Below are positions 1 to 57,557 of a DNA stretch of 57,557 nt, one piece after another; within the stretch, counting starts at the first letter, position 1; each line of letters starts with the position of its first letter. The notes under the pieces are model-generated. The model was not told the origin of the DNA. It was given only the letters and a program-made list of their open reading frames with translations, and did not search any database. This stretch comes from Candidatus Sulfopaludibacter sp. SbA3 (GTDB taxonomy: Bacteria > Acidobacteriota > Terriglobia > Bryobacterales > Bryobacteraceae). The translations under genes were made by a program, and so were the position numbers. The DNA lies in NCBI GenBank assembly GCA_945890485.1, contig CAMDCN010000004.1, forward strand, positions 417,813 to 475,369, written 5' to 3'.

Positions 1-1482
1 GACGACACGCCGGTTTTCCGGAGTGATGTCTCGCTCGTCCGTGTCGACGTGCAGGTGCTCGACCGGACCTCCCGGCCGGTGACCCATCTGCAGAAGGAAG
101 ATTTCGTGCTGCGGGAGAACGGTAAGGAGCTGCCGATTCTCAATTTCGCCAGCGAGAAGATGCCGATCGACATCTTGTTTCTGCTGGATGTAAGCGGCAG
201 TATGCGGCCGCACGTCGAACGGATCGCCCGGGCGGCGCAATCCGCGCTCGACGTGCTGGGGCAGGACGACCGCATCAGTATCATGGTGTTCGATCGGCAG
301 ACGCGCACCCGGCTGCCGTTTACGATCGTCGGCGACCAGGTCTATCGCGAGTTCGACAACGTACTGGACCGCGAACGGTTCAACGGCGGGACGGACATTA
401 CGCGGGGGATGCTGGACGCGGCCGAGTATATGAAGCGGAACGCGCGGAAAGACGCGCGGCGCGGCATCATCATTCTGACGGACGACCAGACCGAGTTCGA
501 CAGAGACGACGAGCGCGTGGGGCAGGCATTGATTGACGCCGACTCCGTGATGAGTGCGCTATTGGCGCCGGACGCGTTGGGAAACCGGCGCGGGATACCA
601 AGAGGCGGTGGCGGCGGTGGCTATCCGCCGAACGGGCGCGGGAGAAGTGGCGGTGGCTGGGGAACGCTGGGCACCATCATTCTTGGCGGCGGCGGATACC
701 CGGGTGGCGGCTATCCCGGCGGAGGCCGGGGCGGCGGCGGGGGCGGCGTCAGCATGGGTCGGATGAACTCCGCCGGAACCGCGGAGATCGCGCAAGCCTC
801 CGGCGGGGAGAGCATGCCGGTGGATAGCTCCGCAGCGCTGGAAACGACCGTGGCACGGCTGCGGCAGCGCTATGCCCTCTACTTCAACCTACCCGCGGGA
901 GCCCGCCAAGGCCAGCAGCGCCGGATCAACATAGAGTTGGCAGGCACAGGGGCCACTCGCTATCCCAACGCGGAGCTGCGCTACCGGCCCACCTATCTGG
1001 CCCCGATGAGCAATGACAGCGACCCGAACATCACCGTGATTTCCGAAACGAAGCCGGAAGCTCCGGGAGCCAACTCCGAGGACCGGCCCGTATTCCGCCG
1101 CCGCCCTGTCGGGGATGGCACGGGCGGCGGCCGGGGGCCGAATCCGCAGGTAGGCGCAACGGAGCCGTCGGCTCCCACGCCACCTGCGACTGCTTCGTCG
1201 ACGGGCGGATGGCGAAAAGCCGAACCGAAAGACGCCCCGGCTCCGGTTCGAGTGGAAGCGACTCCCGGGGAAACGCCCTCTGCCGCTCCAGCGGCGACAA
1301 CGCCGACGCCGGGAGTGTGGCGCAGGACCGAGAGCAAAGACGCGCCCGCCTCAGCTCCGGGGGAAACCACTCCAGCGGCCTCCCCTGCTCCGGCCCCGGC
1401 GGCGGAGCCGAAGAAGGGCGGTTGGCGGAAAGTGACGGATCCGGAGCCGGCTCCTGCGCCGGCCCCTCCAAAACAGCCCTAG
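1..1482 (+). CDS. VWFA-related secreted protein, 5' end outside window
   Basis: The reading frame is open from base 1, so the true start and any signal peptide lie upstream; the GTG at 49 is internal. The visible part has a short lead-in strand region, then a von Willebrand A domain with an intact MIDAS start (ILFLLDVSGSM), matching the acidobacterial VWFA-related family (TIGR03436). A glycine-rich stretch encoded at about 598-750 interrupts the domain. The last ~110 residues are Pro/Ala-rich with three copies of a G-x-W-R-K/R motif followed by acidic/Pro residues. Probably exported; ligand unknown. It converges on the cyclophilin gene with one base between stops. Confidence 0.85.
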   Translation, partial: DDTPVFRSDVSLVRVDVQVLDRTSRPVTHLQKEDFVLRENGKELPILNFASEKMPIDILFLLDVSGSMRPHVERIARAAQSALDVLGQDDRISIMVFDRQTRTRLPFTIVGDQVYREFDNVLDRERFNGGTDITRGMLDAAEYMKRNARKDARRGIIILTDDQTEFDRDDERVGQALIDADSVMSALLAPDALGNRRGIPRGGGGGGYPPNGRGRSGGGWGTLGTIILGGGGYPGGGYPGGGRGGGGGGVSMGRMNSAGTAEIAQASGGESMPVDSSAALETTVARLRQRYALYFNLPAGARQGQQRRINIELAGTGATRYPNAELRYRPTYLAPMSNDSDPNITVISETKPEAPGANSEDRPVFRRRPVGDGTGGGRGPNPQVGATEPSAPTPPATASSTGGWRKAEPKDAPAPVRVEATPGETPSAAPAATTPTPGVWRRTESKDAPASAPGETTPAASPAPAPAAEPKKGGWRKVTDPEPAPAPAPPKQP

Positions 1483-1483
1483 A

Positions 1484-2848
1484 CTAGTTGCCCGCGCGGA
1501 CAGGAACGAACAGTTGCTGGCCGATCGCTTCGCCGTTGACGTTCACCTTGAGAGCGACGTCCCCGTCAGGAGTACCAGCCGGAACGCGAACGTTGAACTG
1601 ATAAACCCCCACCAAGCCGGATGCGAGACCGGCGTAGAGGACTTCGGCCTTCTCCGCGCCGAACTCAAACTCGACGGGAGAGGTGATGCTGGCGATTGAC
1701 TCGACGATGCGGCCGACGTACGGAACGGTGGCAGGGCTTACGGGGCCAAAGCCAACGCCGTAGAAAACCAGAAGGTCGTTCGGCTTGGCGGGCGCATCGG
1801 CCGTCACGAAGGTGCCATCGGTGGAGCGAACCGTGGCGACGAACTGCTTATCGCCGACCTTGAAGCTGGCGGGCGCCAGCAGGCCCGGCGCGAGCGCCCG
1901 AATCTGTAACGGGAATGCCGCACTCTGCTCGTTTCGATTGGTGACGACGATGCCAACGGTCCCACCGGTCGGCAAACCAACAGGGAGTTGCACGTTGATC
2001 TGGTTCTTGCTGACGTAGTTCACGTAGGCCAACAATCCGTTGGCTGTCACGCGGACGCTCTCCAAAGTAGTGGGAGCGTTGCCCGCGACGAAGTCTGAAG
2101 TGTTCCAGCCGCGGCTAACTTCACCTGCCAGGTTGTTCCCATAGATCTCGATATAAGAGCCGGGGGCGGCGTAGGGCATGCCGCCGAAGTTGCCGGCCGA
2201 GATAATCCCGCCTTCGGAAATCTCGGGGACAGGCGTCTCGTCGAGAATGGTGATGGAGCGGACGAAGACGATGTTGGCCTCGCCGACAGTCTGGCCCGAA
2301 CGGTAGTTCAGCAGCGGAATATCTGTAAGTTCGTTTGAGTTCAGAGCGAAGACCGGGGTAGCCGCAATGCGGTCCATATTGGCTAGCCCATTTGAGACCC
2401 GGCCGAAGACGGTGAATCCTTGATTTTGGTTGTCTAAGTTCGCAGCGTTGTTAGCGAGATTGAAGAACCATTGGTTCGTCGCGCTGTTCGGGTTGTTTCC
2501 AAGTTTCGCCATCGCGATTGTTCCGCGCGAATTCGATGTTCGGAATTCATTCTGTACCGGAGGATCTGCTGCCAAGGCACGAAATGTAGTGCCCGAATAG
2601 GTGAAGCCGCCACCCTGAATGATGAACCCAGGAATCGACCGGTGAATAATCGAGTTGTTATACGTCCCTTTGCGAACGTAGTTCAAAAAGTTCTGCACGG
2701 TGGCCGGAGCGGAGCCCGGCAACAGGAGGACATCAATATCACCAAGTGACGTGTTGAAACGAACCGTCGGACCTGTCGCCAACTGCGCCCAAAGGCCGGA
2801 AGTGGCCAACAGGCCTCCGGCGAGAGCTAAACCCATGCGCTGCATCAT
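1484..2848 (-). CDS. Secreted cyclophilin-type peptidyl-prolyl isomerase with Solibacter C-terminal domain
   Basis: 454 aa. A signal peptide (residues 1-22, ending LWAQ) is followed by a cyclophilin domain at about 28-200; the motif HRSIPGFIIQGGG carries the catalytic arginine region and IAMAKLGNNPNSATNQWFFN is the usual core. Residues ~215-454 match the Solibacter-type C-terminal domain (TIGR03437) seen in many secreted proteins of that lineage: APGSYIEIYGNNLA start, then beta-rich repeats. Expected role is proline isomerization or chaperoning outside the inner membrane; the role of the C-terminal domain is unknown. Stands alone, transcribed leftward. Confidence 0.9.
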   Translation of the reverse strand: MMQRMGLALAGGLLATSGLWAQLATGPTVRFNTSLGDIDVLLLPGSAPATVQNFLNYVRKGTYNNSIIHRSIPGFIIQGGGFTYSGTTFRALAADPPVQNEFRTSNSRGTIAMAKLGNNPNSATNQWFFNLANNAANLDNQNQGFTVFGRVSNGLANMDRIAATPVFALNSNELTDIPLLNYRSGQTVGEANIVFVRSITILDETPVPEISEGGIISAGNFGGMPYAAPGSYIEIYGNNLAGEVSRGWNTSDFVAGNAPTTLESVRVTANGLLAYVNYVSKNQINVQLPVGLPTGGTVGIVVTNRNEQSAAFPLQIRALAPGLLAPASFKVGDKQFVATVRSTDGTFVTADAPAKPNDLLVFYGVGFGPVSPATVPYVGRIVESIASITSPVEFEFGAEKAEVLYAGLASGLVGVYQFNVRVPAGTPDGDVALKVNVNGEAIGQQLFVPVRAGN

Positions 2849-2884
2849 GGAGAATATTCTATCGTCTTACCGAGGAGAGGTACG

Positions 2885-3226
2885 TTAAACCTTGCCACAC
2901 AGAAGAAAACGCGCCACTTGCGCCGGCGGCGTTGCCCGCACGGCCAACGACTGGTGCGCCGAACGGCCCTCCACGACTACTTCCCCGCCCCGCCGATGAA
3001 CCCGATAGGCGGCAGCGGCGCCGGTGTGCGCCTGCAGCGAATCGAGCGGCCAGTCCGAGTCGGCAATCATCCGGATTCCACCAGGGCCACCCGTCAGAAT
3101 CGTCCAATTCGTTCCCTCAACGCTACTCTGAGCGGTCTGCAGGATCGACTCGGCGTTCTGTAAAAAGGCGTTCACACTGAGCTTCTCGACGGTTTCAGCC
3201 GGGGTTTGAGCGTATAATTGCGGCAT
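2885..3226 (-). CDS. Hypothetical protein, 113 aa
   Basis: I do not recognise this protein. The chosen ATG at 3226 gives MPQLYAQTPAETVEKLS, a soluble-looking protein with a helical N-terminal part and a beta-rich C-terminal half (NWTILTGGPGGIRMIADSDW). An upstream in-frame start (3331) would run inside the divergent gene and gives an unlikely N-terminus. Its start codon shares the CATG palindrome with the ATG of the divergent gene at 3225, so the two coding regions begin on top of each other. No signal peptide, membrane segment or cofactor motif is visible. Confidence 0.5.
   Translation of the reverse strand: MPQLYAQTPAETVEKLSVNAFLQNAESILQTAQSSVEGTNWTILTGGPGGIRMIADSDWPLDSLQAHTGAAAAYRVHRRGGEVVVEGRSAHQSLAVRATPPAQVARFLLCGKV
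3213..3218 (+). promoter_or_regulatory. Candidate -10 element (TATAAT), leaderless start
   Basis: A perfect TATAAT lies 6 bases before the ATG at 3225, which would put the transcription start at or next to the start codon. No Shine-Dalgarno is seen before this ATG, in keeping with a leaderless mRNA. No clear -35 box is visible. Inference from spacing only. Confidence 0.4.
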
Positions 3227-3884
3227 GCGGCTGAGCATTCTGGCATTGGCGCTGAGCTTTGGTTTATGTGCGGCGGAACGGAAGTTCCCCGCCGGCGTAT
3301 ACGAGGATGACCGGATCCAAATCAAGGCCACGGTCTACCCCGACCGGGCCGACATCAAACGGCTGCTCGGCAGCGACTTCGACGGGGCGATCATCGTGGT
3401 CGAGCTCACGGTCACCCCGCTTGGCGAAGAGCCCCTCGATATTCAACGCGAACAGTTTCAACTGTTTTCGACCCGCGACGCCCAACGGTCGCCGCCCTTC
3501 CACCCATCGCAATTGGCCGGCCGCGGCGCCCTCGTGCTGGGCCAAGGCCCACGGGGCGGCGGCACTTATGTGGGTAACAACCCGACGGGACCGCGCATCG
3601 GTGGCATCCCCGGCATGGGCGGCGGCGTACCCATGGGCAACGGCGGCGCGATTGGCGGTGGCGGCTCCAACACAGGCAGCTCTGTAGAAAGCAAAGGCAT
3701 GACGGATACGAAAGAGGACCCGACGCTTCAGGTATTGAAAGAAAAGGTACTCCCGGAAGGTAAAAGCCTAAAACCGGTTAGCGGTCTGCTTTACTTTGGC
3801 TTCGACGGAAAACAAAAAGCAAAGGACTTGGAACTCTTCTACCGTGGGCCGGCAGGAAAGTTCGCGGTACGATTTAAGAACTAA
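3225..3884 (+). CDS. Secreted hypothetical protein with glycine-rich segment
   Basis: 219 aa with a signal peptide at about 1-17 (MRLSILALALSFGLCAAE). Residues 20-100 look like a beta-sandwich (IVVELTVTPLGEEPLDIQRE), followed by a Gly/Pro/Met/Asn-rich linker at about 115-160 and a short C-terminal beta region (GLLYFGFDGKQKAKDLELFY). The pattern resembles small secreted acidobacterial proteins but I cannot name a family. The stop TAA overlaps the ATG of the next gene by one base (TAATG), so the two are probably translationally coupled although their functions look unrelated. Confidence 0.7.
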   Translation: MRLSILALALSFGLCAAERKFPAGVYEDDRIQIKATVYPDRADIKRLLGSDFDGAIIVVELTVTPLGEEPLDIQREQFQLFSTRDAQRSPPFHPSQLAGRGALVLGQGPRGGGTYVGNNPTGPRIGGIPGMGGGVPMGNGGAIGGGGSNTGSSVESKGMTDTKEDPTLQVLKEKVLPEGKSLKPVSGLLYFGFDGKQKAKDLELFYRGPAGKFAVRFKN

Positions 3885-4921
3885 TGCACATCTCGGAACT
3901 CGATACCCCCGCTCTCGTGATCGATCTGGACATCATGGAGCGCAATCTCCGACGAATGTCGGAGTACGCGGCGTCGCATGGGATTCGCCTGCGCCCGCAC
4001 ACGAAGACTCACAAGATTCCTGCCCTGGGGCGCCGGCAACTGGAACTGGGCGCGTCCGGATTGACCGTCGCCAAGGTCAGCGAAGCCGAGGTCATGCTCG
4101 CCTCTGGCGTGGAGGATCTGCTGATTGCCTACCCACTCTACGGCCCCAAAAAGTGGCCACGTGTGGCAGAAGTAGCCAAAAAGACCCGGCTCACCGTCTC
4201 GGTCGATAGCTACGAAGTGGCTGAGCCGCTTTTTTCTACCGGAGTAGAATTTCTTATTGAGATGGATGCCGGTCTGGGCCGGGTGGGCGTTCGCCCGGAA
4301 GAAGTGGTCCCGCTGGCGAAACGGATTGGGAAAAATGCTCGCGGTCTAGCCTTCTATCCAGGGCATCTTAAGTCAGCAGATATCACCGGACTCCTACAGG
4401 TGTCAGACTTGGTTCAGGAAGTGCTACGGGAAGCAGCGACGGCGGGAATCGAATTCGAACTCGTCAGCGGCGGCTCAACTCCGACCATGTGGAACTCCCA
4501 CTTGGTGAAGGGAATGAATGAGATGCGGCCGGGAACATACATCTTCAATGACCGCAACACGATCGCCAGCGGCGCGTGCGGATACGAGGATTGCGCTGCG
4601 TCGATTCTTTGCACTGTTGTTTCTACAAGTGTAGACGGCCAGATGATTATTGACGGCGGATCGAAGACCTTTACGAGCGACCAGACCTCAGCCGGCGGCT
4701 TCGGCGAGATCCTGGGCAGTCCAGAAGCCTCTTTCATCAAGATGAATGAGGAGCATGGCTACGTGAAATTGAACGGGGCGAAGTTTAAGGTGGGGGACCG
4801 GGCTCGGGTGCTGATGAATCACGTTTGCGTGACCATCAATATGGAAGAGAGAATCTACGGGGTTCGAGGCGAGGAAGTGGTGGAAACGTGGGAGGTTGCG
4901 GGGCGCGGCAAGCTGCGATAG
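3884..4921 (+). CDS. PLP-dependent D-threonine aldolase / D-serine dehydratase family enzyme
   Basis: 345 aa, the usual length for this fold-type III PLP family (alanine racemase-like N-domain). The N-terminus DTPALVIDLDIMERNL and RPHTKTHK are hallmarks, with Lys41 the expected Schiff-base lysine. The C-terminal metal site reads NHVCVTIN with His313 and Cys315; a His-x-Cys pair is known for Zn-dependent D-serine dehydratase (DSD1 type), while Mn-dependent D-threonine aldolase uses His-x-Asp. I therefore lean toward D-serine/beta-hydroxy-D-amino-acid dehydratase, without certainty. Cytoplasmic; coupled to the preceding gene. Confidence 0.85.
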   Translation: MHISELDTPALVIDLDIMERNLRRMSEYAASHGIRLRPHTKTHKIPALGRRQLELGASGLTVAKVSEAEVMLASGVEDLLIAYPLYGPKKWPRVAEVAKKTRLTVSVDSYEVAEPLFSTGVEFLIEMDAGLGRVGVRPEEVVPLAKRIGKNARGLAFYPGHLKSADITGLLQVSDLVQEVLREAATAGIEFELVSGGSTPTMWNSHLVKGMNEMRPGTYIFNDRNTIASGACGYEDCAASILCTVVSTSVDGQMIIDGGSKTFTSDQTSAGGFGEILGSPEASFIKMNEEHGYVKLNGAKFKVGDRARVLMNHVCVTINMEERIYGVRGEEVVETWEVAGRGKLR

Positions 4922-4941
4922 CAGCCGCGCCCCTAGGAGGA

Positions 4942-5238
4942 TTACATCTTCACGGAGTCGATGTGGACGGAACCGTCCATCAGCTTACCGGTGATGGTGA
5001 CCTTGTGGCCGAGGTGATCTTTCACGGAGTCGGCGTTGTGAATCGGAACGACTTTCCCGTCTTCGGTGACAAACACCGGGGCGGAGCCACCCTTCACGCA
5101 GCCCTTGACACAGGCCATGGACTTCTCGGACGCGTCGGCATGCTTGGCGCCGCATTTGGCGTCGGAAACAGTGCCCTTCCAAGTCTCAGCGAAAGCGGCC
5201 ACCGAGCAAAGAGCCATACACAGAGCAAACTTTTTCAT
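4942..5238 (-). CDS. Small secreted cysteine-containing protein (DUF5818-like)
   Basis: 98 aa with a clear signal peptide (MKKFALCMALCSVAAFAE). The mature part has the pattern TWKGTVSDAKCGAKH, then a second cysteine pair in ACVKGCVKGG, then beta strands (VTITGKLMDGSVHIDSVKM). This matches a common acidobacterial small exported family I associate with DUF5818; function unknown. The conserved Cys and His residues could bind a metal or form disulfides. Upstream (to the right) about 100 bases separate it from the DUF4097 lipoprotein gene transcribed in the same direction. Confidence 0.7.
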   Translation of the reverse strand: MKKFALCMALCSVAAFAETWKGTVSDAKCGAKHADASEKSMACVKGCVKGGSAPVFVTEDGKVVPIHNADSVKDHLGHKVTITGKLMDGSVHIDSVKM

Positions 5239-5335
5239 AACTGGATAATCCTCCCTGGATTGTTGAGCGTTCGGAGTGGTTCGCCGATCTGCCCAAATTG
5301 AGTCTACTGGAAATCAGGATCAGGAGCAACCGCCA

Positions 5336-6268
5336 TTAGACACCGGAGCGCAGCAAGCGGATGGATCCGTTCGAAGTAGAGATGTCGAGGAGTGGTCCCC
5401 CGTTGCCAATTCTTCCTTCGACGCGTCTTTTTGTTACAGAGGCGTCGCTTCCGGTCAGCGGAAACTCATTGGTGATGGAACTATTCGAGGTGCTGGCGGA
5501 GACCCGGGCGTGGGTGTCGGCTGGCAGCCGCAACGTCACCCCGCCATTGGAAGTATGCGCCCGCAGTTCGCTGCGGAGCGCCTGCCGCACAGTGACGTCC
5601 ACACTGCCATTGGTGGTCGAAAAACGCAGCGGCCGGTCCGATGGGCTCTCGAGCAGGGTGGCCGTAATGGAGCCGTTCGAGGTGGAGGCGTCCAGAGCGC
5701 CCTTCATCTCATCCACCGTCACCCGGCCGTTCGAGGTCCTGGCGGTGACCGGGCCGTTCATATTCCGGATCTCAATCGCGCCATTCGAAGTAGCCAGATC
5801 GAGCGTGCCCTGGTGCTGGCCCACGCGGATGGTCCCGTTCGAAGTCTGCACCCGGCCCGAACCTTCGAGTCCGTCCAGGCGCACCCCGCCATTGGACGAT
5901 GCGATGCGTTCAAGCGTTGCCCGGCGCGGCAGGCGGATGGTGTAGCGGGCGCCCGTGTTGCCCCGCCGCTCACCCGGCGGAACCGTCCGGATCGTCACCT
6001 GGTCGGGCGCCACGGCGCGCGCTTCCACACGAATATCCGCGAGTTGTTCTTTCGTGTTGGCGTACTTGCTGCCGCGGATTTCGATCTTGTCCTGATCCCA
6101 GGCAGTGATTTCCACGGAACCGTTATAGTTGTCGAGCGTCAACCGGCCGGTGGCGCTGAGCGGGAAGTCGAACGAAAAATCCTCGAATTCGCGATTCGCA
6201 TCGGAGAGGTGATCGAGATCGCAACTGGCGAGGAGGAAGGCGAAGGGGGCAAGCAACAACAGGCGCAT
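5336..6268 (-). CDS. DUF4097-type beta-strand repeat lipoprotein
   Basis: 310 aa from the ATG at 6268 (a GTG two codons upstream is possible). A lipoprotein signal peptide ends in a lipobox, LLASC, so the mature protein should be lipid-anchored at the cysteine. The body is a run of about nine short beta-strand units ending in T-S-N-G or T-T-N-G (SNGTIRVG, SNGAIEIR, SNGRVTVDE, SNGSITATL and so on), the DUF4097 adhesin-like beta-helix pattern. Role unknown; such proteins often sit beside sigma/anti-sigma genes, but none is here. The hydrolase gene lies 39 bases upstream, same strand. Confidence 0.85.
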   Translation of the reverse strand: MRLLLLAPFAFLLASCDLDHLSDANREFEDFSFDFPLSATGRLTLDNYNGSVEITAWDQDKIEIRGSKYANTKEQLADIRVEARAVAPDQVTIRTVPPGERRGNTGARYTIRLPRRATLERIASSNGGVRLDGLEGSGRVQTSNGTIRVGQHQGTLDLATSNGAIEIRNMNGPVTARTSNGRVTVDEMKGALDASTSNGSITATLLESPSDRPLRFSTTNGSVDVTVRQALRSELRAHTSNGGVTLRLPADTHARVSASTSNSSITNEFPLTGSDASVTKRRVEGRIGNGGPLLDISTSNGSIRLLRSGV

Positions 6269-6307
6269 GCCCACTCATACGAAGTCCACGAAAAAAAGTT
6301 CCGTGTG

Positions 6308-8416
6308 TTACGAGTTCGCGAACTTGCCAATCGCTTCGGCGGTCCAACCGGTTTGGGGCAGGACCTCCGCATTCGCTACCCGGGCATAAGCGCGCCGGAC
6401 CGCAGCAACATCCATGGGACGAGCGGCGCCATCGAGCATTCCGGCCAGTGCCAGGCGGCGGTCGCCGAGGAAAGCCGTCACCTCCGGCAGGTCAGTCGCA
6501 TTCAGGAAGCCGGGCACGAAGTTGGCGAACGCGTGGTTGTACATCTCTGTCGCCGCGACACTTTCAAAGCTCACCAGACCGCCCGAAAGATACAGGCGGC
6601 TAATCTCCGGGCTGATCGCCGCGGCGCACTGCGCTACCACCGTGAACTGCCCTTGCGCCGCCACGACGATGGGCCGATCCCGGTGGGCGTTGTGCTGCTT
6701 CAAACAACGAACCACCGCCAACAGATCCGAGACGCGTTGACCGAGCAGCGTGCGCCCGAGCATCAAGGAGGCCCAGGCATAGGCCTCCTCTTCGTTGTGC
6801 GAGCGAACGTAGCGCGGGTTGCCGGGGCCGAGCTCCGGCAGCAGATCGCCGACGCCGCGCACATCCGGCACGCAAACAGCGAACCCTTGGCGGCCGAGGG
6901 TCTGATGCAACTCATCCTCATGCCAGCCGACGCGGCGGCCGGCGTGCTGCAGCAGTATGACCATCGGCTGCTTTCCCTTCGCGGGACGCGGCGAATAGAT
7001 CCAGGCCGGCACGAAGACGGCGGGCGCGGAGGCGGCCTCCACCGCTTCGATGGTCAGGCCGCGGCCAGGGAAGGTCTTGAGGATTGCAAACGGCCCAGTG
7101 GCCGGGGCGTCCATCTGCAGCAGCCGGTCCAGCGCTATCGGCTTCCGAGGGGGCCGGTTCTTGCGTTGCAGGGTAAACGGGGTCTCCGATTGGAGGGAAT
7201 GAATGACGCTTGCCCGCTCGGTACACTGCAGCGTCTCCGGGGTTTCGACCCGCGTCGGCGGCTCCTCGGTAATGGGCTGGGAGCCGGGCTTCATCCAGCG
7301 GAGGAACCAGTTGTAGACCTGCAGCCGGGTATCGAATTCCAGCGAATGTGGCAGCGCGGTGCCGCCCCAGGCGAGGTGGTCCGGCTTGCCCAAAGTGCTA
7401 TAGATCTTTTTGAGATTCTGGAACTCTTCCCAACCGCTGGCGATGTACTGTGGGCTATAGGTCCCCAGGAAGTCCTTGTCGCTCACCGTGAGCAGCATGG
7501 GCTTCGGCGCGAAAGGGTAAAGGGTGTCCCACCGGTCGAAGTTGGCCGGCGCGGCGGAGAGAAGATTCTGTTCGGCGTCATCGGTTGAGCCGGGGGCCGA
7601 AAAGTCCTTGCAGGCGAAGTTCTCGGAGTTGGCGCTGGTGAGGACGGCGCAGGTGATCCGGTCGTCAACCGCAAGCAAAAACATGGAGTCGGTCCCGCCG
7701 CCGGACTGGCCGGTGGTGGCGACGTTGCGGCGATCCACGTAGGGCAGCGAAAGGAGATAGTCGAGCGAGCGAACGGCGTCCCAGGTTTGGAAGCGCGTAG
7801 CGGTGTCGCCGGTCAGAAGCATCTGCCAGCCGGCGACCGAGTGCTCGTCGTCAGCGCTCGAAAAGCGGGAGTTCTTGCCTGAGGCGTCGGGATAGTAGAT
7901 GCGTTCGCCCTGGCCCTGCGGATCGAAGCCAAGGACGACGAAGCCGAGTTGCACCAGGCCCTGAGCACAGCGTTGATACGTGGCGTAGGCCTTGCCGAGG
8001 GGGCTATGCCCCATCTGCAGCAGGATGGCGGGGAAGGGTCCCGGGCCGGACTGCGGGATATAGAGATTGGCGGTGACCGGCAGGCCGGGCCGGGAGTCGT
8101 AGATCACCTTTTCGATGCGGTAGCCGTCGCGCTTGACGGTGCCGGTAGTCCGAGGGTTGAGCGGGGTCTTCGGCAGCTCGCCGCCGATCAACTCCCAGAA
8201 CGTCTGCCGGGCCCAGCGTTGGCGCGCGGCGATGGCGACGGGCGTCGTCAGGCTCTTCACGGCGGCAAGGCGGCGTTGATAGGTCGCGGCGGCGATGCTC
8301 TTGAGGTAGTCCGGAAGACAACGGGCGTAGTTGCGATAGGAGACGCCGGGATAGGGAACATCCTGCGCCCGAAGCGAGGCGGCAGCGGAGAGAGCGAGCC
8401 AGGTTCGGCGGGTCAT
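6308..8416 (-). CDS. Secreted alpha/beta hydrolase, acetyl xylan esterase-like
   Basis: 702 aa with a Tat-like or Sec signal (MTRRTWLALSAAASLRAQ). The first half is an alpha/beta hydrolase of the acetyl xylan esterase/Abhydrolase_7 type: VTANLYIPQSGPGPFPAILL leads the domain, GFDPQGQGER sits at the oxyanion region, and GQSGGG holds the nucleophile Ser238. The second half (about 430-690) repeats alpha/beta hydrolase features (PMVILLQHAGRRVGW) but has no obvious nucleophile elbow, suggesting a degenerate second domain. Probably deacetylates plant polysaccharides or cleaves another ester in the periplasm. Likely cotranscribed with the downstream lipoprotein gene. Confidence 0.8.
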   Translation of the reverse strand: MTRRTWLALSAAASLRAQDVPYPGVSYRNYARCLPDYLKSIAAATYQRRLAAVKSLTTPVAIAARQRWARQTFWELIGGELPKTPLNPRTTGTVKRDGYRIEKVIYDSRPGLPVTANLYIPQSGPGPFPAILLQMGHSPLGKAYATYQRCAQGLVQLGFVVLGFDPQGQGERIYYPDASGKNSRFSSADDEHSVAGWQMLLTGDTATRFQTWDAVRSLDYLLSLPYVDRRNVATTGQSGGGTDSMFLLAVDDRITCAVLTSANSENFACKDFSAPGSTDDAEQNLLSAAPANFDRWDTLYPFAPKPMLLTVSDKDFLGTYSPQYIASGWEEFQNLKKIYSTLGKPDHLAWGGTALPHSLEFDTRLQVYNWFLRWMKPGSQPITEEPPTRVETPETLQCTERASVIHSLQSETPFTLQRKNRPPRKPIALDRLLQMDAPATGPFAILKTFPGRGLTIEAVEAASAPAVFVPAWIYSPRPAKGKQPMVILLQHAGRRVGWHEDELHQTLGRQGFAVCVPDVRGVGDLLPELGPGNPRYVRSHNEEEAYAWASLMLGRTLLGQRVSDLLAVVRCLKQHNAHRDRPIVVAAQGQFTVVAQCAAAISPEISRLYLSGGLVSFESVAATEMYNHAFANFVPGFLNATDLPEVTAFLGDRRLALAGMLDGAARPMDVAAVRRAYARVANAEVLPQTGWTAEAIGKFANS

Positions 8417-8466
8417 AGAGCGGGTAAGAAAAACGGTATCACAGCGGGGTACTCTGGAGAGCGATT

Positions 8467-9159
8467 ATGAGCGAACTTCGGACCCTGCAGTCCACCGACA
8501 TTCCCGCGGCGATGCGACTCGTCGAGGCCGCCAACTGGAACCAGACCGCGGAGGATTGGGAGCGTACTTTGGCGTTGGCGCCGGAGACGTGTTGGGGCGT
8601 CTTCGCCGACGGCAACCTGGCGGCAACAACGACGGCCGTGCGGTATGCGAACGGCGTCGTCTGGATCGGCATGGTGCTGACGGCGCCGGAGTATCGCGGA
8701 AGGGGATACGCCACGATGCTCATGGAGGAGGCGCTGCAGATGGACGCGGCGTGTTTTCGGCTCGACGCGACCGCCATGGGCGCGCCGTTGTATCGCAAGC
8801 TGGGATTCCTCGACGAGCAGGCGATTGAGCGCTGGGAGCGGCCTGGGGCGGCCGTGGCGTACGACCCTCGACTGTTGGCCGCGCTGGCGGGTGCCGGCCC
8901 CTGCGTGGGGCGACCCGGGCGGAAGGCTTGGTACTTTGGCCCCTGGGTGGGCGCGGGCCTGGAAATGGCGCTGCAGATGACCATCTCCCGCCGCAGCGGT
9001 GAGGCGATCTACTGGGATCTGTTTCCCGCTGACGCCGAGGCGGTACAACTGGCCGAGCGCTATGGATTCGCCCGTTTGCGAGAGTTGGTGCGGATGCGGC
9101 GCGGGCCGTTCGTACCGGACGTGCCGGCGCGGGCCATCTGCGGGTTCGAATTTGGCTGA
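8467..9159 (+). CDS. GNAT family N-acetyltransferase
   Basis: 230 aa. The N-terminal ~130 residues are a GNAT fold: RTLQSTDIPAAMRLVEAANW at the start, then the acetyl-CoA loop VLTAPEYRGRGYATMLMEEAL (motif A, R/Q-x-x-G-x-G/A type). The remaining ~90 residues form a second, more divergent half (ISRRSGEAIYWDLFPADAEAV), as in two-domain acetyltransferases. Substrate unknown. It is the first gene of a compact forward run (spacing 21 bases to the next gene) that continues to ClpC, and it diverges from the hydrolase gene over about 50 bases. Confidence 0.8.
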   Translation: MSELRTLQSTDIPAAMRLVEAANWNQTAEDWERTLALAPETCWGVFADGNLAATTTAVRYANGVVWIGMVLTAPEYRGRGYATMLMEEALQMDAACFRLDATAMGAPLYRKLGFLDEQAIERWERPGAAVAYDPRLLAALAGAGPCVGRPGRKAWYFGPWVGAGLEMALQMTISRRSGEAIYWDLFPADAEAVQLAERYGFARLRELVRMRRGPFVPDVPARAICGFEFG

Positions 9160-9180
9160 GGCTCGTGATAGCCTTTGCTG

Positions 9181-10476
<1,296 letters not shown>

Positions 10477-10478
10477 CG

Positions 10479-11201
10479 ATGATGACTCGATTTGGGTTCG
10501 TTTCGTTATTGGCGAGTCCGCTCCTCGCCCAACCGAGCAGCAAGGATGTATTCCTGCTGGCCGGACAGTCCAACATGGCCGGCCGCGGCGTGGTGGAGGC
10601 GGTGGACAAACAGGCGATGGCAGGGATTTCGGTTTTCACGAAGGCGAAGGCTTGGGGCCCGGCGGTGGACCCGTTACATTTTGACAAGCCGGACATCGCT
10701 GGCGTTGGCTTGGGCCGGACGTTTGCGGCTACGGTGCAGAAGCATAGCGAATTGAAAGAGATCGGCTTGATTCCGGCCGCCATGGGCGGATCGAGCCTGC
10801 AGGAGTGGGCGCCGGGCGGGCCGTTGTTCACGAATGCTGTCGAGCGGACGAAGGCGGCGGGTGGGCGGCTCCGCGGAATCTTATGGCACCAGGGCGAGGC
10901 GGACGCGGTGGCCGGCCTCGAAAGCACCTATGCCGAGCGTTGGATGGTGGTGATGACAGCGCTGCGAGAAGCCGTGGGGGACGTGCCCGTGGTGGTGGGA
11001 GAATTGGGCCGGTTCAACCCGAAGTATGCCGCCGTGAGCGAGCAACTGGCTTCGCTGGTGGTGCGATATCCCCGGGTCGGGTTCGTCAGCGCGGGCGGTT
11101 TGAAGGCAAAAGCGGACGGGGTTCACTTCGACGCCCCTTCCTTAAAGGAGTTCGGCCGGCGCTACGCCCATGCCTGGCTCATGCTGGCCGGAAATTGGTG
11201 A
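10479..11201 (+). CDS. Sialate O-acetylesterase-like (SASA) hydrolase
   Basis: 240 aa from the first of two adjacent ATG codons (10479, 10482). A signal peptide (FGFVSLLASPLLAQ) is followed by the SGNH-type block I VFLLAGQSNMAGRG with nucleophile Ser31. LWHQGEADA is the conserved block around the catalytic region and DGVHFDAPS near the C-terminus supplies the Asp/His pair. This places it in the SASA/carbohydrate esterase 6 group that removes acetyl groups from sugars. With the oxidoreductase just upstream it suggests carbohydrate breakdown outside the cytoplasm. Confidence 0.88.
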   Translation: MMTRFGFVSLLASPLLAQPSSKDVFLLAGQSNMAGRGVVEAVDKQAMAGISVFTKAKAWGPAVDPLHFDKPDIAGVGLGRTFAATVQKHSELKEIGLIPAAMGGSSLQEWAPGGPLFTNAVERTKAAGGRLRGILWHQGEADAVAGLESTYAERWMVVMTALREAVGDVPVVVGELGRFNPKYAAVSEQLASLVVRYPRVGFVSAGGLKAKADGVHFDAPSLKEFGRRYAHAWLMLAGNW

Positions 11202-11216
11202 TAGCCTGAAGTTACG

Positions 11217-11897
11217 GTGGATCAGGTCGCAATACGCACGGTAGGACTCAGGAAGACGTACCAATCCGGTGCGAACGAGCTCACTGTGTTTGCCAACCTG
11301 GATCTCGCCGTAGCCCAGGGCGAACGAGTGGCGCTGATGGGCGCCAGCGGCGCGGGCAAGTCCACATTATTGCACTGTCTGGGCGGACTGGACCGGCCAA
11401 CCGCTGGAAAGATTTTTTGTGGTGACCGGGAGCTGCACTCGCTGAATGAGACCGAGTTGGCGAGCTTTCGCAACCGCGAGGTTGGGTTCGTTTGGCAGAT
11501 TCACTATCTCCTCCCGGAGTTTACGGCCGAAGAGAATGTGATGATGCCGCTGCTGATTCGAGGAATTTCCCGGGAAGAGGCCGCTCCGGCGGCGCGAGCC
11601 AGGCTGGACGAAGTGGGGTTGAGCGCACGGGCGCACCACCGAGCGGGCGAACTTTCGGGCGGAGAGCAGCAGCGAGTGGTGCTGGCGCGGGCTCTGGTGG
11701 GCCGGCCGAAATATTTGTTGGCCGATGAGCCGACGGGGAATCTGGATGAACGGACGGGCGAAATGATCAGCAGCCTGTTGCGCGACCTGCATCGGTCGCA
11801 CGGTCTGACTTCAATTTACGTCACCCACAATCCGAATTTTGCCCGGTCCTGCGACCGGGTGTTGTGTCTGCAGAATGGAGAACTAGGGCATGTTTGA
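11217..11897 (+). CDS. ABC transporter ATP-binding protein, LolD/MacB type
   Basis: 226 aa starting with GTG at 11217, 15 bases after the esterase stop. Walker [10 protein letters not shown] at 42-50, Q-loop region [18 protein letters not shown], signature LSGGEQQRV and Walker [12 protein letters not shown] are all present. The text [19 protein letters not shown] is close to LolD of lipoprotein release complexes. No permease gene (LolC/LolE, FtsX/MacB type) is in the window, so the partner must be elsewhere. The last 8 bases overlap the start of clpC, implying coupled translation. Confidence 0.92.
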
Positions 11898-14370
11898 ACG
11901 CTATACAGAGAAGGCGCGCCGGGTGATCTTCTTCGCCCGATACGAGGCTTCGCAGTTTGGAAGTCCGTACATAGAAACTGAGCACCTGCTTCTTGGTCTG
12001 CTGCGCGAGGACAAGGCCCTGGCGAACCGCTTCTTGCGTTCGCATGCCGCCATTGAATCCATCCGCAAACAGATTGAAGCCCACACAACGATTCGCGAGA
12101 AGGTTTCGACCAGCGTCGACTTGCCGTTGAGCCACGAATGCAAGCGTGTCCTCGCTTATGGCGCCGAAGAAGCCGAACGGCTGAGCCACAAGCACATCGG
12201 CACCGAACACCTAATGCTGGGGCTGTTGCGCGAAGAGAAGTGCTTTGCGGCGGAGATCCTGCACGAGCGCGGTCTGCGGTTGAGCCAAGTGCGGGAGGAG
12301 ATCGCGCGGTCGAGTTCGGAGAAGATTACGTCAAACCGGCCGAAAGAAAGCTCGCTGCTCAGCGAGTTCAGCCGCGATATGACGCAGTTGGCGATCGACA
12401 CGCAGCTTGATCCACTCATCGGGCGGGACTTCGAAGTCGAGCGGGTCGTGCAGATTCTCTGCCGCCGCACGAAGAACAACCCCGTGCTGATTGGCGAACC
12501 CGGCGTCGGCAAGACGGCGATCGTCGAAGGCTTGGCGCAACGGATTGCCGAAGGCGACGTGCCATCGTTCCTGGCCGACAAGCGTATTCTGGCGCTGGAC
12601 CTTTCGCTGATCGTCGCGGGCACCAAGTATCGCGGCCAGTTCGAAGAACGGCTGAAGACCATCATGAAAGAGCTGATGGAGAATCAGAACGCCATTATCT
12701 TCATCGATGAGCTGCATACGCTGGTGGGCGCGGGATCGGCCGAGGGTTCGCTGGACGCCGCCAACATTCTGAAGCCGGCCTTGAGCCGCGGCGAGATCCA
12801 GTGCATCGGCGCGACCACGCCGGCCGAGTACCGGAAGTCGATTGAGAAAGACCGCTCTCTTGAACGGCGCTTCCAGGCCGTGAAGGTTCCGCCGCCGAAC
12901 GAAAGCGACGCGATCAAAATCATGTACGGCATCAAGGAGCGCTACGAGAAGTTCCATGCCGTGGCGTATACCGATGAAGCGATCGAGGCGAGCGTCTATG
13001 CCTCAAACCGCTTTATCCCGGACCGCTTCCTGCCGGACAAGGCCATCGACCTGATCGACGAGGCGGGTGCGCGGGTAAAGCTGAAGCAAACGACCCTGCC
13101 GGCCGAGGTTTCTGAGATTCAGAAGCGGATCAAGTTCATCGTGCACCGCATGGAGAACGCGATTGCCAGCCATGAGTTTGAGAAGGCTCGTTTCTACTCG
13201 GACGAAGAGCGGAAGGAACGCGAGAATCTGCGGGTTCTGCGCGAGAAGTACAACCTCGACGACGCCTCCACCGGCACCGTAACCAAGGACGACATCGAAG
13301 ACGTCGTCGCCCGTTGGACCGGCGTACCGATGACGTCGATCAAGGAAGAAGAGATCCAGAAGCTGCTCCGGATTGAAGAGGAGCTGCACAAGCGCGTGGT
13401 GAGCCAGGAGAAGGCGATTAACGCCCTCGCCCGCGCCATCCGCCGTTCGCGGGCCGGATTGAAGTCGCCTAAGCGGCCGGCCGGTTCGTTCCTATTCCTT
13501 GGCCCGACGGGCGTCGGCAAGACCGAGGTCGCGCGCGCCTTGGCCGACTTCCTGTTCGGCAGCGAGAAGAGCCTCATTCGCTTCGACATGTCGGAGTATA
13601 TGGAGAAGCATTCGGTATCGAAGCTGATCGGCTCGCCTCCCGGATACGTTGGTTACGAGGAGGGCGGCCAATTGACCGAGCGCGTGAAGCGCCAGCCGTA
13701 CTCCATCATCCTGCTCGACGAGATTGAGAAAGCCCATCCGGACATCTACAACATCCTGTTGCAGGTGTTTGAAGACGGCCAGTTAACCGATGGTCTCGGC
13801 AACATGGTGGACTTCAAAAACACCATTATCATCATGACTTCAAACCTGGGAGCCCGGTTCCTCGACAAGAAGTCGCAGCTCGGTTTCGCTTCGCCGAACC
13901 AAGCCGTACCGGCTAAGATCGAGGACCAGGTGATGGGCGAGGTGAAGCGGGCGTTCAACCCCGAATTCCTCAACCGTCTCGACGAAGTGATTCTTTTCAC
14001 GTCGCTCCTCGACGAAGATCTGCTGCAGATCGTCTCTCTGCTGGTGGACCAGATCAACGTAAATCTGGCGACCAAGCAGATCAAGATCCATCTGCGCGAA
14101 GACGCCGCGAAGTACATACTCGAGAAGACCTGCGGAGACCGCAGCTACGGCGCCCGGCCGTTGCGGCGGGCACTGCAGAAATACATTGAGGATCCGCTGT
14201 CGGAAGCCCTGATCCAGGGTTCCCTGCCCCGGCCTTCAGAGTTTGAAGTCTATCTGGGCGATTCCGGGATTATGTGCCGGCAGACCAGCGGCGAGGGTTC
14301 GGAAGAGGAAGCCACCGTCGGCGCCGGCGGCGGCACGGGTGGTCCGATCACGACGCTTTACCCGTTCTAA
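11890..14370 (+). CDS. clpC: ATP-dependent Clp protease ATP-binding subunit ClpC
   Basis: 826 aa, normal for ClpC. Two Clp_N repeats occupy about 1-145 ([20 protein letters not shown], then [20 protein letters not shown]). D1 AAA+ has Walker A GEPGVGKT at 202-209; a UVR-like middle region with coiled coil lies at ~400-470; D2 has Walker A GPTGVGKT at 538-545 and [13 protein letters not shown]-terminal AAA lid D2-small ([20 protein letters not shown]) is complete, followed by a Gly-rich tail. It unfolds substrates for ClpP, possibly with adaptors; mcsA/mcsB/ctsR are not nearby. It overlaps the LolD-like gene and ends just before a terminator. Confidence 0.97.
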
Positions 14371-14388
14371 ATTCGGGTTGTCAAAATC

Positions 14389-14435
14389 CATAGTCCCCTG
14401 TATCGGATCTCTTCGATTCAGGGGACTATGTTTTT
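14389..14435 (+). terminator. Rho-independent terminator after clpC
   Basis: A perfect 12-bp stem (CATAGTCCCCTG with CAGGGGACTATG, 14389-14400 and 14419-14430) is followed by five T residues (14431-14435). The 18-base loop contains a further ATCG/CGAT pairing. The next gene starts at 14436, directly after the T run, and its only candidate ribosome binding site (AGGGGA) lies in the 3' arm of this hairpin. Confidence 0.85.
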
Positions 14436-14963
14436 ATGGACACGAACAGATTGATCCAACAGATTCAGCAGTTGGATGAACAGGAGCGGGCGGTAGTAGC
14501 CGCTCTACTAAACCAAAGCACGATCGCCAGAGACATTAACCAAGAGTTCAGCGGCCAACTGACTTTCGGTCAGCGAGTGGCCGACCGGGTAGCCTCTTTT
14601 GGCGGTAGCTGGTCCTTTCTGGGGCTATTCCTCGGCTCCATGCTTTTGTGGATCCTGTCGAACGTCGGCCGGCCAGAAGCATTCGATCCCTATCCCTTCA
14701 TACTGCTCAATCTGGTACTGAGCTGCGTGGCGGCAATCCAGGCGCCAGTGATCATGATGAGCCAAAACCGGCAATCCGTGCGGGATCGCCTGGACGCCCG
14801 TCATGACTATGAGATCAACCTGAAGGCGGAGATGGAAGTGATGGGTCTCCACACCAAGGTGGACGAACTGCGAGACACGCAGTGGGCCGCCTTGGTCGCA
14901 CTCCAGCAACGGCAGATCGAAATGCTGACGCACATCCAATCGCACTTGGAACGGCGACCATAG
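14436..14963 (+). CDS. DUF1003 family membrane protein
   Basis: 175 aa. N-terminal helical cytoplasmic part, then TFGQRVADRVASFGGSWSFL, the DUF1003 hallmark, two membrane segments at about 63-80 and 89-108 (FLGLFLGSMLLWILSNVG; PFILLNLVLSCVAAIQAPVI), and a C-terminal helical tail starting SQNRQSVRDRLDARHDYEINL. Function of the family is unknown. The start ATG follows the clpC terminator with no spacer, and the Shine-Dalgarno-like AGGGGA is buried in that hairpin, so expression may depend on the hairpin being open. Confidence 0.88.
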   Translation: MDTNRLIQQIQQLDEQERAVVAALLNQSTIARDINQEFSGQLTFGQRVADRVASFGGSWSFLGLFLGSMLLWILSNVGRPEAFDPYPFILLNLVLSCVAAIQAPVIMMSQNRQSVRDRLDARHDYEINLKAEMEVMGLHTKVDELRDTQWAALVALQQRQIEMLTHIQSHLERRP

Positions 14964-14978
14964 CGCCGGTTCACAGTG

Positions 14979-15191
14979 CTAGGATTTGGCTTGCATTTGC
15001 TTGGCCCGCGTCGGGTCAAGAATCGTCCGCAAACGGTTCAACAAGCTCTTGCCGAGGCTAAGCTCAGCGGAGTTCCCCTTGAATCCGGGCATTTTGGGAT
15101 CGATGAATTCCCGCCGGAACAGTTGATCGGCGGCCAACGCGGTGAGCAATTGGAGTTCCGGGATGGTCAGTTGAACGGTGGTTTGAGTCAT
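14979..15191 (-). CDS. Hypothetical small protein, 70 aa
   Basis: Unrecognised. 70 aa, no membrane segment: a helical N-terminal part (VQLTIPELQLLTALAADQLFRREF) and a basic C-terminal helix (LSLGKSLLNRLRTILDP). Its ATG overlaps the stop of the upstream 120-aa gene by four bases (ATGA), so they form a translationally coupled pair. It converges on the DUF1003 gene with 15 bases between stops. Confidence 0.6.
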   Translation of the reverse strand: MTQTTVQLTIPELQLLTALAADQLFRREFIDPKMPGFKGNSAELSLGKSLLNRLRTILDPTRAKQMQAKS

Positions 15192-15550
15192 AACGATTTG
15201 TCCTTAGAGGGGCGATTGGACTTCAGAGTCTGGTACCGGGGATCGGCGAAAATGAGCTGGCGAACCTGATCATGCAGTTCCCGCCACTCCCGCAGAAAGT
15301 AGCCGGCGTCACGGCGGGCCATAACTTCGGACCGCTTCTCTTCGAGGATGGCGATGATCGCCAATGTCGCATCGCGCTCGGCATCCGGCTGCTGACGGGC
15401 AACAGCAAGAAATGCTTGGGCGACCCGATCGAACTCAGCCTCCACCTGGGGCCGAATTTGAATCGCCCAGTCGATCTGCCCCGGCGTTCCGGTCAGTTCG
15501 TTCAGGGAGACAGGCTCGGCTTCCGTAGCGGCCAGCGGTGGAGCTTTCAT
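15188..15550 (-). CDS. Hypothetical protein, 120 aa, predicted helical
   Basis: Unrecognised. A strong Shine-Dalgarno (AGGAGG, spacing about 5) precedes the ATG at 15550, which supports expression. The protein is mainly charged amphipathic helix (PQVEAEFDRVAQAFLAVARQ; RDATLAIIAILEEKRSEVMA; GYFLREWRELHDQVRQLIF). No catalytic motif or signal peptide. First gene of a two-gene unit with the 70-aa ORF. Confidence 0.65.
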   Translation of the reverse strand: MKAPPLAATEAEPVSLNELTGTPGQIDWAIQIRPQVEAEFDRVAQAFLAVARQQPDAERDATLAIIAILEEKRSEVMARRDAGYFLREWRELHDQVRQLIFADPRYQTLKSNRPSKDKSL

Positions 15551-15692
15551 TGCGACCTCCTCGGTATTTGCACGGAGCCTAAGAGGAGGGGCGGTAGCGC
15601 CGGACTTAGTTCAGACGCCAAGGACGTAGACAGGAATGCCTACGCCCTTAACAGTTGCATTAGTTGGTACAGCTTGTCAATGAACTCAGTAG

Positions 15693-18600
15693 TTACCACT
15701 TGATGCGGAGCGCCAACTGGACGGCGCGGTTGAGGTTCGCCTGACCGGTAATCCGGCCGAAGTTCGCACTCGTCGGGTTGACATCCGGACCGTTGAACGA
15801 AACACGGTTCATCAGATTGAATGCTTCTCCCCGCAGTTGGGCCGTCACCCGCTCAAAGAGCTTGAAGTTTTTGAGCACGGAGAGGTCGACGTTGTTAATC
15901 GTGTCGGCGCGGTAGTCGCTAAAGCGGGAGTTGAAGGTCCTTCGGTTCAGATCCAGTTGTTGATTGTTGACAGTATTGAACCGGGTCCGGTCGAACACAA
16001 TCAAGTTGCCCATCCCTTCCGGGTGACTGTTCCAGTTGAGGTCGCCGCCATTGTAAATGACGTTTCCCCAAGCCACCGTAGGGCCGGCTTGATTCGTGTA
16101 GATGACGTTCATCTGCCACCCGCCAACGATAGCGTCGACAAACCCGTTCGCGCCGGAAGCCAACGCCTTGCCTTTGCCAAACGGGAGTTCGTACATGCCG
16201 CTGGCGACGAAGCGGTAGGGACGGTCCTCTTCGGCGATGCGGCGCTCCAGGAACGGGTCAGCTGCGTTCAGCCGGCTCGTCGCCTCAATCATCTTCGAGC
16301 GTTGGAAATTCGTCATGAAGCTGAGGCCTTTGCTGAACCGCTTCTGCAATTGCACCTGAAACATGTGGAAGTTCGAATTGCCGTTGTTTTCGCCCTCGGC
16401 GCGGACACCATTCTGCCCGCTAAACTGCGGATAGGGACGCAGAAGTTGTTCCAAACTCACGCTGCTGCCGTTCAAATTCGTACCTGGCAGCAGGCCAGCG
16501 AAGGGATTGGGAACATTGGCGCGAACCCGGTTGATATTGTCTTGGTCCCGAACCGGCGAGGTCGACAGGAACGAGAGCGGGATGAAGTTGAGGTCCCGTC
16601 CCTCGGTCAGCCGGTTCGCGACGCTGCCGATGTAGCCGATTTCCATCAGGAAGTTTTTGCCCAGTTCCCGCTGCACGTTGAAGCTCCAGCGCCACGTCAT
16701 GGGTTGAGCAACCTTGTTGCGAAGGAACGTCACATTCTGGCCCAGGAATGTGCTGGAGCCCAGGCTCGATCCGACCGGCTGCAGGATGCCTCGGGGGAAG
16801 GGATTGTTTAGATAGGCGGTGGGCTGGCTCAGGTCGCCAATCTCGTTGGCCGGGACCGGAGTACGCTGGCTGAAACCGGGCTGGAGAACGCCGGTGGTGC
16901 CGTACGTGCTATAAAATACGCCTGCGCCACCACGGATCACGGTCTTCCCACCCAGTTTGCCAGGGCTCCAGGACAGACCAAAGCGGGGGCTAACGGCGTA
17001 GTTCGGCGGATCATAGATCGAGCGCCGGTTGCCATCCGCGAAGATGACGCCGCCGGTGGGATTGAAGTTGGCGGCCGGCAGCAGCGCATTCGGACTGCGC
17101 GAGTAGGCCGCTCGGGCAGCGGCCGTCGTCGAGTTCACCGCGGCATCGTCAAAGCCGACAATCGTCCGGTTGAAACGCTCGTTAGTGCCGGTCTCAATCT
17201 CGTAACGGATGCCCAGGTTCAAGGTCAGGTTGGAACGGGCGCGCCAGTCGTCTTGGATGAAGGTCGAGAAGTACTTGGCCTGCTGGGTCCGCGACGCGTT
17301 CACGTCAAAGTTGCTGTTGCCGTCCGGTCCAATCACCCCGAGCAGGAAGCTGGCGAGATCCTGGCCCAGCGGCGCGCCCGGGGAGTTGTCGAGTGGTCCG
17401 CGGGTATAGGAGTTGTTGAAAACGAACCGGCCCGAGGAGTTGCCGAAAGCGTTGGAACTTTCGCGCTGCTGCCGGATGTCAATGCCCGTTTTGAAGCTAT
17501 GCTTGCCGGTGATCTTGGTCAGAGTCGTGAAGATCTGGAAGCTGTCGAACGGCGTGCGGTCACCGCCAGACTCGCCGATATCGGTGAAGTTCGAAAAATC
17601 GATGAACGGAATCACGTTGCGGGCGCTCGCCGCAGCCATGTACTGCGGAAAACCGAGCGAGGTGAAGTCGTACCCATCGTGAGGCCGGGTGCTGCCTTCG
17701 GTGAAGCGGGTCCAGTTCAACCGCGTGTTCAGAAGCATCGACGGCGAGAGGGTGTAGACATCGTCGAACGTCGCGCCATTGTTTACGCGAGAGAGGAAGT
17801 TGCCGGTCACCGGGGTGCCGAAGCGGCGTCCGCGGTTCTCGAGACGATCATTGATCCGGTACGAGAAGAAGAACTTGTGCTTGTCGGAAGCGTTGACGTC
17901 TAACCGGCCCAAGTAAGAGAAGAAGTTGTCGCTGCGGACGGCGTTATTGAAATAGTTGTTGATGCCATCCGCGCCGCCGGCGGTATTCGGACCGGGAATC
18001 AGTCCCAAGATATTCCGTGATACCGGATTGATGCGGTTGGCGGGAATCACGTTATTGGGAAAAGGCTGCCGACGGACACGGGCGCCTTCCCGGGTACCGG
18101 TGAGCGGATCGTAGATCTGATAGTTGGCGTTGACCGAAAGCAATTGCGACAGGTTTCCGCCGCGCTGGGCCTCGGTCGGTACGGTCGAGAAGGTAGGCTC
18201 CGGTTCCGACTGCTTGATTCCTTCGTAGGCGAAGTACCAGAAAACTTTGTTCTTGCCGTTGAACAGCTTGGGAATGAATACTGGCCCGCTGGCCGTGACG
18301 CCGTATTGATTGAACCGCGTCACTGCCCGCCGCTGGTTTGCCGCGTTCGAGAAGAACTGATTGGCCTTGAGCTTCGACACTTGGTTGAACTCGTACAGCG
18401 AGCCATGGAAGTCGTTGGCCCCACCTTTCATCACCACGTTCACCGTGCCGCCGCCCGTGTTGCCGTAAGCCGCGTCCGACTGAAACACTTCTACCTTCAC
18501 TTCGGCTACAGAGTCCGCCGGGGGGTTGTACGCAACGCGGCGGTTACGAGTCATGTCCGGGGCGCCGTCCAAGAGGATCTCGTTCGACTGACCCTGCCCA

Positions 18601-19142
18601 CCACCCATCGAGAAGCCCGAGGGGCCGGCGTTGTCAAACGGGCGCGTGAAGCGAGGGTCCGACGCAGGCACCACGCCAAACGCCAATTGCGCCAAGCTCA
18701 GCGGCGTCCGGCCGTTCATCGGCATGGAATCCAATTGCGCCGTCGAAATCACTTGCCCGACCGAAGCCGAAGCCGTATTCAACTGCGAAACGTCAGCCGA
18801 AACCGTGATGCTTTCCGTGATTGCGCCCAAGCTAAGCGTGATGTTCTGCGACAACCGCTGGTTGGTGCCGATTCGAATCCCCGCCTGCACATACTTCTTA
18901 AAACCGCTGCCCTCAGCCGTCAATTCATAGTCGCCCGGAGGCACAAACGGGAGGGCGAAGGCTCCATCGGCGCCGGAGGTCGCCTCATAACCACTATTCG
19001 TAGCAGTTTCCCGCAAGCGGACTTTAGCGCCGGCAACGGCTGCCCCTTGTGGGTCGGTCACCAGTCCCGAAAGCGTGGACCGGAATTCCTGAGAAAAAAG
19101 CGCGACGCTGCATAGCGCGGCTAATGCGATGACTTGACGCAT
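15693..19142 (-). CDS. TonB-dependent receptor-like outer membrane protein with carboxypeptidase-regulatory domain
   Basis: 1149 aa. Signal peptide (MRQVIALAALCSVALFSQ), then a carboxypeptidase regulatory-like beta-sandwich at about 22-105 (SGLVTDPQGAAVAGAKVRLR), a plug domain (TAQLDSMPMNGRTPLSLAQL) and a long beta barrel ending in ALRIKW. This is the Oar/TonB-type architecture greatly expanded in Solibacter-like genomes and thought to take up plant oligomers or to act in surface biogenesis; the substrate cannot be told. A Shine-Dalgarno-like GGGATGAGG precedes the start. The M3 peptidase gene lies 40 bases upstream on the same strand, so they may be cotranscribed. Confidence 0.92.
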   Translation of the reverse strand: MRQVIALAALCSVALFSQEFRSTLSGLVTDPQGAAVAGAKVRLRETATNSGYEATSGADGAFALPFVPPGDYELTAEGSGFKKYVQAGIRIGTNQRLSQNITLSLGAITESITVSADVSQLNTASASVGQVISTAQLDSMPMNGRTPLSLAQLAFGVVPASDPRFTRPFDNAGPSGFSMGGGQGQSNEILLDGAPDMTRNRRVAYNPPADSVAEVKVEVFQSDAAYGNTGGGTVNVVMKGGANDFHGSLYEFNQVSKLKANQFFSNAANQRRAVTRFNQYGVTASGPVFIPKLFNGKNKVFWYFAYEGIKQSEPEPTFSTVPTEAQRGGNLSQLLSVNANYQIYDPLTGTREGARVRRQPFPNNVIPANRINPVSRNILGLIPGPNTAGGADGINNYFNNAVRSDNFFSYLGRLDVNASDKHKFFFSYRINDRLENRGRRFGTPVTGNFLSRVNNGATFDDVYTLSPSMLLNTRLNWTRFTEGSTRPHDGYDFTSLGFPQYMAAASARNVIPFIDFSNFTDIGESGGDRTPFDSFQIFTTLTKITGKHSFKTGIDIRQQRESSNAFGNSSGRFVFNNSYTRGPLDNSPGAPLGQDLASFLLGVIGPDGNSNFDVNASRTQQAKYFSTFIQDDWRARSNLTLNLGIRYEIETGTNERFNRTIVGFDDAAVNSTTAAARAAYSRSPNALLPAANFNPTGGVIFADGNRRSIYDPPNYAVSPRFGLSWSPGKLGGKTVIRGGAGVFYSTYGTTGVLQPGFSQRTPVPANEIGDLSQPTAYLNNPFPRGILQPVGSSLGSSTFLGQNVTFLRNKVAQPMTWRWSFNVQRELGKNFLMEIGYIGSVANRLTEGRDLNFIPLSFLSTSPVRDQDNINRVRANVPNPFAGLLPGTNLNGSSVSLEQLLRPYPQFSGQNGVRAEGENNGNSNFHMFQVQLQKRFSKGLSFMTNFQRSKMIEATSRLNAADPFLERRIAEEDRPYRFVASGMYELPFGKGKALASGANGFVDAIVGGWQMNVIYTNQAGPTVAWGNVIYNGGDLNWNSHPEGMGNLIVFDRTRFNTVNNQQLDLNRRTFNSRFSDYRADTINNVDLSVLKNFKLFERVTAQLRGEAFNLMNRVSFNGPDVNPTSANFGRITGQANLNRAVQLALRIKW

Positions 19143-19182
19143 AAAACCTCATCCCTCTGAACGTTACGTTGAGGAGATGATA

Positions 19183-21225
19183 TCAGTTTTTTGTTTCAAG
19201 TCCACTACGACGAAGCAGGGCTTTCGGGTCTGGATCACGACCCATAAACTGACGGTACAAAACCTCCGCAGGTTGTTGATTTCCTTGGGATAAGACCGTT
19301 TTCCGAAACGCTTCGCCGATCTCGCGACTTACTACTCCATTAATCTTAAATTTCGTAAATGCATCGGCGTCCAGGACCTCAGCCCACTTATACGAGTAGT
19401 AGCCGGCTGCATACCCGCCCGAGAAGACATGGCTGAAATTGCAGACGGGACACTCTTCCGGCTCCACCTTCGCCATCGAGAAGCGTTGAGCAATCTGGCG
19501 GCCGTAAGCCTCCGGAGCGCCGAAGTCCCCGCCGACCCGGTACTCGCTGTGCAGCATAATATCGAGCGTTCCGCGGCTGAGCTGACCCATCTGGGCCGCA
19601 GCAGCGGCAAACGTGCGGGCCTCGCTCATTTTCTTGAAGAGCGGCGCCGGCAATGTTTCCCCGGTTTCGTGATGAACGGCGAACGTGTTCAGCACATCCC
19701 GCTCCCAGGTGAAATTCTCCATGATCTGTGACGGCAGCTCTACAAAATCCCAGGCGACCGACGTGCCGTTCAGCCGCCGGAGCGGACCCGCCGCGAGCGC
19801 CAAATGAAGCAGGTGGCCAAACTCATGGTAGAGCGTCGACACCTCGCGGTGCAGGAGAAGCGACTTGCCGGCGGCGTTCGGCGGCGTGACGTTTGAGACG
19901 ATGACCCCTACGTGCGGAGAACCGTTTTCACCCACCAGAAATTGGTTCATCCACGCGCCGGACCGCTTCGATTCGCGCGGGAAGAAGTCGGCGTAGAATG
20001 TGGCCAATAGCGCCCCCGATTCATCGTGAATCTGGAAGGTGCGGACCTGAGCGTGCCAAACGGGCAGGTCTTTCCGTTCCGTCACCCGAATGCCGTAGAG
20101 CTGGTTTACCAAGGCGAACATGCCCGTCAAAGTGCGGTCGAGTTCGAAGTACGGCCGCAACTCTTCGGGACTGAACGCAAACTTCTGCTGGCGCAGCTTC
20201 TGGGTGTAGTAAGCAACATCCCATCCATGCAGATCCGGGGCCGCCGCCTTGAGCGCAGCCTGTTCAGCCGTAAAAAAGGGCCGCGTGTTCTGTTCGAGTT
20301 CTCCTAGAAAATTCTTCACTTTCTCGCCGGACTTAGCCATCCGGAGCTCGGTCTGATAGTCGGCGAAGTTCGCATAGCCCAGCAGGGACGCCAATTCCCG
20401 GCGGAGTTCGAGCGTTTTGGCTACCACGGGCCGGTTGTCAAACGCGCCGGAGGAGGCGATGGACGCCTGGGCCCGGTAGAGCTTTTCGCGGAGTGCGGCG
20501 TTTTCAGCATACGCCATCACCGGGCCGTAGCTCGGCGCCTGGAGGGTAAACCGATACCCTTGCTTCCCTTTCGCCTTGGCGGATGCGAGGGCGGCTTCCT
20601 TGGCCGCCGCGGGCAGGCCGGCCAGCTCCGCTTCCTCGGTCACAATCAGTTCAAATGAGTTGGTGCTGTCGAGCGCATTCTGCGCGAACTGCGTCGACAA
20701 ACGCGAAAGCTCCTGCCGCAACTCCAACACGCGAGCTCGTTTCTCCGGCGGAAGGCTGACACCCGATCTGCGGTATTCGTCCAGGATCACCTGGAGATAC
20801 CGCTGTCGAACGCCCGTCAACGATTTTGCCTCCGCCGTAGCCGCGTACGCCTGGACTTTTTCATAGACGGCTGGGTCAAGCGCGAGCGCGGATTGGAACC
20901 GGTTCACCAAAGGCTGCGCTGCATTGAACTGTTTCCGCAATTCCGGCGAGCTATTCACGCTCTGCAAGTGGGCAATCAGGGAGAAGGCGCGAGAGAGATC
21001 CTCGGCGATCAGGTCGCGGGCGGCGATCGTGTTTTCCCAGGTACGAGGTCCTGCCGATTTCACAAACGCGGCGCGGCGAGCCTCCGCCAGCTTTAAGTGG
21101 TGCTGCATTGCGGGGACAACGTGCTCCGGCTGGATTTGATCCCAGGGGATGGGAACCTTAAACTCCCAAAGAGGATTCGCCAACGCCGGAAGTGCCAGGA
21201 CGGCCAACAGAGACAGAGTGCGCAT
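19183..21225 (-). CDS. M3 family zinc metallopeptidase (oligopeptidase A/Dcp type)
   Basis: 680 aa, typical for M3A oligopeptidases. A signal peptide (MRTLSLLAVLALPALA) makes it periplasmic. The zinc site HEFGH is at 467-471 in STLYHEFGHLLHLAL, with the downstream glutamate in the WDFVELPSQIMENFTWE block. C-terminal Y-rich segment (FSGGYAAGYYSYKWAEVLDA) fits the substrate-binding lid. Degrades short peptides in the periplasm; together with the downstream TonB receptor this could be peptide scavenging, but the pairing may be chance. Confidence 0.93.
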   Translation of the reverse strand: MRTLSLLAVLALPALANPLWEFKVPIPWDQIQPEHVVPAMQHHLKLAEARRAAFVKSAGPRTWENTIAARDLIAEDLSRAFSLIAHLQSVNSSPELRKQFNAAQPLVNRFQSALALDPAVYEKVQAYAATAEAKSLTGVRQRYLQVILDEYRRSGVSLPPEKRARVLELRQELSRLSTQFAQNALDSTNSFELIVTEEAELAGLPAAAKEAALASAKAKGKQGYRFTLQAPSYGPVMAYAENAALREKLYRAQASIASSGAFDNRPVVAKTLELRRELASLLGYANFADYQTELRMAKSGEKVKNFLGELEQNTRPFFTAEQAALKAAAPDLHGWDVAYYTQKLRQQKFAFSPEELRPYFELDRTLTGMFALVNQLYGIRVTERKDLPVWHAQVRTFQIHDESGALLATFYADFFPRESKRSGAWMNQFLVGENGSPHVGVIVSNVTPPNAAGKSLLLHREVSTLYHEFGHLLHLALAAGPLRRLNGTSVAWDFVELPSQIMENFTWERDVLNTFAVHHETGETLPAPLFKKMSEARTFAAAAAQMGQLSRGTLDIMLHSEYRVGGDFGAPEAYGRQIAQRFSMAKVEPEECPVCNFSHVFSGGYAAGYYSYKWAEVLDADAFTKFKINGVVSREIGEAFRKTVLSQGNQQPAEVLYRQFMGRDPDPKALLRRSGLETKN

Positions 21226-21360
21226 GCTGCGTTATGAGATGTTGAAAAATATGTTGCGTCGCAGTGAATCGGGTGTAAGATTCGGCTAGGAAGACCTTTA
21301 CGCAGCCCATTTTCCATACGGCCTAATCCATAAATCAGGGCAAAGTATTGGAGGTCTCCC

Positions 21361-21507
21361 ATGTTTGACAGCCTCGACGAGACGATGAAAAAGGACGAGA
21401 AATCGGCCAGCACCGCCTCAGAAAGAACGATGGTGTGGTTAGCGGTCGCCGCGGCGAGTATTTTGCTCTTCGCGGGGCTCTATTTCGGAGTTCGCGTAGC
21501 GGGTTAG
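21361..21507 (+). CDS. Small single-span membrane protein, 48 aa
   Basis: A short ORF: the ATG at 21361 is preceded by a strong GGAGG (spacing about 6). It encodes a charged N-terminus (MFDSLDETMKKDEKSAS) and one membrane helix (MVWLAVAAASILLFAGLYFG) ending VRVAG. Predicted N-in small inner membrane protein. The stop codon overlaps the stop of the convergent reverse gene. It is divergent from the M3 peptidase. Function unknown. Confidence 0.65.
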   Translation: MFDSLDETMKKDEKSASTASERTMVWLAVAAASILLFAGLYFGVRVAG

Positions 21508-21980
21508 AGGCCCGCGGGTTCAAGTTCCAACTGCTGCATCACCCGCTTCACAGCGACGCGGTAGTGCGGTCTTGCGTTGTACACCTTGAGTTTATCGTCG
21601 ACAGACTTGCCCCGGTACAAGGGCGAGTTGGCCAAGCGCTCGGCGACTATATCGATCCCTGCCTGCACGGACGGAAACCGATGACGGCAGGAGTCCCATC
21701 CAAAGATGTTGTTGTTGCTAAACACCTTACCGCCGCTGCTCTCGATCAGAGCGAGTGAAGGCAACAGACGCCAGTCCAATCGGTGCCGGTCGGCGGCGAC
21801 GACAAATTCGGCGGCGTACTTTTGCGCCGGGCACTTTCGCTTCCGAAAAAAGCTGCGGATACGTTGCAGTCGGCTGTCATCAGCATCCACTCCACTTCTC
21901 AGTTCCTGCGCGGGAGCATTGATTGCGGGCGGTAGGGACACAGCGAGCAGCACCAGTCCCCTGGTAATCCATCGTTTCAA
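21504..21980 (-). CDS. Exported glucosaminidase-like (lysozyme superfamily) protein
   Basis: 158 aa with a signal peptide (MKRWITRGLVLLAVSLPPAINAPAQ). The core LLPSLALIESSGGKVFSNNN has a glutamate (ALIES) in the position of the catalytic acid of lysozyme/GH73 and transglycosylase folds; NNIFGWDSC and the later Y-rich KLKVYNARPHYRVAVKRVM match mannosyl-glycoprotein endo-beta-N-acetylglucosaminidase-type domains. Probably a small peptidoglycan hydrolase. Convergent with the 48-aa membrane protein, with stops overlapping. Confidence 0.75.
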   Translation of the reverse strand: MKRWITRGLVLLAVSLPPAINAPAQELRSGVDADDSRLQRIRSFFRKRKCPAQKYAAEFVVAADRHRLDWRLLPSLALIESSGGKVFSNNNIFGWDSCRHRFPSVQAGIDIVAERLANSPLYRGKSVDDKLKVYNARPHYRVAVKRVMQQLELEPAGL

Positions 21981-22030
21981 TACGAAATAACCTCTTTATG
22001 TTTTGGGATTTAGATCCAAAGGGCGGAGGG

Positions 22031-22053
22031 TGGAACTCAGCCTATAAGTTCCA
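22031..22053. repeat. Short inverted repeat in intergenic gap
   Basis: TGGAACT and AGTTCCA form a perfect 7-bp inverted repeat around a 9-base loop, between the start of the glucosaminidase-like gene and the end of the VWFA gene, both on the - strand. There is no T run on the - strand side, so this could be an operator for the downstream gene as easily as a weak terminator. Confidence 0.35.
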
Positions 22054-22105
22054 TTAGAGGGTTACCACATGTTTCGATTATACCAGAGCCAGCCGGCAAA
22101 CCGAA

Positions 22106-24034
22106 TCAGCGGGGCGGGAGTGGCCCGGCCAGCACAACGAACCGTTCTCGGGCAAAAGCAAACCTTTGGATCGCCGGGGCAATGATATTGACTTGAGCCG
22201 TGTACTCGCCGGGGGCCAAACGGTTGAGCGGCAACTCGAATTCCAGGGTTTTCTGTGTCTGCCTCGCCGGCGACTCGTACACTTTCCTTGCGCCACTATA
22301 CACGGCGAGCGTGGCGTTGGACGGCGCGTAGACCTCCGCGAATACCCGCAGCGTCTGTCCCCGGCGGAAGACATTCGTCACAGCAGGGAGCAACTTCTGC
22401 CCGTTGGCCACCAGCGGATGCAGATCCTGCAGTTTCCGCTCCTTTTTCGGCGCGGTAAATGGCTCCCGCTGCGAGGCCAGCACCAGGCTCGAAACCGGAG
22501 CCGCCGGACTCGAATCCAGATTCGGCACGACGAGCTTGGTCTCAAATGTCCCCATCATACCGTTCGTATTCTCGCGGGCGAGAATCTTCACCCGGTATTC
22601 CCCCGGCGGCAGAGAAAAGCCAGCATCGTAGAGCAAGCTTCGGCCGCCCAGCTCCGCCTTCAGCTTCAGGGTGTCTCGGAGAGTGGAAACCGTCCGGCCC
22701 TTCAGATCCTTAACGCTCCCGATGAAGTCCAGGCCCGTTTGCGGCGGCAGACTAGAACCAGGAATCTTGATCGACAGCGGCACGAAGTAGGCCTTGGCAG
22801 TCGTTCGGAAGTACAGGAGTTGGACGGCCATCGGTAGATCGGTCACCGGATTGCCGAGCTGCAGCGCGTCTGCCAACTGCTTCTCCCGCTCGTCCTCGTT
22901 CAGCTTGGCCCAAACCTTGTCTGCGTAGTAGCCGGGCCGATAGGCAAGCTTCAGCTTCGGCGGCCCCTCCACCTTGATCTTCCGGAAGCGGCCGTCTTTA
23001 GCGTCGTTCGTCGAGTAGTATCCGAGGATGTAGTAGCTTTCAACGTCCTTCTGCGCCTGCCGGATTCCCAGGGCCAGATCGTTCGAGTCGAGCAGCGCGC
23101 GGCCGCCCGTGTCGTTGGCGAGCGAAAAGAGCGTCTCCTGGGAGCCCGCATCTCTCTCCCTGCGCTGCCGCTGCGTCTGCCCGGAAAAGACGCCGGACCC
23201 TCGCGGCGAGGCGGACGAGGCGTCTCCGGCCGGAGCGGAGGCCATGAGGCCCCGGGCGTCCACCGGATAGAAACTCAGGCTGGCGCGGACGGCGGCGTTG
23301 GTCGTTGCATCCAGTTGCGACTGATTCTCGACGCCTGTTTTCGAAACGCCACTGGCGAAATAGATCACGGCCTTCTTCTCCGGGATCTCGCCTAACTCCT
23401 TAGCCAAATCCTCGAGTGCAGCGAGCTTCCGGTCCGTATTGAAAACCGCAAACTCGGTTTCGTCGAGCTGGAAGGACTCGGTATCTTCAACGTCCACGTC
23501 GGTGGTTGTCGTGTCAATCGCGTCCGTCGCGCCGAAGGATTGTACGGCGGCCAGCAGGGCGGCGCGGTCGTCGGTGAAGTCGACTACCTTCTTCAGCTTG
23601 GTCGAAAACGTGTAAATCGCCACGGCGTCGGCAGCGGTCATTTGCGTTGACAGGAACTTGGCGGCCGCCTCCTGGCTGCGGATCTGGTCCGCAATCGGCA
23701 GGGAAGAGAAATCGAAGTAGAGGACAAGTAGCCGCCGATCTTTAAAGGCCGGCTTTGCCGGTGGCGCGGCTTCACGCGGCAAGGGCGCGAGTGGCGGAAT
23801 CGGCACCGGCGCGAGCGGTGTCGAATCGAGTTTTTGGAACTCGAATACGGCGATCTCCTGCGGCTTGCCATCTTCGAACACCCGGAAATCACCCTTCTTG
23901 AGGTCTTCCCGGCCTTTGGCTGTGATGTTGACGATTACCAGATTCGACGAACTCGTGAACTGAGCCAAGCCCGCATCCCGTTGCGGCGGCTGGGCCAGAA
24001 GCGCGGCGGCGAGAAAAAGTGTGAAAGGTCGCAT
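22106..24034 (-). CDS. Exported VWFA-related protein (acidobacterial type)
   Basis: 642 aa with signal peptide (MRPFTLFLAAALLAQ). Start of the mature part (LVIVNITAKGREDLKKGDFR then VFEDGKPQEIAVFEF) is typical of the acidobacterial VWFA-related family (TIGR03436). The A-domain MIDAS strand reads LLVLYFDFSSL, with a degenerate D-x-S-x-S. Later segments (YYILGYYSTNDAKDGRFRKI; KLAYRPGYYADK) match the conserved C-terminal block of the family. Two bases separate it from the TonB-type gene upstream, so both should be on one mRNA. Ligand unknown. Confidence 0.9.
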   Translation of the reverse strand: MRPFTLFLAAALLAQPPQRDAGLAQFTSSSNLVIVNITAKGREDLKKGDFRVFEDGKPQEIAVFEFQKLDSTPLAPVPIPPLAPLPREAAPPAKPAFKDRRLLVLYFDFSSLPIADQIRSQEAAAKFLSTQMTAADAVAIYTFSTKLKKVVDFTDDRAALLAAVQSFGATDAIDTTTTDVDVEDTESFQLDETEFAVFNTDRKLAALEDLAKELGEIPEKKAVIYFASGVSKTGVENQSQLDATTNAAVRASLSFYPVDARGLMASAPAGDASSASPRGSGVFSGQTQRQRRERDAGSQETLFSLANDTGGRALLDSNDLALGIRQAQKDVESYYILGYYSTNDAKDGRFRKIKVEGPPKLKLAYRPGYYADKVWAKLNEDEREKQLADALQLGNPVTDLPMAVQLLYFRTTAKAYFVPLSIKIPGSSLPPQTGLDFIGSVKDLKGRTVSTLRDTLKLKAELGGRSLLYDAGFSLPPGEYRVKILARENTNGMMGTFETKLVVPNLDSSPAAPVSSLVLASQREPFTAPKKERKLQDLHPLVANGQKLLPAVTNVFRRGQTLRVFAEVYAPSNATLAVYSGARKVYESPARQTQKTLEFELPLNRLAPGEYTAQVNIIAPAIQRFAFARERFVVLAGPLPPR

Positions 24035-24036
24035 GG

Positions 24037-27000
24037 CTAGAATCGGAGTCGGATCTGCGCGCTGACGGTCCGCATGTTGCCCACCGCCAGGGGTAGACCG
24101 TAGTTGGACGCGTTTACTGTCGTGCCCAGGGTGGTGATGACGGGGTGGTTCGTCAGGTTCGTCGATTCGGTACGGATCTCCAGCCGCCGCCGTTCCGAGA
24201 GCCGGAACGACCGGCCGATGCCAGCATTGATCGTGAACAGGCCCGGCCCCGGAATCACGTTCCGCGCCGAGTTCCCATACCGGCCGCTCGGCGGCAAGGT
24301 AAAAGCGGCCAGATTAAAGTACCCGTCGCCATCCGTCACCGGCAGCCCGGTCGCATCCGCCCGCCCCGCGCCGATCACGCCCGTGCCTGCCGTGTCGGAC
24401 TGGTTCCCGAGAACTCGCGCCGTCAGCGGCGTCCCGGTGCGGAGCAGAATATTGCCGGTGAGCGACCAATCCTTCAGCCACTTGTTCCGCCGCTGCGGCG
24501 CGAAGACGAAACTGCCGTTGAAGTTGTGGCGAATGTCGAAACTCGAAAGGCCGCGCTCGTTCGCCAGGTTCTGATCGTCCTGCGCCAAAGTGCCGCCCCC
24601 TCCACCGCCGATGGAGCTGGCGTTGTCCAGCGACTTGCCCCAAGTGTACAGCGCGGAGCCGGAGAAGCCGCGCGTAAACCGTCGCGTCAGCCGAACCTGG
24701 GCCGAGTGGAAAATGGAATTGGCCTCCGACGTATCGAGCGTAAATCCAACCGCATTGCCGATCCGGCGCCGCGCCTCGGCGTCGAGTTGAGAGCCCGGAG
24801 CGGCGCGATTCGGCGAGCGTTGCATATCAAGCCGGGTGCCCTTGGTAGCCAGGTAGCCGACTTCGAGCACGTAGGAGCGGAACAGATCCCGTTGCACGGA
24901 AAGCGACCACGTCTGCGCGTAACCAATGCGGTACGACCGGTCCACCGCGAAGGTGTTTGTAATGCTCTGCGCCGGAGTCTGGGCGAAACCGTCGGCCAGC
25001 GTCAGCCGCCGGGTGGCCGTCGACTGCACTGTGCCCGTCTGCGCGAAGGGTGGCTGGGAGGCAAGGCGCGTAGCGAAATTCTGGTAGACGCTGCCGTTGT
25101 AGTACCAACCATAGCCCGCCCGGACCGTGAGGCGTCCGCCGTTGGAAGGCTTCCAGGCAAGTCCCAGGCGGGGCCCGAAATTGTTGCGGTCCCGATCGAC
25201 GAGGGCGCGGGAAAACTCACCGCTATAGGGTCCAGCGGTGCCGGGCGTGACCGCGGCGACCGCCGTCAGCCCGGGCGCGATGTCAAGATTCGCCATCCGG
25301 TCATAGAGTTCATAGAGCGGGGCGAACAGTTCGTAGCGCAGCCCCAGATTCAGGCTGAGGTTCGGCGCTACTTTCCACTCGTCCTGCACAAATGCGGCGT
25401 AGCTCGAGCCCCGAAAGTAGTTCGACGGCGAACCGAATCGCAGCGAACTCGATTGCGGCATCCCCAGCAGGAAGTCGGCGAAGTCGTATCCGCTGGCGGC
25501 GACGGGCAGGCCATTCGCGTCCAGGCTGCTGGTGGCAAGGCCCGAAAACGTGAAGGTGCCGCGGGCGTTGGAGTCGGTGCGGCTGTTATTGCGTAGCCGC
25601 GTGAAGTCAAAACCGCTGACGATCGAGTGTTTGCCCCTGATCCACGTCAGCCCGTAGTTGATGTTGTTCGTCAGGTCGCGGCGAAACAGCGGCACGCCGT
25701 CGGCCAGGCGCCCGAAATTGGTGAAGTTCAGCGTGGGGGGCCCCCAGTTGATGGGGTCGCGCGCCGCGCCGCGAATGCCAAGCTCGGCGGCGATGTCGCG
25801 GGTATAGGCGAAAAACGGCGTGTTCTCGGTGACGTTCCGGGTGAGCCGGTAGCGGACGGATTGGATCAGCCGTTGCGTGATGTTCCGGTTCCAACTGAGT
25901 TCGACGTTGTAGCCATGTCCCTGCGCTTCATCCAGAAACCCGAATAGCTGCGCGCTCTGGCCGTCGCGGTACTGCCAACCGATGTTGAGCGAGAGACGGT
26001 CCTTCCGGGTGACGGCCTGATTTAGCCGGGTGCTCAACTGCTGCGAGTTCTGCGGAACGCCGGTGATGAACTGATAGTTCTGGACGCCGCCGCCGGAGTT
26101 GGCGTTGGGAATGAGAGCCAACAGGCCGCGAGCGGCGGGATCAATCCGCGACGCCGGAATCTGGTTGTTGGCGAACGGCAGGCCGGAGAGTGGATCGTAG
26201 ATGGAGACCGGAACATTGGTCCGTGAGGCGGAGAAGTCGCCTCCGCGCTCGAGGGCGGTCGGCACGGTGGCGACTCCGTTGAACGGATTGCGACCGTGGG
26301 TGAGATTGTAGGTGAGCGTAAAAAACGTGTTGTCGCCCAGGATCAACTTCGGGATTTTTAAGGGACCACCCAGAACACCGTTGAAACGGTACTGCGCTTG
26401 GTCCGGCCGCGGATATTCAAGGCCCGTCAACGAGTACGGGCGGGCGTTCCAATCAGCATTCCGGGCTTGGAAGGACAATGCGCCGCGGACGCCATTGTTG
26501 TTCCGCCGCCTGCGGTTGCCGACGGTGGCGTTCCGCACCTGCTCGAGTCGTTCTCGCATGGCCGCGCGGCCACCGGGACCACCAAGGCCACGGCCTCCGC
26601 CTGAGCCGCCGAAGCCGCCCCCCCGTCCACCTCCAAATCCGCCGCCACCGCCACCGAACCCGCCACCGCCAGGCCCGCCTCCTCTTCCACCCGCACCCAT
26701 ACCCGGACCCATACCCGGACCACCCAGACCACCGGGACCCATGCCAGGTCCGCCCCCCATACCCGGCCCGCCCATGCCTGGCCCACCGGGCGGGCCAAAC
26801 TCCGGCGGCCCCTCAGCCGGCGCCGTAGCCAGTCCGCGGGATAGGCTCCCATTCAAAAGAAAAGCCTCATTGTTATCGGCGGGATCCAGCGCCGGGGGCG
26901 TTTCCGCCATGGGCAGATCGGGCAGCGCCAATCCGGCCGTCTGCACCGGCCCTTGCGCGGCCGCCCGCAGTTGCAGCGCCCATTGCGCGGGCGAGGCCTC

Positions 27001-27243
27001 CGGCACCTTGCGCACCTGCGTCGCCGTGCCGAACCCGAACATCTGCACCGTCAACGTCCATTCGCCCGGCGTCAGCGGCAGCTCATACCGGCCTTGCTCA
27101 TCGGTCGTCGTTTCGAACTTGCTTTCTCCCAGGTTGGCCGTCACCACGGCTCCCGGAACCGGACGGCCGCTCGCCCGCACCGACCCGGTAGACTGCGCGA
27201 TCGCCTCGACGGCGAAGAGAGACAGGAACAGGATCGTCCGCAC
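24037..27243 (-). CDS. TonB-type outer membrane beta-barrel protein with Gly/Met-rich insert
   Basis: 1068 aa. Signal peptide (MRTILFLSLFAVEAIAQ), a carboxypeptidase-regulatory domain at about 20-95, then an extreme Gly/Pro/Met/Arg-rich segment at about 140-225 and a basic patch (GNRRRRNNNGVRGAL) where other members have a conventional plug, then a long barrel ending in MRTVSAQIRLRF. Blocks such as NPFNGVATVPTALERGGDFS and ARGLLALIPN place it in the acidobacterial Oar-like group. It is coupled to the VWFA gene (2-base gap) and preceded by a small secreted protein gene (9-base gap). Confidence 0.88.
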   Translation of the reverse strand: MRTILFLSLFAVEAIAQSTGSVRASGRPVPGAVVTANLGESKFETTTDEQGRYELPLTPGEWTLTVQMFGFGTATQVRKVPEASPAQWALQLRAAAQGPVQTAGLALPDLPMAETPPALDPADNNEAFLLNGSLSRGLATAPAEGPPEFGPPGGPGMGGPGMGGGPGMGPGGLGGPGMGPGMGAGGRGGGPGGGGFGGGGGGFGGGRGGGFGGSGGGRGLGGPGGRAAMRERLEQVRNATVGNRRRRNNNGVRGALSFQARNADWNARPYSLTGLEYPRPDQAQYRFNGVLGGPLKIPKLILGDNTFFTLTYNLTHGRNPFNGVATVPTALERGGDFSASRTNVPVSIYDPLSGLPFANNQIPASRIDPAARGLLALIPNANSGGGVQNYQFITGVPQNSQQLSTRLNQAVTRKDRLSLNIGWQYRDGQSAQLFGFLDEAQGHGYNVELSWNRNITQRLIQSVRYRLTRNVTENTPFFAYTRDIAAELGIRGAARDPINWGPPTLNFTNFGRLADGVPLFRRDLTNNINYGLTWIRGKHSIVSGFDFTRLRNNSRTDSNARGTFTFSGLATSSLDANGLPVAASGYDFADFLLGMPQSSSLRFGSPSNYFRGSSYAAFVQDEWKVAPNLSLNLGLRYELFAPLYELYDRMANLDIAPGLTAVAAVTPGTAGPYSGEFSRALVDRDRNNFGPRLGLAWKPSNGGRLTVRAGYGWYYNGSVYQNFATRLASQPPFAQTGTVQSTATRRLTLADGFAQTPAQSITNTFAVDRSYRIGYAQTWSLSVQRDLFRSYVLEVGYLATKGTRLDMQRSPNRAAPGSQLDAEARRRIGNAVGFTLDTSEANSIFHSAQVRLTRRFTRGFSGSALYTWGKSLDNASSIGGGGGGTLAQDDQNLANERGLSSFDIRHNFNGSFVFAPQRRNKWLKDWSLTGNILLRTGTPLTARVLGNQSDTAGTGVIGAGRADATGLPVTDGDGYFNLAAFTLPPSGRYGNSARNVIPGPGLFTINAGIGRSFRLSERRRLEIRTESTNLTNHPVITTLGTTVNASNYGLPLAVGNMRTVSAQIRLRF

Positions 27244-27252
27244 GGGGGCTTG

Positions 27253-27615
27253 TTAGGATCCAGCCTTCTTCAGGATCATTTCCATTGCCCGCGGAGCGCC
27301 TTCCCGCTGCATCTTCAGCTTTAAGTCGTCGCCCTCCAACTTACCCGTGTAATTCAGCGACATCGCATTGCCGTTGAACTCCAACACAACTTTAAAGGAC
27401 AGATCCTGGCCTTCGACCTTCCCATCCGAAATCGCGATCTCGTTCCCCATCGGGCCCATCATGCTGCCTGTCAACTTGGCGCCGTCGGCTTTGAAGTCGA
27501 AACTAATCTCCCGGGCGTTCCCGTCCCGTCCTGGCATGCTGCCTTTCCACTTGCCGGTCAAATCAGCGCAAAACGCGGACAGCGAGAAAACAAGGGTGAG
27601 AAAAACGAAACGCAT
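27253..27615 (-). CDS. Small secreted beta-rich hypothetical protein
   Basis: 120 aa; signal peptide MRFVFLTLVFSLSAFCA, then DLTGKWKGSMPGRDGNAREI and alternating beta strands (FKADGAKLTGSMMG; LNYTGKLEGDDLKLKM). This lipocalin-like small exported type is common in Acidobacteria, without known function. First gene of a reverse operon with the Gly-rich TonB-type protein and the VWFA protein. Confidence 0.75.
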   Translation of the reverse strand: MRFVFLTLVFSLSAFCADLTGKWKGSMPGRDGNAREISFDFKADGAKLTGSMMGPMGNEIAISDGKVEGQDLSFKVVLEFNGNAMSLNYTGKLEGDDLKLKMQREGAPRAMEMILKKAGS

Positions 27616-27686
27616 GGATAGGTCTCCTGGCCGTTAGAACCCCGGCCCCGCCGGAATGTTTCGGACGTGGGAGAATTCTACCTACT

Positions 27687-28586
27687 ATGATCGAGCGCGC
27701 CCTCTTCGCCCTGTTCTCGCTCGGCTGTGTCGCGACGATCACGACGGGCGCTTACCAGGCGTCGAAATGGTACACGCAGGAATCCGTCACCGTCGAAGTT
27801 CGGAACTCCCGGCTCGCCATTGACTCGCGGCGGGGCTCGGCCTTGCTGCCAACCCTGCACGTCGAGTTGACCGCTCAGGCGGACGGCGCCCCCACCATGT
27901 GGCGGCAAGTCGAGCTGCCGCAGGACGAAGTCGGACTCGGTTTCGGCCTGCTCACCAAGTTCGCTCCCGGCGCCACCGTATCTCTCTTTCAGACTCGCGG
28001 CAATCCCGCGGAGATCTTCCTGACGGCGGCCGATGCGCGAGAACCGTTGGAATTTGCGATCGCGATGGGCGGATTGGCTTGGTTCTGCGGATTCTTTTTG
28101 CTTGTCCTCTGGGTTCTGTTTGGCCGCCCGGGCCAGCAGCGCGGCGCCGAGCGTCGCGTTCCCAGTTCGGGCGCCTCGCTGCTCTTCTTCTCAGTCGGCA
28201 TCCTGGCCCTTACCATCGGCCTGGGCGTTGGGGCTTACCGTTCCTGGCAAGCGAACTTCTGGCAGGTGGTGATCGCCAAACGAGTGGAAGCGCCTTCGTC
28301 TTCCCTGCCCCTAAGCCAACTCGTGATCAGCGAAAAGGCCAGGGAGCGATTCGCCGACGCTCCAGTCGCCTGGAGCGAATTCGAGCACGAGGGCAGAGCT
28401 TATCGCCTGCCCGCCTCGGCCTGCCTCGTCGAACCGTGCGTCCTGCTCGTAAACCCCTACGATCCCGAGGACTGGAACCCGCCCTTCGACGTCGATTCGA
28501 GCGCGTGGGCGCCCACGTGGATCGGCCTCTTGTTTGGCGTCACCTTCACGGGCGCCGGTTGGCTGATCCGGAAAATGGGCATGTAG
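27687..28586 (+). CDS. Integral membrane protein of unknown function
   Basis: 299 aa. Membrane segments are visible at about 5-25 (LFALFSLGCVATITTGAY), 115-138 (FAIAMGGLAWFCGFFLLVL), 163-183 (SLLFFSVGILALTIGLGVG) and 275-295 (APTWIGLLFGVTFTGAGWLI), with two extracytoplasmic-looking beta-rich loops between them. The architecture resembles DUF3592-type proteins but I am not certain. It ends 24 bases before the first microcompartment gene, so it might share that transcript, though nothing suggests a shell role. Confidence 0.65.
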   Translation: MIERALFALFSLGCVATITTGAYQASKWYTQESVTVEVRNSRLAIDSRRGSALLPTLHVELTAQADGAPTMWRQVELPQDEVGLGFGLLTKFAPGATVSLFQTRGNPAEIFLTAADAREPLEFAIAMGGLAWFCGFFLLVLWVLFGRPGQQRGAERRVPSSGASLLFFSVGILALTIGLGVGAYRSWQANFWQVVIAKRVEAPSSSLPLSQLVISEKARERFADAPVAWSEFEHEGRAYRLPASACLVEPCVLLVNPYDPEDWNPPFDVDSSAWAPTWIGLLFGVTFTGAGWLIRKMGM

Positions 28587-28610
28587 TGTGGTACTCTCGC
28601 TGGAGACTCT

Positions 28611-28898
28611 ATGGAAGCACTCGGCATGGTGGAAACAAAAGGCCTCGTCGGCGCAATTGAAGCGGCGGACGCAATGGTCAAGACGGCAAACGTTACGTTA
28701 ACCGGGAAAGAGTACATCGGCGCCGGCTACGTGACTGTGACCGTGCGCGGTGACGTTGGCGCGGTGAAAGCAGCGACCGACGCGGGCGCGGCGGCCGCAC
28801 GGCGTGTCGGCGAACTCGTAGCGGTGCACGTGATCCCGAATCCGCACGAGGAAGTGGAGAAGATCCTCCCTGGCGCGATGAAAAAGTCCGAGAAGTAG
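28611..28898 (+). CDS. BMC-H microcompartment shell protein
   Basis: 95 aa, a single BMC domain (Pfam BMC) like PduA/EutM/CsoS1: [20 protein letters not shown] at the start and [20 protein letters not shown] in the second half. Forms cyclic hexamers tiling the flat shell facets. The pore loop reads YIGAG (Ile36-Gly37-Ala38-Gly39) where the second BMC-H in this locus has KIGSG, so pore chemistry may differ. Ends [17 protein letters not shown]. It leads the right-pointing arm of the locus, 23 bases ahead of the aldehyde dehydrogenase. Confidence 0.97.
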
Positions 28899-28921
28899 GC
28901 CTAGCCTAGGTACTGGCAGCG

Positions 28922-30706
28922 ATGCTGCACGATCCCGACCTGCTTACGATTCAAGAGGTCCGCACGAAGGTCGAAAAGGCTTGGGCGGCGTGGGAGAAGT
29001 ACCGCTCCTTCAGCCAGGAACAGGTCGACGCGATTGTCGAGCGGATGGCGGAGGCCGCGCGTGGCAACGCGCGCAAACTCGCCGAAATGGCCGTCGAGGA
29101 GACGCGCTACGGCAACGCCCCCGACAAGGTGGCGAAGAACCTGCTTGCCGCGGAACTGCTCCCGCAGCGTCTGCGCGGCATGCGGACCATCGGAATCCTG
29201 CGCGAGCTGCCCGAAGAGCGGATCACCGAGATCGCGGCCCCGCTCGGAGTAGTTGCGGCTGTACTGCCAACGACGAATCCGACCTCCACCGCTATCTACA
29301 AGAGCCTGATTGCCCTAAAGGCGGGGAATGCCATCGTCATCAGCCCCCATCCGCGCGCCAAGGGTTGCACGTGTGCCACCGTCGAAATTCTCTACCGGGC
29401 AGCCATTTCCGCCGGAGCGCCCGAAGGCTTGTTGCAATGCCTGACGCAGCCGACCCTCGAGGCGACCAACGCGCTGATGAAGCATCCGAAGACGGCCGTC
29501 ATCCTGGCGACCGGCGGCGGCGCAATGGTGAAAGCGGCCTATTCGAGCGGTAAACCCGCCTACGGCGTCGGCCCCGGCAACGTCCCCGTCCTGCTCGACA
29601 CTTCCGCCAACGTGGAATCCTCCATCGGCAAGCTGCTCTCCGGAAAATCGTTTGATCACGGCACCCTCTGCTCGAGTGAGCAGACTCTGGTTGCCGAAGC
29701 GAGCCGGCGTGACGCCGTGCTGCAAGCCTTAAGAGCACAGGGCGCCCATGTGTGCACCCCGGAGCAAACCAAGGCCCTCGAAGGCGTCCTGTTCAACCGC
29801 GGCACCGCAGTTAACCCGGAACTCGTTGGTCACTCGGCCTCGGCCATCGCCCAGGCCGCCGGTTTCTCCGTTGCCGCCGGTTCCCGCGCGCTGGCTTGCG
29901 AGATCGGGGGCATCGGCAAGGAGTATCCGCTTTCGGCCGAAAAACTCTCCCCGGTGCTGGCCGTCCATTTTGTTCCCGATTGGCCCGCCGCGCTGGCGGC
30001 CTGCGAAAAGGTGCTCCGGTTCCATGGATTAGGCCACACCTGCGGCATTTATACGCAGGACGAGGCACGCGCCCGCGAGTACGGTCTCCGCATGCCGGCC
30101 CACCGGATCCTCGTGAATTCGCCAACGCCGCAGGGCTCTGTCGGCATTACAACCAATCTCTTCCCCGCCATGACGCTCGGCTGCGGGGCCGTGGCCGGTA
30201 ACTCCACCGGCGATAACGTGACGCCGCTTCATCTACTCAATATCAAACGCGTGGCTTGGGCCGTTCGGGAGCCGCACGAAGCCTTGCCCGCACTGGGAAA
30301 GCCTGCCACAGTAGGGGGTATAGCGATGAGCGATGGACCAATCGACAAATCCCGGGTAATCGCCGCGGTAGAAAAGGTGCTGAGCCAGCGGGGAGTCGCT
30401 TCTCCGGGAGCATCTCCCACCGCCGCCATCGTCGACCGATTTCTCGCCCGCCGCGGCGCTCCAGCGGCTCCAGCAGCTCCGGCGGAACCAGCCGAATCGA
30501 CGCCGATCCCGAAGCCTGCCATCGTCGATTTCGTCTGCGAAAACGACATCCGCGAGGCCATCCGCGACGGCCGGAAGATTCATATCTGCGCCAAGAGCAT
30601 TGTGACGCCGGCCGCCCGCGACCTCGCCAACCAGCAACGCGAAGAGGTGCTGATTCTCACGCGGAGCGACAAGAAGAAAACGGGTTCTCCCGCCACGGAC
30701 TACTAA
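28922..30706 (+). CDS. CoA-acylating aldehyde dehydrogenase, microcompartment type (PduP/EutE-like)
   Basis: 594 aa; the catalytic core is about 1-455 and the enzyme should convert an aldehyde (lactaldehyde in the proposed pathway) to acyl-CoA with NAD+. The nucleophile is Cys250 in GKSFDHGTLCSSEQ; AYGVGPGNVPV and PTPQGSVGITTNLFPAMTLG are family blocks. Unlike usual ~460-aa members, it carries a C-terminal extension: an amphipathic helix at about 475-491 (DKSRVIAAVEKVLSQRG) and a second at ~500-512, both resembling encapsulation peptides, an Ala/Pro linker, and a small domain (IVDFVCENDIREAIRDGRKI, then SIVTPAARDLANQQ). The extension probably tethers the enzyme in the shell; the last domain is unassigned. 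Confidence 0.93.
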   Translation: MLHDPDLLTIQEVRTKVEKAWAAWEKYRSFSQEQVDAIVERMAEAARGNARKLAEMAVEETRYGNAPDKVAKNLLAAELLPQRLRGMRTIGILRELPEERITEIAAPLGVVAAVLPTTNPTSTAIYKSLIALKAGNAIVISPHPRAKGCTCATVEILYRAAISAGAPEGLLQCLTQPTLEATNALMKHPKTAVILATGGGAMVKAAYSSGKPAYGVGPGNVPVLLDTSANVESSIGKLLSGKSFDHGTLCSSEQTLVAEASRRDAVLQALRAQGAHVCTPEQTKALEGVLFNRGTAVNPELVGHSASAIAQAAGFSVAAGSRALACEIGGIGKEYPLSAEKLSPVLAVHFVPDWPAALAACEKVLRFHGLGHTCGIYTQDEARAREYGLRMPAHRILVNSPTPQGSVGITTNLFPAMTLGCGAVAGNSTGDNVTPLHLLNIKRVAWAVREPHEALPALGKPATVGGIAMSDGPIDKSRVIAAVEKVLSQRGVASPGASPTAAIVDRFLARRGAPAAPAAPAEPAESTPIPKPAIVDFVCENDIREAIRDGRKIHICAKSIVTPAARDLANQQREEVLILTRSDKKKTGSPATDY

Positions 30707-30709
30707 CTC

Positions 30710-31207
30710 ATGCATCCTGACCTCGACACTCTGAAAAACGAACTTCCGCCCTACCTGGAATCGCGCGGCATTGTCGTCTTCCATGGGGAATCGCGGCTGA
30801 GCGAACATGGCGACGTCATCATGTGGGACGTCGAACGGCGGCCCGACTTCCGCGACTTCATCGAGTGTTCCCAACGCCTCTCGGTGAAGTTGGTGGTGCT
30901 GCACGCCCGCGAGTTCGAACAGCAGAGCATTGACGATGTCAGCGAGGAGCTCTCCGATTGCGAGATGCCCCAGCCGGAGCGGCGCGAAATGGAGCGCCGG
31001 TTGAAGAAGCTGGCGCCGTACACCGGGTTCACTTCGCAGATCGAAATCAGCTTCGACTACGAAGACAAGGTCTACATGTACGAGGCCCGCAGTGAGTTCA
31101 TGAACGAATTGCTGGCCATCATGAACGACATCGACCTTTGGCTGCCTCCGGGTGTCGAAGGCGAAGAGGAAGACCCGATGGGCGGCGGCTTCTTCTCACG
31201 GAATTGA
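30710..31207 (+). CDS. Hypothetical protein coupled to microcompartment aldehyde dehydrogenase
   Basis: 165 aa, unrecognised. Soluble, acidic, alpha/beta: IVVFHGESRLSEHGDVIMWD, LSVKLVVLHAREFEQQSIDD, IEISFDYEDKVYMYEARSEF, ending in an acidic Gly-rich tail (EGEEEDPMGGGFFSRN). No signal peptide, membrane segment, cofactor motif or encapsulation-type helix. The start is 3 bases after the aldehyde dehydrogenase stop and its own stop overlaps the TTG start of recJ, so it is translated with both. It could be a microcompartment accessory or a housekeeping protein of the recJ neighbourhood. Confidence 0.7.
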   Translation: MHPDLDTLKNELPPYLESRGIVVFHGESRLSEHGDVIMWDVERRPDFRDFIECSQRLSVKLVVLHAREFEQQSIDDVSEELSDCEMPQPERREMERRLKKLAPYTGFTSQIEISFDYEDKVYMYEARSEFMNELLAIMNDIDLWLPPGVEGEEEDPMGGGFFSRN

Positions 31208-32940
31208 CGAACGGACGCAAGCCCTTCCGATGGGAGCTGCCGGTGCACCCGGCCGCCGAGGTCGCTGCGTTGTCGCAAGCTCTGGGTCTCGGGCTGCCCG
31301 CCACTCGTGTGCTGTGGACGCGCGAAATCCGCAATACCGCCGACGCGGATCGGTTCCTGCGCCCATCCTTGGCTGAGCTGCATGACCCTTACGGCCTGGC
31401 CGACATGGCGAAGGCCGCATCGCGGCTAGCGCAGGCAGTCCGGAGTGGAGAAAAGATTCTGCTTTATGGCGACTACGATGTCGACGGGACGTCGTCCGTC
31501 GTCATCCTCGTCAGCGCTCTTCGACTTGCCGGCGCCTCCGTCGATTTCCACGTGCCGCACCGGATGCGCGAAGGCTATGGGATGCGCACGGAAGTCGTTG
31601 AACAGGCCGCGGCAGACGGCGTCGCGCTAATAGTCAGCGTCGATACCGGTATCCGCGCGGGAGCTGTTGTCGCCCACGCCACGCAACTCGGCATCGATGT
31701 CATCGTCACCGACCACCATCTTCCTGACGGCGAACTGCCGGCAGCTTTGGCCGTTCTCAATCCCAACCGCCTCGACTGTCCTTACCCGTCAAAGAACCTG
31801 TGCGGCGCCGCCGTCGCGCTGAAGCTGGCGCAGGCGCTGTTTGTGGAACTCGGCTGGGAACCCGCGCGGAGGGAGCGGCTGTTGGGTTCGTTCTTGAAGC
31901 TGGCTGCCATCGCTACGGTCGCCGATGTCGTCCCGCTCACAGGTGAGAATCGGGCCATCGTGAAGCATGGCCTTGAAGGTCTCCGCGATCCGCGCAACCT
32001 TGGTTTGAAGGCGTTGTTCGCCGTCGCCGGGCTCGCTGAGGGCGCCATGCCTTCCGCCCGGCAGGTGGCGTTTCAGATCGCTCCGCGCATCAACGCGGCG
32101 GGCCGCATGGACGATGCCCGCAATGTCATCGAACTCTTCCTGACCACGGACCCCGGGCGCGCAAGAGACTTGGCCGAGGCGCTCGACGCCATGAACAAAG
32201 AGCGGCAGGACACGCAAGCGGAGATCGTCAAGACCTGCGAAGCGATGCCCGTAAGCGAGGAGCAGGCCGGCTTGGTCTTTTCTGCCCCGGAGTGGCACGC
32301 CGGCGTCGTTGGCATCGTCGCGGGCCGTCTCGTTGAGCGGTTTTCGCGCCCTGTTTTCGTCCTGAGTGAAGATCCCGAAACCGGCGAAGCCAAGGGCTCT
32401 GGCCGCTGCCCGGCCAACTTTCATCTCCTCGATGCCCTCGAAAGCATGCCGGATCTGTTCCTGAAATTTGGTGGCCATCGCCAGGCGGCCGGTTTGACCA
32501 TGAAGTGTCATCGCATCGCCGAGTTTCGCGAGCGCTTCGCCGCCTACGCGGCTGCCGTGTTGAGCCAGGAGGACCGCGTGCCGGTGCTCGATATCGATGC
32601 CGAAGCGACGCTCGGTGAACTCGACGATCAAGGTGCGACGGACCTGCTAAGCCTTGCCCCGTTTGGCGCGGCGAATCAGCCTCCGCTGCTGGCCCTGCAG
32701 GGGCTCGATCTGGTTCTCACGCCGGAAGTGAAGAACGATAAACACCTGTTCCTGAAAGTCCGCCAGGATGGCGTGATGCGGCAGATCAAAGGTTGGAACA
32801 TGGCAGAAGTGGGCGCACCGTTCCGTGCGGGCGATCGGGTAGACGTCGCCGTGCTCGTTGAAGAGGATGCCTGGAGCCGCGCGCGCGGGGGCGCTGGATG
32901 GGGCCTGATTCTCAAAGATCTGCGGCGGTCTGGCAGCTAA
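31204..32940 (+). CDS. recJ: Single-stranded-DNA-specific exonuclease RecJ
   Basis: 578 aa from a TTG at 31204 that overlaps the upstream stop (TTGA); this start puts the conserved RKPFRWELPV N-terminus first. DHH phosphoesterase motifs: LLYGDYDVDGTSSVV, VDTGIRAGAVV, VIVTDHHLPDGE. The DHHA1 nucleic-acid binding motif GGHRQAAGLTM and the C-terminal OB-fold region (LALQGLDLVLTPEVKNDKHL) complete a normal RecJ. 5'-3' ssDNA exonuclease in recombination and repair. Its place inside a microcompartment locus looks incidental. Confidence 0.96.
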   Translation: MTNGRKPFRWELPVHPAAEVAALSQALGLGLPATRVLWTREIRNTADADRFLRPSLAELHDPYGLADMAKAASRLAQAVRSGEKILLYGDYDVDGTSSVVILVSALRLAGASVDFHVPHRMREGYGMRTEVVEQAAADGVALIVSVDTGIRAGAVVAHATQLGIDVIVTDHHLPDGELPAALAVLNPNRLDCPYPSKNLCGAAVALKLAQALFVELGWEPARRERLLGSFLKLAAIATVADVVPLTGENRAIVKHGLEGLRDPRNLGLKALFAVAGLAEGAMPSARQVAFQIAPRINAAGRMDDARNVIELFLTTDPGRARDLAEALDAMNKERQDTQAEIVKTCEAMPVSEEQAGLVFSAPEWHAGVVGIVAGRLVERFSRPVFVLSEDPETGEAKGSGRCPANFHLLDALESMPDLFLKFGGHRQAAGLTMKCHRIAEFRERFAAYAAAVLSQEDRVPVLDIDAEATLGELDDQGATDLLSLAPFGAANQPPLLALQGLDLVLTPEVKNDKHLFLKVRQDGVMRQIKGWNMAEVGAPFRAGDRVDVAVLVEEDAWSRARGGAGWGLILKDLRRSGS

Positions 32941-33195
32941 TTACTCCCGCCGAAGCCCGACATCGGGGCTCACGGGCGCAGCCAGCCAAGTGGGGAGGCC
33001 GCCGACAAGATAACGAGCACAACGGTCGCGGCGATTGCCTCCCGGAATGACATTCGCTTGCTGCAGCAGCGGCTCTTCGGGCTCCTTTCCGGTTTCGTCC
33101 TCGATGACCCAAACAATCTGCCATAGCCTGACTCTCGACTTTTCGTGATGTATGTCAAGAAGTCCCACTTCCAGGTTGGTACAGTAGTACGATCC

Positions 33196-33792
33196 ATGCA
33201 TTCGCGCCGTTTCCTTGCCTTCTTCGTGGGCCTTTGGCTCGCTGGTCTATTGGTAGTCTCATTTGTCACTAACTTCAGCGCCCGCACCGTCAACGCCGTC
33301 ATGGAAAACCCGCCCCACGAAGCCAGCAAATGGGTCGACATCCTTGGTAAAGACCGTACCCGCACCCTCCTCCTACACAACACCGCCGAAGTGAACCGGA
33401 ACGTACTCGAAATCTGGGGCTACGCCGACATCGTCCTTTGCGTATTCATCCTCATCACCGCCGTCATGATCAAAAGCGGAAAACCGGCTATGATCGCCTC
33501 CGCGCTGCTCCTGATCCTCGGCCTCGCCTCGGTGTATCTGCTCACCCCTCAGGTCGTCGCCGTGGGACGCCTGTTGGATTTTCGGCCCAGCTTTCCCGTC
33601 CCCCCGGAAATGGCGCAGTTCGCCTCGTTAAATGGCATGTTCACGGGGCTGGGCGTCATTCGAGGCCTCACCGCGTTGGCAATGGCCGGCATTTTGATTC
33701 ACCGCACGAGCAAAACGCGCTCACGCCGGAGTAGCCGCATCGACGAGGTCGATGCGGTCGATAACACCAATAACCGCCATATCAATCGGTGA
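33196..33792 (+). CDS. Membrane protein of unknown function
   Basis: 198 aa from the ATG at 33196 (MHSRRFLAFFVGLWLAGLLV); an earlier in-frame start at 33145 is less plausible because the membrane segment would be pushed inward. Four membrane segments: about 6-26, 76-96, 98-118 and 150-170. The loop between the first two (ARTVNAVMENPPHEASKWVD, then RTLLLHNTAEVNRN) is probably extracytoplasmic, as in DUF4149-like proteins, but the family is not certain. The basic C-terminal tail overlaps the end of the convergent BMC-P gene by 72 bases. Confidence 0.65.
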   Translation: MHSRRFLAFFVGLWLAGLLVVSFVTNFSARTVNAVMENPPHEASKWVDILGKDRTRTLLLHNTAEVNRNVLEIWGYADIVLCVFILITAVMIKSGKPAMIASALLLILGLASVYLLTPQVVAVGRLLDFRPSFPVPPEMAQFASLNGMFTGLGVIRGLTALAMAGILIHRTSKTRSRRSSRIDEVDAVDNTNNRHINR

Positions 33793-34011
33793 GTCCGGCC
33801 GGCCCACCGCCGTCATGGCGCTGAAACCCTCGGTGACGAGCAGCACCAGATCGCCCGGGCCCGCATCGACAGCGTCCACCGCCAAGATGGCATCGCCCCG
33901 TGGCGTCGTCTGGTCCAACTGCACCGGCTGGACCAGAAGCAACTTCTGTCCCTCGTGGCTCGCGTTCTTGACGGTCGCCACCGCATCGCCGATCACCCGC
34001 GCCATCAGCAT
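33721..34011 (-). CDS. BMC-P pentameric shell vertex protein (EutN/CcmL family), third copy
   Basis: 96 aa. Typical EutN/CcmL: MARVIGDAVATVKN, KLLLVQPVQLD, AILAVDAVDAGPGDLVLLV and the closing strand DMAVIGVIDRIDLV. Pentamers cap the vertices of the icosahedral shell. It is the last gene of the reverse shell operon, 4 bases after the second copy, and its 3' end overlaps the opposing membrane protein gene by 72 bases. ATG codons at 34011 and 34005 are both possible starts. Confidence 0.94.
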   Translation of the reverse strand: MLMARVIGDAVATVKNASHEGQKLLLVQPVQLDQTTPRGDAILAVDAVDAGPGDLVLLVTEGFSAMTAVGRPDSPIDMAVIGVIDRIDLVDAATPA

Positions 34012-34015
34012 ACGT

Positions 34016-34285
34016 TCACCCGGCCACCCTCAATTGATCGATGATCCCGACAATCGTCGTATCCGTCGGCACTTCCACGGGCAGGAATGGAAAACTCGAC
34101 TCCTTTCCGCGCGTCCAATAAACCAACTCCCCAGCCCCGGCCCCAATCGAGTCCGTGCACACAATCTGCTTTCCGGTCGGCTGCATCGCCGGCGTCAGTG
34201 GCTGCACAATCAGCAGGCGCTGGCTAGCCAACCCCGGATCCTTCACCGTCGAAACGACGCGGCCAATCACCTTGCCGATGTACAT
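34016..34285 (-). CDS. BMC-P pentameric shell vertex protein, second copy
   Basis: 89 aa EutN/CcmL domain: MYIGKVIGRVVSTVKDP, RLLIVQPLTP, IVCTDSIGAGAGELVYWTRG and TIVGIIDQLRVAG. Differs from the other two in having YWTRGKESS in place of the usual hydrophobic strand, so the three copies are not recent duplicates. Two bases separate it from the first copy. Expected at shell vertices, possibly in mixed use with the other paralogs. Confidence 0.95.
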   Translation of the reverse strand: MYIGKVIGRVVSTVKDPGLASQRLLIVQPLTPAMQPTGKQIVCTDSIGAGAGELVYWTRGKESSFPFLPVEVPTDTTIVGIIDQLRVAG

Positions 34286-34287
34286 CG

Positions 34288-34575
34288 CTAACTGCCTTTC
34301 GTGGCGCCCTTGTCCAGGCTGATCGTATCGACAATGCCGATAATCGCGGTATCAACCGGGCGGTCTTTACAACCTTCGGCCATGCGCGCCGAACTGCCGG
34401 TCACCGCGATCACCGTTTCCCGGAATCCCGCTCCCACGGCGTCGACGGCGATCAAATAGCTGCCTTCGTCTTTGCCTTCCGGCGTCACCGGCTTAATGAT
34501 CAAAAGCTTCTTGCCGTCCAGGCGCGGATCCTTGCGCGTGGCGACGATCGTTCCGACTACGCGCGCCAGGATCAT
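34288..34575 (-). CDS. BMC-P pentameric shell vertex protein, first copy
   Basis: 95 aa EutN/CcmL domain: MILARVVGTIVATRKDP, KLLIIKPVTPEG, LIAVDAVGAGFRETVIAVTG and AIIGIVDTISLDKG. The ATG directly follows the stop of the reverse-strand BMC-H gene with no spacer, so translation is coupled. Structural shell protein at the vertices. Confidence 0.95.
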   Translation of the reverse strand: MILARVVGTIVATRKDPRLDGKKLLIIKPVTPEGKDEGSYLIAVDAVGAGFRETVIAVTGSSARMAEGCKDRPVDTAIIGIVDTISLDKGATKGS

Positions 34576-34863
34576 CTATTTCCCATTCGCCTTGCCAATC
34601 GGGAGTACTCCCTCCAGGCTGGCATGCGGACGCGGAATCACGTGGACGCTCACCAATTCGCCTACGCGCCGCGCCGCCGCCGCGCCGGCGTCTGTTGCCG
34701 CCCGCACCGCCGCCACGTCGCCGCGGACGATCGCCGTCACGTAGCCCGAGCCAATCTTCTCCCAGCCCACCAGCCGGACGTTGGCCGCCTTCACCATCGC
34801 GTCCGCGGCTTCTATCATCGAGACCAGACCGCGGGTCTCCACCATTCCAAGTGCGTCACCCAT
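34576..34863 (-). CDS. BMC-H microcompartment shell protein, second copy
   Basis: 95 aa BMC domain: [20 protein letters not shown], pore loop WEKIGSG (Ser39) and [20 protein letters not shown]. The canonical KIGSG pore differs from the YIGAG of the forward-arm copy. About 75% of positions look shared with that copy by eye, so one may derive from the other. It follows the aldolase gene by about 48 bases and abuts the first BMC-P gene. Confidence 0.97.
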
Positions 34864-34911
34864 AATTCAACCTCAAAGTATCTCGCAACCGGATGCCGTT
34901 GTCGATGCTCC

Positions 34912-35694
34912 TTACCGGCCCGCGCGCACAGCCTCGTCGATCAACGCAATCAACTCTTCCCGCGTCACGGTAATCCGCCCATCCCCTGCCACATCGCCGG
35001 CCACATCCCCGGCCGTGATCGGACACCCCGGAGTCGCCTTCGAATTCGATTGGATCCCATACCGCGACCGCGCCTCAAACAGCCGGTCCACCTCGTGCCG
35101 GTCCAGTAGCTTCGGTCCGCCCAACTGCTCGGCCACCAAGGCGATCTTGGCCACATGCTCCACGGTCTCCATCTTGTGGAACGCGCTCCATAGGTCCGCC
35201 CCGCCGCACACCACGCCATGATTGCCCAATAGAATCGCGTCGTAGTGCGGAATAAAAGGCTTCAACGTGTCGCTCAACTCGGGCGTCCCCGGCAGACCGT
35301 AGGGCGCGAGCGGGACACAGCCTAGGTTCACGACAACCTCGGGCAGAATCGCCATGTTCAGAGCCCGGCCCGCCACCGCGAAACCTGTCGCGATCGGTGC
35401 GTGTGCGTGCGCCACGGCGTGCACGTCCGGCCGCATCTCATACATCGTCAGATGCATCAGAATCTCGCTCGTCCGCTCCCGCCGACCCGCGATCTTCTTG
35501 CCGCGCATGTCGCAGATGATCAAATCATCGACGGCCATCCGGCCCTTGCTGATGCCTGTCGGCGTACACAAAATCCGCTCGGCATCCAGCCGTACGCTGA
35601 TGTTGCCGTCGTTCGACGCCACCCAGCCCTTCTCGTACATGAGGCGGCCGATATCGACGATATCCTGCCTGAGTTTTTGTTCTTCCTGCGCCAC
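34912..35694 (-). CDS. Class II aldolase (L-fuculose/rhamnulose-phosphate aldolase-like) with encapsulation peptide
   Basis: 260 aa from GTG at 35694, chosen because GAGG sits 5 bases upstream. Class II aldolase/adducin fold: Glu77 (RTSEILMH), zinc ligands His96 and His98 (VAHAHAP) and His159 (LLGNHGVV), as in FucA. It would split a ketose 1-phosphate to dihydroxyacetone phosphate and lactaldehyde. After the catalytic domain a Gly/Ala/Asp linker (repeated AGDV) leads to a C-terminal amphipathic helix, VTREELIALIDEAVRAG (243-259), the classic form of an encapsulation peptide. First gene of the reverse arm of the BMC locus; diverges from the rhomboid gene over 30 bases. Confidence 0.93.
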   Translation of the reverse strand: MAQEEQKLRQDIVDIGRLMYEKGWVASNDGNISVRLDAERILCTPTGISKGRMAVDDLIICDMRGKKIAGRRERTSEILMHLTMYEMRPDVHAVAHAHAPIATGFAVAGRALNMAILPEVVVNLGCVPLAPYGLPGTPELSDTLKPFIPHYDAILLGNHGVVCGGADLWSAFHKMETVEHVAKIALVAEQLGGPKLLDRHEVDRLFEARSRYGIQSNSKATPGCPITAGDVAGDVAGDGRITVTREELIALIDEAVRAGR

Positions 35695-35724
35695 TGAATC
35701 CTCAAGTGTACCAGCGCCGATACA

Positions 35725-36432
35725 ATGAAAGCAGTGTCTTACCAACAATCTGGAATTTCCAGTCTCCTCGGCCCCGACCGCATGGCGACCGGACTCTTAC
35801 TCCTAGTCAACAGCACCTTCTTCCTCGCCGTGCTGTTGAGCAAAAACGAAGCGTTTCCCTTCTTCGCCGCCAAGACCCTGCCCGGCCTGGCCGCCGGCGA
35901 ATGGTGGCGGCTCATCACGGCTGGTTATCTGCACATCTACCCGATGCATATCCTGATGAACATGATGAGCCTTTACAATCTGGGCCCCATCGCCGAAGAG
36001 ATGTTCGGAACCCGCCGGATGTTCACCATATGGACGGTGTCCACCATCGGAGGCTTTCTCCTCAGCGCCATCTGGACCAAAGCCCCGTCGCTCGGCGCCA
36101 GCGCCGGCATCTTCGGCCTCATGGGCGCCATGATCGCCGCCGGCGTTATCAGTAAACACCCGTACGCCAAATACCTGCAAAAACAGTTACTCATCAATGC
36201 AGGCATCGGCTTCTTCATCGGCAGTCTTCCCATGTTCCCCATCGATAACGCCGCCCACCTCGGCGGCATGATCGGCGGCTTCGCCACCGCTTGGGTCGCC
36301 AGCTTCCCGCGTCCCTTCGACGACGCCCGCGAGAAATTCTGGAGCCTCCTCGCTATCGTTTCCCTCGCTCTCACCATCTACGCCTTCTATGAAGTCGCGA
36401 TGCGGCTCAATCAGTCCGCCGTCCGGCTCTAG
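35725..36432 (+). CDS. Rhomboid family intramembrane serine protease
   Basis: 235 aa with about six membrane helices. Catalytic dyad Ser126 in GASAGIFGLMGA and His178 in NAAHLGGMIGG; the L1-loop/TM2 motif EWWRLITAGYLHIYPMHIL and the asparagine in HILMNMMSL fit rhomboids (family usually has H-x-x-x-N). Cleaves membrane proteins in or near the bilayer; substrate unknown. It diverges from the aldolase; its stop overlaps the stop of a 53-aa reverse ORF in a CTAG palindrome. Confidence 0.93.
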   Translation: MKAVSYQQSGISSLLGPDRMATGLLLLVNSTFFLAVLLSKNEAFPFFAAKTLPGLAAGEWWRLITAGYLHIYPMHILMNMMSLYNLGPIAEEMFGTRRMFTIWTVSTIGGFLLSAIWTKAPSLGASAGIFGLMGAMIAAGVISKHPYAKYLQKQLLINAGIGFFIGSLPMFPIDNAAHLGGMIGGFATAWVASFPRPFDDAREKFWSLLAIVSLALTIYAFYEVAMRLNQSAVRL

Positions 36433-36590
36433 CCGCGGAAGGCGCGGTAGGCGAGATAAGTAAATCCGCCCGCGATCACTACGTTCACTGCAGCCACCGC
36501 ACCCCGCCCCAGCAACGCATAAACGGCCGCGCAGATCCACCAGATCAGCGCGGCCGAGAGCAGCAGCGGCGGCCCCCACGCCGAGTTCAT
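36429..36590 (-). CDS. Small two-span membrane protein, 53 aa
   Basis: A short ORF encoding MNSAWGPPLLLSAALIWWIC at the start and two membrane helices (about 8-28 and 31-48) ending AYRAFRG. Its ATG overlaps the stop of the aldo/keto reductase gene by four bases (ATGA) and its stop overlaps the rhomboid stop, so the gap is filled exactly. This tight packing supports a real gene. Function unknown. Confidence 0.6.
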   Translation of the reverse strand: MNSAWGPPLLLSAALIWWICAAVYALLGRGAVAAVNVVIAGGFTYLAYRAFRG

Positions 36591-37711
36591 GCCGGCTTCT
36601 TCTCCGCCGCCAACTGCAGATTCTCGTCCACCATCGACCGGTTCACCATCTCGCTGATCACGGCGCTCAGGTTAGGATTCCGCAACGCCCACGAATACGC
36701 CTTTAACGGCCGCTTCAACTCTCCGGGTACGGCAGCATCCATCTTCGCCTGCCGCGCCGGGGTGTCCGGCCCGTTCGGCCTCCCCGAAAATACCGGCCGC
36801 GCCACCTTCATCGCGATAACCCCCAGGCCTTTCCTATGGGCGGCCGCCAGCGACTTGGCCATATACGGATGGTTCACGATGTTGTACGCCACCATCGCCA
36901 CCGAATAGACCTTGGACTTCGCCGCCGCTTCCAGAATCCCCGCCGGATCCGTATGCGCACTCACCCCAATGTGCCGCACCTTGCCGGCCTTCTTGAGTAC
37001 CTCACACGCCTCGCCGATTTCGGGATACCGCAGCAGCTCGGCGGGGGTGCTCGCGCCGTGTGGGCACATCAGAATGTCCAGATAATCCGTTCCCAGCCGC
37101 CGCAACGTCGCGTCGACACTATCCCAGACAATCCGCTTGTAGTTCTTGTTCCGGTCGATCCTGCGGCCATACTCGGCCTCCATGACGTCCGCCAGATGCG
37201 CCTGGTCCAACTCCGCCCGCTGCCCGCCAAAGTACCCGATGAAGTAATCCGGCGCGTCGGCCTTCCGCCGGGCAATCTGGTCGAGCGCCTTGGTCTGCAG
37301 CTTCTTCTGGCTGGTCGCGTCCAAGCTCGCGAAAATGTCCTGGAACAGCTTGCTGCGGTTCGAGTCCCACACGCTCACCTTCGAATTCAGAAAGAACTGG
37401 TCACGCTTGCGCGCCTTGATCACCTTCGCATAGCCCTTCTCGCTTTCGGTGTTGCCATATGCCGGTGCCGTATCGAGGTAATTCAAACCCCGGTCCATCG
37501 CCGCCAGAACATGTTCATAGTTCGTGGGTGAAATCGTGTTCCCACCCATCACCACTTCCGAAATCATGAAGCCCGTCCGGCCCAGTTGCCGGTACGCCAT
37601 GCCGGATTGCCGGTTCCGCCACTCCCCCTTCGCCGTCCGAGGCGCGGCATCCGCCTTCATCGTCACCGCCGCGGCCAGCGACATGGAAAAAAACTCGCGA
37701 CGGTCTAACAT
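36587..37711 (-). CDS. Exported aldo/keto reductase
   Basis: 374 aa. The N-terminus MLDRREFFSMSLAAAVTMKA is a Tat-like signal. The (beta/alpha)8 reductase has Asp80 and Tyr85 in LDTAPAYGNTES and a conserved lysine in NSKVSV; the NAD(P)H-binding end is SAVISEMVNRSMVDENL. An insertion at ~115-190 (including KALDQIARRKADAPDYFIGY) is longer than in standard AKRs. Probably a periplasmic oxidoreductase with unknown substrate. Nine bases downstream of the cytochrome gene and coupled to the 53-aa ORF. Confidence 0.88.
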   Translation of the reverse strand: MLDRREFFSMSLAAAVTMKADAAPRTAKGEWRNRQSGMAYRQLGRTGFMISEVVMGGNTISPTNYEHVLAAMDRGLNYLDTAPAYGNTESEKGYAKVIKARKRDQFFLNSKVSVWDSNRSKLFQDIFASLDATSQKKLQTKALDQIARRKADAPDYFIGYFGGQRAELDQAHLADVMEAEYGRRIDRNKNYKRIVWDSVDATLRRLGTDYLDILMCPHGASTPAELLRYPEIGEACEVLKKAGKVRHIGVSAHTDPAGILEAAAKSKVYSVAMVAYNIVNHPYMAKSLAAAHRKGLGVIAMKVARPVFSGRPNGPDTPARQAKMDAAVPGELKRPLKAYSWALRNPNLSAVISEMVNRSMVDENLQLAAEKKPA

Positions 37712-37720
37712 TACTCAAGG

Positions 37721-38530
37721 TTAACGCTGGGCGGCCCAATTCACAAAGGCCCACACGGCCTTCAAGTCTTCCGTCGTATACCCCTGTACGGCCTGTGCGT
37801 GCCGCCAGCCGCTTTGCTGCTGTATCGCTTGAATCTCCTTACTCCGCAAGTTCCGCAGCACTGGAGGAACCCCCTTCAGGTCATAGACTCGCGTCTCCGT
37901 CGCCCCCCGGTCCACCACCACCGCTGGGAACCGGTCCCCATCTTTGAGCACCACGCCCCGCACCCTCCGGGGCCGCCCGTAGCGCAGCGAGTTCACCGCG
38001 TCCGCCGCCAACTGCTGTTTGCTCAGCTTCGCTAAGTCCACGCTCACCGGCGTGCCAATGCCCTGCAACCGGTGACAGTTTGAACAGCGCTGCAGCCGCT
38101 GCGGATCATAGAACAGTTCCCTGCCCTGCCGTACCTCGGGACTTAACTCGGACTCTTTCACGGCCACCGGCGGCGCCAAACTCGCTGTTTCCGCGGGCGC
38201 CGGCCCTTCGCTCGATGCCGTCGCCAAACTTTGAATGTAGGCCACCAATGCCGCAATCTCGTCGTCCACCAACCGGTCACCCCAAGCTGGCATCGCCGAA
38301 TTCGGAATGCCGTCGCGGATCGCCTTCACCAGGTAATCTTTCTCAAACGTCCGGCCCCGCAGCCGCGGGCTCCGCGCCGCCGCCCCCGCCGTTCCGTGGC
38401 AGTAACCTACAGCGCACCCCTGCGCAAACAACTGGTCACCCCGCGCCACCACCGCGGAAGTCCCCAGGCTTCCCTGCTGATCCGCCAGCAGCATCACCGG
38501 CGCCAAAACCACACCCGCCATCCACCTCAT
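37721..38530 (-). CDS. Diheme c-type cytochrome
   Basis: 269 aa from the ATG at 38530, which overlaps the PQQ dehydrogenase stop (ATGA). Signal peptide MRWMAGVVLAPVMLLAD. Two heme sites: CAVGYCH at 39-45, a C-x4-CH spacing rather than C-x2-CH, and canonical CSNCH at 149-153. Axial methionine candidates lie in NSAMPAWGDRL. Near the C-terminus GWRHAQAVQGYTTEDLKAVW ends the family. It likely takes electrons from the adjacent quinoprotein into the respiratory chain. Confidence 0.88.
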   Translation of the reverse strand: MRWMAGVVLAPVMLLADQQGSLGTSAVVARGDQLFAQGCAVGYCHGTAGAAARSPRLRGRTFEKDYLVKAIRDGIPNSAMPAWGDRLVDDEIAALVAYIQSLATASSEGPAPAETASLAPPVAVKESELSPEVRQGRELFYDPQRLQRCSNCHRLQGIGTPVSVDLAKLSKQQLAADAVNSLRYGRPRRVRGVVLKDGDRFPAVVVDRGATETRVYDLKGVPPVLRNLRSKEIQAIQQQSGWRHAQAVQGYTTEDLKAVWAFVNWAAQR

Positions 38531-40191
38531 TGCTTCTGCTCCGGCAACGCGAACACAAAAACCGCCGATCCGTTCGGAAACTGCTCCGTCTCCGGCCAAA
38601 ATTGCTGCATCAACCCCGCCACCGCCGACCCCCATCCCGACGGCGTCGCTATATACTGCCGCCCATTTACAGCATACGAGATAGAACTCCCCCGATGCCC
38701 CGACCCTGTATTGAAGCTCCACAGCTTCTTTCCCGTCCGCGCATCCAGCGCGAAGAAATCCCCCTCGGCATCACCCGTGAAAATCAGGTCCCCCGCCGTC
38801 GCCAACACCGATGCCAGTAGCGGATATTTGTAGTCATACTGCCAGACCGCCTTGCCCGTCAGCGGCTCATACGCGGCCAAGTGCCCGCCGCTCTTGCCGT
38901 CCGGCGTCTTAACCAGCTTGAAGGTCCCGCCAAAATACGTCTTACCCTCGGCCGGCGCCTCCGCCTGCGCCACGACCTCCTGACACCACTCAATCCCCGT
39001 CGTAAAGAACAAACCCGTCTTCGGCGACCACGCCCCGTGGTTCCAGCTCCGCCCGCCGCCAATCGACGGACAAATCAGCTTCGGCCTTCCCACCACCGGC
39101 TCATTCCGTCCCAACAACTCTCCCTTCGGCCCCACCCCGCTAATCCAGTTGATATTCTTCGCCACCGGCCACGCCGTCACAAACGCCCCGGTCGTCCGGT
39201 CCAGCACGTACGTATAGCCGCCCTTGCTCACGTTGATGAGCAGTTTCCGCACCTGCCCATCCACCGGCAGATCCACCAGCACATTCTCATAAGCCGCATC
39301 CCAATCCCACACATCGTGCGGCACCTGCTGGAAATGCCACTTCAGCTTCCCGGTCTCCACGTCCAGCGCCACAATCGAATCCGTGTAAAGGTTGTCCCCC
39401 TTCCGGTTCCCCCCATAAAAATCCGCCGCCGGATTCCCCACCGCCCAATACACCGTCCCCAAACCCTCATCGAACGAACCCGTCATCCATGTCGGGCCGC
39501 CGCCGAACTTCCAACTGTCTCCCGTCCACGTCTCGTGTCCGTTCTCCCCCGGACCAGGAATCGTCCAGAAGCGCCACAAATGCCGCCCGGTCTTCAGGTC
39601 GAACGCGTTCAAATATCCCCGATGCGCCGAATCGCCGCCCGTCACCCCGACAATCACCTTACCCCGCGCAATCAGCGGCGCCGCCGTAATGTTGCAGCCG
39701 CATTGGTTGGCGTCCTCAACGTTCACCTTCCACAACTGCCGCCCCGTCTTCGCCTCCAGCGCCACCACGTGGTTGTCCAGCGTCCCCATCACCAGCCGGC
39801 CATCCGCCACCGCCACGCCCCGGTTCCAAGGCCCATAAAACGTCGTGAACGTCTTCGGCAACTCGTAGACATAGCTCCACAGCCGCTTCCCCGTCACCGC
39901 GTCCAACGCGAACACGCGGTTGTGCGACGTCGAAACGTACATCACCCCATCGACTACCAGCGGTGTCGATTGCAACCCGCCGTCGTTGTCCCCGGTCTGA
40001 AACACCCAGGCCGCCGCCAGTTGGCCCACGTTTCCCGCGTTCACCTGGTCGAGAGCACTATACCGCCAAGCGGAGTTCTGCCCGCCGTAGGCGGGCCAGT
40101 TCTCTCTCGTCGGACCGTCCTGCGCCAGTGCGCCCACAGCGAAGACCATCAGAGCCAAGACCATCGACAGGGTGATCGTCCGGAACATCAA
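38527..40191 (-). CDS. PQQ-dependent (quinoprotein) dehydrogenase
   Basis: 554 aa with a signal peptide (MMFRTITLSMVLALMVFAVGALAQ cut near residue 24). Repeated beta-propeller W motifs (VFALDAVTGKRLWSY, VALEAKTGRQLWKV, VALDVETGKLKWHFQQVPHD) give the eight-bladed propeller; WDWDAAYENVLVD and GGRSWNHGAWSPKTGLFFTT are PQQ alcohol dehydrogenase blocks. Oxidizes an alcohol or sugar in the periplasm, with electrons passed to the cytochrome encoded by the overlapping next gene. The usual vicinal CC is not seen; CGC is found in the corresponding blade. Confidence 0.93.
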   Translation of the reverse strand: MMFRTITLSMVLALMVFAVGALAQDGPTRENWPAYGGQNSAWRYSALDQVNAGNVGQLAAAWVFQTGDNDGGLQSTPLVVDGVMYVSTSHNRVFALDAVTGKRLWSYVYELPKTFTTFYGPWNRGVAVADGRLVMGTLDNHVVALEAKTGRQLWKVNVEDANQCGCNITAAPLIARGKVIVGVTGGDSAHRGYLNAFDLKTGRHLWRFWTIPGPGENGHETWTGDSWKFGGGPTWMTGSFDEGLGTVYWAVGNPAADFYGGNRKGDNLYTDSIVALDVETGKLKWHFQQVPHDVWDWDAAYENVLVDLPVDGQVRKLLINVSKGGYTYVLDRTTGAFVTAWPVAKNINWISGVGPKGELLGRNEPVVGRPKLICPSIGGGRSWNHGAWSPKTGLFFTTGIEWCQEVVAQAEAPAEGKTYFGGTFKLVKTPDGKSGGHLAAYEPLTGKAVWQYDYKYPLLASVLATAGDLIFTGDAEGDFFALDARTGKKLWSFNTGSGHRGSSISYAVNGRQYIATPSGWGSAVAGLMQQFWPETEQFPNGSAVFVFALPEQKQ

Positions 40192-40195
40192 TCTG

Positions 40196-40720
40196 TTACC
40201 CCCTCAGCACTTGTACGCAGGCCAAAGCAAACGCCGGCAGATCCTCCGGCTTCCGCGAGGTCACCAGGTTTTTGTCCACCACCACTTCCTCATCCACCCA
40301 CTCCGCTCCCGCGTTCACCACGTCATCCTTAATCGCGAAGAAGCTCGTCACCTTCCGGCCCTTCAACATCCCGTGGGCCGAACACAGCACCCAAGGACCA
40401 TGGCAGATCGCCGCCACCAGCTTGCCCTGCGCATTTACGCCCGCCACAAACTGGTTCGCCTTCGGATGCCGGCGGATATGATCCGGCGCGAACCCACCCG
40501 GCGCAATCACCCCATCGAAATCATCCGGGCTCACGTCGTTATACGAAAGCTGCGCTACGCACGGATACCCCAGCTTGCTGCCGTAAGTCTTCCCTGCCTC
40601 GGCGCCGACGGTCACAACCTCCACACCCGCCTCCTGCAACCGGTACAGCGGATACCAAACCTCCATCTCCTGGTAAAGCTGGTCCACCAACATCGCTACT
40701 CGCTTGCCTTTCAGTTCCAT
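40196..40720 (-). CDS. DJ-1/PfpI family protein (class I glutamine amidotransferase-like)
   Basis: 174 aa, the family size. Nucleophile elbow AAICHGPWVL with Cys106 followed by His107; FDGVIAPGGFAPDHIRR holds the oxyanion side and a conserved region. Members act as glyoxalase III/deglycase, chaperone or protease; which applies here cannot be told. It lies 4 bases upstream of the PQQ dehydrogenase and 5 downstream of the beta-lactamase-like gene, so it is part of one operon. Confidence 0.92.
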   Translation of the reverse strand: MELKGKRVAMLVDQLYQEMEVWYPLYRLQEAGVEVVTVGAEAGKTYGSKLGYPCVAQLSYNDVSPDDFDGVIAPGGFAPDHIRRHPKANQFVAGVNAQGKLVAAICHGPWVLCSAHGMLKGRKVTSFFAIKDDVVNAGAEWVDEEVVVDKNLVTSRKPEDLPAFALACVQVLRG

Positions 40721-40725
40721 AAGAA

Positions 40726-41601
40726 TTACTCCAAAAATCGCCCGGCCGCGTTCGCGCGGTCGAGCTTTCGAAAATGGTCAAACACAATCTTGGTAGCACC
40801 CGGCACCGGGCTTTCTCCGCCCAGGTACGCGCCAAACACCGCAATCGCAAACGGCCGCTTCGGCAGCATCACGATCCCGAACTCGCACTTCACGCCTTCT
40901 AGCGACCCCGTCTTCGTCGCCGTCCCCGCTGGCACGACCGCCTTGCGAACATCCCCCTTCACCAAACCCATGAACTCCAAAATCTCCCGCGACGAGACCG
41001 CGTCCAGAACCTTGCCGCTATATAGCATTTCCGCCAGGCGCGCCATGTCCCGCGGCGTCGCAATATTCTCACGGTCCGCCTTCGCCGCCCCCAGGTCAAT
41101 CATCTTCCGCCGCAGCCGGATCCCCGGCAGGTTCATCTCATCCATCCGCGTATTCACCGCCGCGAACCCGCCCGCCAGGTCGATCAACTTGTTCGTCGCC
41201 GAATTGTCCGAGTTCTGAATCATGATCGTGATCAGCTCCCGCACCGACAGCGACCCCGCCTCCGCCACGGCCTTCTCATAAGCCGCGCTCGAAGGAACCA
41301 CCTCGCTCTTGCTCACCGGCACCCGCTGGTCGTAACTCAACTTCCCCGCCCGGATCAACCGCACCACCTCGACAAGCACCGGAACCTTAATCGTCGACGC
41401 CGTCGGGAACCACGTATCGCATTGGTAGCAAAGCCGCCCCCCGGTCTTCAAATCGATCACGGCCACACCCATCGTGCCGTCCAGCCCCGCGTCCATCGCG
41501 GCCAACTTCGCCAGCGTCTTCGCTTCCAACAGGTCGCCGCCCGCCGCCTGCCCGAACAGCGGCCCCACCAGGAAAACCCAACTGAACCAGCGCAGCGTCA
41601 T
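40726..41601 (-). CDS. Class A beta-lactamase-like serine hydrolase
   Basis: 291 aa with signal peptide MTLRWFSWVFLVGPLFGQA. Three active-site motifs are intact: S69-T-I-K72, S131-D-N133 (MIQNSDNSAT) and KTGSLEG near the C-terminus. The omega loop reads RRKMIDLGAAKADRENIATP and has no clear Glu166-x-x-x-Asn170, so it may bind penicillins or act on peptidoglycan without efficient beta-lactam hydrolysis. It is the first gene of a six-gene reverse operon and diverges from the HerA-like ATPase. Confidence 0.85.
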   Translation of the reverse strand: MTLRWFSWVFLVGPLFGQAAGGDLLEAKTLAKLAAMDAGLDGTMGVAVIDLKTGGRLCYQCDTWFPTASTIKVPVLVEVVRLIRAGKLSYDQRVPVSKSEVVPSSAAYEKAVAEAGSLSVRELITIMIQNSDNSATNKLIDLAGGFAAVNTRMDEMNLPGIRLRRKMIDLGAAKADRENIATPRDMARLAEMLYSGKVLDAVSSREILEFMGLVKGDVRKAVVPAGTATKTGSLEGVKCEFGIVMLPKRPFAIAVFGAYLGGESPVPGATKIVFDHFRKLDRANAAGRFLE

Positions 41602-41626
41602 TCGTCCGATTGTAAACTACGAGTCT

Positions 41627-43975
41627 ATGTTCGATTTTGAAAAGCTCGGCGCCTTCTACTTAGGCAAGACAGAACAGGGTCCGCTTCTGATCGACTCGAA
41701 GGATCTGGTCACCCACGCTGTGTGCGTCGGCATGACCGGCTCCGGCAAAACTGGCCTCTGCCTCGGCCTCCTCGAAGAAGCCGCCATCGACGGCATCCCC
41801 GCGCTCATCATCGATCCCAAAGGCGACCTCGCCAACCTCCTCCTCACCTTCCCCAACCTCGCCCCCGCCGACTTCCTCCCCTGGGTCAACGAAGATACCG
41901 CGCGCCAGAAAGGCGTCTCCAAGGAACAGTTCGCCGCCGACACCGCCGCCAAATGGAAGGACGGCCTCGGCCAGTGGGGCCAGGACGGCAACCGCATTCA
42001 AAAGATGCGCGACGCCGCCGACTTCACCATCTACACCCCCGGCTCGAACGCCGGCGTCCCCATCTCCGTCCTTCGTTCATTCTCTGTCCCCTCCGCCGCC
42101 ATCCTCGACGACCGCGAAGCCCTCCGCGAACGCATCCAGTCCACCGCCACTGCCCTCCTCTCCCTGCTCAACTTCACCGGCGACCCCATCCAAAGCCGCG
42201 AACACATCCTCATCTCCAAGCTCATCGAAACCTCCTGGAGCAACGGCAGCGACCTCGACATCGCCACCCTCATCCAGCAGATTCAAAAACCGCCCATCAC
42301 CCGCATCGGCGTCCTCGAACTCGAATCCTTCTTCCCCGCCAAGGAGCGCTTCGATCTCGCCATCTCCCTCAACAACCTCCTCGCCTCCCCCGGGTTCGAG
42401 GCCTGGATGGAAGGGGTCCCCCTCGATATCTCCAGCCTCCTCTACTCCCCCGCCGGCAAGCCGCGCATGGCCATCATGTCCATCGCCCATCTCTCCGACG
42501 CCGAGCGCATGTTCTTCGTCGCCCTGCTCCTGAACCAGGTCGTGAGCTGGATGCGCACCCAGTCAGGCACCACTACGCTCCGCGCCCTCGTCTACATGGA
42601 CGAGATCTTCGGCTACTTCCCTCCCACCGCCAACCCGCCCTCCAAGCTCCCGCTCCTCACCCTCCTCAAGCAAGCCCGCGCCTTCGGCGTCGGCGTCGTC
42701 CTCGCGACGCAAAACCCGGTCGATCTCGACTACAAAGGCTTAGCCAACTGCGGCACCTGGCTCATCGGCCGCCTGCAGACCGAACGCGACAAGCAGCGCC
42801 TCGTCGACGGCCTCCAGGGCGCCGCCAGCCAGTCCGGATCTTCGATCAACCCGGCGGCTCTCGACCAACTCCTATCGAGCCTCAAGTCCCGCATCTTCCT
42901 CATGTCCAACGTCCACCGCGGCGGCCTCGAAGTCTTCGAAACCCGCTGGTGCATGTCCTACCTCGCCGGCCCGTTAACCAAATCGCAGATCAGAACCCTG
43001 ACCCAGGCTAAGCCAGCCGAAGCCAGTGCACCGCCCCCGCCCCCTGTCTTTGCTGCCCCGGCTGCCCCGGCCACCAGCCCCCGGCCCGTCCTCCCGCCCG
43101 ACGTCGAGCAGCACTTCCTCCCTTTCCGCGGCCAAAGCCCCGCTGCGTATCACCCGGTCCTAATGGGCGCCGCCACCGTCCGCTTCACCGACACCAAAAC
43201 CAAAATCGACTTCTCGCAGGACGTCGCCTTCCTCACGCCGCTCCTCTCCGGCCCCGTCCCCGTCGATTGGCAGCGAGCCGAGGCCGCCGACCTCGAACCC
43301 GGCGACCTCGAAGCCGAGCCCCACACCCAGGCCACCTATGAAGACCTCCCCGCCCCAGCCTCCAAGGCCAAGTCCTACGCCGCCTGGAGCAAGGACTTCA
43401 CCAACTACCTTTTCGCCAATCAAAAACTCGAGCTCTACCGAAGCAAGAACCTCGGCCTCGTCTCGATGCCCGGCGAATCGGAACGCGACTTCCGCATCCG
43501 GCTAAACGACGCCGCCCACGCCGCCCGCGACCAGGCCGTCACCGCCCTGCGCCAGAAGTACACCCCGAAGCTGATGATGCTCGAAGAGCGCATCCGCAAA
43601 GCCCAGCAGGTGATTCAGCGCGAATCCCAGCAGGCCTCCGCCGCCAAGGTGCAAACGGGCCTCTCCATCGCCTCCGGCATCCTCGGCGCGTTCCTCGGCC
43701 GCGGCTTTAGCAAGTCCACGGTCGGCGCCGTCGGCACGGCCGCCCGCTCCATGGGCCGGGCCGGCAAAGAGTCCAGCGACGTCGCCCGCGCCGAAGAAAA
43801 CCTCCAAGCCGCCGAGCAGCAAAAGGCCGATCTCGAGCAGCAACTGCAGGAAGAGATCACCACCATGCAGATGAAGTACGACGCCCTCAACGAACCCTTG
43901 GAGACCACCGTCGTCGCCCCCAAGAAAACCAACATCACGGTGAAGTTCTTCTCCCTCTGCTGGCGGCCGGAATAA
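41627..43975 (+). CDS. HerA/FtsK-like ATPase (ATP-binding DUF87/DUF853-like)
   Basis: 782 aa from ATG 41627. Walker A VGMTGSGKTGL at 34-44, LIIDPKGDLANLL following, Walker B LVYMDEIFGYFPP and the sensor GVVLATQNPVDLDYKGL: the VirB4/HerA-type motor. The middle (about 470-560) is Pro/Ala-rich with a DNA-pumping-unrelated beta region, and the C-terminus (~640-760) is coiled coil (EENLQAAEQQKADLEQQLQE). Likely a DNA or protein translocase/remodelling ATPase. No NurA or conjugation gene is nearby, so the partner is unknown. Codons end almost always in C. Confidence 0.85.
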   Translation: MFDFEKLGAFYLGKTEQGPLLIDSKDLVTHAVCVGMTGSGKTGLCLGLLEEAAIDGIPALIIDPKGDLANLLLTFPNLAPADFLPWVNEDTARQKGVSKEQFAADTAAKWKDGLGQWGQDGNRIQKMRDAADFTIYTPGSNAGVPISVLRSFSVPSAAILDDREALRERIQSTATALLSLLNFTGDPIQSREHILISKLIETSWSNGSDLDIATLIQQIQKPPITRIGVLELESFFPAKERFDLAISLNNLLASPGFEAWMEGVPLDISSLLYSPAGKPRMAIMSIAHLSDAERMFFVALLLNQVVSWMRTQSGTTTLRALVYMDEIFGYFPPTANPPSKLPLLTLLKQARAFGVGVVLATQNPVDLDYKGLANCGTWLIGRLQTERDKQRLVDGLQGAASQSGSSINPAALDQLLSSLKSRIFLMSNVHRGGLEVFETRWCMSYLAGPLTKSQIRTLTQAKPAEASAPPPPPVFAAPAAPATSPRPVLPPDVEQHFLPFRGQSPAAYHPVLMGAATVRFTDTKTKIDFSQDVAFLTPLLSGPVPVDWQRAEAADLEPGDLEAEPHTQATYEDLPAPASKAKSYAAWSKDFTNYLFANQKLELYRSKNLGLVSMPGESERDFRIRLNDAAHAARDQAVTALRQKYTPKLMMLEERIRKAQQVIQRESQQASAAKVQTGLSIASGILGAFLGRGFSKSTVGAVGTAARSMGRAGKESSDVARAEENLQAAEQQKADLEQQLQEEITTMQMKYDALNEPLETTVVAPKKTNITVKFFSLCWRPE

Positions 43976-44980
43976 CTACTCCACCCACTCGCCGACGAAG
44001 ATATTGAACTCGAAGCGGCTGGTCGTCTTCCACGAACTCGAAAACACCAGCTTCTTCCCATCCGGCGAAAACTCCGGGAACGAAGTAAACCCGCCGAAGC
44101 TCGTAATCTGCTCCTGCCCGCTCCCATCCACGTTCACCGAATACAGCTCAAAGTCCCGCCCGTCGCACTTGTGCTGATTCGAACTGAAGATAATCTTCTT
44201 CCCGTCCGGCGTAAACGTCGGCGCGAAGTTCGCACAGTTATTCTTCGTAATCTGCTTCGCGTTCCCGCCGTCCGCATCGCTCACCCACAGCTCCATCTTC
44301 ATCGGCGCCGTCAGATTCTCCTTCAGCAACGCGTCATACCGAGCCATCCCCTCCGGCGTCGCCGGATGATTCGCCCGCCAAACAATCTTCTTCCCGTCCT
44401 TCGAAAACACCGCCCCGCCGTCATACCCCCGCTTCGTCGTCAACCGCTTCTTCCCAGACCCATCCGGCTTCATCGACCACAAATCCAAATCCCCGGACTC
44501 CATCGACGTGTAAATCATCCGGTTCGTCTTGTAATTCACCGTCGCCTCGGCATCATACCCCGGCATGTTCGTCAGCTTCTTCACAATCTTGCCGTTCAAA
44601 TCCGCCACAAACAGCTCATATCCCGGAAACACACCCCACAAGTAACCCTTCGACCGGTCCGGCGGCGGCGGACACCCCGGCCCCGCATCATGCGTCGACC
44701 CGTAAACAATATGCTTGTTGTCCTTCAAGAAGTAAGCGCACGTCGTCCGCCCCTTCCCCGTCGACACCATCTTCTGGTCGCTCCCGTCGGCGTTCATCGT
44801 GAAGATCTGGTCGCACTCCAACTTCTCCCGCGTCGACTGGAACACCAGCTTCTTCCCATCCGGGGCCCAGTACGCTTCCGCGTTCTGGCCCCCGTTGGTC
44901 AACTGCTGAATATTCCGGAGATGCTTCGACTCCTGCGCCCCCGCGCCAACCGCCAGCACAAATAGCAAAAGCATTCTCAT
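43976..44980 (-). CDS. Secreted TolB-like PD40 beta-propeller protein
   Basis: 334 aa with signal peptide MRMLLLFVLAVGAGAQ. Six or so WD40-like PD40 repeats of the type DGKKLVFQSTR, DGKKIVWRANH, DGKKIIFSSNQ, DGKKLVFSSSW form a beta-propeller like the C-terminal part of TolB, without the TolB N-domain. Probably a periplasmic binding or scaffold protein. Its stop touches the HerA-like gene's stop (convergent), and it starts 3 bases after the MetE-like gene's stop, so the two reverse genes are likely cotranscribed. Confidence 0.88.
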   Translation of the reverse strand: MRMLLLFVLAVGAGAQESKHLRNIQQLTNGGQNAEAYWAPDGKKLVFQSTREKLECDQIFTMNADGSDQKMVSTGKGRTTCAYFLKDNKHIVYGSTHDAGPGCPPPPDRSKGYLWGVFPGYELFVADLNGKIVKKLTNMPGYDAEATVNYKTNRMIYTSMESGDLDLWSMKPDGSGKKRLTTKRGYDGGAVFSKDGKKIVWRANHPATPEGMARYDALLKENLTAPMKMELWVSDADGGNAKQITKNNCANFAPTFTPDGKKIIFSSNQHKCDGRDFELYSVNVDGSGQEQITSFGGFTSFPEFSPDGKKLVFSSSWKTTSRFEFNIFVGEWVE

Positions 44981-44983
44981 GGT

Positions 44984-45979
44984 CTACCGTCCCTCGTACA
45001 AATCGCGCCCGGCCACCAGCGCCTTCATCTTGCCGTCCGCCACGCTCCGCTGCAACATCCAGAAGCCACAGTCCGGATGCACATACGGAATCCGCTCCGG
45101 CCCCAGAATCTTCGCCGCATGCTCAATTCGCCGCGCAATCAACTCCGGCGATTCAATCTGCGTGTCCTTGATGTCAATCACACTCAAGCCCAGCCCAATC
45201 TTCGGGTCCAGCTCTTTGAAGTGCTCGAGCTCATCGTACCCGCGCCGCGCAAACTCCAGAATGTAGTGGTTCGCGTGCATGCCATTCAAGAACGGCATCA
45301 GGTCCTTCCAGAAGCCCTTCTGCACGCTCTGCCCGCCGTAGTTCCCAAAGCAGATGTGTACGCCCCGGTCGCCCTTAATCCCGTCCAGCACCTCGTTCAT
45401 CGCCACTAGCGCCCACTCCCGGTCCTCCGGATGGCCGCTGATATTCGCCTCATCGATCTGAATGATCTCGGCGTCAATCATCTCCATCTGCGCCCGCAGC
45501 ACCTTCGCAATCGCCAGGCACAGCTCATCGCGTTTCTTGTAGTGCCGGTCCGTCAACACCTTCGTCAACATGTGCGGACCCGTGCACGTGAACTTGATCT
45601 TCGACGTCGTCAACGTCTTCGTAAAGTCATAGTCTCGCTGCAGGTTCAGCAGGCCCTCGCCCACTTCGTCATAGACGATGCCCGCCGGATCCGTCCGATA
45701 CGTCAACTGCGTATCCGCCCGGAACTCCTTGATATCGGTCACCGAAAACTTCGTCCGGATCCCGGACATCCGGCTGATGAAGTAGTCAATCATCCCGTTC
45801 GTCTCGGGGTGGCTCGGGTCAAACCGGTTCAACTCGCCATCGGCGACGACGTCAATCCCGGCCAGTTCCTGCGTCTTCAGCACCACCATAATCGCGTCGC
45901 GCAGCGCGCCCCGCGACGTATTGTTGAAGAGCCATTGAGGGGTCGGATAGCTGCCGACCACAGTTGTCAGAATGGACAT
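44984..45979 (-). CDS. Cobalamin-independent methionine synthase-like (MetE C-domain) protein
   Basis: 331 aa, half the length of MetE: only the C-terminal (beta/alpha)8 catalytic domain. TTVVGSYPTP at the start is a family signature, and the zinc ligands appear as His208-x-Cys210 (VHICFGN) and Cys304 (HPDCGFW). IIQIDEANI and LGLSVIDIK lie at the substrate face. Such stand-alone domains may transfer methyl groups from methylated corrinoids or other donors rather than from methyltetrahydrofolate. Cytoplasmic; upstream of the PD40 protein. Confidence 0.85.
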   Translation of the reverse strand: MSILTTVVGSYPTPQWLFNNTSRGALRDAIMVVLKTQELAGIDVVADGELNRFDPSHPETNGMIDYFISRMSGIRTKFSVTDIKEFRADTQLTYRTDPAGIVYDEVGEGLLNLQRDYDFTKTLTTSKIKFTCTGPHMLTKVLTDRHYKKRDELCLAIAKVLRAQMEMIDAEIIQIDEANISGHPEDREWALVAMNEVLDGIKGDRGVHICFGNYGGQSVQKGFWKDLMPFLNGMHANHYILEFARRGYDELEHFKELDPKIGLGLSVIDIKDTQIESPELIARRIEHAAKILGPERIPYVHPDCGFWMLQRSVADGKMKALVAGRDLYEGR

Positions 45980-45998
45980 AAACCTTCATTGTATCTAG

Positions 45999-47078
45999 AT
46001 GGCCCTGTTCGCTCTGTTCGCCGCGGTCGCGCTCCACTTCACCCCCCAAACCATCGCCACCGATCTCGCCGGCGGCTACCAGGTCCTCGCCGTCGACATG
46101 AACAAAGACGGCCGCCCGGATCTCCTCGCCCTCGGCAGCGGCATGTCCGAACTCGTCTGGTACGAAAACCCCACCTGGAAGCGCCACGTGGTCATCAGCG
46201 GCGTCAAACGCATGATCAACGTCTGGCCCATGGACGTCGACCACGACGGCGCCCCCGAACTCCTCCTCGCCCATCTCTTTGAAAACGAAGCCGCCCGCTC
46301 CGTCGGCGCCGTCAGCTTCCTCCAATACGACGGCACAACCTGGAAAATCCGCGAAATCGACCGCCTCACCACCAGCCATCGCATCCGCAGCGCCAACGGC
46401 CTCTTCATCAACTCCCCTCTCACCGGCGCGAGCGCCGTCGCCCCCGAATACCGCGACAAAACGCCCCTCGTCGCCTACCAACCCAACGCCTTCGAGCGCC
46501 GCCAGATCTCCGCCGACGACGAAGGCGTCGTCCACGGCCTCTACATCTTCGATTGGAACAACGACGGCTTCGACGACGTCCTCACCGCCAGCTTCCGCGG
46601 CATCTGGGTCAACCTCGCCCAGCGCGACGGCAACTGGACCCGCCAGCAGATCACCCCCGGCGACCCCGCCCCCTGGCCCAAATCCGGCAGCTCCGATATC
46701 GCCGTCGGCTTCCTCGGCAAGGACCGCCTCCTCGCCGCCATCGAACCCTGGCACGGCCACCAGGTCGCCATCTACCGCCAGAAAAACAAGGTTTGGCAAC
46801 GCCAAGTCATCGACGACACCCTCACCGACGGCCACACCATCCTCGCCGCCGACTTCGACGGCGACGGCCGCGACGAACTCCTCGCCGGCTTCCGCCAGGG
46901 CAAGCGAGGCGTCTACCTCTATCACGAGGAAGAAGGCAAATGGCGCCGCCAGATCCTCTCCGAAGGCCAAATCGCCGCCGCCGGCTGCGTCATCGCCGAC
47001 TTCAACGCCGACCGCAAACCCGACATCGCCTGCATCGGCTCCACCACCGCCAACCTCCTCCTCTGGACCCAAGACTAA
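45999..47078 (+). CDS. FG-GAP/VCBS-repeat protein
   Basis: 359 aa. A weak N-terminal signal (MALFALFAAVALHFTPQ) then repeats with Ca-binding-like loops: DMNKDGRPDLLALG, DVDHDGAPELLLAHL, DWNNDGFDDVLTASF, DFDGDGRDELLAGF, DFNADRKPDIACIG. This makes a seven-bladed integrin-alpha-like propeller, often in secreted carbohydrate- or surface-linked proteins. Role unknown. Third codon positions are almost all C, as in the other forward genes nearby. Confidence 0.85.
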   Translation: MALFALFAAVALHFTPQTIATDLAGGYQVLAVDMNKDGRPDLLALGSGMSELVWYENPTWKRHVVISGVKRMINVWPMDVDHDGAPELLLAHLFENEAARSVGAVSFLQYDGTTWKIREIDRLTTSHRIRSANGLFINSPLTGASAVAPEYRDKTPLVAYQPNAFERRQISADDEGVVHGLYIFDWNNDGFDDVLTASFRGIWVNLAQRDGNWTRQQITPGDPAPWPKSGSSDIAVGFLGKDRLLAAIEPWHGHQVAIYRQKNKVWQRQVIDDTLTDGHTILAADFDGDGRDELLAGFRQGKRGVYLYHEEEGKWRRQILSEGQIAAAGCVIADFNADRKPDIACIGSTTANLLLWTQD

Positions 47079-47081
47079 TCA

Positions 47082-47435
47082 ATGGACCTCCGCCCCTACA
47101 CCCCCGCCGACCACCCCGCCTGCGCCGCCCTCTGCGGCCCCTTCACCCCGCCGGCGCACTTCTACGTCCTCGATCACGATGGCCAGATCCTCGGCTGCGG
47201 CGGCTTCACCGACGACGGCGAACTCGTCCTCGGCGTGATCCGCCCGGACTTCCGCCGCCAAGGCCTCGGCCGTTTCCTCCTCCTCGCCCGCCTCCGCGAA
47301 CTCGCCAAACTCCCCGGCCTCACCCACGCCCGCCTCCAATCCCCCGCCGGCTACGAAGCCTTCTACGTCAAGCAGGGCTTCAAACCCACCCCCACCCCCA
47401 GCCAATTTCAACTCCGCCTCAACGTCTGTCCCTAA
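47082..47435 (+). CDS. GNAT family N-acetyltransferase
   Basis: 117 aa, a minimal GNAT: MDLRPYTPADHPACAALCGP, LGCGGFTDDGELVLGVIRPD and the acetyl-CoA loop RRQGLGRFLLLARLRELAK (R/Q-x-x-G-x-G). KAFY-like end YEAFYVKQGFKP fits motif B. Substrate unknown. Starts 3 bases after the FG-GAP gene. It is the last intact gene before the decayed element. Confidence 0.85.
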   Translation: MDLRPYTPADHPACAALCGPFTPPAHFYVLDHDGQILGCGGFTDDGELVLGVIRPDFRRQGLGRFLLLARLRELAKLPGLTHARLQSPAGYEAFYVKQGFKPTPTPSQFQLRLNVCP

Positions 47436-47476
47436 CCACCGCCCGCCACTTCCGCGCTGTACTTTGTGAAGCAGAA

Positions 47477-47722
47477 CATGCCGACATCTTAGGTGTGTTG
47501 CCCGGTATTCGGTTTCTGGCGATGGAAGTGAAGGCAGCGAAGGGAAGAGTATCGCCGAACCAGCCGAAATTTATTGACCGCATTCACGAGGCTGGAGGGC
47601 TGGCGTCCCTAGCCCATTCCGTGGAAGAAGTACAAGCCCATCTGTATGACTACCTCAGACCCAATCGAACAAATGATAGCCGAGATCTTGGAGGAACTAC
47701 GGAGTTCCAGCGTGCCGGCTGA
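47477..47722 (+). pseudogene. VRR-NUC domain nuclease fragment
   Basis: An ORF remnant without a start reads ADILGVLPGIRFLAMEVKAA then PNQPKFIDRIHEAGGLASLA, which matches VRR-NUC nucleases of phages and mobile elements, including the catalytic pattern D...E-V-K. The N-terminal part is missing: the frame runs back into the end of the GNAT gene with no suitable start. Homology ends near 47644. Overlapping it in another frame is a 27-residue ORF (47646-47729) that also looks like the broken beginning of a gene. Confidence 0.6.
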
Positions 47723-47730
47723 ATTGTGAC

Positions 47731-48372
47731 CTATGGTTTTGGCGGCTCTGCTGGAGGCGCAGGGATAACAAAATAGGAAGTTTCGTGTCGCGGCTCTTTC
47801 GTCACCAGAGAGGTCCAGTGCCACTGAACCAAAATTTTCACGCTGCCGTCAGCCTTGCCCTCTCTCGTGTTTTCTAATCGCACAACAACTTCATCCGTGT
47901 ATTTTGGGAGATAAACGTTCTGGGCGGCTGGAGGTGCGCGTTGCTCTATCTTTAGCGAGCAATCGGAAATGACCGCAACATAATGCCGGAAAAATCTCCG
48001 CCACGAACCGTCATCCTCACAGAGGTCTATGGGTAGACCGAAATCTTCAAGAAATGCTTTGAACGGTTTGCGAAACGTTTCGAAGTTAAGATAATCTGAA
48101 AGTTTCTCGTATGTTGCTTGGCTGACTTCAGTGCCGGTTTCTAAATTCCCTTGATACTTGTCAAAGAGTTTGACTATTCCATGTGCGGACGAACCGGAAA
48201 GTTTTGCGTGTACCACCCAATCACATGCAAATACAAGGAGTGGATATTCCCGCAGCTTACTTTCTCGTTCCAAGAGCTTCCTTACCTCCACCAATAGGTA
48301 TACAACTTGTCGCTCCGACTCTATCGGTGTTTGGAGTTCTTCGCGAATCTTTCGTAGCAGCTCGTCGGTCAT
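47731..48372 (-). CDS. Hypothetical protein, 213 aa, in mobile-element scar
   Basis: Unrecognised. From the ATG at 48372, which overlaps the integrase fragment's stop (ATGA), it encodes a helical N-terminal half (ELLRKIREELQTPIESERQV; VRKLLERESKLREYPLLVFA) and a beta-rich C-terminal half (VYLPKYTDEVVVRLENTREG; VKILVQWHWTSLVTKE). No membrane segment. Codon use is much less C/G-ending than in the flanking genes, consistent with acquisition by transfer. It could be a cargo gene of the lost element, or the partner of the Panacea-domain gene on the same strand. Confidence 0.6.
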   Translation of the reverse strand: MTDELLRKIREELQTPIESERQVVYLLVEVRKLLERESKLREYPLLVFACDWVVHAKLSGSSAHGIVKLFDKYQGNLETGTEVSQATYEKLSDYLNFETFRKPFKAFLEDFGLPIDLCEDDGSWRRFFRHYVAVISDCSLKIEQRAPPAAQNVYLPKYTDEVVVRLENTREGKADGSVKILVQWHWTSLVTKEPRHETSYFVIPAPPAEPPKP

Positions 48373-48638
48373 AGTGTCAACAATGATAGCCCGTCGTGGA
48401 CTTTTTGCAAATCCTCCAATCCCAGTGCCCGCAAGTAGTTTCGAGTGGTGGCTAGGGAGAAATGGCCAAGTATCCGCCTCAGATATTGCAGGTTGCCACC
48501 CTTCCTCAGATAGTTCTCGGCGAAACAGTGCAGGAGGTTGTGCGGAGCCACCTTGTGGCAATTGCTTTGCCCGATTCGGTACAAGGTTCCTTCGAGAGGC
48601 TGCGGGTCCCCGCAGAACTCAAACAGAAACCCGAAATC
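48369..48638 (-). pseudogene. Tyrosine recombinase/integrase C-terminal fragment
   Basis: The frame is open from 48638 to the stop at 48369 with no good start. It reads LFEFCGDPQPLEGTLYRIGQ, then KVAPHNLLHCFAENYLRKGG, then LRRILGHFSLATTRNYLRAL. This is the C-terminal catalytic part of a phage-type integrase: H-x-L-R-H has become H-N-L-L-H (the arginine is lost), while LGH and the tyrosine of TTRNYL remain. The N-terminal two thirds is gone. It marks a dead integrative element. Confidence 0.75.
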
Positions 48639-48662
48639 TCAAACGGCTTGAGGTCTGTGCAA

Positions 48663-49268
48663 CTAGAATCTGATCGCCGAGGAGAAAGCCCCAGCGATCG
48701 CCTGGTTCTCCAGCAGCTCTTGCAGAAAACCCGACGCTTCCGGCTCCTCCGCAAAAAAGTCATCAAACACCATCGGAAACTTCCGCTGCACCGCCTGTTC
48801 CCGCCAAGCCATCTGGTAGGCCTTCAACTCATGGGTAAACTTCTTGAGTTCCTCAAACGACTTAGACCCATGCTCTGCCACAACCCGGTCCAGGACCTGG
48901 ATGTCAGACTTCGACAACGCATCCCAATCGGGTTCCACTTTCGCATGGTAGGTCGAGTATTCGTCTTCGGCCACGGCGAGGCTCGCCACAAGCTCTTCCA
49001 CCTCAACGCTCTTGGGAGTCTCCCCCTCCAAAGCGACCCGCTCCAACTCCCCCAGCAGGTCCAGCACCCGGTCACCCGTAGGGCCGAAAGGCAGGGCGTT
49101 GTACTTGTCCCCGGTAATCGGGCGCCCGAATCGCAAGAGATGTTCCCGGTCCGCCAGGAAAAGCAGCTTCACGGCTCTGTACTTGTCGAACTTCGGCAAG
49201 TTCTTCGACGCCAAATAGAGCAACGCGGCCTTCGTCACTTCGAAATCAAACTCAAACGTAAGTGCCAT
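48663..49268 (-). CDS. Panacea-domain protein (SocA-like antitoxin, DUF4065)
   Basis: 201 aa from the ATG at 49268. Panacea/SocA hallmarks: KAALLYLASKNLPKFDKYRA, VKLLFLADREHLLRFGRPIT and GDKYNALPFGPTGDRVLDLL. The domain is known as an antitoxin module that neutralizes many unrelated toxins, and as a ClpXP adaptor in SocA. The partner is not obvious: 24 bases downstream is an integrase relic and then the 213-aa unknown ORF. Codon use is more mixed than in neighbouring genes, suggesting arrival with the element. Confidence 0.85.
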   Translation of the reverse strand: MALTFEFDFEVTKAALLYLASKNLPKFDKYRAVKLLFLADREHLLRFGRPITGDKYNALPFGPTGDRVLDLLGELERVALEGETPKSVEVEELVASLAVAEDEYSTYHAKVEPDWDALSKSDIQVLDRVVAEHGSKSFEELKKFTHELKAYQMAWREQAVQRKFPMVFDDFFAEEPEASGFLQELLENQAIAGAFSSAIRF

Positions 49269-49325
49269 CGGCTTCGCCCCCTCCTCTTCCAAATTACGCC
49301 TTCTCTTCGCCCAACGCAAAACACC

Positions 49326-50073
49326 TCACCCCCGCTCCCGAACCACCGCCCGCCACCGCAACACCGCCTCCCGCACCTCCACAAAACTCGTATACAGCGG
49401 CGCCAACCCCAACACCAACCGGTCCGCCCCCCCCACACTCCACCATCACCCGGTGCTCCTCCTCCAGCACCCGCGCCACCTCCCCCGCCCCCGCCTGCCG
49501 AATCACCACCCGCCCCACCCCCAACTCCGCCCCGTCCCCCACCAACTCCACCACATACTCCCCCAACGCCCGCGCCTTCGCCGCCAACCGCTCCACCCCC
49601 GCCTCCAAAGTCAAGTCCAACCCCGGCTCTGCCGCCGCCACCGCCAACCCCAGCGGCAATCCCGGATCCCCCAACCCGCTGAAATACCCCGGAGCCCCCG
49701 GCCCCCCGCACAAAAACCCCTCCATCCGCCCCCGCACCACCTCCCCACCCAACACCGCCACCCCTGCCTCCCCCGTCACCTCCCGCCCATCCAACCCCTC
49801 CCCCAACTCCACCCGCGCCCCCACAATCGCGCTCACCTTCTCCGCCACCCGCGCCGCCACCCGTCCCCAGTCCCCCTCCAAGCGCCTCCCCCACGTCTCC
49901 TCCACCGCCCCCTGCATCACCCCCACCGCCGCCTTCGGCAACCTTCCCAGCAAATGCCCCCGCAAATAGACCGCCGGCTCCTCATCAAACACAAACCGGT
50001 CCCGAAACCGCCCCAACGGGTCCCGCCGGTCCGCCGCAATCGCGTACTGCACACTCCATATCGAAGGATCCAT
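49326..50073 (-). pseudogene. Kynureninase-like gene with internal deletions and a frameshift
   Basis: From ATG 50073 the product starts like kynureninase (DRRDPLGRFRDRFVFDEEPA, YLRGHLLGRLPKAAVG) but about 130 residues are missing before CGGPGAPGYF, and the PLP-lysine position (K in Y-K-Y-L-N-G-G-P-G-A-P of intact enzymes) is a glycine. In the original frame the 3' end becomes Gly/Val-rich; one base shift at a run of eight C on the + strand (49427-49434) restores a normal kynureninase end, ADRLVLGLAPLYTSFVEVRE, with stop at 49326. So it is broken twice; sequencing error could explain only the homopolymer. Confidence 0.7.
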
Positions 50074-50091
50074 ATACGCTACACTAACTGC

Positions 50092-51078
50092 TTGCGATCC
50101 CCGCGGGTAACAGTAGTCATCCCTACTCTCTCGGCCGACGCTGCCCTCTGGGACTGTGTCCAATCCCTCCAGCATCAATCGTTCCGGGAGTTCCAAACCG
50201 TCATTGTCGATAACAGTGGCCGCCAACTCGTCAGCCAAGGCCCCCCCGCCAATATCAGCTTCGAAGCCACCATCCTGAACCCACCCGCCAACATCGGCTT
50301 CGGCGCCGCCATCAACCTCGGCGCCCGCGAATTCCCCTCCGAATTCATCGCCGCCCTCAACGACGACGCCCTCCCCGGCCCCCACTGGCTCGCCAACCTC
50401 GTCGCCGCCCTCGAAGCCCACCCCCGCGCCGGCATGGCCGCCAGCCACATCGAAAACGAATCCGCCGGCCTCCTAATCGCCATCGACGGCTCCAGCAAAC
50501 AACGCCTCCCCATCCCGAGTGAAGACGGAGACTGCCTCCTCCCCAGCGGCGCCGCCGCCCTCTACCGCCTCGAACTCTTCACCGTCCTCGGCGGCTTTGA
50601 CGAGTCCTTCTTCCTCTATTGCGAAGATACCGACCTCGGCCTCCGCGCCCACTGGGCCGGCTGGACCTGCCGCTACGCCGCCGCCGCCCGCGTCCTCCAT
50701 CGCTACTCCCACTCCGCCGGCCGCGCCTCCTCCCTCAAGGCCTATCTCGTCGAACGCAACCGCCTCTTCCTCGTCTGGAAGTGCTTCCCCCTCCGCCGCC
50801 TCGTCCTCGTCCCCTTCGCCGCCCTCTGGCGCTACCTGCTCCACCTCTCCGCCCTCCTCGATGGCCGCGGCGCCGCCGGCGAATTCCGCGCCTCCGGCCA
50901 AAGCCCCCTCCAACTCCCCCTCTTCGTCCTCCGCGCCCACTGGGAGCTCCTCCTGGCCCTCCCCCGCCTCCTCGCCGCCCGCCGCCAAATTCGCCGCACC
51001 GCCAGGCTCTCCCCCGAAGCCTTCTGCGAGCTCCTCGACCGCCACCAGATCACCCTCCCCGAGGTCGCCGCCGCGTGA
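50092..51078 (+). CDS. Glycosyltransferase family 2
   Basis: 328 aa using TTG at 50092, the only plausible start before VTVVIPTLSADAALWDCV; a TACACT at 50080-50085 would fit a -10 box for a leaderless or near-leaderless message. GT-A fold: FREFQTVIVDNSG, ANIGFGAAINLGAREF, FIAALNDDALPGPHW (the D-x-D equivalent) and GGFDESFFLYCEDTDLGLRA, as in rhamnosyltransferase-like GT2. The C-terminal third has one or two hydrophobic helices and may touch the membrane. First of five overlapping genes; GTGA links it to the next. Confidence 0.88.
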   Translation: MRSPRVTVVIPTLSADAALWDCVQSLQHQSFREFQTVIVDNSGRQLVSQGPPANISFEATILNPPANIGFGAAINLGAREFPSEFIAALNDDALPGPHWLANLVAALEAHPRAGMAASHIENESAGLLIAIDGSSKQRLPIPSEDGDCLLPSGAAALYRLELFTVLGGFDESFFLYCEDTDLGLRAHWAGWTCRYAAAARVLHRYSHSAGRASSLKAYLVERNRLFLVWKCFPLRRLVLVPFAALWRYLLHLSALLDGRGAAGEFRASGQSPLQLPLFVLRAHWELLLALPRLLAARRQIRRTARLSPEAFCELLDRHQITLPEVAAA

Positions 51079-51806
51079 TCAAGCCCCAACACGCCAACGC
51101 CCTCATGATCCTCATCCCCGCCTACAACGAAGGCGGGGCCATTCGCCGCGTCGTCACCGAAGTCCGCACCCTCCTCCCCCAAATCCCCGTCCTCGTCATC
51201 GACGACTGCTCCACCGACGACACCCGCACCGAAGCCCTCACCGCCGGCGCCGGCGTCATCTCCGTCCCCTACCACCTCGGCCTCGGCGGCTGCGTCCAGG
51301 CCGGCTACCGCTATGCCTACGACGCTGGCTTCTCCTACGTCATCCGCATCGACGGCGACGGCCAGCACGACCCCCAGTTCATCCCCACCCTCTTCCGCGC
51401 CCTCCGGGATTCCCGCGTCCAAATGGTCATCGGCTCCCGCTACCTCAACGGCAAAGTCCCCGCCACCTCCTTCGCCCGCGGCGTCGGCATCTGGTTCTTC
51501 CGCCAGGTTCTCAAGCTCATCCTTGAAAAAGAGGTCCACGACCCCACCTCCGGCTTCGTCGGCGTCAACCGTCAGGCCCTCGAAGTCTTCGCCCGCAGCT
51601 TCCCCCTCGAATACCCCGAAATTGAAGCCCTCGTCGTCCTCCAGCGCCGCCAGTTCCGCTTTGAAGAAGTGCCCGTCGTCATGCGCCCACGCATGGCCGG
51701 CGTCAGCACCATCACGGCCCTCCGGTCGTTTTACTACGTCCTCCACGTGCTTCTCGGCGTCGTCGTGAATATCCTGAAGTATGAAGGCAAACGCCGAAAA
51801 GGCTAA
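51075..51806 (+). CDS. Polyprenyl-phosphate glycosyltransferase (DPM1/GtrB-like GT2)
   Basis: 243 aa from GTG at 51075 (GTGA overlap with the previous stop); an ATG at 51105 would cut ten residues. MILIPAYNEGGAIRRVV, VLVIDDCSTDDTRTEA, IRIDGDGQHDPQFIP and TSGFVGVNRQALEVF are typical of dolichyl/undecaprenyl-phosphate mannosyl- or glucosyltransferases. It would load a sugar onto the lipid carrier on the cytoplasmic face for use by a membrane glycosyltransferase. DUF2304 protein follows after 3 bases, a common pairing. Confidence 0.9.
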   Translation: MIKPQHANALMILIPAYNEGGAIRRVVTEVRTLLPQIPVLVIDDCSTDDTRTEALTAGAGVISVPYHLGLGGCVQAGYRYAYDAGFSYVIRIDGDGQHDPQFIPTLFRALRDSRVQMVIGSRYLNGKVPATSFARGVGIWFFRQVLKLILEKEVHDPTSGFVGVNRQALEVFARSFPLEYPEIEALVVLQRRQFRFEEVPVVMRPRMAGVSTITALRSFYYVLHVLLGVVVNILKYEGKRRKG

Positions 51807-51809
51807 CTT

Positions 51810-52178
51810 ATGGATCGTCTACTGAACGTCGTCGCCGGCATGAGCGTCCTGCTCATCGCCCTCGTCTTCTTCGCCATCCGCCGCGCCCACATCCGTGTCG
51901 AGTACTCCGTCAGTTGGCTCAGCGCCGCCCTCGTCATGCTCGTTCTCTCGCAGTGGCAGTGGGCTCTCCGCCAGGTCGCCGAATTCCTCGGCGTCAACAA
52001 CGCCCCCTTCGCCCTCCTGCTCATCATCCTCAGCCTCTTTCTCATCGTCTTCTTCCGCTTCTCCGTCATCATCAGCGACCTCAAAGACGCCAACATCGCC
52101 CTAACCCAAAAACTAGCCATCATCGAATACCAACTGCAGCATGTCCAAGAAAATCACTCCCCCTCCCGCGACGCCTAA
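51810..52178 (+). CDS. DUF2304 small membrane protein
   Basis: 122 aa with three membrane segments (about 5-23, 36-54, 62-84) and a C-terminal helix (ANIALTQKLAIIEYQLQ). DUF2304 proteins accompany polyprenyl-phosphate glycosyltransferases and may act as a membrane anchor or flippase partner. VEYSVSWLSAALVMLVLSQW is the family core. The end overlaps the TPR membrane protein by 38 bases. Confidence 0.88.
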   Translation: MDRLLNVVAGMSVLLIALVFFAIRRAHIRVEYSVSWLSAALVMLVLSQWQWALRQVAEFLGVNNAPFALLLIILSLFLIVFFRFSVIISDLKDANIALTQKLAIIEYQLQHVQENHSPSRDA

Positions 52179-53859
52179 CCCCGCCAACACCTGGTGGCCC
52201 CTCGCGGCCGGCCTGCTCGTTCTCGCCTTCGCCCTGCTCGAAATCTACGGCCCGGCCCTCAACGGCCCCTTCCTGTTCGACGACCGCTATCTCCCCTTCC
52301 TCATCCCCGGCTTCGCCGACAACGCCCTCCGCTACTGGGTCGTCGGCGTCCGCCCCATCCTCATGGTCACCTACTGGGCCAACACCCGCATGTTCGGCCT
52401 CGATCCCTACTGGTTCCACTTCGTCAACCTCCTCCTCCACGCCGCCGCCGGCGTCTGCGTCTGGTTCATCGCCAAAAAACTCACGCAGCACAAGGTCCTC
52501 TCCGCCTTTTGCGCGCTCGTCTTCCTTCTCCACCCGCTCCAAACCGAATCCGTCTCCTATATCGCCAGCCGCTCGGAAGTCGCCGCCGGCCTCTTCTTCC
52601 TCGCCGCCTGGGCCGTCTTCCTCTACCGCAAGGAACAAGCGATCGGCATCGGCGAAACCCTCCTCGTCATGGCCCTCTACGGCATGGCCGTCCTCACCAA
52701 GGAACACACGGTCGTCCTCGTCGCCGTCCTCCTCCTCACCGACTACTTCTTCAACCCCGGTTTCACCCTCGAAGGCATCAAGAAAAACTGGAAGCTCTAC
52801 GGCGGCCTCATCCTCGCCGGCATCGCCCCCGTCCTCTTCCTCCTCCGCACCCTCAAAAACGCGGACTCCGCCGGCTTCAACATGAAGGACCTCACGGCCA
52901 CCGACTACCTCCTTACCCAGGTTCGCGCCCTCTGGGTCTACGTCCGTCTCTACCTCCTCCCCATCCAGCAGAACCTCGATTACGACATGCCCATCTCCCG
53001 CTCCCTATTCGACTACGGAGCCGGCCTCAGCCTCCTCAGTTGGCTCGTCCTAGTTGCCATCGCCTGGGTGAAGCGTAAGCAGTGGCCCCTCGCCAGCTTC
53101 GGCTTCTTCCTCTTCCTGATTCTCCTCGCCCCCACCTCTTCCTTCCTGCCCATCCGCGACGTCCTCGTCGAGCGCCGCATGTATATGGCGGTCTTCGCCC
53201 TCAGCCTCGTCGCCGTCGAACTCCTCCGCCGCTGGAAAACCACCCCTACCACCCTCGTCGCCCTCACCGCCGTCGTCTCCCTCGCCCTCATGGCCGTCAC
53301 TTACCAGCGCAACGCCGTCTGGAGCTCCGCCCTCGCCCTCTGGTCGGACTCTGCCTCCAAGTCCCCCAACAAAGCCCGTCCCCACTTCCAACTCGCCTAC
53401 GCTCACTATGAGAAGGGGCAGTGTCTCGAAGCCACCCACGCCTACGCCCGCGCCGCCGAGCTCCAGAAGCCCGACGACCATCTCTACGTCGACTGGGCCC
53501 TCGCCCTCGACTGTGCCGGCCAGCCAGCCCTCGCCCTCTCCCGTCTCGAAGACGCTAACCGCCTGAAGCCCTCCGCCCACAACTACGCGCTCATGGGCAT
53601 GATCCGCGGCAAAACCCAGCAGTATGACGAAGGCCTCGCCGCCCTCGCCGAAGCCGAAAAGCTCGACGGCAATTTCTCCATGCTCCACGCCTACCGCGGC
53701 AACATCCTCTTCGCCCGCGGCGAGCTCGACGCGGCCATCGCCAGCTTCCAAAGGGCCCTCAGCATCGAGCCCCAACTCGCCGCCGCCGCCCAGGGCCTCC
53801 GCAACGTCCAGAACGCCAAGGCCAAGGCCCAAGCTCAAAGCGATGCGAATCGGCGTTAA
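52141..53859 (+). CDS. TMTC-like membrane protein with TPR repeats
   Basis: 572 aa. About ten membrane helices in residues 20-390; loop motif NGPFLFDDRYLPFLIPGFAD with the D-D pair and FLLHPLQTESVSYIASRSEV are the GT-C/TMTC-type (DUF1736-like) signatures. Residues ~410-550 are TPRs (ARPHFQLAYAHYEKGQCLEA; LHAYRGNILFARGELDAAIA). Such proteins act as lipid-linked-sugar O-glycosyltransferases or in polysaccharide assembly. Its partners are the flanking GT2, DUF2304 and GT4 genes, all overlapping. Confidence 0.88.
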   Translation: MSKKITPPPATPNPANTWWPLAAGLLVLAFALLEIYGPALNGPFLFDDRYLPFLIPGFADNALRYWVVGVRPILMVTYWANTRMFGLDPYWFHFVNLLLHAAAGVCVWFIAKKLTQHKVLSAFCALVFLLHPLQTESVSYIASRSEVAAGLFFLAAWAVFLYRKEQAIGIGETLLVMALYGMAVLTKEHTVVLVAVLLLTDYFFNPGFTLEGIKKNWKLYGGLILAGIAPVLFLLRTLKNADSAGFNMKDLTATDYLLTQVRALWVYVRLYLLPIQQNLDYDMPISRSLFDYGAGLSLLSWLVLVAIAWVKRKQWPLASFGFFLFLILLAPTSSFLPIRDVLVERRMYMAVFALSLVAVELLRRWKTTPTTLVALTAVVSLALMAVTYQRNAVWSSALALWSDSASKSPNKARPHFQLAYAHYEKGQCLEATHAYARAAELQKPDDHLYVDWALALDCAGQPALALSRLEDANRLKPSAHNYALMGMIRGKTQQYDEGLAALAEAEKLDGNFSMLHAYRGNILFARGELDAAIASFQRALSIEPQLAAAAQGLRNVQNAKAKAQAQSDANRR

Positions 53860-54919
53860 CGCCCTCTATCTCATCCCCGGCGAGGTTGGCGGTACCGAGA
53901 TCTATCTCCGCAACCTCCTCCAAGCGCTAGCCCAGGAGCCCGACGACCACGAGTACATCCTCTTCACGAACCGAGAGACCGGCCCCGACCTAGCCCCGCC
54001 AGACCCCCGCTTCCAAATCTGGCCCCAGCCCATCAAAGCCCGCTTCCGTCCCGGCCGCATCCTCTGGGAGCAACTCGTCCTCTCGACGGGAGACTGCGAC
54101 GTGCTTCTCAATCCCGGATTCACCGCCCCCTGGTCCGCCCGCTGCCCCCAGCTCACCTGGATCCACGACCTCCAGCACAAGCGCCACCCCGAATACTTCA
54201 AGCCCGCCGACTTACTCGCCTGGCGATTCCTAGTATGGGCCGCCGCCCGCCGCTCGACGGCCATCATGACCCTCAGCGAAAAGTCCAGGGAAGACATCCA
54301 CGAGATCTACAATGTCCCCCTCGACCGCATCCACCTCGCCCCGCCCGGAGTCGGCGAAGTCTTCCCGACGATCAACGCCCAGCGCACCGAACCCATCGTC
54401 CTCTGCGTCTCGACGCTCCACCCCCACAAAGGCATCGAGACCCTGCTCGAAGCCTTCGAGAAGTTCCGCCAAACGCATCCCGAGTACCGCCTGGTCCTCG
54501 CCGGCATGAAAGGTTTCCACGCGAAGGCGATCGAGGCCAAGGCCGGCCCCAACGTCGAGATCACCGGCTGGCTGGAGCGCGAGCACTTATACGACCTCTA
54601 CCGCCGAGCCAGCCTCTTCGTCTTCCCCTCGACGTTTGAAGGCTTCGGCATGCCGATCCTGGAGGCAATGGCAGCAGGCCTCCCGACGATCTGCGCCAAC
54701 GCCCGCCCCATGAAAGACGTCAGCGCCGACGGAGCCCTCCACTTCCCCCCGGGAGACGCAACGGCCCTCGCCGAGCAGATGGAGAAAGCCCTAACCGCCC
54801 CCGGCCTGATCGAAAGAGGCAAACAAAGAGCCGCCGAGTTTACCTGGCAGAAAACGGCAAAGGCCGTCCTCCGCGCTGCGGCAATCCCTCCGGGAGCAAT
54901 CCCACGATCGCCGGGTTGA
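53843..54919 (+). CDS. Glycosyltransferase family 4 (GT-B)
   Basis: 358 aa from ATG 53843, overlapping the TPR gene by 17 bases. GT-B layout: MRIGVNALYLIPGEVGGTEI (donor/acceptor N-domain), HLAPPGVGEVFPTINAQRTE, then LCVSTLHPHKGIETLLEAFE and the E-x7-E motif in FEGFGMPILEAMAAGLPTIC. Uses a nucleotide sugar, likely mannose or similar, in building an oligosaccharide on the lipid carrier. Last gene of the operon. Confidence 0.92.
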   Translation: MRIGVNALYLIPGEVGGTEIYLRNLLQALAQEPDDHEYILFTNRETGPDLAPPDPRFQIWPQPIKARFRPGRILWEQLVLSTGDCDVLLNPGFTAPWSARCPQLTWIHDLQHKRHPEYFKPADLLAWRFLVWAAARRSTAIMTLSEKSREDIHEIYNVPLDRIHLAPPGVGEVFPTINAQRTEPIVLCVSTLHPHKGIETLLEAFEKFRQTHPEYRLVLAGMKGFHAKAIEAKAGPNVEITGWLEREHLYDLYRRASLFVFPSTFEGFGMPILEAMAAGLPTICANARPMKDVSADGALHFPPGDATALAEQMEKALTAPGLIERGKQRAAEFTWQKTAKAVLRAAAIPPGAIPRSPG

Positions 54920-55215
54920 ACGCTTCGTCCCAAGTGGACCAAGTTCCGGCACGGATTCGCACATAGCTTGACTGTTGCTACCGGCATATCGCCGCAATCT
55001 GGACAACTCCGTAGAATTCCGGCGGTCCTGGCATTCTTCCCGGCGCATCGCCACCTAATACCTGTGCCGGTCAGCTCGATTTGGCACCTAGCCGAAGGCC
55101 ACTTGGGCGTGCTGTTGATCAGACGAGGGGCGCGACAGCCGATAGAGGACCGGGAGCACCGTACGGCCAAAGTGCGCCACTCCGCCCCAGTCGGGCACGC
55201 ATCCATTGCATTCGA
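54920..55215. other. Intergenic stretch without recognisable gene
   Basis: About 296 bases between the GT4 gene and the HigA-type gene. The base composition is more balanced than in the glycosylation operon. The - strand has a short open frame with paired Cys motifs (RCAGKNAR, LRSCPDCGDMP) that could be a decayed zinc-ribbon transposase end, but nothing decisive is seen. Confidence 0.4.
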
Positions 55216-55539
55216 CTACGCCACACGAAGCTCAGCCGTGCCCCGCTTGCTGGGCTTCACGACGATTTCCACATCTTGCCCCAAAGCCACCAGAAACCGC
55301 ATGAGCCGCTCCACCGAATATCCGCGGAATTGCCCAGCGAGCATCGCGGAAACCTTGGGCTGGTCGATACCCATTTCTTTCGCCGCCGATGTCTGAGTCA
55401 GTCCCCTCTGCTCGATGATCCGGCCGATCTTCAATACTAGGCTGGCTTTCACGAGATGCTCTTCGGCATCAGCCAATCCAAGATCAGCGAACACGTTTCC
55501 GCCGCTGATCTGCCTATCGAGAGGTTTAGTTTGTCGCAT
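55216..55539 (-). CDS. HTH antitoxin of HigA/XRE type
   Basis: 107 aa from the ATG at 55539, chosen because GAGGT lies 5 bases upstream. HTH_XRE: KIGRIIEQRGLTQTSAAKEM then GIDQPKVSAMLAGQFRGYSV, with the recognition helix in between. The rest (ERLMRFLVALGQDVEIVV) is the HigA-like dimer tail. It overlaps the toxin gene by 14 bases on the same strand, toxin first, as in many HigBA loci. It should bind the palindrome upstream and neutralize the toxin. Confidence 0.9.
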   Translation of the reverse strand: MRQTKPLDRQISGGNVFADLGLADAEEHLVKASLVLKIGRIIEQRGLTQTSAAKEMGIDQPKVSAMLAGQFRGYSVERLMRFLVALGQDVEIVVKPSKRGTAELRVA

Positions 55540-55873
55540 TCTTGACCTCAATTCTCAACTGTTTCAACCGTCGCCTGACGAGTTCGATCTCAGCTTGAGG
55601 AGTTGCAATTCCCGATCTGGATTTCTTCTGAAACGCGTGCAGCACGTAAATCGAATTCTCAAAGGAGACCGTGTAGACGGCCCGGTAGGTACCGCTCCGA
55701 TCGCTCGCCGCGATCTCCATAACGCCGCTACCGAGCCCGTGCAGCGGCTTGGCGCTGTGATGACTTTCCCCTGACTGGGCGACGTACAGCGCGTATCCCA
55801 CATGGTCCTGAACCACCGCCGGAAATGCCTTGAGGTTTGCCAAAGAGTCGCCGAGCCAAATGAGAGTCTTCAC
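55526..55873 (-). CDS. HigB/RelE-like toxin (phage Gp49-like family)
   Basis: 115 aa from GTG 55873. KTLIWLGDSLANLKAFPAVV opens the fold; PLHGLGSGVMEIAASDRSGT and YRAVYTVSFENSIYVLHAFQ are the RelE/HigB-type beta sheet core (phage-derived Gp49-like); KKSRSGIATPQAEIELVRRR is the helical end. Expected to cleave ribosome-bound mRNA. First gene of the type II TA pair with the XRE gene. Confidence 0.9.
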   Translation of the reverse strand: MKTLIWLGDSLANLKAFPAVVQDHVGYALYVAQSGESHHSAKPLHGLGSGVMEIAASDRSGTYRAVYTVSFENSIYVLHAFQKKSRSGIATPQAEIELVRRRLKQLRIEVKNATN

Positions 55874-55877
55874 TTCG

Positions 55878-55897
55878 CTATGCCAATAGTGGCATAG
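55878..55897. promoter_or_regulatory. Palindromic operator upstream of the toxin-antitoxin pair
   Basis: CTATGCCA and TGGCATAG form a perfect 8+8 inverted repeat around ATAG, 4 bases upstream of the GTG start of the toxin gene. The place and symmetry fit an autoregulatory site for the HigA-type protein. Operator role is inferred. Confidence 0.6.
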
Positions 55898-56292
55898 TGG
55901 GTTCGTCGCGTCAACTCGGGGCAGGACGTCCCGGAAGGAGTCTCAGCGCCGTGCGCGACTGGATAAACAAGGACGAGTCGCGCAGTAAAGGCAGTAAAGA
56001 GTGATCCGTCGCTGGGGGCCGGAAGCGACGCCGAAGTCTGAAACGCCCATTCTGGGCGGATGGCGCGCCTTTCGGAAGTTGAGGCCATCCGCCGCAAGAT
56101 CCCAGATCGACGACGATCCACCGGGAAGTGGCTAAACCCGTGCAATTGCCCCGCCTCATCACCAGTTCGGCGCCCTCGATCTCTAAGGCAGGATCGGAGA
56201 CAGAGATTAGAAGCTACAGGAAGCCGCACTGCCGTTGGCATCGATGTTGCTGTGGGATTGCGCCCTTCCGGCTCTCAGGCTATTGTGAGTCC
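55898..56292. other. Intergenic stretch with nested inverted repeats
   Basis: About 395 bases without a convincing gene. Two inverted repeats overlap: CGCCCA-TTC-TGGGCG at 56044-56058, and GGCGGATGGC with GCCATCCGCC at 56055-56064 and 56084-56093 (10 bp, 19-base loop). They share bases, so the folds exclude each other. No T run, tRNA or promoter was recognised. Confidence 0.4.
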
Positions 56293-56478
56293 ATGACGAT
56301 TGAAGCCATCAAGAACGCCATCACCGCGCTGCCAGTGGAGGAGCGCCACTCACTGGTCTCGTGGCTCAATGAACTCGAATACGACGCCTGGGACAAACAG
56401 ATGGTCCAGGACTTTTCTCCGGGTGGGCGAGGGATGACTTTGGTCGACAAGGTCAAGCGCGAGATCGCCGAAGGGTAA
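56293..56478 (+). CDS. Small addiction-module antitoxin-like protein, orphan
   Basis: 61 aa from ATG 56293: MTIEAIKNAITALPVEERHS, LVSWLNELEYDAWDKQMVQD and VDKVKREIAEG. This is the pattern of short antitoxin-type proteins (L-P-x-E-E-R ... W) that precede RelE/ParE toxins. No toxin follows; instead an IS4-family transposase gene ends 17 bases downstream. The toxin was probably displaced or separated by the insertion. Confidence 0.65.
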   Translation: MTIEAIKNAITALPVEERHSLVSWLNELEYDAWDKQMVQDFSPGGRGMTLVDKVKREIAEG

Positions 56479-56479
56479 G

Positions 56480-57557
56480 CGTCCGAAGTCTCTTTCAATT
56501 ACCCACAAGTTGCCGAGCCGCCAAGAAGCCGGCATGGAGGTCGTTCAGTTTCCGGAAGCCGCGCCAGATCACGATGTTGCCTGGTGGCGAATCATTCTTC
56601 CTGGCTAGATAACCGCCCAGCTTGGCGACTTTACGTAGATAGTACTGCAATGTGAGTGATCGTAGTTCCGAAGGACTGTCCTTTACGAAATGATCCAGAA
56701 CCTTCTGCTCCGTCTCTGTAAAGACAAGGGACGGCGAGGCCTCTTTGTCTTCCCGTTGGTTCATGGTCAGCCAGAAGACTCGCCAGGCGATGATACAGAA
56801 GATAGCGAACAGCTTGGTCAGTCGCTCCGCGGTTCGTAAGTGGGACTGCTCGGCCCGGCATCCGGACTTGAGAACCTTATGAAACACCTCGATCTTCCAG
56901 CGCATCCCGTATCGCTCCAACTGACAGACGGCTGCCTTCAAATCATCAACCGGAAGGTCCGTGAGCAACTTCCAGTCGATCCGCTCTCGATTCTCAGGTG
57001 CCTTGGTTTCGTAGGCATGAATGGCGGTCACCGTCATCGTCGGGTACCGCTTCTGCTTGCCCTCCGGCGGATGCAGCAGTAACCGTTGGAACTTGATTTC
57101 CAGGACAGCCTCCGCTGAATTGCCGTCCTGGTCAGGCACCATAATCCGGTGCTGCCCTTGCGACGGGATCGCCGCCATTTGCTCGAAAATGCAGACTCGA
57201 TTGGGGCCGCTGCGTCGATCCACACAGGTTCGAACCAGGAAGTGGGTTCCCTCCTCTTGAGCGGCGCAGAACAGTTCGTAGATATCGCTTTCGCGGTCGC
57301 CAATATGCAAGCATTGGGCGGGTTGGCCCAATAGACGAGTGGAAGCTTTGACATTCTCGATCCAGCGAATGCTCTCTTTGCGTTCGATAGGAATTCGCGT
57401 CGGATTGACGTGGCGCTTCAGTGAGTTCGTCCCCTTGAATTCCTTGCGGGTCCAGAACTTTGCCGCGCATAGCCCCAACGGGAGACCCTTTGCCGTGAGA
57501 GCCAGACTGGAGTGTAATAGCACCCCACAGGTAGTTACCTGCGGAGTGACATAGGAT
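56480..57557 (-). mobile_element. IS4-family insertion sequence, cut by window edge
   Basis: The element contains the transposase gene below and runs off the right edge. Its left end must lie in the 17 bases between the small antitoxin-like gene and the transposase stop; the terminal inverted repeat and target duplication cannot be defined with one end only. The left boundary given is approximate. Confidence 0.6.
56495..57557 (-). CDS. IS4-family (Tn5-like) transposase, 5' end outside window
   Basis: The frame stays open to the edge (first visible residues VTPQVTTCGVLLHSSLALTA), so the N-terminus is beyond the window. DDE features: the second Asp in CLHIGDRESDIYELF and the Y-(2)-R-(3)-E-(6)-K type segment YGMRWKIEVFHKVLKSGCRA. 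KGLPLGLCAAKFWTR and TTP-like C-terminal SLTLQYYLRKVAKLGGYLAR match Tn5/IS50-like IS4 transposases. At least 354 residues without a frameshift, so possibly functional. Confidence 0.92.
   Translation of the reverse strand, partial: SYVTPQVTTCGVLLHSSLALTAKGLPLGLCAAKFWTRKEFKGTNSLKRHVNPTRIPIERKESIRWIENVKASTRLLGQPAQCLHIGDRESDIYELFCAAQEEGTHFLVRTCVDRRSGPNRVCIFEQMAAIPSQGQHRIMVPDQDGNSAEAVLEIKFQRLLLHPPEGKQKRYPTMTVTAIHAYETKAPENRERIDWKLLTDLPVDDLKAAVCQLERYGMRWKIEVFHKVLKSGCRAEQSHLRTAERLTKLFAIFCIIAWRVFWLTMNQREDKEASPSLVFTETEQKVLDHFVKDSPSELRSLTLQYYLRKVAKLGGYLARKNDSPPGNIVIWRGFRKLNDLHAGFLAARQLVGN

Follow-up and report, generated by a model that had tools for sequence, protein, structure and literature searches.

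An ACI-like microcompartment probably encoded next to its aldehyde dehydrogenase satellite in a Bryobacterales acidobacterium

Introduction

What kind of bacterial microcompartment (BMC) is encoded by a set of shell and enzyme genes in an acidobacterium of the order Bryobacterales, and on which substrate would it act? A first-pass annotation of the window (the whole stretch of DNA analysed, 57,557 nucleotides) read them as one locus in two opposing arms, encoding a compartment of the planctomycete and verrucomicrobial (PVM) kind that would turn a deoxysugar phosphate into lactaldehyde and lactyl-CoA. Another type has to be considered. Excerpts of Sutter 2021 (PMC8217296) describe ACI as a BMC type restricted to Acidobacteria, prominent soil bacteria, and as having no known substrate. 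According to the same excerpts its carriers are mainly subdivisions 4 and 6, its genes comprise an aldolase with a C-terminal encapsulation peptide (EP), a BMC-P triplet, BMC-H, a 2-hydroxyacid dehydrogenase and an aldehyde dehydrogenase (AldDh) on a satellite, and its proposed role is a generic one in carbohydrate metabolism.

Results

Shell genes at a single locus

Pfam and NCBIfam searches of the open reading frames placed the BMC genes of the window about where the first-pass annotation had put them (Table 1). Family matches confirmed its layout, with BMC-H and AldDh on the forward strand, aldolase, BMC-H and three BMC-P on the reverse strand, and an ORF that we take to be recJ in between; this supports a microcompartment whose enzymes include an aldolase and an acylating AldDh. 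The source genome (7.13 Mb, 35 contigs, 97% complete) has two PF00936 and three PF03319 matches, all at this locus, and these genome-wide searches found no further shell genes. The PF00936 search would also catch BMC-T, so that the absence of a BMC-T gene, claimed earlier for the window, holds for the assembly. Since relatives repeatedly show these gene groups, we do not regard the locus as a product of chance. The aldolase most likely starts at the GTG at 35694; a TTG at 35748 is possible, and relatives match the later part only.

Table 1. Features of the microcompartment locus, in window coordinates
Feature	Position	Strand	Matches and remarks
Satellite BMC-H	28611-28898	+	PF00936 E 1.4e-28; pore residues YIGAG
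CoA-acylating aldehyde dehydrogenase (AldDh), 594 aa	28922-30706	+	PF00171 E 4e-27; TIGR02518 549 bits
C4, 165 aa, between AldDh and recJ	30710-31207	+	Without Pfam or NCBIfam match
recJ	31138-32940	+	Next to the satellite genes; probable true start near 31216
Membrane-like protein, 215 aa	33145-33792	+	Goes with main locus, not satellite
BMC-P, third of triplet	33721-34011	-	PF03319 E 2.4e-23
BMC-P, second of triplet	34016-34285	-	PF03319 E 2.2e-26
BMC-P, first of triplet	34288-34575	-	PF03319 E 5.2e-30
Main-locus BMC-H	34576-34863	-	PF00936 E 1.1e-31; pore residues KIGSG
Class II aldolase	34912-35694	-	PF00596 E 9e-47; linker Cys (PGCP), C-terminal helix

A new finding here is that the pore residues distinguish the two BMC-H: the first pore residue is aromatic in all 78 satellite BMC-H counted, and the equivalent place holds Lys or Arg in all 37 main-locus BMC-H counted. 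The first BMC-P of the triplet has positional orthologues in other ACI-like loci; the BMC-P and BMC-H trees are built on few columns and include some wrong-frame rows.

Two gene groups, probably brought together

The genes fall into a satellite group (BMC-H, AldDh, C4, recJ) and a main group (aldolase, BMC-H and three BMC-P), and in most of the loci read these lie apart. The joined order, with the recJ block by the main locus, occurs in six genomes, all of one genus (the source genome, G032, G089, G070, G091 and G107), while three further members of that genus (G114, G133 and G073) have the main locus with the window's right-hand neighbours and no satellite beside it. The picture of one locus split into two arms is thus not borne out: separation is the common state among relatives, and adjacency looks derived. 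In some members of this genus the satellite, together with recJ, has probably moved to a place beside the main locus. The gene for the membrane-like protein adjoins the aldolase locus in many relatives, including shell-less ones.

It is very improbable that the arms are merely unrelated neighbours that do not serve one organelle. Their separation in most relatives read would agree with it, but in most loci read each arm lacks a part that it would need (BMC-P in most satellites, AldDh in main loci), no other shell genes were found in the source genome, and the two enzymes co-occur strongly although unlinked. Among 297 genomes of the phylum, 83 have both, 46 only the aldolase, 10 only AldDh and 158 neither (Fisher p ~1e-28, uncorrected for kinship). 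The corresponding counts for 150 genomes of the order are 78, 33, 13 and 26 (p 1e-4), with a strong match required for the aldolase (111 genomes) and AldDh present in 91.

In the 20 loci of the order fetched around AldDh, BMC-H always adjoins it, and recJ and C4 are present in 18 and 17, respectively; a MAG titled Candidatus Solibacter sp. has the order BMC-H, AldDh, C4, recJ. C4 has an AlphaFold mean pLDDT of 86 and no convincing match in the PDB.

Closer to ACI than to PVM

The window resembles the ACI kind more than the PVM kind. As in the ACI excerpts, an acidobacterium carries a PF00596 class II aldolase with a C-terminal EP-like helix (judged by sequence, from a comparison of tails), a BMC-P triplet, BMC-H in the locus, and AldDh in a gene group of its own. 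It departs from them in its order, Bryobacterales, in a satellite that adjoins the main locus, and in having no 2-hydroxyacid dehydrogenase beside the locus: a model of this enzyme built from locus L066 matched neither in the window nor in 20 loci of the order (L099-L118), and matched in 6 of the 20 loci L059-L078.

We consider it probable, as regards type and core reactions, that the window encodes an ACI-like microcompartment with a shell of two BMC-H and three BMC-P and without BMC-T. Judging from the protein families, the aldolase, probably held inside the shell by its C-terminal helix, would split a ketose-1-phosphate to give DHAP plus a short aldehyde, which AldDh would then convert to an acyl-CoA with NAD+ as oxidant. 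DHAP, NADH and acyl-CoA would then enter central metabolism without a PduL step, which is what the lack of a PduL match in the source genome speaks for. Against this explanation stand the 2-hydroxyacid dehydrogenase missing beside the locus, the 33 of 111 strong-aldolase genomes without AldDh and the 13 AldDh genomes without a strong aldolase match, and the best NCBIfam model of the aldolase, OtnC, a decarboxylase (136 bits versus a cut-off of 250).

The case for a PVM-like fucose or rhamnose compartment appears weak, and we hold it to be unlikely. It does share the enzyme classes, an aldolase and an acylating AldDh with several BMC-P, and one PVM-type aldolase also has a Cys-containing linker and a C-terminal helix. 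Excerpts of Axen 2014 (PMC4207490) apply the term 'PVM-like' to two Ca. Solibacter usitatus loci; by that description one of them lacks BMC-P and both are thought to build one organelle, as in the window, but they lie separately. AldDh is moreover present in 16 of the 18 genomes of the order with RhaA (p 0.009; 11 of those 16 belong to one family, f3), and FucI shows a similar tendency (40 of 57 genomes, p 0.08). Yet 40 of the 91 AldDh genomes of the order lack RhaA as well as a strong FucI match, and the source genome has no match to RhaA, the FucI C-domain or PduL, in searches that covered the RhaA and FucI types of isomerase. RhaA is absent from the 11 other members of the genus as well, in which there is no strong FucI match either (G114 and G133 have partial ones, just above the cut-off). 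The proposed deoxysugar substrate is therefore not supported.

Nor was kinship with PVM supported by a comparison with PVM-type loci of the same order, which serve as the PVM references in our trees in place of typed PVM loci. A fully supported branch (100*) separates 41 ACI-like AldDh rows, the window among them, from 8 PVM-type rows, and in the aldolase tree 23 ACI-like rows form one clade (support 96/93), apart from those loci. Identity between the window and these loci is 28-30% for AldDh and 18-36% for the aldolase. Of the order's 150 genomes, 7 carry a PVM-type locus with PduL; unlike the window, 7/7 of these loci have that gene, and one of them (L167) has AckA- and DeoR-like genes, recognised by eye. 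The AldDh clade of the window includes satellites from many families of Acidobacteria, in a tree of sequences not typed to ACI or MIC3.

Possible marks of encapsulation on the two enzymes

AldDh scores best with TIGR02518 among NCBIfam models, under its cut-off of 620 bits, and matches an acetaldehyde dehydrogenase in the PDB (5j78, E 7e-137). Its C-terminal extension of ~140 aa ends in a 'FVCE-D-R...TPAARDLA' module, conserved in aligned relatives, that is weakly similar to ORFs from BMC loci of Firmicutes and to the N-terminal part of PVM-type aldolases. PVM also has a 'TPSARD' module, which sits at the N-terminus of the aldolase, whereas that of the window is on AldDh. Among the best 80 of 317 relatives, 70 loci have acidobacterial titles and 10 have others; of the latter, one MAG titled Bacillota matches residues 4-584, and in the remaining 9 the match ends by residue 491.

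The aldolase conserves the residues of E. coli FucA that we take to be the zinc His and the catalytic Glu. Some relatives keep the aldolase but lack both shell and AldDh, and these provide a natural control for the demands that encapsulation places on an enzyme. A linker Cys is present in 34 of 34 shelled aldolases and absent from 28 of 29 judged shell-less; this contrast, and the retention of the aldolase itself, are new here. The comparison points to one cysteine, and less strongly to the helix.

Discussion

Which ketose-1-phosphate would enter such an organelle? The substrate that we favour, if tentatively, is 5-deoxy- or 5-methylthioribulose-1-phosphate made by MtnA from SAM by-products, in a DHAP shunt enclosed by a shell. 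The aldolase would yield DHAP and acetaldehyde or methylthioacetaldehyde, the shell would contain the aldehyde, and AldDh would form acetyl-CoA or its methylthio analogue. The source genome encodes MtnA (G000:C12:59988-60947, 427 bits) and has no match to ARD, for which 3 of the order's 150 genomes pass the cut-off; with MtnA present and ARD unmatched, the classic route of methionine salvage is unlikely to be the outlet. The lack of RhaA and FucI matches there, the top-scoring AldDh model, an acetaldehyde dehydrogenase, and the surroundings of five ACI-like main loci, which by eye look like housekeeping genes with no recognisable sugar-specific regulator or transporter, are in keeping with this substrate.

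Further support comes from Acetoanaerobium noterae, one of six records read among 1,260 from plasmids in which the aldolase search had a match. Its aldolase is 43% identical to that of the window and likewise has the linker Cys and the C-terminal helix; it lies in a row with AldDh, BMC-H genes, PduL, BMC-P, what by eye is a transporter, MtnK (TIGR01767) and MtnA (TIGR00512). This BMC-borne aldolase relative, sharing an operon with MtnK and MtnA, is new here. The row differs from the window in its PduL, four BMC-H-like genes (by eye), a single BMC-P, transporter and DeoR-like genes, and an AldDh whose best model is PRK15398.

Several observations weigh against a DHAP shunt. Nearly all genomes of the order have MtnA (142/150), which is not associated with the aldolase (107/111 versus 35/39, p 0.21), four genomes (G071, G102, G125 and G033) have the aldolase and no MtnA match, and no mtn genes were noticed beside ACI-like loci. 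An aldolase by fucI in Staphylococcus is 38% identical, and one by an FGGY kinase in Rhodobacter 42%; since Ald2 and FucA of E. coli share 58% identity, sequence hardly reports the substrate. Excerpts of PMC10986504 describe the shunt as salvaging sulfur in R. rubrum and R. palustris but as immaterial to salvage or detoxification in E. coli ATCC 25922. In the literature that we searched, no relevant paper combined microcompartments with the DHAP shunt, with mtnK or with methylthioadenosine plus aldolase; one review has 'microcompartment' once and '5-methylthioribose' twice.

The ketose-1-phosphate of some further sugar is a real possibility, in line with the generic carbohydrate role proposed for ACI. 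Class II aldolases are termed quite promiscuous in the excerpts of Axen 2014 (PMC4207490), and the DHAP shunt leaves unexplained the 2-hydroxyacid dehydrogenase of other ACI-like loci. However, by eye we recognised no sugar kinase, isomerase or transporter in the window's arms or the five main loci.

Going one step beyond the DHAP shunt as such, and more speculatively, the ACI-like organelle might be a housekeeping version of it for SAM by-products, with the A. noterae row as its inducible anaerobic counterpart. It would have been dismantled in at least one lineage of Bryobacteraceae, where the aldolase was kept and the linker Cys, mattering only inside a shell, was lost. If this is true, the sugars of 5'-deoxyadenosine and methylthioadenosine would yield DHAP together with acetyl-CoA or the methylthio analogue of the latter, and 83 of the 297 sampled genomes of the phylum would carry the aldolase and AldDh of such an organelle. 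The BMC row with MtnK and MtnA points to a concrete and cheap test of the substrate, and the clade of the window, in which both halves are adjacent, offers a compact stretch for cloning.

Gene content and type of the locus

The gene set that the first-pass annotation had described on the two strands is present (table), and the absence of BMC-T noted there holds beyond the window, none having been seen in a search of the whole genome (G000). The same search returned two PF00936 and three PF03319 genes, every one inside the window locus; with all five shell genes in one locus, one shell could therefore be built. Window and relative gene names without a family search behind them are by eye.

Genes of the window locus and a further ORF of the window
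Feature	Position	Strand	Group
BMC-H	28611-28898	+	satellite
CoA-acylating aldehyde dehydrogenase (AldDh), 594 aa	28922-30706	+	satellite
C4, 165-aa gene without assigned function	directly after AldDh, before recJ	+	
recJ	after C4	+	
Membrane-like gene, 215 aa	after recJ		
Three BMC-P, one BMC-H, class II aldolase	aldolase start probably GTG 35694	-	main locus
ORF like class A serine beta-lactamase (by eye)	40726-41601	-	

In excerpts of Sutter 2021 (PMC8217296), the Acidobacteria microcompartment type (ACI) is defined by an aldolase with a C-terminal encapsulation peptide, a hydroxyacid dehydrogenase, a BMC-P triplet, a BMC-H and a satellite AldDh; it is confined to Acidobacteria, chiefly subdivisions 4 and 6, and its substrate is not known. 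Judged by those excerpts, the window shares the aldolase with a C-terminus resembling such a peptide, the BMC-P triplet, the BMC-H and the AldDh, but it is without the hydroxyacid dehydrogenase that ACI has in the locus, and its satellite gene group adjoins the main locus whereas the ACI AldDh lies on a satellite. Because the ACI features are found save the hydroxyacid dehydrogenase, with the satellite gene group present but adjacent, we call the locus an ACI-like variant. Hydroxyacid dehydrogenase genes (PF00389/PF02826) follow the main group in 6 of 20 fetched loci (L059-L078) and in none of 20 order loci (L099-L118).

The first-pass annotation had proposed a compartment like the planctomycete/verrucomicrobial (PVM) type, a kinship that phylogeny did not bear out. 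PduL was found in 7/150 genomes drawn from the order Bryobacterales; the stretches around it (PVM-type loci, L165-L172) hold BMC-H and, within the limits of their contigs, BMC-P, AldDh (6/7) and a second class II aldolase, with acetate-kinase-, PduL- and DeoR-like genes recognised by eye in L167. One fully supported branch of the AldDh tree splits 41 ACI-like from 8 PVM-type rows, the window AldDh being 28-30% identical to the latter and 45-93% to the remaining rows, and 23 ACI-like loci form one aldolase clade (support 96/93) against PVM-type, FucA, Ald2 and OtnC rows; on a larger, quick tree the ACI-like and PVM-type labels require 2 changes. The BMC-P and BMC-H trees, which include some wrong-frame rows, weigh little beyond positional orthology of the BMC-P triplet. 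Measured against these PVM-type loci of the order, the AldDh branch, the AldDh identities and the separate aldolase clade give PVM kinship no support. Bryobacterales hold two aldolase microcompartment types, and four PVM-type genomes also carry an ACI-like AldDh.

The genomes of genus g11 (G028, G038, G039, G048, G051) and of the stretch L173 have an ACI-like AldDh, a strong ACI aldolase match being absent. They carry a 36-37% aldolase, which in G038 adjoins a PVM-type AldDh; the 20 kb read there gave no match to a shell gene.

Two gene groups, probably brought together

Among 297 genomes drawn from Acidobacteriota, aldolase (E <= 1e-40) was matched in 129 and AldDh (E <= 1e-100) in 99, 93 of these with at least 420 bits; both occur in 83, aldolase alone in 46, AldDh alone in 10 and neither in 158 (p ~1e-28, kinship ignored). 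This co-occurrence fits the suggestion, in excerpts of Axen 2014 (PMC4207490), that two Solibacter loci, there termed PVM-like, could build one organelle. The order draw gave AldDh (E <= 1e-80) in 94/150 genomes, of which three (G036, G109, G131) match only via AdhE or aldehyde dehydrogenases of another kind, so that 91 remain, and aldolase (E <= 1e-40) in 124/150, strongly in 111.

BMC-H precedes AldDh in all 20 loci fetched from the 91 genomes (L039-L058), with C4 after it in 17 and recJ in 18, and also in 20/20 phylum-draw loci (L079-L098), where C4 and recJ follow only in two, both of the window's class. The main group comprises aldolase, BMC-H and three BMC-P. The two BMC-H differ in their pore motif, which starts with Tyr or Phe at the satellite (78/78; YIGAG in the window) and with Lys or Arg at the main locus (37/37; KIGSG), assigned by nearest neighbour, with rows lacking a motif match or same-strand neighbour dropped, Firmicutes loci excluded and some genomes counted twice.

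The groups are joined in G000 and five other genomes (G032, G089, G070, G091, G107), all of one genus; in G102 match coordinates alone place them ~13 kb apart on one contig, and in four long-contig genomes (G005, G008, G019, G104) at least 200 kb separates them. In most drafts they lie on different contigs, so that these give no distance. In three members of the window's genus (G114, G133 and G056), reading 20 kb about the satellite brought up no main locus. The main loci of G114, G133 and G073 have no satellite beside them, yet the neighbours on the window's right-hand side (rhomboid and, by eye, cytochrome c, PQQ protein, DJ-1 and DUF853-like) are retained there in part or in full. Most probably, therefore, the satellite moved, with recJ, to the side of the main locus. 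If so, the opposing transcripts, which had been taken for a single split locus, are an old separation brought close and not one torn operon.

Substrate

The deoxysugar substrate put forward with the PVM reading fared no better: neither RhaA nor the FucI C-domain has a match in G000, RhaA is absent from all 12 genomes of its genus, where two members have only partial FucI matches barely over cut-off, and in 40/91 AldDh genomes RhaA and a FucI match of at least 57 bits are both missing. What speaks for fucose or rhamnose is that 16 of the 18 genomes (among 150) with RhaA over cut-off have AldDh (p 0.009), 11 of the 16 being from one family (f3), and that FucI leans the same way (40/57, p 0.08).

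The substrate reading that we favour, though it is less likely than not, is a shell-enclosed DHAP shunt, in which the aldolase would act on 5-deoxy- or 5-methylthio-ribulose-1-phosphate made by MtnA. MtnA is present in G000 and in 142/150 order genomes, and ARD is unmatched in G000 and over cut-off in only 3/150. Of the 1,260 plasmid records that the aldolase matched, the top rows among the best 30 come from Acetoanaerobium noterae (43%), Rhodobacter (45% over 79%), Rhizobium (43%), Pusillibacter (39%, with mtnA and a purine nucleoside phosphorylase alongside) and Staphylococcus (39%, next to fucI). The aldolase of a Caballeronia mtnK-mtnA-aldolase cluster is 34% identical. The A. noterae row (NZ_CP154629, stretch L297, 15968-30727) carries on a single strand aldolase, AldDh, BMC-H genes, PduL, BMC-P and its own MtnK and MtnA, with further genes, one a transporter by eye; its aldolase has a linker cysteine and C-terminal helix as in the window's. 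It looks like a 5-deoxyribose/methylthioribose microcompartment, predicted, as are all organelle readings here, from the genes. The row and its aldolase make a shunt within a shell plausible. A literature search found no paper linking a microcompartment to MtnK/MtnA or the DHAP shunt. Against the shunt, MtnA is not associated with the aldolase, four aldolase genomes are without MtnA, a fuc-linked aldolase is among the relatives, and the shunt does not account for the hydroxyacid dehydrogenase that other ACI loci carry.

Elsewhere in G000 (contig 10, L154, 9059-10912), a second class II aldolase lies beside an OtnK-like (tetronate kinase) gene and a LacI-type regulator, both by eye.

Enzyme termini and apparent shell loss

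By alignment the aldolase retains the histidines that bind zinc in E. coli FucA, as well as the catalytic glutamate; its best NCBIfam model is OtnC, with a score far under cut-off. The AldDh ends in a module (FVCE-D-R, TPAARDLA) conserved among aligned relatives, which weakly resembles PVM-type aldolase N-termini and ORFs of Firmicutes BMC loci (E 2e-5 to 0.08; the set was small, and a non-BMC ORF in it scored 0.29) and TIGR02536, EutQ and EutT (E 0.004-0.03).

The aldolase tail has a short PGCP-containing linker and a helix-like segment, for which relatives without adjacent shell genes offer a natural experiment. We read 64 of the 111 strong aldolase loci: all 33 without AldDh in the genome and 31 of the 78 whose genomes have the two enzymes. 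Shell genes adjoin the aldolase in 31/31 with AldDh and 3/33 without (G004, G035, G073), and all 34 shell-adjacent aldolases have the linker cysteine and helix. The remaining 30 have no BMC-H or BMC-P directly beside the aldolase; one (G060) ends 54 bases past the matched part, so that its cysteine is not judgeable, and 28 of the other 29 have varied residues in place of the cysteine, G149 alone keeping it. The helix is kept in 25 of these 29 and lost in 4 (5 including G060). Since the best tree needs 3 changes of shell state and starred branches force just one, this association is a pattern and not proof by independent contrasts. As judged from the genes beside the aldolase, shell and AldDh were lost together, so that the linker cysteine could serve either.
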